From the NCBI GenBank assembly GCA_003158475.1, contig PMJR01000089.1, positions 8,964 through 47,038 of the forward strand: 38,075 nucleotides of DNA, given 5' to 3'. Positions 1-38,075 of this stretch are shown here, piece by piece. Each line of letters opens with the position of its first letter. Positions within the stretch are counted from its first letter, which is position 1. The position numbers were made by a program, and so were the translations under genes. This stretch comes from Ignavibacteriota bacterium (GTDB lineage Bacteria; Bacteroidota; Ignavibacteria; UBA10030; UBA6906). The notes beneath the pieces were generated by a model. That model worked only from the letters and a program-made list of their open reading frames with translations. It was not told where the DNA came from and did no database searches.

Positions 1-2041
1 TCCCGTACGTCTCGTTGAGGATCGGTTCGAGCTTCGGATGGATGTGCGTGATCTTCTGCGTCCCGTGCTTGCGTGCGATGAAATCCCCGATCATCTCCAT
101 CGGTCCCGGACGGTACAGCGCGTTCATGGCGACGAGGTCGGAAATCGTGGTGGGCTTCAGCTTCCTGAGCCAGTCAGCCATGCCTGAGCTTTCGAACTGG
201 AACACGGCCACGGTATCGCCGCGAGCAAAGAGCTCAAAGGTCTTTGCGTCGTCCTCGGGGATTGCGTCCAGGTCAACGGACTCGCCGAGGTTCTCCCGGA
301 CCATCCGGAGGCAGCTCTCGAAAACAGAGAGTGTGCGGAGTCCGAGGAAATCCATCTTCAGGAGTCCGGCGGTTTCGAGGTCCTTCATGTTGTACTGCGT
401 CATGACCTCGGTCTGGGGCGTCTTGTACAGCGGGACAAAGTCGCTGATGTTCCCGGGAGCGATCACCACGCCCGCGGCATGCATCCCCGCGTTGCGGTTC
501 ATCCCCTCAAGCACCAGCGAAGCTTCGATCAGCGTCCGGATCCTGGGGTCAGTGCTCTCCGCGACCCATTTCAGGTCCGGGACGCTCTCGAGCGCCTCGG
601 CGAGGGGGCGGACCTTCCCCTGTTCCACCGGGATCTGCTTTGTGATGGACTCGAGGGTGCTGAGGGGAATGCCGAGCACCCGGCCCACATCCTTGAGGAC
701 CGCACGCGAGGAGAGAGTGCCGAACGTGATGATCTGCGATACGGAATCCTGGCCGTATTTCTCCCGGACATATTTGATCACCATCTCACGCTTGTTGTCG
801 GAAAAATCCACGTCGATGTCCGGCATGCTGATCCTGTCGGGGTTGAGAAACCTCTCGAACAGGAGGTCATACTTGATCGGGTCGACGTTCGTGATCCCGA
901 GCGAATAGGAAGCGACGCTCCCGGCCGCGCTCCCACGGCCGGGACCGACATACACTCCCATGGCACGGGCGGCCCGGATAAAATCCTGGACTATGAGGAA
1001 ATATCCCGCGTAGCCCATCCGTGTGATGACCGCGATCTCGTGCTCCAGCCTCTCGATCAGCGACTTGTTTGCTCCGGGGTACCTCCGGGCAAACCCCTCC
1101 CGGGTAAGACGCTCAAAATGCTCGTCGAGCGTCGCCGCCCCGGCACTCGCGGGGATCGGGAACTGCGGCATGTGGTTCCGGCCGAGTTCGAGCTTGAGGT
1201 TGCACTTCTCGGCCACTTCAAGTGTCGATTCAAGCGCTTCAGGGTAATCCTTGAATAGCTCATACATTTCCGCCGTCGTCCTGAAGTACGCCTGATCTGT
1301 CTGATAACGGAGTTGTGTGTAATCGGGAGTGTTCGTGCTGCTTGCATCGGGGATCAACAGCATGATATTGTGTGCGAGCGCGTGCTCGTGTTTCAGGTAG
1401 TGGACATCGTTCGTACAGATGAGTTTCAGCCCAAGGTCCCTTGCAAGCCGCGGTGCCTTCTCCCGCACGGTTTTTTCCCGGTCGATTCCATGGTTCTGGA
1501 TCTCAATGTAGAAGTCCTCCCCGAATATCGCCTTGTAGATACCGGCCGCCTCGTAGGCCTCCTCATCCCTCCCGGACGCAAGATATGCTGAGACCACTCC
1601 TCCGGCGCAGGCCGAGAGGGCGACGATTCCTTTGCTGTGCTCCCGGAGGGCATCGGTGTCGATCCGGGGTTTGTAGTAGAAGCCGTCCAGGTGGCCGATC
1701 GTGGAGAGTTTGAGGAGATTGCTGTAGCCGGTCAGGTCCTTTGCCAGAAGCACAATGTGGTGGTAGCTTGCGCGCTTGCCCCCCGATTCTGTTTCCTGGC
1801 GTGTTTTTTCGAACCGGCTCCCTTTTGTCACAATGTAGGCTTCAACGCCGATGATCGGCTTGATCCCGGCCTTCGTCGCGTTCTTGTAGAACTCGACCGC
1901 CCCGAAGAGGACGCCGTGGTCCGTCAGTGCGACTGCAGGCATGCCGTCCGCGACTGCGGCATGGACCAGGTCCTCGGTGCGGCAGGCCGCATCCAGAAGG
2001 CTGTAATGCGAGTGATTGTGCAGATGGACGAATTGTGACAT
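1..2041 (-). CDS. dnaE: DNA polymerase III subunit alpha (DnaE), N-terminal part; C-terminus lies beyond the left window edge
   Basis: Manual minus-strand translation from ATG at 2041: MSQFVHLHNHSHYSLLDAACRTEDLVHAAVADGMPAVALTDHGVLFGAVEFY... (PHP domain), then ...VGPGRGSAAGSVASYSLGITNVDPIKYDLLFERFLNPDRISMPDIDVDFSDNKREMVIKYV... Open to the window edge, so missing from the ORF track. Confidence 0.97.
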   Translation of the reverse strand, partial: MSQFVHLHNHSHYSLLDAACRTEDLVHAAVADGMPAVALTDHGVLFGAVEFYKNATKAGIKPIIGVEAYIVTKGSRFEKTRQETESGGKRASYHHIVLLAKDLTGYSNLLKLSTIGHLDGFYYKPRIDTDALREHSKGIVALSACAGGVVSAYLASGRDEEAYEAAGIYKAIFGEDFYIEIQNHGIDREKTVREKAPRLARDLGLKLICTNDVHYLKHEHALAHNIMLLIPDASSTNTPDYTQLRYQTDQAYFRTTAEMYELFKDYPEALESTLEVAEKCNLKLELGRNHMPQFPIPASAGAATLDEHFERLTREGFARRYPGANKSLIERLEHEIAVITRMGYAGYFLIVQDFIRAARAMGVYVGPGRGSAAGSVASYSLGITNVDPIKYDLLFERFLNPDRISMPDIDVDFSDNKREMVIKYVREKYGQDSVSQIITFGTLSSRAVLKDVGRVLGIPLSTLESITKQIPVEQGKVRPLAEALESVPDLKWVAESTDPRIRTLIEASLVLEGMNRNAGMHAAGVVIAPGNISDFVPLYKTPQTEVMTQYNMKDLETAGLLKMDFLGLRTLSVFESCLRMVRENLGESVDLDAIPEDDAKTFELFARGDTVAVFQFESSGMADWLRKLKPTTISDLVAMNALYRPGPMEMIGDFIARKHGTQKITHIHPKLEPILNETYG

Positions 2042-2220
2042 TAGGGCTCAGACGTTAAGGGTCATTCTAGAGAAGCCAGATGGAACAATCAAGAGCAGGC
2101 GGGAGCAACTTATGAACATCTTGTGCAACACGACGAACGGATTGAAGTCACAGACCTCACGTCAGGTCTGAAAGGAGTCGACACAAGCCCTGTGAGAGTC
2201 GGGAGGTGCCCCCTTTACCC

Positions 2221-3642
2221 TCAGGAGAAATTCAGGGAGAGGAGTTTCATTTCTGTCATCTCTTCAATCGCATACCGGACCCCTTCCCTCCCCATGCCCG
2301 ACTCCTTCACGCCGCCGTACGGCATGTGGTCCACCCTGAATGAAGAGGCATCATTGATGACGACACCCCCCACCTCGAGTTCGCGATATGCATAGAACAT
2401 GTCTGAGGCGCTGTTTGTAAACACTCCGGCCTGCAATCCGTACGCGGAGGCATTGACGCGCTCCACGGCGTCACTGAACTCCGAGAACTTGTCTACTGTG
2501 AGAACAGGCGCAAATGCTTCCTGGCAGCTCACCTTCATCTCCGGAGCCACATCAACGAGCACCGTCGGTTCCAGGACCGCTCCTGTTCTGCCCCCGCCGC
2601 ACAGAACGCGTGCTCCTCCCTCAGTTGCTTCCCGGATCCAGGATTCCACCTTGCGCGCAGCCTGCTCGTCGATCATGGGGCCCACGATTGTGCGCGGATT
2701 GGTCGGATCACCGACGGCGATCGATTTCGCGAGTTTCACCAGGTGGTTCGTAAATGCCTCCGCAACAGATTCATGCACGTAGACCCGTTGGACGGATATG
2801 CACGATTGACCCGCGTTTCCAAATGCTCCCTGTACAATGCTCTTCAGGGCATGGTCCATGTTGGCGTCCGCGCAGACTATTACCCCTGCATTTCCCCCCA
2901 GTTCGAGAAGAACCTTTTTTTTCGCCGCCCGCACCTTGATCCCCCACCCAACTACCGGACTACCCGTGAAGCTGATGAGTTTAACTCTCTTGTCTGTAAT
3001 AAGTTGCTCTATCTCACTTCCCATGCAGGGTACGACATTGATCGCCCCCGGAGGGAGCCCAGTCTTTGTAAAAAGTTCTGCAAACCGAAGGGCGGTCTGG
3101 GGCGCATTGGATGATGGCTTCAGTACGACAGTGTTACCGGACGCTATGGCAGGACCGAGTTTGTGGGCGACCAGGTTTAGCGGAAAATTGAACGGCGTTA
3201 TAGCTCCAATGACACCCAGCGGAAACCGGCGGATTATGGCGGCCCGGTTCCCCGATTGCGGCACGACGTCGAGGGGGAGCACGTGTCCTTCGATCCTCCT
3301 TGCCTCCTCCGCGGAGGTTGCGATCGTGAACACCGCCCGTTCCACCTCGGCACGGGAGAAGGAGATGGGCTTCCCCGTCTCGGCCGTGATGAGCTGGGCA
3401 AACTCCTCTTTCTTTTCGGCCAGCGAGCGGGAAACGGAGTCAAGGGCGGCGCTCCGTTCATACGGCGAGAGGTTCTTTGTCAGATGAAACGCCGTCTCCG
3501 CCGACCGGATGGCGTCGTCGATGTCCCGTGAGGTGGCCTGGCAGATTTCGCCAACAGCTTTGTTTTCGAACGGATTGAACACCTGTCGCTTGATGCTTGT
3601 CTGGCGCCACTCGCCGTTGACAAGTATGTTCATGGCTTCCAT
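2221..3642 (-). CDS. NAD(P)-dependent aldehyde dehydrogenase family protein
   Basis: ORF with ALDH motifs: GAITPFNFPLNLVAHKLGPAIASGNTVVLKPSSNAPQTA, SFTGSPVVGWGIK, LELGGNAGVIV, GNAGQSCISVQRVYV. Confidence 0.93.
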   Translation of the reverse strand: MEAMNILVNGEWRQTSIKRQVFNPFENKAVGEICQATSRDIDDAIRSAETAFHLTKNLSPYERSAALDSVSRSLAEKKEEFAQLITAETGKPISFSRAEVERAVFTIATSAEEARRIEGHVLPLDVVPQSGNRAAIIRRFPLGVIGAITPFNFPLNLVAHKLGPAIASGNTVVLKPSSNAPQTALRFAELFTKTGLPPGAINVVPCMGSEIEQLITDKRVKLISFTGSPVVGWGIKVRAAKKKVLLELGGNAGVIVCADANMDHALKSIVQGAFGNAGQSCISVQRVYVHESVAEAFTNHLVKLAKSIAVGDPTNPRTIVGPMIDEQAARKVESWIREATEGGARVLCGGGRTGAVLEPTVLVDVAPEMKVSCQEAFAPVLTVDKFSEFSDAVERVNASAYGLQAGVFTNSASDMFYAYRELEVGGVVINDASSFRVDHMPYGGVKESGMGREGVRYAIEEMTEMKLLSLNFS

Positions 3643-5345
3643 TCTGGTTCCTTTGAATTGAGCGACCCTATGACAGTTTCCACCAGCTCCGCCCTCGGGA
3701 CGATCGTCCGTTTCCCCGTCTTCCTTTCCTTGATTTCGATATTGCCGTTGGCAAGGTTTTTTTCTCCCACGATCACCTGGAACGGCATGCCGAGAAGATC
3801 CGCGTCTTTGAACTTGAATCCGGGACTCGTATCCTTCCGGTCGTCGTAAAGAACATCCAGCCCGCTCGTGCCGAGTTCACTGTAGAGCGATTCGGCGGCA
3901 TCCGTCACCTGCGCGCTCCGGGCGCCCACGGCGATGAGATGGACGTCGAAGGGGGCGATCGCCCTGTCCCAGATGATGCCGTTCTCATCATGGTTTTGTT
4001 CGATGTGGCACGCAACGATTCTTTCGATACCGATGCCGTAGCTCCCCATGATGACGGCGGATTCTTTCCCGTTTTCGTCGAGGAATCTCGCTCCCAGTGC
4101 ATCGGCATATTTCGTGCCGAGTTTGAAGATGTGACCCAGTTCGATCCCCCGCACGATCCTCAGCCTCCCTTTGCCGTCCGGGGACGTTTCTCCTTCCTGG
4201 ACCGTGCGAAGGTCGTGGTACCCGTCGATTCTGCAGTCCCTTTCCAGGTCGATGTTCCTGATATGGTAGTCGTTTCTGTTCGCACCGCTGACAAGTCCGT
4301 TGGCCCCCTTCAGACGGCTGTCGGCGAGTATCGTGAAGCCTTTGAGCCCGACCGGGCCGATCGATCCGCCGTCGGCCCCGGTGAGTTCCCGGAGCTTCTC
4401 CCCTTCGATCGGGCGGACCTCAACACCGAGCACCGACATGAGCTTCGACTCGTTCAGCGAATCGTTCCCCATCATCAGTACAAGTACCGGCCGGTCTCCA
4501 CCCCAGTACACGACGGATTTTGCAAGCTGATTCGGGTCCACGTGGAGGAATGCCGCCAAGGCATCGATTGTCTTGACCCCGGGTGTGTGTATTTCCTTCG
4601 TCCCGGAATCGCCGGGGACGCGCACCGCGCCCGGGACGATCGAAGAGGCCACCTCCAGATTTGCGGCGTACGATCCGTCCTCCGATAGGGCGATAACATC
4701 CTCCCCGGAAGGGGACTCCATCATGAATTCCTGCGAGCCGGTCCCCCCCATCGCCCCACTCGAGGCGCCGACCACGAAAAAACGGAGCCCGCATCGCGTA
4801 AAAATCCGCCGGTACGCTTCCGCATGCAGGTCGTACGCACGGTCCAGCCCGTCCCATGAGCGATCAAGGCTGTAGCTGTCTTTCATCATGAACTGTCGAC
4901 CGCGGAGAACCCCGGAACGCGGACGGGGTTCGTTCCGGAATTTTGTCTGAATCTGGTACCAGATCTGCGGCATCTCCTTGTACGAAGAGATGTGGTTCTT
5001 GGCAAGCCAGCAGATCACTTCTTCATGTGTCGGGGCCAGGACGAGAGGACGGTTCTTTACGTGGAAGAGGGTGTCGCCGAATGCCTTGACGCGGCCGGTT
5101 TGTTCCCAGAGCTCGATCGGACTCAGCGCAGGGAGAAGAAGTTCCTGTCCGCCGATCCGGTCCATTTCCTCACGGACGATCCGAATGACCTTTCCGAAGA
5201 CCTTCTGCGCCAGAGGAAGAAACACGTAGACTCCCGCCGCCAGCGCGCGCACCATTCCGGCGCGGATCATCAGCTGGTGACTTGGAATTGTGGCGTCAGA
5301 GGGAATCTCTTTGACGGTGGGAACGAAACCCTGACTCAGGCGCAT
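3630..5345 (-). CDS. proS: Prolyl-tRNA synthetase, bacterial type
   Basis: ORF 571 aa: MRLSQGFVPTVKEIPSDATIPSHQLMIRAGMVRALAAGVYVFLPLA...; LAPTHEEVI, FRNEPRPRSGVLRGRQFMMKDSYSLD, GSYGIGIERIVA. Confidence 0.97.
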   Translation of the reverse strand: MRLSQGFVPTVKEIPSDATIPSHQLMIRAGMVRALAAGVYVFLPLAQKVFGKVIRIVREEMDRIGGQELLLPALSPIELWEQTGRVKAFGDTLFHVKNRPLVLAPTHEEVICWLAKNHISSYKEMPQIWYQIQTKFRNEPRPRSGVLRGRQFMMKDSYSLDRSWDGLDRAYDLHAEAYRRIFTRCGLRFFVVGASSGAMGGTGSQEFMMESPSGEDVIALSEDGSYAANLEVASSIVPGAVRVPGDSGTKEIHTPGVKTIDALAAFLHVDPNQLAKSVVYWGGDRPVLVLMMGNDSLNESKLMSVLGVEVRPIEGEKLRELTGADGGSIGPVGLKGFTILADSRLKGANGLVSGANRNDYHIRNIDLERDCRIDGYHDLRTVQEGETSPDGKGRLRIVRGIELGHIFKLGTKYADALGARFLDENGKESAVIMGSYGIGIERIVACHIEQNHDENGIIWDRAIAPFDVHLIAVGARSAQVTDAAESLYSELGTSGLDVLYDDRKDTSPGFKFKDADLLGMPFQVIVGEKNLANGNIEIKERKTGKRTIVPRAELVETVIGSLNSKEPEWKP

Positions 5346-5477
5346 GAAGTGTGACGTTCTTATGGGGTTTGTCGATCAGGAATAAACGAAGATACGAACA
5401 AATCGGAAGAGAATCCAGACACGGAGCGGTACCCACTGCGTCGGGTAAATTCCGGAAGATCCCGATGCGGACAGGAG

Positions 5478-5783
5478 TCAGGTCACCCCGGCGGACTTCA
5501 GGCCGAGCAGTCGGGGGTACTCCACTTTTATCGCGTACTTTCTTATCTCTTCGATCTCCTTCGGCAGGAACCCGTTCACGTCCATCTTCGGGATGCCGAC
5601 CACCCTCATCTCCTCGACCGTGAAGTCGGGTTTCCCTCCCGTGGCGATGAAGTACCCCCTCACCTCGACATCGAACACGATGTCCTGCGTCGCGGTCTTC
5701 CTCTCGACTTTGAACTTGAACCGGGCCGGCACTTTCATGCCGCTCCCGGTCGCCGGTGATTTGAATCTATCGAACAATCCCAA
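5478..5783 (-). CDS. Small uncharacterised protein (101 aa)
   Basis: ORF MGLFDRFKSPATGSGMKVPARFKFKVERKTATQDIVFDVEVRGYFIATGG...; no competing long ORF; co-oriented with neighbours. Confidence 0.6.
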   Translation of the reverse strand: MGLFDRFKSPATGSGMKVPARFKFKVERKTATQDIVFDVEVRGYFIATGGKPDFTVEEMRVVGIPKMDVNGFLPKEIEEIRKYAIKVEYPRLLGLKSAGVT

Positions 5784-5865
5784 GGCATTCTCCTTCCGGA
5801 TGCGCGGACCCGGTTCTCAGTGTGAGGATACTAAATCCTTCAGAGATCTGCAATTGATTGACAGC

Positions 5866-6486
5866 TCATCCACCTCCTGTGACCGACTCCGGTTCATTTT
5901 CAATGTGAGCCTGCGTCTTCTTCCCTACGCGCCAGTAGGCTCCGCCTCCCCCTTCCCTGGCCATGAACTCGTATTCTACAAGTGAACGGCGGAGCGTGGC
6001 GGTATCCGCACTGTATTTCGCAAGGATCTGGTTCACGCGCTTCTCCGGGTACTTCACCCCGGTGTCGAATTCTTCGAGTATATGCCTCAGTATGACAAGG
6101 AATTTCTTTTCCTGAACCGGAAAAGCCTTGATGCGGCCGTTGGCGTCGGAGAATGTCGCCAGGACCTTTCGATCGTAGGCATCTACGTCAATGCCGAGTG
6201 CGAGTCCCGGGAGGCTCTCTTCGTGGAGTATCTTTTTTGCCATTCCGGCGAGCGCCCCGGTCTGGAGCGCGTAGATGCTGTAATAGCCCTCGGCGCGTGC
6301 GGACACGAGCCCCGCCTGCCCCAGTTTCGAAAGATGGTGAGACACCGTCGATTCGCCGACGCGGAGTGTTGAAGCAAGTTGTTCGACCGATTGCGGTTTC
6401 TGCGCAAGGAGACCGATGATCCTGAGCCGGTTCGGCTCGGCGAGGGCCTTGAAGAAACGGACGAGTTCGTCGACCTGGTTTTCCAT
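5866..6486 (-). CDS. ArsR-family winged-helix regulator with C-terminal DUF2087-like region
   Basis: FFKALAEPNRLRIIGLLAQKPQSVEQLASTLRVGESTVSHHLSKLGQAGLVSARAEGYYSIYAL (ArsR wHTH); C-terminal KAFPVQEKKFLVILRHILEEFDTGVKYPEKRVNQILAKYSADTATLRRSLVEYEFMAREGGGGAYWRV. Confidence 0.88.
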   Translation of the reverse strand: MENQVDELVRFFKALAEPNRLRIIGLLAQKPQSVEQLASTLRVGESTVSHHLSKLGQAGLVSARAEGYYSIYALQTGALAGMAKKILHEESLPGLALGIDVDAYDRKVLATFSDANGRIKAFPVQEKKFLVILRHILEEFDTGVKYPEKRVNQILAKYSADTATLRRSLVEYEFMAREGGGGAYWRVGKKTQAHIENEPESVTGGG

Positions 6487-6519
6487 GGAATCTCCCGTGT
6501 GAAATTAATATCATAAAGA

Positions 6520-6533
6520 TAGAACTAATTCTA
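6520..6533. promoter_or_regulatory. Perfect inverted repeat TAGAA-CTAA-TTCTA, candidate ArsR-family operator
   Basis: Located just upstream of the arsR-like start, in the divergent region toward the Mla-type operon. Confidence 0.4.
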
Positions 6534-6646
6534 CATAAATGCAAGTCCCCTCCTGTGAGGTTTGCATCTCGATTTCGTATTCCATTCATTGTAAATCAAT
6601 CGGTTTTCGCCCGTCCAGAATCACGATCCGTCTCCCAGCCGAAGCA

Positions 6647-7459
6647 ATGGAAGTCTCCACACCGGCAGCCCGCACTCCGCGCACCCAGGGCCCCCTTGTA
6701 TTCGACGTAATCGGCCGGCATACAATCTCCTTCCTCGAACACCTGGGGATGTATTTCGGCCTCATCTGGTGGATGGTCAGGAACGTGCGGAACGCCCGGG
6801 AATCAAGCACGAATTTCTTCAGCCAGATGGTGCAGATCGGCAACGATTCGATCCCGATCGTCGTATTCGTCTCGACATTTGTGGGGATGGTGACGGCAGT
6901 CCAGTCAGCCTACCAGCTCTATTCGTGGATCCCGAGGTCGGTGGTCGGCGGGCTTGTCATCAAATCAGTCCTGCTCGAGCTCACCCCCCTCCTCACCGCG
7001 CTTGTACTGGCTGGGAAAGTCGGCGCAACCATCACGGCGGAGATCGGGTCGATGCGGGTGACGGAGCAGGTGGACGCGCTTGAAGCAATGGGTTTCGATT
7101 CGGTCTCGTTCCTCATCACTCCGCGCATACTCGCCGGAGTGGTCATGTTTCCCGTGCTTGTGGTGTTCGGAGACCTCCTCGCGGTGCTCGGGGGCCTGTT
7201 CGGTGCAGTGATCGTCGCACACATCCCCGCAGGCGCGTTCCTTGCCGGCATGAAGTCGTCGTTCCTCACGCGCGACGCACTGTTCGGACTGACGAAGGCG
7301 ACGATATTCGGCTTCACGATCACCTCCATCGCCTCTTACCAGGGCTATTATGTCACCGGGGGATCTGCAGGCGTCGGGAAAGCAACCATGGCCACCGTCG
7401 TGTTCACGTGCCTTGCCGTCGTGATCCTCGACTTCATACTCGCATCGACGCTCCTCTGA
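6647..7459 (+). CDS. mlaE: MlaE-family ABC transporter permease
   Basis: MEVSTPAARTPRTQGPLVFDVIGRHTISFLEHLG...; LTALVLAGKVGATITAEIGSMRVTEQVDALEAMGFDSVSFLITPR is the MlaE signature. Start assigned at the internal ATG. Confidence 0.92.
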   Translation: MEVSTPAARTPRTQGPLVFDVIGRHTISFLEHLGMYFGLIWWMVRNVRNARESSTNFFSQMVQIGNDSIPIVVFVSTFVGMVTAVQSAYQLYSWIPRSVVGGLVIKSVLLELTPLLTALVLAGKVGATITAEIGSMRVTEQVDALEAMGFDSVSFLITPRILAGVVMFPVLVVFGDLLAVLGGLFGAVIVAHIPAGAFLAGMKSSFLTRDALFGLTKATIFGFTITSIASYQGYYVTGGSAGVGKATMATVVFTCLAVVILDFILASTLL

Positions 7460-8224
7460 ATGATAACCATCAGGAATATCCGGAAGAGTTTTGACGAACG
7501 GCCGATCCTGCACGGTGTGAACATCGACGTCAGGGACAGGGAAACGCTTGTCGTGTTGGGGAGGAGCGGGGGGGGGAAGAGCGTCATGTTGAAGATGATC
7601 GTGGGCCTGCTCAAGCCGGACTCGGGGTCGATCACCGTGGACGGGAGCGACGTCCTTTCCATGACGTACCCCAGGCTGAGGGAACTCCGGTTCAAGTTCG
7701 GCTTCCTGTTCCAGGGGGCCGCCCTCTTCGACTCCCTTACCGTGGGGGAAAACGTTGCGCTGGCGCTCCGCAGGGGGCGGGCAAAGGACGAACTCGAGTT
7801 GAACGAGGTCGAGATCGCCGAGCGCGTCAGCTATGCCCTCGATGTCGTCGGCCTGAAGAACACCGAACGCGCGTTGCCGTCCAACCTGAGCGGAGGGATG
7901 AAGAAACGTGTGGGTCTGGCGCGGGCGATCGTCCCGAGTCCCCGGTACATGCTCTATGATGAACCGACGACCGGACTCGACATGGAAACCGCCGACGAAA
8001 TCAACGTACTCATCAATGACCTGCGGACGAAGCTCGGCGTGACCTCCATCGTGGTGACGCACGACATTCACAGTGCATTTGTTGTTGGTGACCGGTTTGC
8101 CATCCTTGACGGAGGAAAGACGCTCATGACCGGCACACGCGCAGAGATCGAAAACAGCACCAACGAGGATGTCCGAAAATACATCAGCAGTTCCCTCTCA
8201 ACCTCAAGGACGCGACTGACATGA
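7460..8224 (+). CDS. mlaF: MlaF-family ABC transporter ATP-binding protein
   Basis: Walker A GRSGGGKSVMLK; LSGGMKKRVGLARAI; YDEPTTGLDMETADEIN. Confidence 0.94.
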   Translation: MITIRNIRKSFDERPILHGVNIDVRDRETLVVLGRSGGGKSVMLKMIVGLLKPDSGSITVDGSDVLSMTYPRLRELRFKFGFLFQGAALFDSLTVGENVALALRRGRAKDELELNEVEIAERVSYALDVVGLKNTERALPSNLSGGMKKRVGLARAIVPSPRYMLYDEPTTGLDMETADEINVLINDLRTKLGVTSIVVTHDIHSAFVVGDRFAILDGGKTLMTGTRAEIENSTNEDVRKYISSSLSTSRTRLT

Positions 8225-9132
8225 AATGGAGCAACGAAGCCCGGATAGGGGTGGGTGTGTTGGCGGCAGCCGTGATATTCATCGCAGGTATCGTGTACCT
8301 CCGCGGCATCGACCTTCGCTCCAAACAATATGCCCTCAAGGTGTCCTACCGCAACGTCAACGGCCTGAAGGAGGGGGACGTGGTGACGGTCGCCGGACTC
8401 TCGATCGGACGCGTGGAATCCATGTCGATGGTGGGAAGGGCGATCGGGGTGAGCCTCTCGATTCAGACGAAAGTGCATTTACCGAAGGACTCGAAAGCGA
8501 TTCTGAAGAGCGAAACAATCATGGGGGGAAAATTCATTGAGATTGCGCCGGGGACGGACTCGCTCATGCTTGCGAACGGTGACTCCCTGGGGGGATTGTA
8601 CGAGGCGGATCTCTCCGAGCTGACGGCAACCCTTTCCCCCATCACCTCGAACGTGCTGGGGATCCTCGAGAACGTGAATTCAACGTTTGACGAGCCGACG
8701 CGGAAACGGATTCAGAAGATCGTGGCCGAGCTTGAACGCTCGTCGACCCGGCTGGAAGAGGTCATACACGCCGGGGGAAAAAGTGCCGACGCGAGTTTTG
8801 CGGACGTTGCGGTTTTTTCTCGGGACCTTGCCAGGTTCGCCCGCACACTGGACACGATTGCGGCGGCCGAACGGTTGAACATCGACACCAGCGTGACTTC
8901 GTTTGCGCAATGGTCACGCAACATGGAGCGCGTTTCGATGAAGCTCGAAACAACGACCGAGTCGCTCAACGCGGTTCTCGCAAAGATAAAGAACGGCGAA
9001 GGGACGCTGGGGAAACTCGTCCAGGATGACCGCCTCTATAATCATATGGACTCTCTGTCGATGAATCTGAATCTGCTTGTGAAGGACCTGCGGGAGAATC
9101 CCCAGCGTTACGTGAAGCTCAGCCTTTTCTAA
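8221..9132 (+). CDS. mlaD: MlaD/MCE-family substrate-binding protein
   Basis: Overlaps the previous CDS (ATGA). N-terminal TM, then MCE domain SYRNVNGLKEGDVVTVAGLSIGRVESMSM...KSETIMGGKFIEIAPG. Confidence 0.9.
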   Translation: MKWSNEARIGVGVLAAAVIFIAGIVYLRGIDLRSKQYALKVSYRNVNGLKEGDVVTVAGLSIGRVESMSMVGRAIGVSLSIQTKVHLPKDSKAILKSETIMGGKFIEIAPGTDSLMLANGDSLGGLYEADLSELTATLSPITSNVLGILENVNSTFDEPTRKRIQKIVAELERSSTRLEEVIHAGGKSADASFADVAVFSRDLARFARTLDTIAAAERLNIDTSVTSFAQWSRNMERVSMKLETTTESLNAVLAKIKNGEGTLGKLVQDDRLYNHMDSLSMNLNLLVKDLRENPQRYVKLSLF

Positions 9133-9232
9133 AGGTGCATTCCATGACCGGACTTCCAAAGCGGACGCTCGCCCGGACCGGGCTCCTTGAGAAAGCTGTA
9201 AAGCGCGCGCGCGATTCCGCGAACGCGTAAAC

Positions 9233-9832
9233 TCAACCCCTCCTCCTCCGGTACGCGCGCACTCCCCAATAGACCAGCACGCCCGTCAGTGTCGTCGCCA
9301 GAATCCAGAGTGCGGCATTCGTCATCGCTTCGGGAAACGCCCGCCACTGCTCACCGAGGTAATAGCCCGCGGAGATGAAGATCCCGGTCCACAAGAGCGC
9401 ACCGGCGTACGCAAAAAGTGCGAACGTCCCGTATTCGAGGCCAGAGCTCCCGGCAACGATCGCGATCCCATGACGCACACCCGGCACGAAATACCCTATC
9501 GTCAGCGACCAGTGTCCCCATCGTTTGAACCACAAATGCAGGCGATCCACTGTTCCAGGTCCGATGTGCAGCCGCGCTCCGAATCTGTGCAGGACACGCG
9601 ACCCCCCTATCCTGCCGATGCAGTAGCTTATTGTTATGCCGAACACAGTCCCCAGGAGAGCCGATATGCAGCTCGGCAGGAGATGAAGCGTCCCGTTGAA
9701 AATAAGGTATCCTGTGAGCGCGAGGAGCGTCTCATCCGGTACGGGAAGGCCCACAATCCCTAGCATCAGGAGGAAAAAAATCGCAGGATACCCGTAGTTT
9801 GCGATCCATACCTGGAACTCATGTATTGGCAT
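9233..9832 (-). CDS. DedA/SNARE-associated (VTT) family membrane protein
   Basis: YPAIFFLLMLGIVGLPVPDETLLALTGYLIFNG... and WGHWSLTIGYFVPGVRHGIAIVAGSSGL. Confidence 0.88.
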   Translation of the reverse strand: MPIHEFQVWIANYGYPAIFFLLMLGIVGLPVPDETLLALTGYLIFNGTLHLLPSCISALLGTVFGITISYCIGRIGGSRVLHRFGARLHIGPGTVDRLHLWFKRWGHWSLTIGYFVPGVRHGIAIVAGSSGLEYGTFALFAYAGALLWTGIFISAGYYLGEQWRAFPEAMTNAALWILATTLTGVLVYWGVRAYRRRRG

Positions 9833-9877
9833 CGAAGGGTTGGATCGTTAGATATTTAATATATTCGCAAATTTCTA

Positions 9878-9906
9878 TTGACAATTGAGTCGAAAATACA
9901 TAATAT
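9878..9906 (+). promoter_or_regulatory. Sigma70-like promoter TTGACA-N17-TAATAT
   Basis: ttgaca (9878-9883), 17-nt spacer, taatat (9901-9906), ~80 nt upstream of the DksA/TraR-like CDS. Confidence 0.65.
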
Positions 9907-9987
9907 TTCTAAAAGAGCTGGCGAGAACGTCTTTGCCGGCGAGGCGTGCTAAGAGCAATCGGTTCCAGGGAACCGGGGGAGGAACTT

Positions 9988-10344
9988 ATGGCAGCGAGTA
10001 AACTCGCTATGCGGCGCGTCATCATTTCCAAGTTGTTCGAATACCTCAAACTCAACTACGATTTCGAGCGGCCCGCTGATTCGGTCCTGAGAGGCCAGAT
10101 CTCGGACCGGGAAATCGATATCGTGCTCTCGTATAAGAGCGACCACAGGCTCGGAGAGCTGCGGGAGGCTCTGGCGAGAGTAGAGAGCGGGACATACGGG
10201 TACTGCATTGGCTGCAAACGACCTCTCAGTCGCGCGGACCTGGTACAGGACCCCGCACAGCGGGTCTGCGCATCATGCGAGGAATCGTTCAACCTGTCTC
10301 GGGAGTCTGTGCACACCCACCAGTTCACCGACAGCCCACGGTAG
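9988..10344 (+). CDS. TraR/DksA C4-type zinc-finger family protein
   Basis: ELREALARVESGTYGYCIGCKRPLSRADLVQDPAQRVCASCEESF; start assigned to the ATG after ggggagga. Confidence 0.85.
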   Translation: MAASKLAMRRVIISKLFEYLKLNYDFERPADSVLRGQISDREIDIVLSYKSDHRLGELREALARVESGTYGYCIGCKRPLSRADLVQDPAQRVCASCEESFNLSRESVHTHQFTDSPR

Positions 10345-10397
10345 TGGTGGAGCAGCCAGCGCAATCACGACACCTTTTTGAAGCAATCTACAGACGA

Positions 10398-10425
10398 GAA
10401 AGGCCCGGAATTTCCGGGCCTTTTT
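10398..10425 (+). terminator. Intrinsic terminator (ggcccggaa/ttccgggcc stem, T-tract)
   Basis: aaaggcccggaatttccgggccttttt, between the DksA-like CDS and the convergent tRNA; can work in both directions. Confidence 0.8.
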
Positions 10426-10436
10426 CGTTGAGGATG

Positions 10437-10511
10437 TGCCCTCGGCGTGAGTCGAACACGCGACCTGCGGTTTAGGAAACCGTCGCTCTATCCATACTGA
10501 GCTACGAGGGC
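10437..10511 (-). tRNA. tRNA-Arg (anticodon CCT)
   Basis: Minus strand GCCCTCG-TA-GCTC-AGTATGGATA-GAGC-G-ACGGT-TTCCTAA-ACCGC-AGGTC-GCGTG-TTCGACT-CACGC-CGAGGGC-A; acceptor, D and T stems fully paired; anticodon CCT. Confidence 0.93.
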
Positions 10512-10738
10512 GTCTGTACCACTTGAGACCAAAGCCTCCCGCCTCCCCTCCCCGCCCAATGATAAGGAAAACCCGGAATCCAATCAAGCGGTTAGTACCG
10601 CGCACCCGCTGCAAGGTCGCTGGCTTGCATCTCGAAGGATCCGAACGTACATTTGGCGATGAAATTATCGTGCCCCGGGCTTCTTGAGCGTTCAGAGACG
10701 CGCGGGCGCAGGGTTTCCCAACCTCCGGCAACCGACGC

Positions 10739-11542
10739 ATGACACACATGGGTAAGGTATTCAAACGGTACGCTCCTGCGGCACTCTCGGAATCGCGTGA
10801 GGCCCTCGGACAGGTCGGCGGCTCAGGGGATCTTGAAGCCGACATCAGCCTCTGCGCGCAGCAGACTCTCGAGCCTGCATTCATCAGGTACCTTCCGCGT
10901 GAAGGGAAGATTCTGGAGGCCGGCGCAGGACGGGGACGCTGGGTGTTCTATCTGCGGCGTCGGGGCTATGACGTCGTCGGGATGGATCTCGCCCGCGCCG
11001 AAATCGCTGCGGCAAAAGCATTCGATCCCGATGTGCCGATCGAGTATGGAAACGTTCTCCAGACGGGGTATCCCGACCGGTCATTCGAAGCCGTGATATC
11101 ACTCGGCGTCATTGAGCATTTTGAGGAGGGACCTCAGGCGGCTCTTGCGGAAGTCCGCCGGATACTCAAGGTGGGAGGACTGTTTCTCGTCACCGTGCCG
11201 ACCCAGAATTTCATGCGCGTCGCGCTCTTCAACCGCATAAAGAATGCTCAGACCTCCCTTCGCAGAATGAGGGGGGTCGAACTGGAGTTTGAAGAATACC
11301 GGTATTCACGCCGCCAGTTCGAAGCCCGGCTGCGGGAAGCGGGGTTCCTCGTCGTGGACCGCGCACCCGACGATTTCCGTCCGCCGATGAACATGGGATT
11401 GTACGCCGATTCCCGTTTTCTCCAGCATCCGGAACGCCGATGGGAGCTCAACAATGCAGGTAAACTTATGAATGCCACGCTGAGCGCCCTCTCCCCCTGG
11501 CTTCATTGCTCGGGGACCCTCTGGGTCTGCCGGTCTCCGTAG
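10739..11542 (+). CDS. Class I SAM-dependent methyltransferase
   Basis: ILEAGAGRGRWVFYLRRRGYDVVGMDLARAEIAAAK...FEAVISLGVIEHFEEGPQAALAEVRRILKVGGLFLVTVP. Confidence 0.88.
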   Translation: MTHMGKVFKRYAPAALSESREALGQVGGSGDLEADISLCAQQTLEPAFIRYLPREGKILEAGAGRGRWVFYLRRRGYDVVGMDLARAEIAAAKAFDPDVPIEYGNVLQTGYPDRSFEAVISLGVIEHFEEGPQAALAEVRRILKVGGLFLVTVPTQNFMRVALFNRIKNAQTSLRRMRGVELEFEEYRYSRRQFEARLREAGFLVVDRAPDDFRPPMNMGLYADSRFLQHPERRWELNNAGKLMNATLSALSPWLHCSGTLWVCRSP

Positions 11543-11566
11543 GTACGCGGCCACGAATCGGTCATT

Positions 11567-12151
11567 TCAGAGCTCACGGTAAAGCCTGTGGCGGTCGATG
11601 TACCGGGCGACGGAAGGAGGAACAAGGTAACTTATTGTGAGTCCTTTTTGGACCCTGCGGCGGATTTCGGTCGCGGAGATATCGATAGAGGGTACAGCGC
11701 ATTGAATGACGTCTTTCGGTAATGACGGGTCTGCAGCGACACCGGCGAATCCGGGCCGGTTCATGACGATCAGCGTCGCCCTCTTCCCGATTTCCCCCGG
11801 GTCCTTCCAGGTTCGGAATTCCGCCATGTTGTCCGCACCGATCAGAAGGAAGAATTCGTCTCTGGCGTTCTCCTCTCCCATCGCACGGAGTGTGTCAACA
11901 GTGTACGAAACTCCCCCCCTCTCAATTTCCATATCCGAGACTTGAAAAAACGGGTTGGATTTGACCCCCGCCCGAAGCATTGCGAGACGGTGGGCCGGGG
12001 ACGTCATGGCGGCGTCCACTTTGTGGGGAGAGATCATTGTCGGGACGAACAAGACACGGTCAAGTCCGACGCGCTCGCGGACGTACTCGGCGACGATGAG
12101 GTGTCCGTGATGCACCGGGTCGAATGTCCCGCCGAATACACCCAGTTTCAT
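11567..12151 (-). CDS. nadD: Nicotinate-nucleotide adenylyltransferase
   Basis: [37 protein letters not shown]...; ...SIDISATEIRRRVQKGLTISYLVPPSVARYI. Confidence 0.96.
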   Translation of the reverse strand: MKLGVFGGTFDPVHHGHLIVAEYVRERVGLDRVLFVPTMISPHKVDAAMTSPAHRLAMLRAGVKSNPFFQVSDMEIERGGVSYTVDTLRAMGEENARDEFFLLIGADNMAEFRTWKDPGEIGKRATLIVMNRPGFAGVAADPSLPKDVIQCAVPSIDISATEIRRRVQKGLTISYLVPPSVARYIDRHRLYREL

Positions 12152-13239
12152 GCGAGCGACCTGTAAAGGTTTAACGTCTCTTCCGCACACCGTGCCCATG
12201 TGAAGAGCTTCGCCCTCCGAAGCCCTTTCTCCCGCAGAGAATCCCGAAGAGAGGGATCCTCGAGGACCGATTGAATCGCCCCGGCCAGTTCCCCTTCCCC
12301 CGATGGATCGATCAGGATGCCGGCGTCCCCCATCACTTCCGGCAGTGACGCAGCGTTCGAGGTGATCACCGGTGTGCCGCAGGCCATGGCTTCAAGCACC
12401 GGAAATCCAAACCCTTCATAGAGCGATGGCATCACCAACGCTGTGGCTGCGCGGTACGCCGCGATGAGATCCGGCTCGGAGAGCCACCCGAGGCTTTGCA
12501 CCCGGTCGCCGATCCCCTCGCTCTTGCACAGGGCGTGCAATGCACTATTCTCCTCGAGTCTCTCACCCACGCACACGATCCGGACGTCCGTCCGGTCCCC
12601 GAGAGCGGAAACCGACCTGATGAGGGCGGAGACGTTTTTGTGCGGTTTGAGACTCCCGACGTAGAGAAGAAACCTCTTTCCGGTATTGTGTTTCCTCCTG
12701 AATTCGTCGGCGGACGCGTTGTCCTGCGCAGGGGCGAAGTCTTCCGAAACGCCGAGCGGGATCACGTGGATCTTCTCCGGCGGGCAGGGCATGCACCGGA
12801 GGAGTTCTTTTCCTGCAAAGTCCGAATCCACGATGACCGCGTCGGCCGCAGTGCAGGCATGTCCGATCATCACTCGTGCATATGCGCGCTGGACCGGCGA
12901 GAAGTACGCGGGAAACCTGAGGTGAATCACATCGTGGATAGTGACGACACGCCGCATGGACAGCCCGAACGGGAGCGTGTAATGGGGAGCGTGGAACAGA
13001 GAGATTCCTGCCCGGTTCGCCTGGAAAGAGAGCGAGATGAGCTCCCCCAGCGAGTATTTCCCCGACCGGTTAACGATCGTCTTCCCCGTGTGAGTGCGGC
13101 TGATGAGTCCGGCGTTATCGGGAGACGCAAAGTATGTAAATCGGTCCTCATTCTGACGGTCAAAAAATGAGGAGAGATTACGGATATACGTCCCGATTCC
13201 GAAGTCGAAGTATTTCCGTGCGTCGATGCCGACGTTCAT
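12148..13239 (-). CDS. Glycosyltransferase family 1/4 (GT4-like)
   Basis: [22 protein letters not shown]...; [54 protein letters not shown]. Start at the ATG overlapping the upstream stop. Confidence 0.92.
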
Positions 13240-14081
13240 TGTGGGGACCGAAAAAGCATCGAGAGGACATTCGAAGCGATTGCGCGTTGATCCCGGTTTC
13301 CCAGGAAACGGCGGCAAAGAGACGTCGCGAACAAGTAACCCCTGATAAGCACGTTGTCGATCATGGAAGCGTGCCGTGTGTAGTACAGAAGCTGCGAGCG
13401 GCGATACTCCTTCTGGACGGAGGGAGGGATGCCCCCGGGCTGGCTTCCGCCTCCCATGTGCTCTACACGGACATCGGGGATGTAGTGTATCTCGTGTCCT
13501 GTCCTGGAAATGCGGGCACAAAGGTCGACATCATCGAAGTACATGAAGTACCGCTCATCGAAACCTCCGACCTCCTCGAACACCGTCCTCCGTACCACGA
13601 GGGCCGCACCGGACACCCAGTCCCGACGGACTGTGTCCTGCCTCTTGTACAGGTCGTGCCGCAGGCTCATGCGCCACTCGGACCAGACCGTGGGAAATTT
13701 TCCCGTTGAATACTGAACCGTTCCGTCCGGGTTGAGAAGCTGCAGGCCCGCCGCCCCGCAGGACGGGGTTCGGGCGAAATACGACTCGATGTGGGTCAGG
13801 ATTTCCGTGTGAACTCGCGTATCGTTATTAAGGAACAGGAGGAGCCCGCCGTGCGATGTCCTGGCTCCCCTGTTGTTCGCTGCGCCGAACCCCGCGTTTT
13901 CGGGATTGAAGATGACCGTGCAACCGGCAAGTTGTTCCGTGGCGGCATGGACGCCGGGAGCAGTGGATCCGTTATCCACGACGGTAATCTCGAGATCGCC
14001 CTTGTGGTGGAGCCGGAGGGATTCCACCGCGCGTTTTGTCAGGTCGGGATGGTTGAATTGAACGATGACAATGGAGATCAT
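13236..14081 (-). CDS. Glycosyltransferase family 2 (rhamnosyltransferase-like)
   Basis: MISIVIVQFNHPDLTKRAVESLRLHHKGDLEITVVDNGST...NPENAGFGAANNRGARTSHGGLLLFLNNDTRV...GGFDERYFMYFDDVDLCARI. Confidence 0.93.
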   Translation of the reverse strand: MISIVIVQFNHPDLTKRAVESLRLHHKGDLEITVVDNGSTAPGVHAATEQLAGCTVIFNPENAGFGAANNRGARTSHGGLLLFLNNDTRVHTEILTHIESYFARTPSCGAAGLQLLNPDGTVQYSTGKFPTVWSEWRMSLRHDLYKRQDTVRRDWVSGAALVVRRTVFEEVGGFDERYFMYFDDVDLCARISRTGHEIHYIPDVRVEHMGGGSQPGGIPPSVQKEYRRSQLLYYTRHASMIDNVLIRGYLFATSLCRRFLGNRDQRAIASNVLSMLFRSPQ

Positions 14082-15115
14082 CGTGCCCCCGGCGGCATAT
14101 CCTCAAGTGTGCGAATACCTGTCAGGCGGAAATACATGTGCGCAACGGCGTTGATGATTTTCCCGGGCGCCGACTCCCCGTTGGTAAGGTCCGACGTCAT
14201 CCAGGTTGTGACCTCCTTCTCCGGCGAGCGGCGAGCGGCGCGCACCACCCGGCGTTTCCCGGCAATCCTCACCGGATGCACGAGAAGCCACAGGTACGCA
14301 CGGAGAAGGCCCGCAAGCGAGTATTTGCGGAAGAGGAGCGAGGCTGCAAGTTTCGCACAGACGTTCAGGGCGAATAACGGGAGGAGTTTCAGGAGCGTCG
14401 GCGTGCTGAAGAAAAGGAGCATGGTGAGGAGCCTGTTCCGTTCCTGGTACATTGTCATGAGCGAAGCCTGTTGTGTGCGCGTTGTGTCGCTCCCGAGATG
14501 CCGTACCCTTGACGCGGAAGTCTGGATGACGACGCAGCCGAGAAACCGGGCGCGCAGGCTCAGGTACACGTCCTCGAGGTACAGGAAGTACTCGTCGTCG
14601 AAGGGCGCGCCCAGGATGTCACGCTTGTAGATGAGCGATGCCCCGCCCGCGAAGCACGTGTTCTCGGGTCTCTCGAACTTCCTCATGATGTTATGGCCGA
14701 GGAAATTCAGAGAGCCGTTCTTCTCATAATACTTCTCCGGAACACCCTCCGTGCGTATCAGCGACCCGGCGATGGCGACCGGCGCGGGTGCAACGGCATC
14801 GACAAGCCCCTGCAGCCAGCCATCCGCGACGATGGCGTCGTTGTTCAACAGGACAATCAGTTCTCCTGCGGCGTGACGCACCCCCTCGTTATTGCCGCCG
14901 GCGAACCCGGTGTTCCCCGTGGACCTGACGAGCGTGACACCCGGAAAATTCGCTTCGACATACACGGCACTCCCGTCGCTGGAGCCATTGTCAACCACGA
15001 TGACTTCAAAACGGTCGTACGCCTGTGAGAGCACGGCGGTCAGACAGTCGTGGAGAAGGTGCTTCCCGTTGTAGTTGACGATGATCACCGAACAGAACGG
15101 GAGGGGATGATTCAT
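14078..15115 (-). CDS. Glycosyltransferase family 2
   Basis: FCSVIIVNYNGKHLLHDCLTAVLSQAYDRFEVIVVDNGSSDGS...NTGFAGGNNEGVRHAAGELIVLLNNDAIV; C-terminal TM region. Confidence 0.92.
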   Translation of the reverse strand: MNHPLPFCSVIIVNYNGKHLLHDCLTAVLSQAYDRFEVIVVDNGSSDGSAVYVEANFPGVTLVRSTGNTGFAGGNNEGVRHAAGELIVLLNNDAIVADGWLQGLVDAVAPAPVAIAGSLIRTEGVPEKYYEKNGSLNFLGHNIMRKFERPENTCFAGGASLIYKRDILGAPFDDEYFLYLEDVYLSLRARFLGCVVIQTSASRVRHLGSDTTRTQQASLMTMYQERNRLLTMLLFFSTPTLLKLLPLFALNVCAKLAASLLFRKYSLAGLLRAYLWLLVHPVRIAGKRRVVRAARRSPEKEVTTWMTSDLTNGESAPGKIINAVAHMYFRLTGIRTLEDMPPGAR

Positions 15116-15145
15116 GGGGGAGACGGCCGGCCTTTGGAAGAGGAT

Positions 15146-16090
15146 TCACCACGTAAACTTGTTCTTGTAATAGTCGACAATCCGTGCCAGCTCTTCGTCG
15201 AAATTCTTCGTGTTCTTCCAGCCGAGCTCCCGCAGGCGGGAATCATCCAGCGAATAGCGTATGTCCTCCCCCATCCGGACGTAGTTGAACTGGGCGTAGT
15301 CCTCGAGGGGAACATCCTTGCCGAAATAGCAGCGCAGGACCTTGGCAACCACCTCTTTGTTTTGCGCTTCGTAATTGCCGGACACGTTGTAAATGGTGTT
15401 CCGCTCACCATGTTCGACGATGTGCAGTATCGCCGACGCCGTGTCGTCTGCATGCAGCCAGTTTCGCACGAATGAACCGTCGCCGTGGAGAGGTATTTTC
15501 TTCCCGAGGGAGAGGTACTTGACGGCTTTGGGAATGAGTTTTTCGGGATACTGATCGATGCCGTAATTGTTTGTCGGACGGACGATGACGAACGGCACGC
15601 CGTGCGTCCGGTGCCAACCGAGTATGAGCATGTCGGCCGCCGCCTTGCTCGCGGAGTACGGGTTGCTCGGCTTCAAGGGGTCGGTTTCCCTGTGGTTCCC
15701 GGCGGTCAGATCCCCGTACACTTCGTCGGTGCTCAGATGGACCAGCACGGGCATTTCGTAGTTGCGCTTTGCGCGGACCAGCTCCAGGATGTTCTCGACC
15801 CCCATGATATTCGTGTGGAGGAAGCGTTTGCTGTCGACAATACTGTTGTCAACGTGAGTTTCAGCAGCGAAATTGAACACGATGTCCACCTCGTACAGGT
15901 GGTCCATTGTGGCAATGTCTGCTTCGAGGAATTTGAATGACTTCGAGTGCTGGAATTCTTCGAGATGCTCGGAACGGGCGGCATAGGTCTTTTTGTCGAT
16001 TCCCCATACGCGCCAGCCCCGCAGGAGACAGGCACGCGTGAAATGAGAGCCCATGAATCCAAGGCATCCGGTAACGGCGACGACTTTCAT
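15146..16090 (-). CDS. NAD-dependent epimerase/dehydratase, RmlB-like dTDP-glucose 4,6-dehydratase
   Basis: MKVVAVTGCLGFMGSHFTRACLLRGWRVWGIDKKTYAA...LSTDEVYGDLTAGNHRETDPLKPSNPYSASKAAADML...RPTNNYGIDQYPEKLIP. Confidence 0.87.
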   Translation of the reverse strand: MKVVAVTGCLGFMGSHFTRACLLRGWRVWGIDKKTYAARSEHLEEFQHSKSFKFLEADIATMDHLYEVDIVFNFAAETHVDNSIVDSKRFLHTNIMGVENILELVRAKRNYEMPVLVHLSTDEVYGDLTAGNHRETDPLKPSNPYSASKAAADMLILGWHRTHGVPFVIVRPTNNYGIDQYPEKLIPKAVKYLSLGKKIPLHGDGSFVRNWLHADDTASAILHIVEHGERNTIYNVSGNYEAQNKEVVAKVLRCYFGKDVPLEDYAQFNYVRMGEDIRYSLDDSRLRELGWKNTKNFDEELARIVDYYKNKFTW

Positions 16091-18072
16091 TTGCGTGGTG
16101 CTCCTGCTGAGGTGTCGGGAATAATGGTGGGAACGGGAACCGGGAGTATGAAGCCGCCTGCGTACTGCACCGCCTGGCAGCGGGCAATGATCTCTTTCTG
16201 GAAATTCCATGCGAGGAGGAGCAGGTAGTCCACCCTGGTCCCGGCCAGCTCCTGGATCCCCGCGATGCGCATGTGCGCCCCGGGCGTGAAATAACCCCGC
16301 TTTTTCGGGTTGTCATCGATGGCGACCGGAACATCGCGATCACTGATCTCGAAGAAATTCACAAGCGTGTTCCCCTTTGCGCTCGCGCCGTACGCCCAGA
16401 TCACCTTGCCGCCCGCGACTTCCCTGTCGATGAGCTCCCTGAGCTGCCGCTTGTTGAGGAGGACGCGCTCCGCGAAAGCGCGGTACGGTTCCCGGGCGGT
16501 GATGCCGAACGCGGTCTCGCGCTCGAGATACTCCGCGACCCGGGGTGTGCGCTCGTGTTCGCCCCGCCTGCACACATACGTCCGGATTGTTCCCCCGTGA
16601 AGGTCTGCGAAGTACTCCACATCGAACACATCCATCTCATGCATGCGCATCAGGGTCACCAGCGGAGTGATGCCGATGTACGAGAGATGTTCGTGATACG
16701 CCGTATCGAACTCGTTCTTCCCGATAAAGTCGAGGACGTAGGGGCATTCGATGACAAATATTCCCCGGCGGGCCAGGCAGGAGGCCACCCCTTCCACAAA
16801 CTTGTGGACATCGTCCACATGCGCAAAGACATTGGTCGCCGTGATCACCACGGGGTCGCCGAACCGCGCAGTGACGTCTTTGGCGATGGAGGGTGACCAG
16901 TAGACGTTCAGTGTCCGGATGCCCGCGGCGTTAGCTTCCGTCGCGAGGTTCTCGGCGGGATCGATGCCCACGACGCGCATGCCGATGTCCTGGAATTTCG
17001 AAAGCAGGCACCCGTCGTTGCTGGCGATGTCCATCACCATGTCTCCCGGCTTCGCCCCCGCCACCCGGCACGATGTCCGGGCGAGCTCTTCGCAATGTTT
17101 CCGGAAGGTCGCCGTTGTGGAGCTCACATACAGGTAGTTCTTGAACATCAGATCCGGGTGAACGACCCTTGTCAGTTGCGACAGGCCGCACCTGGTGCAC
17201 ACCTGGAGGGAAAGCTCCTCCCTGAACTCGGGAGAAGAAAGGTCTGTCCGTGTGACGTACGAATTTGCCAAGGGGGTCGATCCGAGGTCGAGATAGCGGT
17301 CGAGCGTGACCGACCCACAAATCCTGCACTGTGATTGGATCTTGGAGGCTGTCGTTCCTTCGGTCATCAAGTTGTTGAACCGGGTTGTGTCCATTGATGA
17401 GTCATGCGGCAGGGCATAGGTGATTGCGATGTCCCTGCGCCGGACCGGCCGCACGTCGGGATTGAATTCACTTTTGACGATGTCGAATATCGAACGGGGC
17501 ACCGGCCGGCCGACGTTGATGACGCCGGCAACGTCCTCCCTGAGCGCGAGGCGATAGATTGCTTCCGCCGCTTCGCCAATCGGCATGCGTGACGTGTACT
17601 GGTCGGTGCACCCCTGAGCAAAGTTCAGTTCCCTGTAAAATGAGGTGCGCACGATGAGGCTGTTGGCCACCAGAAGGACTGAGCATTCGCCGCCGAGCTT
17701 CGATGCCGCGTACCGGTTGACAGGCAGGACCGGCGACTCTTCCGAGTAGTCTCCCCGTTCGCCCGGGTACACGTAATCGGAGGAGATGTACACGAGCCGG
17801 GCATGATGCCGTCTGCACCAGAGGGCGACGTTTGCCGTCCCGATGATGTTGGAAAGCAGGTATCCCTCATCGGCGTCCTCGTTGAACTTGTTGGTGACCG
17901 CTCCTGCATGGATGACGACCGACACCCCCCCTTTTGCACAATACGATTCAATTGAATCGTACGAAGAGACGTCCATCTCATTCCTGGACGGCGCGAGGAG
18001 GTCACGGTCGAGCTTCAGAAGCTCCTTTGCAAGCTGCCCTGCGCCACCTGTGACGAGTATCCTATTTTGCAC
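16087..18072 (-). CDS. Fusion: N-terminal RmlD-like NAD(P)-dependent sugar reductase (SDR) plus C-terminal TylC3/NovU-type sugar C-methyltransferase
   Basis: N-terminal half VQNRILVTGGAGQLAKELLKLDRDLLAPSRNEMDVSS...YISSDYVYPGERGDYSEESPVLPVNRYAASK; C-terminal half CRICGSVTLDRYLDLGSTPLANSYV...CTRCGLSQL (zinc-binding), MVMDIASNDGCLLSKFQ, AYGASAKGNTLVNFFEISDRDVPVAIDDNPKKRGYFTPG. One uninterrupted frame. GTG start at 18072 overlaps the upstream stop. Confidence 0.85.
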   Translation of the reverse strand: MQNRILVTGGAGQLAKELLKLDRDLLAPSRNEMDVSSYDSIESYCAKGGVSVVIHAGAVTNKFNEDADEGYLLSNIIGTANVALWCRRHHARLVYISSDYVYPGERGDYSEESPVLPVNRYAASKLGGECSVLLVANSLIVRTSFYRELNFAQGCTDQYTSRMPIGEAAEAIYRLALREDVAGVINVGRPVPRSIFDIVKSEFNPDVRPVRRRDIAITYALPHDSSMDTTRFNNLMTEGTTASKIQSQCRICGSVTLDRYLDLGSTPLANSYVTRTDLSSPEFREELSLQVCTRCGLSQLTRVVHPDLMFKNYLYVSSTTATFRKHCEELARTSCRVAGAKPGDMVMDIASNDGCLLSKFQDIGMRVVGIDPAENLATEANAAGIRTLNVYWSPSIAKDVTARFGDPVVITATNVFAHVDDVHKFVEGVASCLARRGIFVIECPYVLDFIGKNEFDTAYHEHLSYIGITPLVTLMRMHEMDVFDVEYFADLHGGTIRTYVCRRGEHERTPRVAEYLERETAFGITAREPYRAFAERVLLNKRQLRELIDREVAGGKVIWAYGASAKGNTLVNFFEISDRDVPVAIDDNPKKRGYFTPGAHMRIAGIQELAGTRVDYLLLLAWNFQKEIIARCQAVQYAGGFILPVPVPTIIPDTSAGAPRK

Positions 18073-18493
18073 GACGTAACCAGTCAAACCCCATGGCCTC
18101 GACGGTCTTGCGTTCTTCGTCCGCCGGGTTATATTTGCTCGTAAGCCAGTAGAGAACAACCGCGGGTTCGTTGGTGAAATTGTAATATCCGTGCCAGATC
18201 CCGCGCGGTATGAACAGCGCACCGTCCTTGGCGCTCCGTTCGGAAGAGTAGACCCACTCCACGGTCCCCTTTTCGTGGGCCGGTGCGTTGCAGAAACCGA
18301 ATTTAAGCGCCCCTTTCACGCAGATCTGATAGTCATCCTGGAACTCATGCCGGTGCCAGGCCGACAGAGCCCCCGGATGGACGATGGTCGCATTGACATC
18401 ACCATTGCCGACCGGAAAAATGTCGTTATACCGAATGCCACGGTCGTCCTCGTGAAACCGGAGGGCGTGGCGCTTGATCAGTGAGCCGGCCAT
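18062..18493 (-). CDS. Cupin-fold, RmlC-like dTDP-sugar epimerase/isomerase family protein
   Basis: HPGALSAWHRHEFQDDYQICVKGALKFGFCNAP...GALFIPRGIWHGYYNFTNEPAVVLYWLTSKYNPADE. Confidence 0.75.
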   Translation of the reverse strand: MAGSLIKRHALRFHEDDRGIRYNDIFPVGNGDVNATIVHPGALSAWHRHEFQDDYQICVKGALKFGFCNAPAHEKGTVEWVYSSERSAKDGALFIPRGIWHGYYNFTNEPAVVLYWLTSKYNPADEERKTVEAMGFDWLRRAK

Positions 18494-18518
18494 GACGGCG
18501 GTGCCTCCCTGGATTTTT

Positions 18519-19478
18519 TCAGATTCGCCCTTCCTGCGGGAAGAGGGCGTATTTTACGTGCCAACCCGCCTCGGTGATCGTCCACCGGCAGTCGTCACCG
18601 GGTGAAAACATGTACCTGATCCGGGCCGCGACCCATCGGCGCGCAAACTGGAACGCGTAGAGCGTCCTGGTCGCCAGCGAGTAGAGGCGCCCGTGATGTT
18701 TTGTGAGGAACTTGTTGTACCCGGAGTACATCAGGCGGAGACGGTACTCCGGCACCTTGCTGAAGGACTGTCCGCCGAAATGAATAATCTCCGCAGCGGG
18801 GACATAATACAGCCGCCACCTGGTGTCGTGTTTGATGCGGTAGCAGAAGTCCGTTTCCTCGCAATAGCTGGTGTAGCGCTCATCGAAAAACCCGATCTTG
18901 CTTATCACTTCCCGTCTGATCAGCATGTCCGCCCCCGAGAGGTACTGGGCCTCCATCGGAGTCGTTATGGATTCTCCGGGGACAATGCCGATCTGCGGCC
19001 AGCGGACGAACGGGACAAGGTGCGACATACCGAAAGCTTCAGAGAACGCCTGGAGGAGACCGGGGAACGAACCGAACGACACCTGTGTCGACATATCCCG
19101 GTTGCGCAGCTTCCCCGCACATGCGCCGGCATCGGGATGGGTCTCCAGGAATTCAAGCAGGATCTTGATCGCGTTGTTCACAAGCACCATGTCCGAATTC
19201 AGCATCTGGACGTACTTTCCCTTTGCAAGGGCGACCCCCTTGTTGTAGGATTTTGCGACTCCGATGTTCGTCTGGTTGATCGTCAGGATCACGTCGGGGA
19301 ATTCCGCGCGGACCATCTCGGGGCTTCCGTCGGTCGACCCGTCATCGACGATAATGATCTCGTACGTCAGCCCCTTCGTCTTTTCATGGACGGAATGGAG
19401 GCAGTCGCGCAGCATATCGCGCACATTCCACTGCGTGAAAACTATGGAAACATCCGGATGTGACAGAGCACGGCTCAT
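18519..19478 (-). CDS. Glycosyltransferase family 2
   Basis: MSRALSHPDVSIVFTQWNVRDMLRDCLHSVHEKTKGLTYEIIIVDDGSTDGS...YVQMLNSDMVLV...FFDERYTSYCEETDFCYRIK. Confidence 0.92.
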   Translation of the reverse strand: MSRALSHPDVSIVFTQWNVRDMLRDCLHSVHEKTKGLTYEIIIVDDGSTDGSPEMVRAEFPDVILTINQTNIGVAKSYNKGVALAKGKYVQMLNSDMVLVNNAIKILLEFLETHPDAGACAGKLRNRDMSTQVSFGSFPGLLQAFSEAFGMSHLVPFVRWPQIGIVPGESITTPMEAQYLSGADMLIRREVISKIGFFDERYTSYCEETDFCYRIKHDTRWRLYYVPAAEIIHFGGQSFSKVPEYRLRLMYSGYNKFLTKHHGRLYSLATRTLYAFQFARRWVAARIRYMFSPGDDCRWTITEAGWHVKYALFPQEGRI

Positions 19479-19485
19479 GATCAGT

Positions 19486-20400
19486 TTACTGTCTCGATGC
19501 AGAAATGAGTGTGAACGTGCCCCCGCGGTGAAAGGCGGATTCAATGGCGGCCGCCCCGCGCGCGAGCGGACGACCCGCAAAGCGGCGTGCAACCCCCCCC
19601 GCGAAGGATCCGTTCGCCGCCACCAGGGGGACCAGACTCCCGAGGATCCCGGCCCAGTTGTGCTCCGGTGACCGCTGGAATTCCGCCTGCACATCGAAAC
19701 CTCCGGCGTCGAGGAGCTTCCGGAGCCCGCCGGGAGTAAAATGGTAAAGGTGACGCGGCACTTCCAGGTGGTACCAGCGACCGCGGAACACCCGGGCCTG
19801 GAGGCTGTCGAAATTCGGTACGGCGATAATCAGTATCCCACCGGGTTTCAGGAGAGTCCGGATTCTCTCAAGAGCCTCCACGGGACGGGGAATGTGTTCC
19901 AGGACGTGCCAGAGGGTCACGACATCAAAGGAGTGGTCCGGGAAATGGGTATTCAGGAGATCCCCTTCCGTGATGTGAACCCCCTCCTCCTTCGTTCCGA
20001 ATTCTACCGCCTCCCGGCTGAACTCGACCCCCTGTGCGGAGAATCCCGCTTTCGAGGCCTCCCGCAGGAAGAACCCCGCACCGCATCCCACGTCGAGAAG
20101 TGTGCCGGACGACCGGAACCGGCGCACAATATTGAGCTTGTCCCGTTGGGGGGGCTGTATCCTCCTCCGGTAGTACCCCGGGTCATATCCGCCGATAGGA
20201 TAGTACGAAGCAGGATAGTATCGGCCCAGTGTCCGTTCAGGAGGCCGGGGGACCGTTTGAGCGATGCCGCAATCGGTACAACGAACGACAGAAAAGGACT
20301 CGTCGGTCGTCTTGAAATTGATATCCCTGGCCGGAAACAGGAACTCTCCGGCCGTGCCGCCGCAGATACCACATTCAAACGGTGTGCCCGGTGGATTCAT
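19486..20400 (-). CDS. Class I SAM-dependent methyltransferase with N-terminal zinc-ribbon-like CxxC motifs
   Basis: CGICGGTAGEFLFPARD...VVRCTDCGIAQTVPRP; LLDVGCGAGFFLREASKAG...FDVVTLWHVLEHIPRPVEALERIRTLLKPGGILIIAVPN. Confidence 0.9.
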   Translation of the reverse strand: MNPPGTPFECGICGGTAGEFLFPARDINFKTTDESFSVVRCTDCGIAQTVPRPPERTLGRYYPASYYPIGGYDPGYYRRRIQPPQRDKLNIVRRFRSSGTLLDVGCGAGFFLREASKAGFSAQGVEFSREAVEFGTKEEGVHITEGDLLNTHFPDHSFDVVTLWHVLEHIPRPVEALERIRTLLKPGGILIIAVPNFDSLQARVFRGRWYHLEVPRHLYHFTPGGLRKLLDAGGFDVQAEFQRSPEHNWAGILGSLVPLVAANGSFAGGVARRFAGRPLARGAAAIESAFHRGGTFTLISASRQ

Positions 20401-21718
20401 GCGCGCGCCTTCTCAGGTGAAGAAAATATATTACACTCGACATCAAAATGCCAACGACCCCGCTGAGTGAGAATGCCACCGCCGCGCCGAGTGCCCCCAG
20501 GCGCGGGATGAATATCGCGTTCCCTGCAATCAGAGCTGCTATTCCCGCGGCCGACATTATGGGGAACACCTCGGACCGGTTCCATGCGAACAGGGTCGCA
20601 TTCAGGGGATAGGCGGCCACGACACAGAGCAATCCGATGCACATCACCCGAATCATCGTCCCGGTGCCCACGAATTTCGGGCCGAAGACAATCGCGACTA
20701 CCAGATCTGCCGACAGGGCCAGGAGAAGGATGCCGAGGCCAAACAGGCTGACGATCAGGATAGAATGACGCTGCTTTTTCCGGATCATTTCGGGAGTAAT
20801 CGCCGAAGACAGTTCGGGCAGGAGAACCGTGAGATAGGAGTTCGTCACAATCACCACGATGGAGGCAATCTTCGACGCAGCACCGTACATCCCGAGCGCG
20901 CGGGCATCGGCGAGCCCCCCCACAAAGAAGAGGTCCATGCGCCCACCGACCAGGTTGAGGATATAATACAGAGAGAGCCATTTGTTGAAGGAGAGCATCC
21001 TGCGCCTGAGCTGAGTATCGGCTTTCCTGAAGGAGATCACGTTCCTGGGTGCACACAGGTAGCTGAGTACCACCAATCCGCCTCCGGTCGCGATCTCAAT
21101 CCACAGGGCGTCCCCCACCCGGAGCGAGCTGGACATGAAGGCATAAACAAACACGACAAGGACCACCACCTTCATGAGAGGCTGGGAGATTGACACCGCG
21201 GCAAGAGTGCGGAACTGCCTGTGCGACTGGAAAATCGGAGGAAAGAATGAAGCGATCATCCCGAAAGCGACAGCGATCAGCGAAAGGAGAAAGTACGAGT
21301 TGATACTACTGTCGACATGCGTAAAGACCATGCCTACGATCGGATTGAGGAACAAGACTGCCCCGACCAGCACAATCCCCGAAAGGACGAGTTTTGCCTT
21401 GAGAGCGACGCTCAGGACCGAGCGGAAACCATTCTCATCCCCCCGTGCGATCATTTCCGACCCGAACCTGACGATCGATCCTCCGATCCCGAGGTCTGAG
21501 AGTGCCACCATCATCGTGACAATGGAAATGATGAGCGTCAGGACCCCGTATTCGTCAACTCCCAGTGTCCTTGCATACAGTCCCGACGTCACAGCCCCGA
21601 GGAGTGCACTCATGGCCGAAGCCGCCCCAACCCAGAAAGTGTTCTCCACCGTCTGGGAATGCCACGCCTTCTGCATGAAGTTCCTGACCCGTCCGGTGAT
21701 GACGTTCCCGTCGGTCAT
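20375..21718 (-). CDS. Oligosaccharide flippase (Wzx/MATE-like polysaccharide biosynthesis protein)
   Basis: [88 protein letters not shown]..., about 12 hydrophobic segments. Confidence 0.88.
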   Translation of the reverse strand: MTDGNVITGRVRNFMQKAWHSQTVENTFWVGAASAMSALLGAVTSGLYARTLGVDEYGVLTLIISIVTMMVALSDLGIGGSIVRFGSEMIARGDENGFRSVLSVALKAKLVLSGIVLVGAVLFLNPIVGMVFTHVDSSINSYFLLSLIAVAFGMIASFFPPIFQSHRQFRTLAAVSISQPLMKVVVLVVFVYAFMSSSLRVGDALWIEIATGGGLVVLSYLCAPRNVISFRKADTQLRRRMLSFNKWLSLYYILNLVGGRMDLFFVGGLADARALGMYGAASKIASIVVIVTNSYLTVLLPELSSAITPEMIRKKQRHSILIVSLFGLGILLLALSADLVVAIVFGPKFVGTGTMIRVMCIGLLCVVAAYPLNATLFAWNRSEVFPIMSAAGIAALIAGNAIFIPRLGALGAAVAFSLSGVVGILMSSVIYFLHLRRRAHESTGHTV

Positions 21719-22956
21719 GGCCTTGTGCCGATATTCAGGCTTGAAAGCATCAATTCCGTAAGCGCGCGCCACGAATGCCTCCGGGCCATTTCGCGCCGGC
21801 GGTCCTGTATCTCCCCCGCCGGTTCCGCCAGGGATTCCCTGACGGCCGAAGCAAATTCCTCCTTCCCCTGCGCCAGCCGCAGGAGTCCGTCGTTTCTGAA
21901 AGTGAGGAGTTCGTGCATCGGGGTTGAGACGACGGGCTTGCCGAGGGCAAAGTACTCGAACACCTTGACGGGGTTTGTTGTCTGGGAAACCTTCCCTGCA
22001 AGGAAAGGAATCAGGCAGACATCGAAAGCGCTTATGTACCGCGGCATTTCCCCGTACTCCCTCCTGCCGATCCAGCGAAGGTTCGGTATCGTTCGAAGGT
22101 GAGCATTCCGGAACTCGAAATCGAGCGGTCCCACCATGATGAAAGAGACATCAGGCATCGTACGCGCGAGATGGCCGATGAGATCGAAGTCGAACCAGGC
22201 CCGCAACACCCCGACGTACCCCGCGATGGGGTGGCTCGCCTCCTGTATGTCAGCCGGGACCCCCCCCCCTGCAGCACAATCCTCGAACCAGTCAAGGTCG
22301 ACCCCGTTCGGAACGCGGACAATGGGACGCCCGGGAGCGATTGCGCGAAGCCTTTCTTCGAGTTTTTCAGCGGTAACGAATGTCGTCCCGGCGATATCCA
22401 GGAGGCGACGTTCGTATCCTCCGAACCTCTCGACTGAAGCGGCCCCCGAAAACAGGGTGATCTCATCCAGGCAATCATAGGCGATTGTCGTGAAATCCCC
22501 GCGCTGCAGAACAAGCCCCCAGAAGGGATTCTGCACGATGGCGATCGATTCCTCATCCTGGCCGATGAAACGGAGCACCCGACGTTTGAGAGCCTGCCGG
22601 AATATGGCAGCGTTCACATTCTCCAGCGGAGCGGAGTCCACGCGGTTCGATGGATACACCATCGGCATGGGGACAATTGAAAGCCCGGTTTCCCCGGGAC
22701 TTTGTCCCCTTCGGCGACGCGGCGCGGAAGCACTTCCGGGGATGAGGAATGAGAAGATCCCGAGGGCCTGGTACACGATCGAATACAGCACCAACCGCAG
22801 CAGCCCCTTCTTCCGGCCATGGAGATACTCGGTCAATCCGCACGGCTCAATGAACGTCACGCGGATTCCTCGCTGGACGAACTGGTCGGCAAGCTTCTGC
22901 GGGCGCTGATGAAGAAACGAATACGGGATCGGGGAGAAAAGATAAACGTGCGTCAA
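21715..22956 (-). CDS. Glycosyltransferase family 1/4-like
   Basis: [38 protein letters not shown]...[12 protein letters not shown]...[39 protein letters not shown]. Confidence 0.88.
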
Positions 22957-24092
22957 CGGTTCACACGGAGATATGTTCGCAGAGCCCGGACAATGCGGCT
23001 GCTGGATTTTCCGTCGCCGTAGGGATTATGGGCCCTGCTCATTGTGAGATACGCGTGCCGGTTCGTCAACAGGCGTTCGATCTCGTTCACGATCTTGCGT
23101 GAGGAAGTGCCGACGAGGCGGACCGTCCCCGCCTTCACCGCTTCGGGGCGTTCAGTATGATCACGCATCACGAGCACAGGTTTGCCCAGCGACGGGGCCT
23201 CTTCCTGCACGCCACCGGAGTCTGTGAGGATCAGCGTGCACACATCCATAAGAAAAACAAACGGGAGATATGGCTGGGGAGCCAGAAGATGTACGTTGGA
23301 AAGACGGCCGAGAATGGATCGCACGGGCTTCTGGACGTTTGGATTCAAGTGTACCGGGTACACGATTTCCACCTCTGGATGCCTCCGGGCGACTGTCCGT
23401 ATTGCACGGCAGATGCTCAGGAAACCCTCACCGAAGTTCTCCCGTCGGTGTCCCGTTACGAGTATCATCCGTTTTGAGAAATCGAGATCGGGGAATGATC
23501 GTTCGAAGTGTTTCGTGGATCGCGTGACAGTGGAACGGACATGAAACAGGGCGTCGATAACGGTGTTCCCGGTGACACGAATTCTTCCGGGGACGATCCC
23601 TTCGCGGAGCAGGTTTTTGCGGGCCTGCTGCGTTGGTGCAAAATGCAGGTCAGACAGATGGGTGGCAATCACGCGGTTCGTCTCTTCCGGGAACGGACTT
23701 CGTTTGTTCCACGTGCGGAGCCCGGCTTCGACGTGCCCTACGGGGACGCCGGCATAGAACGCTGCCAACGCGGCAGCCATCACCGTGGTGGTGTCACCCT
23801 GGAGAAGGATCATGTCCGGGCGCTCCCGGCTGAGCACTTCTTTCATGCCGAGAAGGACCCTCGATGTTATGCCTTCCAGAGACTGCCCCTTGTGCATGAC
23901 ATCGAGGTCATAGTGCGTCCGGATCCTGAATATCGCCAGGACCTGGTCGAGCATCTCCCTGTGCTGCGCCGTCACGCACACCCGCGTGACAAAGTCCTTC
24001 GGGTGTTTGAGCAGCTCGTGGATGACAGGCGCAAGTTTTATGGCTTCCGGACGAGTCCCGAAGACCACGAGTATTTTCTTCCGGGAACTCAC
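22953..24092 (-). CDS. wecB: UDP-N-acetylglucosamine 2-epimerase (non-hydrolysing)
   Basis: [26 protein letters not shown]...[15 protein letters not shown]...[23 protein letters not shown]...[29 protein letters not shown]. Confidence 0.95.
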
Positions 24093-25426
24093 CTGTTTGC
24101 CCGTGGTGCGGTTGACTGGGCGTTGCCTGGATCTCTTTTCCGGAGTTTTACCTGCCGGATGCGCCGCTGGCTTTTCTTCATCACGGTAAACGACAGATTG
24201 TCGTGCGTGATCTCTTCCCCGATCTCAGGAATCCTCCCGGTGAGTTTCTGGAGGAGGCCGCCTATCGTTTCGTAATCGTCCGCGGGTGGAATCTCCGCTA
24301 CGAACCTTTCGTTGAATTCCTTGACGGGCATCCGTGCGTTCACGAGGAATGTCCCGTCCGACGCCTGCTCGACATCCTTCAGGTCTTCGTCATATTCGTC
24401 ATGGATCTCCCCCACTATCTCTTCAAGAATGTCCTCCATGGTGATGATTCCGGAGGTCCCGCCGAATTCGTCAATCACGATGGCGATGTGGATCTTCCGC
24501 TGCTGTAGCTCCCGCATGAGCTGGCTGATCTTCTTGGTCTCCGGGACAAAGTAGGCGGGGCGGATCACATCCTGCAGGATGATCAGATCCCTGTATTCCA
24601 ATAGCCCGAGAAGGTCCTTGGTGTAGACGACCCCGAGAATATTGTCAATTGTCCCGCGGTAGACCGGCATCCGGGAGTACCCCTCCTCGAGGACCGTCTT
24701 GATGATCCGTTCGCGGGACATGTCCATGCTCAGCGCTACGACGTCCGGCCGCGGGATCATTACTTCTTTTGCCGTGGTATCGGTGAACTCAAAAATGCTG
24801 CCGATCAGTTCCTGTTCCGTCTTGTCGATGACGCCCCTCCGGGTTCCTTCCTCGAGGATCAGTTTGAATTCCTCTTCGGAGATGCCGGAATCTGCGTGTG
24901 TCTGACGGGTGTTGAATGGAACGAGGAGGAGGTTGCTTGCCCCGGTCAAAATCATTGCAGGATACCGGAATGCCTTCTCAACTACATGCATCGCGGGGGC
25001 TACCCGGAGGGCGACGCGCTCGACGGACCTGAGTGCAAGCGACTTTGGAACGAGTTCCCCGAATACCACCACAAGGAAGCCGAGTGATACGACGATGATA
25101 CCCAGCGACAGCCATCCGCTGGAATTTCTGACCCAGGAAATGCTGAATTCGGACAGGGATGGGACGAGATATTGCCAGCCAAGGATGGCTCCCAGGCCGG
25201 ATGCGAGAACGAGGGAAAACACGACGCCGATATGAACCGTGGCAAGAAACCGTTCCGGGGCCTCCTGGAACCCCAGGACGAGATGCGCCCTCCGTTCCCC
25301 CTCTTCAGCAAGGGCACGCATCCGGCTCCTCCGGGAGGAAAGGACCGCAACTTCGCTGGCGGAAAAGAACCCCACAATTGCGATCAGGAGGAGAACGCCC
25401 AAAATCTCGATCCAGAGGGTATCCAT
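24089..25426 (-). CDS. Hemolysin-family / CNNM-CorC transporter (DUF21, CBS pair, CorC_HlyC domains)
   Basis: [36 protein letters not shown]...[58 protein letters not shown]...[31 protein letters not shown]. Confidence 0.94.
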
Positions 25427-25500
25427 CAGGCCCGCTTTGGGGAGAGAACGCTGTTATTCGCTGTAATCAAGCTATTTCCACATTGATTTCCAAATACACC

Positions 25501-25522
25501 GCGGGCGGCCAGAGCCGCCCGC
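25501..25522. terminator. GC-rich perfect hairpin GCGGGCGGC-CAGA-GCCGCCCGC downstream of nuoI
   Basis: 9-bp stem between nuoI and the CNNM gene; no clear U-tract, so terminator function is uncertain. Confidence 0.35.
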
Positions 25523-25551
25523 AAATGTCCAAAACAGCTATTCCGGTGCTG

Positions 25552-26100
25552 CTATCTCGCCTGGCGGAGGAATTCGAGGCGTGTCTTCAAGCGGTCGGTG
25601 GACATCAGCAGCTTTTCCTTTCCGAACACCGCATCCTCTGTGTTCCGAAAGACGAGTTCATATTCATCGCTCATGATGATGGCTTCTTCCGGACAGGCCT
25701 CCTCGCAGAAGCCGCAGAAAATGCAGCGCAGCATGTTGATCTCAAACTTTATCGGATACCTCTCCTTCGGAAGGTCGGTCTCGGAGGCCTGCACTTCGAT
25801 TGCGAGGGCGGGACAGACTCGCGCGCACAATCCGCAGGCAACACACCGTTCGACACCGTCTTCTTCCACGAGGACGGGGCGTCCACGAAACGAGGCCGGA
25901 GGATTCCAGCGTTCCTCGGGGTACTGTCTCGTGAACTTAGGACGGAAGACCTGTCTGAGCGTGAGAACAAGTCCCTTGACGATCTCCAGGATATAGATCC
26001 TCTGCAGAAACGTGAGATCCTTTCTGCGGATCTGCTTCGCTGTCTCGACATTCGTAATCGGCATTCGGTCCTGTTCTCCTTCAAAGCGACGCTGCCACAC
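25552..26100 (-). CDS. nuoI: NADH-quinone oxidoreductase subunit I
   Basis: Two 4Fe-4S motifs: [18 protein letters not shown] and [18 protein letters not shown]. Confidence 0.93.
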
Positions 26101-27120
26101 TCACTGCAGGATGAGGAGCCATGCGCCTGTCACAGCAATATTCAGCAGCGACAGGGGCAGCATAACCTTCCAGCCCAAATTCATCAGCTGGTCGTACCTG
26201 AACCGCGGTATCGTCCAGCGTATCCACATATAGAATACCAGCATGCATCCCACCTTGATGACGAATGCTGCGACCTGGATCAGGCTGACTGCCAGGGGAG
26301 AAAGGCCCACGTGGGAAAGGAAAGGCACCTGCCAGCCGCCGAAGAAGAGCGTTACGATGAGGGCACTCGACGTAATCATGTTTGCATATTCGGCAAGGAA
26401 AAACGTACCAAATTTCATTCCGCTGTATTCTGTGTGATAGCCTCCCACCAGTTCCGGTTCTGCCTCGGGAAGATCGAACGGCAGCCGGTTTGTCTCGGCA
26501 AAGGACGCGACCACGAATGTAATAAACCCGATCGGCATCCGCCAGAAATTCCAGAACAACCCGTCCTGCAGCTCCACGATCCGGTCAAGGCGGAGCGTGC
26601 CGGCCACCATGATGACTGCGACTACCGAGAGACCCATGGAGAGCTCATAGCTTATCATCTGGGCGGAGGACCGGAGTCCGCCGAGCAGCGAGTACTTGTT
26701 GTTTGACGCCCAGCCGCTCAGCGTGACGCCGTATACCCCCATCGACGTCATGGCGAGGATATAGAGAACGCCAATGTTGACATCGGCGATCATGAGCTTG
26801 ACGTCCTGTCCGAAGAGCGTGATCCGGTCCCCGAACGGAATTACAGCAAAGGTGGCCAATGCCACCGTGATGGAGACGATCGGTGCCAGCGTATGGATCG
26901 CCTTGTTCGCATGAAACGGCACGATGTCTTCTTTTATGAAGAGCTTCAGGACATCTGCCGGGGCCTGGAGGAGCCCCCAGGGGCCAACCCTGTTCGGTCC
27001 GATCCGGTTCTGGATAAATGCACTGATCCGCCGCTCCGCATATACGAGGTTGGCGACGGTCGTGAGTATGATCAGCAGGACCAGGACGATCTTAACGGCG
27101 GCTATGACGATGAATTCCAT
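26101..27120 (-). CDS. nuoH: NADH-quinone oxidoreductase subunit H
   Basis: YAERRISAFIQNRIGPNRVGPWGLLQAPADVLKLFIKEDIVP...FAETNRLPFDLPEAEPELVGGYHTEYSGMKFGTFFLAEYANM. Confidence 0.96.
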   Translation of the reverse strand: MEFIVIAAVKIVLVLLIILTTVANLVYAERRISAFIQNRIGPNRVGPWGLLQAPADVLKLFIKEDIVPFHANKAIHTLAPIVSITVALATFAVIPFGDRITLFGQDVKLMIADVNIGVLYILAMTSMGVYGVTLSGWASNNKYSLLGGLRSSAQMISYELSMGLSVVAVIMVAGTLRLDRIVELQDGLFWNFWRMPIGFITFVVASFAETNRLPFDLPEAEPELVGGYHTEYSGMKFGTFFLAEYANMITSSALIVTLFFGGWQVPFLSHVGLSPLAVSLIQVAAFVIKVGCMLVFYMWIRWTIPRFRYDQLMNLGWKVMLPLSLLNIAVTGAWLLILQ

Positions 27121-27138
27121 TGAACTCTCTTCCGGATC

Positions 27139-28824
27139 TCAGGCGGGCAGGGGGACCCGCAAATCCCTGCTCGTTTTCAGCAATGTTCCCCTGTTGCCGA
27201 GCTTTCGATAGGACATCCCATTGAATGCATCGACGTGCGACGCGATTTCGCCGAACACATCCTCGGAGGTCTGATATTTGAACTTGGCTCCCATGAGGAC
27301 TGCAATCCCCGCGATGATGCGCCACGGCGGACGTGCGTCGCGTTTGGGTCCCTTTGCCCACCTGTCGAATTGGGAGCCGAGCTTGTCGAGGCGGCTCATC
27401 GCAAAGCCGTCAAGGGAACGCTCCTGTTCAAGCGTTGCCACAGAAGGCCGAATGCGCTGCACACGCCCTTGGAGGTTGGTGAACGTGCCGTTTTTTTCGG
27501 CGTAGGTAGAAGACGGGAGCACGATGTCCGCCAGACGTGTCGTTTCGTTCTCAACGGAGGCCAGGACCACGAGGAACTCAAGGCGAATGAGGCTCTGCGC
27601 CACTTCGGGATCAATGGCAATATTGTCATCCGCAAGGAACAGTGCTTTTATCGATCCGTCCTTGATGCCGCGAATAATCCCTTCGGTGTTCGCGCCGTGT
27701 TCTCCGGGTTGGAGACCCACCTCCAGCGCACCCCGCGAGTTGGGAGTCCTGTCGGCGCTGATGAGGAGCTTGTCCTCGTTTCCGGGCGTGGTGTGGCGTT
27801 TGAAATCCAGGTGGCGGGTCTGAAGAACCTCCCGCGCGAATTTCTGGAGGGCGTAGTTGTCCTCGTTCGTGTCGAACGCAGATCCCAGGACCGCGACCTC
27901 CCCTTTCCGGAAAGACTTGAGCTCGGAGGCGACCCTGACCACGGCTTCGTCCCACCCCACTTCGACGACTCCTCCCTCTTTCCTCATGAGGGGACCCCTG
28001 ATGCGCGCGTCCGAGTTCACCTGGCGCAGCGTCTCCAGGCGTCCCCAATCGCACATCCAGTACTGGTTCACTTCGGCATTGTACCGGGGGGTCTGCCGGA
28101 GTATTTCGTTGTTCCTCACCCATGTGTTCATATTGCAGCCACGCGCACATCCCGGGCAGACCGTCTCCGTCGCGGACATTTCCCAGACGCGGGCCTTGAA
28201 CCGAAATTCACGGCTCGTCAATGCTCCCACCGGACAGATATCGATGACGTTCATCGAATAGGGGTTATCGAGTTTCTCCCCCGGAAATGTCGTGAGTTCC
28301 ACATGATCGCCCCGCCGGGTAAAGGTAAGCTGGGGCTTCCCGGCGATCTCGTCGCAGAACCGAACACAGCGGGAACACATGATGCACCGTTCGTTATCCA
28401 GCATGACATGCGGACCCAGTTCAACGCGCTTGGGCTTGTGGACCTTCTCTTCTTCAAACCGACTGTAGCCGATGCTATGCGTATAGGCGTAGTCCTGAAG
28501 CTTGCATTCGCCCGCTTCGTCGCAGATGGGACAATCGAGGGGGTGGTTGATGAGCAGGAATTCCATGACCGCCTGTCGGGCCTTTACGACGCGCGGATTG
28601 GCCGTGTGAACGATCATTCCGTTCGTCACCTGCGTCGAACAGGCGATGACGAGTTTGGGCATCTTCTCCACTTCGACAAGACACATCCGGCAGTTGCCGG
28701 CCACGGAGAGATTCGGATGCCAGCAGAAGTGAGGGATGTCGATGCCGTTGTTCCGGGCCGCCTGAATAATCGTCAGGTTGTTTTCGACCTCGAAAGCTTT
28801 TCCGTCTATGGTTATTGTCGCCAT
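27139..28824 (-). CDS. nuoG: NADH-quinone oxidoreductase subunit G (compact form)
   Basis: MATITIDGKAFEVENNLTIIQAARNNGIDIPHFCWHPNLSVAGNCRMCLVEVEKMPKLVIACSTQVTNGM...HPLDCPICDEAGECKLQDYAY...CIMCSRCVRFCDEIAGKPQL...; molybdopterin-oxidoreductase-like C-terminal region. Confidence 0.94.
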   Translation of the reverse strand: MATITIDGKAFEVENNLTIIQAARNNGIDIPHFCWHPNLSVAGNCRMCLVEVEKMPKLVIACSTQVTNGMIVHTANPRVVKARQAVMEFLLINHPLDCPICDEAGECKLQDYAYTHSIGYSRFEEEKVHKPKRVELGPHVMLDNERCIMCSRCVRFCDEIAGKPQLTFTRRGDHVELTTFPGEKLDNPYSMNVIDICPVGALTSREFRFKARVWEMSATETVCPGCARGCNMNTWVRNNEILRQTPRYNAEVNQYWMCDWGRLETLRQVNSDARIRGPLMRKEGGVVEVGWDEAVVRVASELKSFRKGEVAVLGSAFDTNEDNYALQKFAREVLQTRHLDFKRHTTPGNEDKLLISADRTPNSRGALEVGLQPGEHGANTEGIIRGIKDGSIKALFLADDNIAIDPEVAQSLIRLEFLVVLASVENETTRLADIVLPSSTYAEKNGTFTNLQGRVQRIRPSVATLEQERSLDGFAMSRLDKLGSQFDRWAKGPKRDARPPWRIIAGIAVLMGAKFKYQTSEDVFGEIASHVDAFNGMSYRKLGNRGTLLKTSRDLRVPLPA

Positions 28825-28837
28825 TCCACTCCCCTGT

Positions 28838-30262
28838 TCACGCTTCTGCAGATTCCCGGACATACCGATGGTGGAATTTCTTCAACTTCACGACGAGTTC
28901 CTCAATTTCATCCTTGGGCGGGAGGAATGTCGTCCTGAAATGGAACGTCCCCGGGTACTGACCGAACCCGCTTCCTGGCACGACGCAAATGCCGGTTTCC
29001 TCAAGGAGCGCGAGGCAATAGTCGGAGTCCCGCTGATCCGTGTGCGTGGCCCGCTGCGCGGCCGACATGGATTCCGTTTCCAACCTCTCAGGAAGCTCAA
29101 AGCGCACGAACGCATACATGGCGCCCCGGGGGATATCCACAGACATTCCTTCGATTGCATTGATACCCCGGCCGAGGATTTCGGCCTTCGCTTTCAGATC
29201 CGAGAGGACCCGCTCCCGCTCGCCGGCATATATCCCGTAGCTTTCCTCGCCCGGTGTGGGAGGCGCCACCATCATGTAAATTGAAATCTGGCCGACGATA
29301 TTGGCGCAAAGGCTGATCGACTGCAACTTGACAAACTCCGCGAGCACGTCGTCAGCGATGTTCCGGAGCTCGAGATACCCTCCACGGTGTCCGCATTCCC
29401 CTAGAAAGCCCTTGGAGACGGAATGCAGGCTGAAAAGCGACACTTCCCGCTCCTGCGTCTCCCACATGACTTCCGCGAATGAGTGAAATCTGAGCGATGG
29501 ATCGTAGACATTTTCCTGGTATACTTCGTCGGCGATGATTGAAAGATTGTATTTCTTTGCAAAACGGACGACCATCCTGATGTTCTCTGCTGAGAGCACG
29601 GCGCCGGTCGGATTCCCGGGGTTGATGACGACGATGCCGACGGGGTTTACCCCGGTCGCCTTCGCCTTCGCCAGGCTTTCGGTCAGGATCCCCTCGTTCA
29701 ACTCCCATCCCGCTTGCTCATCGAGATAGTATCCGATTTGTTTGCCTCCGTACAGTGAAAGTGAGGCGCTGTAAAGAGGGTACTGCGGAATCGGGATCAT
29801 GAACCCGTCGGCTGGGGTTCGAAGAAGCGCTGTCAGGACTGCCTGCGCCCCCTTGCTCGCCCCGTCCGTAAGAATCACGTGATCCTTGTCTGCAGGAATT
29901 CCGTCACGACGGGTGATGAAGTCCGCGACCGCCTGTCGCACAAACGGGATCCCCGGACTCTGACTGTAGGCGCCCGTGCCGTGCGGGTGTTTCTGAAGGA
30001 TTGAAGTGGCACGGGCGACAATATCCCGTGGATACAGTTTCAACGTTTCCGGATGGTTCAAAAGTTCAGGGTACTCTACGAGACTCAGGATCTGACGGAG
30101 AAAAGAAAGCGGCCTCTGCTTCAGGGCCTGAGGGTTGCCGATGTTGCAGTAGATAATCTTCCGCCCCTGTTCTTCAAGCTGCTGGGCACGGAGGACGATC
30201 GGGCCCCGCACAGCATATTCAGCGGTTAATAATCGCGGATTCAAAGCGTCCTTGGATACCAT
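28838..30262 (-). CDS. Pyridoxal-phosphate aminotransferase, alanine aminotransferase-like (class I/II)
   Basis: NIGNPQALKQRPLSFLRQILSLVEYPELL...VVINPGNPTGAVLSAENIRMVVRFAKKYNLSIIADEVYQENVY...SLHSVSKGFLGECGHRGGYLEL. Confidence 0.92.
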   Translation of the reverse strand: MVSKDALNPRLLTAEYAVRGPIVLRAQQLEEQGRKIIYCNIGNPQALKQRPLSFLRQILSLVEYPELLNHPETLKLYPRDIVARATSILQKHPHGTGAYSQSPGIPFVRQAVADFITRRDGIPADKDHVILTDGASKGAQAVLTALLRTPADGFMIPIPQYPLYSASLSLYGGKQIGYYLDEQAGWELNEGILTESLAKAKATGVNPVGIVVINPGNPTGAVLSAENIRMVVRFAKKYNLSIIADEVYQENVYDPSLRFHSFAEVMWETQEREVSLFSLHSVSKGFLGECGHRGGYLELRNIADDVLAEFVKLQSISLCANIVGQISIYMMVAPPTPGEESYGIYAGERERVLSDLKAKAEILGRGINAIEGMSVDIPRGAMYAFVRFELPERLETESMSAAQRATHTDQRDSDYCLALLEETGICVVPGSGFGQYPGTFHFRTTFLPPKDEIEELVVKLKKFHHRYVRESAEA

Positions 30263-30293
30263 GCCTAACTGAGTTTTACGAATGTTCCGAGAT

Positions 30294-31553
30294 TCAAGAG
30301 GGACGGATGATGACGGTCGAAAACCGGTTCAGATCAAACAGGTCCACCGCAACCTTCTGGATTTGTTCAGGGGTGACGGCATCGACTTTCTTCAGGACGC
30401 TGTTGAGAGTGATGCTTTTTCTGTAATAGAGTTCGGAGCTTCCAAGACGCATCATGCGGCTCGACATGTTCTCAAGCCCGAGCATCATTGTCCCCTTGAT
30501 CTGCGCCTGAGTCCTGCCTAGTTCGGCTTTCGAGACGGGGGTCTTCTTGAGCCTTCGAAGCTCCTTGTGCACCAGCGAGATGGAATTGACGATGTTCTTC
30601 TTATCCGTCCCGATGTAAGCACCGAACAGACCCGTATCCGAGAGGAGATTGACAAATGAATAAACTGAATATGCGAAGCCGTGTTTTTCCCGTATCGTCT
30701 GATACAGCCGCGAGCTCATCCCCTCGCCCAGCAACGCGTTGAGTAGCATCAGCGGGAAACGATCCTTGTGGTGGATGCTGTACCCCACGGTCCCCATGCA
30801 AATGTGTGCCTGGCTGATCGGCCGGGGGTATTCCTTTTTCAGTGGCCGGGTCACGCGCGTCGGGCCCGGAGGACGTATTTTCTGCGTGGATCGCCGGGTG
30901 GCCTGATCAAAGTTCTTTGCTGCGAGCTTGACAAGACGGTCATGATCCACATTCCCGGCGGCCGCAACAACGATCCGGGATGGCTGGTAGTGGGCTTTGA
31001 CATGAGAGAAGAGGTCCTCTCTGCTGAAGCTCCTCAGGTTCTTCTCTGTCCCTATTATCGGAAATCCCAGTGCATGCTCTGGAAACAGGGCCTTTTCGAA
31101 GTAATCGTGTATGATATCTTCCGGATCGTCTTCCGCGTTTCTCAGCTCCTCGATCACCACCAACTTCTCTTTTTCCAATTCCTGTTCTTTGAATGTCGCA
31201 TGCGTGACAATGTCCGAAAGGACATCCATCGCTTCAGCCACGTTCGAGTCAAGCACCCGAGCATAGAAGCAGGTCTGCTCTTTGGTCGTGAAAGCATTGA
31301 GATATCCGCCCAGGGATTCAAGACTCTGTGCGATATCCCTGACGCTTCTCTTCTTCGTTCCCTTGAACACCATGTGTTCAATAAAATGGCTTATCCCGTT
31401 TTCACTCTGGGATTCATCGCGGGATCCGACGTCGGCCCACACTCCGATGGAGACTGAACGCACATGAGGGATCGATTCCGACACGACACGTATGCCGTTG
31501 TCGAGCACAGTTTTGCGATAAAGGGGGATGAGAAACGGAGAGGATTTGGACAT
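30294..31553 (-). CDS. M16 family (pitrilysin-type) zinc peptidase
   Basis: NGISHFIEHMVFKGTKKRSVRDIAQSLESLGGYLNAFTTKEQTCFYARVL (HxxEH) and downstream ...VVIEELRNAEDDPEDIIHDYF. Confidence 0.94.
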   Translation of the reverse strand: MSKSSPFLIPLYRKTVLDNGIRVVSESIPHVRSVSIGVWADVGSRDESQSENGISHFIEHMVFKGTKKRSVRDIAQSLESLGGYLNAFTTKEQTCFYARVLDSNVAEAMDVLSDIVTHATFKEQELEKEKLVVIEELRNAEDDPEDIIHDYFEKALFPEHALGFPIIGTEKNLRSFSREDLFSHVKAHYQPSRIVVAAAGNVDHDRLVKLAAKNFDQATRRSTQKIRPPGPTRVTRPLKKEYPRPISQAHICMGTVGYSIHHKDRFPLMLLNALLGEGMSSRLYQTIREKHGFAYSVYSFVNLLSDTGLFGAYIGTDKKNIVNSISLVHKELRRLKKTPVSKAELGRTQAQIKGTMMLGLENMSSRMMRLGSSELYYRKSITLNSVLKKVDAVTPEQIQKVAVDLFDLNRFSTVIIRPS

Positions 31554-31699
31554 ATTGGAAATATATCCATTTCGGTGTGGATAGTCAAGGAATTGAAAAG
31601 TGTCCACAGCAGAGGACACTCAAGGGGGATCATTGCATCGACGTCTTTTTTTGGGTACCATGAACGCGATTCTCACACGGCCAACAACGGTTTCATTCT

Positions 31700-32803
31700 A
31701 TGATAGTCACTCTGCTCTTCCTCTTTAGTGTAATTTACGTAGTCATGATATTGTTGTTCGCCGGTGCGGCAGCCACATCGAAGGCACGCCCGGATGAAGG
31801 CTATCGACCGTGCGTATCAGTCATAATCGCTGCGAGGAACGAAGAAGAACAGATCGGGGCGTGCCTGGATTCGATTGTCGCGCTCAATTACCCGCAAGAG
31901 CTTCTCGATATCATCCTGGTCGACGATCGATCCACAGACCGAACTTCAGAAATAGTCAACAGGTACACAGGGAATCACGCCCACATCCGCATGCTCCGGA
32001 TCGGGGCGGAAAGTGAATTTCCTCCCGGAAAGACAAACGCGGTGATGAGCGCAGTGGACATTTCAAGGGGCGAGATTCTCATGCTCACTGACGCAGACTG
32101 CCGGGTGCCGCCGAAGTGGGTTGAAAACACCGTCACCTACTACTCCGATCCTTCGGTGGGGGTGGTTGCAGGTTTCACTTCACTGGTTGGGGAGTCATGG
32201 TTCGATGAAATGCAGGCACTTGACTGGTTTGTCCTCTTCTCCGTCGCAGCGGCGACCACCAGACTCGGAATCCCGGTTACTGCGGTCGGAACGAACCTAT
32301 CCGTGCGCCGGGCAGCGTATGACTCAGTTGGCGGGTACCGGAAGATCCCTTTCAGCGTTACCGAAGACTATGCCCTTTTTCATGCAGTCACAGCATCCGG
32401 GAAATGGAAAGCCCGTCTTCCTATGGATCCCGATACGCTGGTCCAAAGCACCCCATGCAATGATGTGAAGCAACTTTACAACCAGAAGAAGAGGTGGTTC
32501 ACCGGCGGGCGAGGAATGGACGCCAAGAGCCTGCTTATTTTCGCATTCCCGTATATGTTCAATGTGTTGCTTCTTTTGGGAGTGTTTCTCTCCCCCTGGT
32601 GGGCTGTCAGTCTCGCTATTGCGACAAAGCTCGTTGTTGACTTTCTCCTCTGTTTGCCTGCAGCACTTTCATTTCGGCGCACTTCACTCCTTTTTGTATA
32701 CCCTCTCTTTGAGATCTACTATTATATGTATGTCCTCATTTTTCCAGCATTGGTTATGTTCCGCAGTGAAATAACCTGGAAAGATAGAACATTCCGGAAT
32801 TAG
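31700..32803 (+). CDS. Membrane-associated glycosyltransferase family 2
   Basis: CVSVIIAARNEEEQIGACLDSIVALNYPQELLDIILVDDRSTDRT...LTDADCRVPPKWVENTV...QKKRWFTGGRGMD; N- and C-terminal TM segments. Confidence 0.92.
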   Translation: MIVTLLFLFSVIYVVMILLFAGAAATSKARPDEGYRPCVSVIIAARNEEEQIGACLDSIVALNYPQELLDIILVDDRSTDRTSEIVNRYTGNHAHIRMLRIGAESEFPPGKTNAVMSAVDISRGEILMLTDADCRVPPKWVENTVTYYSDPSVGVVAGFTSLVGESWFDEMQALDWFVLFSVAAATTRLGIPVTAVGTNLSVRRAAYDSVGGYRKIPFSVTEDYALFHAVTASGKWKARLPMDPDTLVQSTPCNDVKQLYNQKKRWFTGGRGMDAKSLLIFAFPYMFNVLLLLGVFLSPWWAVSLAIATKLVVDFLLCLPAALSFRRTSLLFVYPLFEIYYYMYVLIFPALVMFRSEITWKDRTFRN

Positions 32804-32832
32804 CGCTTTGTTGGGGAGGGACAGAAAATGGA

Positions 32833-32866
32833 AAAGCCCTCGGGTTTCCCCGGGGGCCTTTCCGTT
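32833..32866. terminator. Bidirectional intrinsic terminator between convergent genes
   Basis: aaaagccctcgggtttccccgggggcctttcc: ~9-bp stem flanked by A-tract and T-rich sequence. Confidence 0.75.
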
Positions 32867-32885
32867 GAAGAGGTTGCGGCTGCGT

Positions 32886-33911
32886 CTAGGCGCGTGCGCG
32901 CGCGCTCGCTATGCCAAGCCTCTTGAGCTTATACCGGAACGTTTGTTCTGTCATTCCGAGAAATGCGGCAGCCTTTGATTGGTTGAAGCCGAACTTCTCA
33001 AGAGAGCGTTCGATGATCCCCTTTTCTATGACATCCAGAGATTTGTCGAGTACAAACTCCTGGCCTGCCATGATATTGTTGATCATCTTCACGACTTCTG
33101 TCTTCTCGTCAACCAACTCCGGCGGAAGCATGAACCGGCCATCGTTGGAGAAGAGGACGCACTTGTCCACCACTGCCTTCAGTTCGCGAATATTCTCGCG
33201 CCAGGGTTGACGCACAAGGACATCGATTGCGTTGATGTCGATAACGAGGTCCGCCAGGCCGAGTTCCCTGCAGATATCGCCCGCAAAATGCTTCACGAGG
33301 AGGGGAATGTCCTCGGGCCGCATACGTAGCGGAGCAACCTCGATCTTCTCGAATTCAAGGATCTTCCCGTACAGATCTTCCAGAAGCTTTCGCTTCTCGA
33401 CGAGTTCGGCAGGTTCTGCCTTCATCGAAACGATCAGGCGAATGTCGACAGGCTCGCCTGTCTCCCCGCCGATTCGCCGGGTCTTCCGCTCGTTCATGAA
33501 GTTCAATATCTTCATCTGATTGCGGAAGCTCGCCTCTTCGATTTCCTCGATGAGAACTGTGCCGCCATTTGCCAGCTCAAAAAGCCCGCGCTTCGAAGTG
33601 TACGGAAGTCCCTCAACACCTCTGTCAAAACCGAACAAGACCGATTCGAGCTCCTTGTCATCAAGAACGGAAAGATTGATGGACATGAAGGGCTGCTCGT
33701 TGAGGCCCGTCTTGCTCTGGAAGTAAATGTTCTTCGCGATCGCGCCCTTCCCGACGCCGGCTTCACCGATTATCACGACGTCCTTGCGCGTCTTCGCAAG
33801 ACGGCCAATCTGCTTGATCAGCTGCTCGACAGACTTGCTTTTGCCAACGATCGGATAGTCGTTTGAGGAGCCCGCCTTCTTCTCCTCAGCCTGCTGCGTC
33901 TTGTGTTCCAT
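32886..33911 (-). CDS. NtrC-like AAA+ / Fis-HTH regulator without receiver domain and with degenerate sigma54-activator motifs
   Basis: Walker A GEAGVGKGAIAKNIY; ELESVLFGFDRGVEGLPYTSKRGLFELANGGTVLIEEIEEASF; PWRENIRELKAVVDKCV; Fis HTH IEKGIIERSLEKFGFNQSKAAAFLGMTEQTFRYKLKRLGI. GAFTGA absent. Confidence 0.85.
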   Translation of the reverse strand: MEHKTQQAEEKKAGSSNDYPIVGKSKSVEQLIKQIGRLAKTRKDVVIIGEAGVGKGAIAKNIYFQSKTGLNEQPFMSINLSVLDDKELESVLFGFDRGVEGLPYTSKRGLFELANGGTVLIEEIEEASFRNQMKILNFMNERKTRRIGGETGEPVDIRLIVSMKAEPAELVEKRKLLEDLYGKILEFEKIEVAPLRMRPEDIPLLVKHFAGDICRELGLADLVIDINAIDVLVRQPWRENIRELKAVVDKCVLFSNDGRFMLPPELVDEKTEVVKMINNIMAGQEFVLDKSLDVIEKGIIERSLEKFGFNQSKAAAFLGMTEQTFRYKLKRLGIASARARA

Positions 33912-33967
33912 CAGTTCCTCGATAGATTGAAATTCGTTTTACCGCGCTTGCAGCGTTTCTAAACTTG

Positions 33968-35116
33968 TTACTGTCTCCGATTCGGCGAAACAAACATCCT
34001 GCCCAGAATCAGTTTACGATTGAAAAACTTCTCGACGACAAGGTTGTCAAGCGAATCCCTCCAGCGCGTGATTGTAGAGGGACGGATAGCCAGTTCTTGC
34101 TCGTAGAACTCTCCTTTGACCGACGTAATGAATCTCAAGCGCATTGAGAAGGCCCCAGCAAGGAGCGCCAAGACTACGTTCGAGACGTTGAGACCGACCG
34201 TCCAGATAGAGCTTGATGCTGACCATTCAACTTCTTTCATCGCGGTCCAAAGATGGAGCGCCTCCAGACTGCAAAAGACCAGCAAGAGAAACATTATCTT
34301 CTCAATGTAAGCCCCTTGTGGGGGGTCCTTCATGTAGAGATACCCGAAAAACAAAAGTATGAACCCGATAGATACGACAGCCATTCGCAAGGCATCCGAG
34401 TAGAGTGGCTTAAATACAAGCACGGGCCAGTTGTCTGGTAGATACGCGTAAAGAGCGTTTGCTCTCACCAGTTTCTCTTCTGGGAACAAGAGGCCTGTCT
34501 TGATCCCGTCTTTCCACGAATACATCTCGGTGATATCGGCGAGTGTCTCCGGAGTTGGAGCCTGGCCGACTTCGTTTACCCATTCGTCATAGCTAGTAGC
34601 AAGTGTCTTGTAATCTAAGACATCGGCTGTATGGTGGAGGTATTTTGGATCATCAAAATACGGGGCGTAGTAAAATCCGAAAAACGTCAACGCTATTCCG
34701 ATACTAGCAGCGTATTTCTGATAAGTGTGGAAGTCCCGAAACAGGACATCCACAGTCAAATAGATGATAGCGAAGGCTATGAACAAGAAGTAAGCCCCGA
34801 AGAAAATATATTCGCCAAGGAAGAATCTGAGAAATGGTTGGTTAGAGAAAAACTCTCCTCCCTTGCCGACAAATGGATAGAGGTGATCCAAGAAAGAAAA
34901 TGCGAAAAGGACCGCGAAATTCACGAAGATAAATTTGTTCTTACGAATTGGTTCATGACGAACTATGTAAACACTAATGACAAACAGGAGGGCCTGTATT
35001 GAATAACTTAGAAACCCGGGTAATGAGACTCGATCATGCTGCAAGCACAGAAGCGTTGCAGCAAATAGCGAGAGGATGGCCAGCCACCAATAGAATACCT
35101 TTTTTGATAGTCTCAT
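33968..35116 (-). CDS. Uncharacterised polytopic membrane protein (about 8 TM segments, ~85-aa predicted external loop, basic cytoplasmic C-terminus)
   Basis: ORF 382 aa; hydrophobic segments such as VFYWWLAILSLFAATLLCL and FFLGEYIFFGAYFLFIAFAIIYLTVDVLF; C-terminal MRLRFITSVKGEFYEQELAIRPSTITRWRDSLDNLVVEKFFNRK; promoter-like sequence immediately upstream. Confidence 0.75.
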   Translation of the reverse strand: MRLSKKVFYWWLAILSLFAATLLCLQHDRVSLPGFLSYSIQALLFVISVYIVRHEPIRKNKFIFVNFAVLFAFSFLDHLYPFVGKGGEFFSNQPFLRFFLGEYIFFGAYFLFIAFAIIYLTVDVLFRDFHTYQKYAASIGIALTFFGFYYAPYFDDPKYLHHTADVLDYKTLATSYDEWVNEVGQAPTPETLADITEMYSWKDGIKTGLLFPEEKLVRANALYAYLPDNWPVLVFKPLYSDALRMAVVSIGFILLFFGYLYMKDPPQGAYIEKIMFLLLVFCSLEALHLWTAMKEVEWSASSSIWTVGLNVSNVVLALLAGAFSMRLRFITSVKGEFYEQELAIRPSTITRWRDSLDNLVVEKFFNRKLILGRMFVSPNRRQ

Positions 35117-35152
35117 GTTCTGAGTATCCTTAGTGATTGCTTCTACGCCACG

Positions 35153-35181
35153 AATATATACAGCAGGGGCAGCGAAGTCAA
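35153..35181 (-). promoter_or_regulatory. Sigma70-like promoter TTGACT-N17-TATATT for the membrane-protein/regulator gene pair
   Basis: Minus strand TTGACT (35181-35176), 17-nt spacer, TATATT (35158-35153), ~37 nt upstream of the ATG. Confidence 0.6.
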
Positions 35182-35275
35182 TATCAACCGCAAATTCTTT
35201 TGAAAAAGCGCGGTTTTAGTGCCGTAAGTCACATAATCGAGGGGTAAGGAAGTTTGAAGAATCTTCATTTTTCCC

Positions 35276-35304
35276 TTGACATTAGTTCACCACTTGAGTA
35301 CATT
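35276..35304 (+). promoter_or_regulatory. Sigma70-like promoter TTGACA-N17-TACATT directed toward the repeat-peptide gene
   Basis: ttgaca 35276-35281, 17-nt spacer, tacatt 35299-35304. Confidence 0.55.
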
Positions 35305-35560
35305 TTTAGCGAAATCAGTACCGAATCCGCGAAATCCGATCTTTGAGATCTAGAGCCTACAGGGGAAGACTTGAAAGGGATGAACAGGTTCGGCAAGCAA
35401 CGTCGGCCGAACGGATGAGAGAACCAGAACAACGAGTTTGTCAGTAGCCCTGAATTGTTTAGGAAGGCCTGCTTCGAGTTTGGGTGAGAAGCCAAAACCA
35501 GAACTGACCCAGACATTCTCAGAAATCTAATTGAATCACACTCTACCAGGAGAGAAGAAC

Positions 35561-35722
35561 ATGTCACTCATTGCGAAGCGAATCCGCTCACTTGTGGTAA
35601 CCGTCATTGCGATCGCAGTTGCCAACATCGCAATTTCCTACGCGAGTGGCATGCCTATTATCCCCGACTCCCCGAAGCCCAAGAGCGGGATGCCGATTAT
35701 TCCGGATTCCCCCAAGCCATAA
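35561..35722 (+). CDS. 53-aa predicted exported peptide precursor: signal-peptide-like N-terminus plus two identical 12-aa repeats
   Basis: MSLIAKRIRSLVVTVIAIAVANIAISYA|SGMPIIPDSPKP-K-SGMPIIPDSPKP*; RBS-like aggagag 5' of the ATG; repeats identical in protein but synonymously diverged in DNA; terminator downstream. Confidence 0.8.
   Translation: MSLIAKRIRSLVVTVIAIAVANIAISYASGMPIIPDSPKPKSGMPIIPDSPKP
35645..35719 (+). repeat. Two tandem 36-nt in-frame repeats (35645-35680 and 35684-35719) separated by one Lys codon
   Basis: Both encode SGMPIIPDSPKP; AGTGGCATGCCTATTATCCCCGACTCCCCGAAGCCC vs AGCGGGATGCCGATTATTCCGGATTCCCCCAAGCCA. Confidence 0.95.
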
Positions 35723-35775
35723 TTGGACCCGAGGATTGCTCGATCCTCGCGCTGAGTTACTAGTTTGCCGCTGAA

Positions 35776-35815
35776 GACATGCTCACGGTTGATGGCCGTG
35801 AGCATGTCCTTTTTT
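35776..35815 (+). terminator. Strong intrinsic terminator after the peptide gene
   Basis: gacatgctcacgg-ttgatgg-ccgtgagcatgtc-ctttttt: perfect 13-bp stem, 7-nt loop, T-tract. Confidence 0.9.
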
Positions 35816-35936
35816 GGGACTTTCCTAGCTCGCCTCACTATTTGGCGATAGTCCTTCGTGTTCGCATTTGTGGCTGATGCAAGGAAAAAGTAGATTCCAT
35901 AAATCGAGTCATTACTCTTCAAGGATATACGGATCA

Positions 35937-36872
35937 ATGAAATCACGGAATCTGGCTCTGCATGTTGGGTTGGTTCTGCTCACGTTTATCACTGTGACAT
36001 TTGCGGGGGTCCAGTGGCTAAATAAAGATCCATTCGAACTGGGATCCTTCTCATTGGGTTTCACATACGGCGTGCTCGTAATCGCATTCCTTGCTGCACA
36101 TGAAATGGGGCATTATTTTGCGGCTCGTATTCACGGCGTTGAAACAACACTACCTTACTTCATTCCTTTCCCTCCGTTCTTCGGATTCATGCCGTTTGGA
36201 ACCCTCGGCGCAGTAATCCGGATCCGATCGGAGCTCCGAGATAGGAAGACCCTCTTTGACGTAGGATCAGCTGGTCCAATATCCGGATTCATCGTCTGCG
36301 TCTTCATATTAATTTGGGGGATGACTCACCTTCCCCCGATTGAATACCTTTACAATGTGCATCCCGAATACAGGAATTTGGCACAACTTCCTACCGAAGG
36401 GCTAACCTTTGGAAAACCCTTGCTTTACAAGCTTGTTGAATTGTTGGTAGCTCCTTCGTCTGCCTTTCTGCCGCCCATGAATGAAGTGTATCACTATCCC
36501 TTCTTGTGTGTCGGATGGTTTGGAGCGTTTGTAACTGCGCTGAACCTGCTACCAGTTGGACAACTTGATGGGGGGCACATCGCCTATGCGATGTTCGGTT
36601 CGCGTTCACACCTGCTCGCGAGGGTTGTGCTCGTTGTGCTAATGCTTTTGGGAACGGCCGGGATACTCCCCTTGCTGGGATTTCAATTCGCGTATGGGTG
36701 GGCAGGTTGGCTATTGTGGAGTGTGGTACTCGGCCTCTTAATGAGGAACAAGCGTTTCAGACATCCTCCACTAGAGGATATTCAAGAACTTGGTGTGGTT
36801 CGAGAATGGATTGGTTGGATTTGCGCTATCGTCTTCATCCTTACCTTCGTGGTTGTACCCATCGCACCATGA
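35937..36872 (+). CDS. M50 family site-2-protease-like intramembrane metalloprotease
   Basis: LAAHEMGHYFAARIHG (HExxH) and ALNLLPVGQLDGGHIAYAMFG (NxxPxxxLDGG), multiple TM segments; start at ATG 35937. Confidence 0.92.
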   Translation: MKSRNLALHVGLVLLTFITVTFAGVQWLNKDPFELGSFSLGFTYGVLVIAFLAAHEMGHYFAARIHGVETTLPYFIPFPPFFGFMPFGTLGAVIRIRSELRDRKTLFDVGSAGPISGFIVCVFILIWGMTHLPPIEYLYNVHPEYRNLAQLPTEGLTFGKPLLYKLVELLVAPSSAFLPPMNEVYHYPFLCVGWFGAFVTALNLLPVGQLDGGHIAYAMFGSRSHLLARVVLVVLMLLGTAGILPLLGFQFAYGWAGWLLWSVVLGLLMRNKRFRHPPLEDIQELGVVREWIGWICAIVFILTFVVVPIAP

Positions 36873-36908
36873 GCTACTGTCCACCCCACCAAGCCTGATA
36901 CCTCAATG

Positions 36909-38075
36909 CTAGAATGGAATCCTCACAATTCGATGACGGTTCCTCACGACGATGATCCACAAAATGCAAGCAGCGGAAAGACCGGCAATTGCTGAAATGA
37001 AGACAGGTGTCCCGGCGAGTTCGCCATGCGAATCACCAATTGAAACTTTATCACCTTCTCCGCAGAGAATAAACGCACCCCAGTAAAAGGGATCAGATCG
37101 ACCAGATTTGATCATGTCCAGCTTTGCATTCCTCAATGCCTCCGCTCTGCCGGCACCATTCTTCAGATACGTGTAGAAGGTCTCCATCAAGCTAGCGGTA
37201 ACCTCATCGTCTACGTTCCACAAACTTGCTATCACACTTGGTACACCAGAGATCATGATTGAACTCGTCATCCCTACCGATCCAGATTGCGATGACAATC
37301 TCCCGGTGTTGCATCCACTTAGGACCACTAAATCTGCATTCAGGTGAATAGAAAGAAAATCAATTGCACGTAGTCCATTCGAACCACCATCGTCCGCGTC
37401 GTTCGACAAAGCTATCATGGAGTACAACGGGCGCGATTCATCGAAGTCGACGTGAGCAGCAAGGTGCAGTATACGATACTGCGATGCCTCGAGATTAAAC
37501 CTCTTCGTGGTCGCATTGGATCTCGACAGCACGGTAGCTTCATTCCCAAAAATATTCCGGATCGCTCCCAATTCACGTCGAACCCCCGGAAAAGATCGAG
37601 GCTGTCCTGAGATCGGGTTTTCTACCTTGGATGTAGCTGACCTTCCAGCCGACTGCGTTGTCCTATCTGAAGTGACCGCATCACCGATCGCAAGAATCAA
37701 CTTTGGGGCATGGCGAACCTGATTGCATAGATTCAGATCGGTGGATGCAGAAAGCGAATAATTGATATCGTACTTACCAATTACAAACCGGGGGCAGACG
37801 TGGGTTATGGAATCAGCCCAACTAGACCATCCACTTACAAGGATTTCAAACGGCAGATTTGACAAAACGCCATCAGTGACAATCGTCAAAGAGGTTGATT
37901 CGCCAGACATTGCAATTGCACGCTGGAAAAGGAGTTCATATGCTTCATGTAGTCCTTCCAGATCAAAGTCAGCAATTGCAGCATTCATGACTGGAAGACC
38001 TTTGACTCCCTCCGAATACACCTTGCTGCTCCGCCGCAACAACTCACGGAGAGCACGTTGAGTCACTTTGATTGT
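36909..38075 (-). CDS. CHAT-domain (caspase-like) protein with C-terminal TM segment; probably 5'-partial at the right edge
   Basis: FPGVRRELGAIRNIF...YRILHLAAHVDFDESRPLYSMIALS...DLVVLSGCNTG...ASLWNVDDEVTASLMETFYTYLKNGAGRAEALRNAKLDMI...PFYWGAFILCGEG; C-terminal TPVFISAIAGLSAACILWIIVVRNRHR. Frame open upstream of the GTG at 38066. Confidence 0.9.
   Translation of the reverse strand, partial: TIKVTQRALRELLRRSSKVYSEGVKGLPVMNAAIADFDLEGLHEAYELLFQRAIAMSGESTSLTIVTDGVLSNLPFEILVSGWSSWADSITHVCPRFVIGKYDINYSLSASTDLNLCNQVRHAPKLILAIGDAVTSDRTTQSAGRSATSKVENPISGQPRSFPGVRRELGAIRNIFGNEATVLSRSNATTKRFNLEASQYRILHLAAHVDFDESRPLYSMIALSNDADDGGSNGLRAIDFLSIHLNADLVVLSGCNTGRLSSQSGSVGMTSSIMISGVPSVIASLWNVDDEVTASLMETFYTYLKNGAGRAEALRNAKLDMIKSGRSDPFYWGAFILCGEGDKVSIGDSHGELAGTPVFISAIAGLSAACILWIIVVRNRHRIVRIPF

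Follow-up and report, generated by a model that had tools for sequence, protein, structure and literature searches.

In yeast, the number of repeats in the alpha-factor precursor varies and sets the output (PMC5850478). In Firmicutes, M50 (site-2) proteases take part in maturing short peptide pheromones (PMC10202637); the Eep/RseP-dependent pheromones cAD1, cCF10 and SHP usually derive either from part of the signal peptide of a lipoprotein or from a single-copy short ORF, and they are sensed inside the cell or by plasmid regulators (PMC10202637). Peptide signalling in the mostly uncultured Gram-negative bacteria studied here is almost unknown.

Here we analyse a window of 38,075 nucleotides from an Ignavibacteriota bacterium (assembly GCA_003158475.1, contig PMJR01000089.1), which contains a cassette whose organisation suggests an undescribed peptide-signalling system of bacteria, constructed in the manner of the yeast mating pheromone. 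The reading that we favour, and consider fairly probable, is that a 53-residue ORF in the window is a multi-copy precursor of a secreted linear 12-residue signal, which would be processed by an M50 protease, sensed by a membrane protein (A) and relayed by a regulator (B). The features of the precursor gene are the following.

35548 to 35554, forward strand: Shine-Dalgarno-like AGGAGAG, seen in the sequence
35561 to 35722, forward strand: peptide precursor, 53 residues plus stop, from translation and homologs in relatives
35561 to 35644, forward strand: leader MSLIAKRIRSLVVTVIAIAVANIAISYA of the precursor, with Asn22 at the position that is invariant in the family leaders
35645 to 35680, forward strand: unit 1, SGMPIIPDSPKP, from translation and comparison of arrays
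35681 to 35683, forward strand: Lys linker between the units, from translation
35684 to 35719, forward strand: unit 2, SGMPIIPDSPKP, with 8 silent base differences from unit 1

The ORF translates to MSLIAKRIRSLVVTVIAIAVANIAISYASGMPIIPDSPKPKSGMPIIPDSPKP followed by the stop codon, i.e., the two identical 12-residue repeats and the ribosome-binding-like site are present exactly as the original prediction had described them. The differences between the two units, 8 out of 36 bases, are all synonymous (P ~8e-6 if changes were random over sites). The repeat is therefore neither a chance event nor a recent copy; both units are held to the same amino acids, and the ORF is a real gene. In its own genome, SGMPIIPDSPKP is encoded exactly only by units 1 and 2 of the window, and one further site with three mismatches to the unit does not encode it.

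Relatives of the window genome were searched with tblastn and then with a profile (E < 1e-4). The tblastn homologs come from the same genus, the same family and other families of the order, and with the profile, members of the precursor family are found in 41 of the 98 genomes of the order. These presence counts are probably underestimates, as contigs end inside A or at the precursor in L127 (G001), L148 (G002), L149 (G044) and L147 (G074). Loss of the ORF from close relatives that keep the neighbourhood, which would speak against the original prediction, is not seen in the two congeneric genomes: G002 has four copies of SGIPILPDSPKP, and in G001 the contig stops at the ribosome-binding site of the precursor, with the adjoining A and B genes intact. 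A named-genome scan with the single precursor as query gives no match, and against Pfam, NCBIfam and PADLOC the precursor has only weak, unrelated matches; no family matches it, in agreement with the original prediction, which did not recognise the peptide as a known pheromone, bacteriocin or RiPP core. When 18 weak matches elsewhere in the relatives were read in frame, only one was a real precursor, the phage copy discussed below.

The members share one design: a basic start, a hydrophobic stretch containing an Asn, an AISxA-like end, a variable spacer and then the copies of the unit, with the stop codon usually right after the last unit. All 43 family leaders carry the Asn in the hydrophobic segment. 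By virtue of its shape and this conservation, the leader supports the earlier claim of an exported precursor. The unit is 10–15 residues long and proline-rich, with near-identical copies, e.g., SGxxxxPDSP[KR]P, and mostly has PxP[KR]P at the end. The units SGMPIIPDSPKP, SGIPILPDSPKP, SGVMNIPDPPRP, STVPLLPDSPRP, AGIPTLPDSPRP and SGTPNNPDSPRP are typical of the family. Further removed in sequence are SGGPIAPSDIPRP, present in nine copies, AADAVIFQPAPRP, in five, and TLASGTTSNPLPPPP, in seven. Units differ between genera: 19 distinct 12-mers agree, on average, at 6.1 of their 12 positions, and among them P10 and P12 never vary, P7 is found in 17 and D8 in 13. The copy number is 2–9 in 40 arrays and 1 in outgroup members. 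A copy number ranging from 1 to 9 among relatives, with a unit that stays constant within a genome, is what the predicted multi-copy design calls for. Precursors with a single unit are encoded by three genomes that belong to another family of the class (ASGNTMLPDSPHP, ASGNSMLPDSPDP and ASGNTMFPDAPHP), where an unrelated acidic tail follows the unit; thus, the core motif is the conserved part and the repetition is variable. Two tandem precursor genes are present in L073 (G068, ~8790–9290) and in L065 (G041, 36–629), and the first tandem gene of G068 mixes the units SGPTAPPPPIP and SGPTAPEPPRP, as if a new unit type were spreading.

Neighbouring copies in the 40 arrays differ by a total of 553 synonymous and 24 non-synonymous changes (pS 0.50, pN 0.008, pN/pS 0.017), so purifying selection acts on each copy. 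Within a genome the copies are well diverged at the DNA level and nearly identical as protein; from one genus to another the unit changes. Such a pattern would be expected of copies that all have to fit one and the same partner.

One version of the precursor is carried by a phage. G012:C35 (L089), a 6579-bp contig binned with the relative G012, encodes on its minus strand (~4403–4522) the ORF MKRLLVLLAIVFAVNFLIDCALASGVMNIPDPPRPGAVK, which has a single unit and a leader that keeps the Asn. The host array of G012 consists of four copies of SGVMNIPDPPRP, and the phage copy has the identical 12-mer in partly different codons. The phage nature of the contig is indicated by an endolysin, which has more than 100 relatives in IMG/VR and is 44% identical to the endolysin of a Caudoviricetes record, and by weak matches to structural proteins. 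The precursor ORF is flanked by genes in the same orientation; its stop codon overlaps the start codon of the following phage gene, to which it is translationally coupled. Among the matches listed in IMG/VR there are no further phage copies, and this is the one case found. The sequences suggest that the phage makes the signal of its host, and a phage copy with one host-identical unit supports the single unit as the functional entity.

How the units would be freed from the chain is where the original prediction, although largely right about a peptide precursor, does not extend to the whole family. It placed the cleavage exactly at repeat 1; in many relatives, however, 3 to ~40 residues separate the leader from the first unit, so that a second trimming step would be needed. 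It also had proteolysis at the Lys linker. In most members a K or R does precede the unit, but in some relatives the linker is D, AMHD, TLQD or ETF.

The linkers without a basic residue, found in several arrays, are one reason to consider that the repeats are never released. The leader would then stay uncleaved as an anchor, and within that cell the repeats would make multivalent contacts with A or with some other partner in the envelope, as a sensor of the envelope or of secretion, with the M50 protease turning the anchor over. A leader of this form can serve as a type II anchor, it is more conserved in sequence than a signal peptide requires, and repeats fit multivalent binding. However, the single-copy versions and the one-copy phage version show that multivalency is not required. 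Most linkers do have a basic residue before each unit, and in most leaders an AxA or SxA around leader position +6 fits signal peptidase I. Given these three points we regard such a tethered ligand as unlikely, and prefer a released signal peptide.

Neighbour genes were clustered around 40 loci. Three neighbours are constant, each in 36–37 of the 40 loci and in about 25 genera: the M50 protease gene directly downstream on the same strand, A divergently upstream, and B behind A. In the window, the rest of the cassette is laid out as follows.

32886 to 33911, reverse strand: protein B, AAA+ (PF00158-type) and Fis HTH regulator, from Pfam domains and alignment
33968 to 35116, reverse strand: protein A, eight-helix (8-TM) membrane protein and candidate receptor, from homologs, model, topology and conservation
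35153 to 35181, reverse strand: candidate sigma-70-type A-B promoter, TTGACT-17-TATATT, a consensus match only
35276 to 35304, forward strand: candidate sigma-70-type precursor promoter, TTGACA-17-TACATT, a consensus match only
35776 to 35808, forward strand: intrinsic terminator between the precursor and the M50 gene, a hairpin-plus-T site
35937 to 36872, forward strand: M50 intramembrane (site-2-type) protease, PF02163 with E 1.6e-19, conserved over 36 loci

The precursor and A occur together. Among the 98 genomes of the order, 40 have both, 1 has the precursor alone, 5 have A alone and 52 have neither (Fisher P = 9e-21, a value that ignores the kinship of the genomes). The genome with the precursor alone is explained by a contig edge, and those with A alone by contig edges or paralogs. 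Two other sets of genes lie close by. In the window a CHAT-domain protease gene (PF12770, 36909–38066, reverse strand) adjoins the cassette and is not among the conserved neighbours. Downstream of M50 and in the same direction, genes of the PorV/PorQ family (related to type 9 secretion), of BNR-repeat proteins and of thioredoxin-like proteins are found in L024:3500-8394, with equivalents in ~19 genera; they are possibly co-regulated with the cassette, or just old neighbours.

The nature of the constant partners also bears on a different function for the peptide. The units are proline-rich and end in PRP, they diverge at the species level, and multi-copy precursors are also known for antimicrobial peptides; the product could thus be a bacteriocin-like, proline-rich antimicrobial made as a polyprotein. 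Known proline-rich antimicrobial peptides are strongly cationic, whereas the units here are about neutral. Among the neighbours of the 40 loci there is no constant immunity or export gene, the constant partners being instead a membrane protein, a DNA-binding regulator and the M50 protease, and a phage would gain little from carrying an antimicrobial. We therefore find this reading very unlikely, and keep to a signal.

The catalytic motifs of the M50 protease are intact, HEMGH and QLDGGH in the window and HExGH and LDGGH in the family. A helix-weakening Asn is what the substrate of an intramembrane protease would need. Hairpin-plus-T sites similar to the terminator of the window follow the precursor in 29 of 36 loci (simple scan), and the precursor mRNA should therefore exceed the M50 mRNA. 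The same arrangement, in which a short ORF with a Sec-type leader, most often ending in PRP-stop, precedes an intrinsic terminator and then the M50 gene, is also that of an arrest peptide or attenuator, where stalling in the style of SecM or MifM on a signal-bearing, proline-rich ORF would control read-through of the terminator into M50. But one arrest motif would suffice, whereas the constraint is equal on all copies, and the single-copy members and a few others have further residues after the last unit. Further, the phage copy lacks the terminator-plus-M50 context, and the tie to A and B would be left unexplained. We give translational arrest very little credence, far less than the secreted signal.

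Among the genomes sampled, protein A, which has about 380 residues in its family, occurs only in this order and in one other family of the class. A named-genome scan with A as query returns 36 loci, the hosts being Ignavibacteriae/Bacteroidota metagenome-assembled genomes. A has no match and no kinase domain in Pfam and NCBIfam, no PADLOC model covers it, and a sequence search of the PDB gives no hit. The AlphaFold2 model (pLDDT 87.7, pTM 0.83) has eight transmembrane helices; from the charge bias both ends are predicted to be inside, with residues 154–237 forming an extracytoplasmic domain. A Foldseek search with the model gives no significant match (best E 0.063, TM-score 0.32). The best hits are GPCR bundles, which have E >= 0.06 and TM-scores of ~0.3 and are treated as chance. 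Conservation is highest on the cytoplasmic face, in the loop FFGYQYxKDPPQGAY (0.36 bits) and the C-terminal tail (1.18 bits); the outer parts are less conserved, at about 2.1 bits.

Wherever A is encoded, B accompanies it, and this holds for the paralogs too. Paralogous A-B pairs without M50 or repeat precursor are found in L128–L138 and L145 (e.g., in G046, G077, G078, G025 and G043), some of them with two tandem A genes; no paralogous locus has a repeat precursor, and in the two loci inspected there is no consistent partner. Since the pairs persist without M50 and precursor, A and B are probably one functional unit.

A membrane protein of this kind might also be the exporter or a processing partner of the peptide and not its receptor, with B regulating only the locus. 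The eight-helix bundle has no recognisable signalling domain, and the co-occurrence with the precursor would be equally strong for an exporter. Further, a Mantel test for covariation of the peptide with the outside part of A beyond phylogeny gives no clear signal either way (partial r 0.12, P 0.07). Against an exporter stand the constant linkage of A to a DNA-binding regulator and the A-B pairs that lack precursor and M50, as well as the strongest conservation being on the cytoplasmic face; Sec export, moreover, needs no dedicated exporter. To us this makes an exporter role for A improbable, and A as the candidate receptor is the assignment that we retain.

Protein B consists of AAA+, lid and HTH domains only, without a receiver or other sensory domain. 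As A has no kinase domain and B has no receiver, the pair does not belong to the two-component systems. In B the GAFTGA region is replaced by LFGFDRGVEGLPYT, and it is not conserved as GAFTGA in 36 proteins. Although rpoN is present, no consistent -24/-12 sites are found upstream of the precursor or A, and on both grounds we reject B as a sigma-54 activator (bEBP). The divergent regions instead hold TTGACA-17-TATATT-like promoters, with CTTGACA in 26 of 36 regions (in shuffles the maximum for any 7-mer is 15); from the candidate precursor promoter of the window the 5' leader would be about 250 nt. TyrR, DhaR and HupR have a defective GAFTGA and act with sigma-70 (PMC3162934), and sigma-70-type divergent promoters agree with a B protein that lacks GAFTGA. 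In L080, L077, L081 and L078, all of the same genus, the -10 box of the A-B promoter is closely followed by a dyad TTCGT-N8-ACGAA, a possible operator for B. As a general operator of B it is rejected, being confined to one genus and one relative. A role of B in anti-phage defence was likewise discarded, as its only matches are AAA/Fis matches to RtcR-type models, whose CARF domain B does not have.

We suggest the following mechanism. The precursor would enter the inner membrane via Sec, its basic N-terminus staying in the cytoplasm and its repeats facing outwards. The repeat chain could then be freed by signal peptidase I, by the neighbouring M50 protease or by both, with the Asn helix as the target, and periplasmic or extracellular proteases would cut it into identical units, in most species at the basic linker; the K-P and R-P bonds inside the unit would, we infer, resist trypsin-like enzymes. 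From association, topology and conservation, A would sense the peptide from outside, candidate peptides being SGMPIIPDSPKP and SGMPIIPDSPKPK, and signal to B through its conserved cytoplasmic loop and tail. B may in turn act on sigma-70-type promoters, the cassette's own probably among them. More copies would give more peptide per mRNA, and the terminator would keep the precursor in excess over the M50 protease.

The cassette offers a full set of candidate parts, i.e., ligand, protease, receptor and regulator, together with dozens of natural ligand sequences. As the units are short and linear, the receptor question is directly testable with synthetic peptides. If true, the proposal would give bacteria their own counterpart of the multi-copy pheromone precursors, define a family of receptors with no known fold, and show a phage that carries the exact signal of its host. 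The broader idea is of a new class of cell-cell signalling in Ignavibacteria, where a polyprotein linear pheromone with species-specific units and a dedicated M50 protease would act on an orphan 8-TM receptor that directly controls an AAA+/Fis protein, with at least one phage carrying the host's signal peptide; for this the balance appears to us to be even.

None of the papers searched describes such a system, and among its closest relatives in design are the yeast MFalpha1 and the fungal KEX2-processed repeat proteins (PMC5850478, PMC9769878). As in these, several near-identical short linear units with short linkers are made in one exported polyprotein, and the copy number varies between relatives. 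However, the cassette is bacterial, has no sequence relationship to them and no KEX2 site rule, and in place of a GPCR pathway it has, as neighbours, an M50 protease of its own and a membrane protein of an unrelated kind.

With the Eep/RseP-dependent pheromones (PMC10202637) it shares a short linear peptide and an M50 protease as the likely maturation enzyme, here with intact HExxH and LDG motifs and linked to the precursor. The peptide is, however, neither within the signal peptide nor a single short ORF, but lies outside the leader in repeats, with the M50 gene adjacent. The cassette would thus work like the Eep type without being a member of it.

The phage copy resembles the agr genes of phage phiCDHM1 and the arbitrium peptides (PMC7790227) in being a phage-carried homolog of a bacterial peptide-signal gene; here it is the peptide alone, as one host-identical unit, and no receptor gene is seen on the 6.6-kb contig. 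B resembles TyrR and DhaR (PMC3162934) in combining AAA+ and a Fis-type HTH without a usable GAFTGA loop, but it lacks a sensory domain at its N-terminus and is linked with a polytopic membrane protein. By function the cassette would thus belong to a known kind, peptide signalling. Its parts are what is new: a linear precursor with several copies, found in a Gram-negative group, an M50 protease as dedicated neighbour, a candidate receptor that has no known fold, and a regulator that combines AAA+ and Fis domains but has no receiver.
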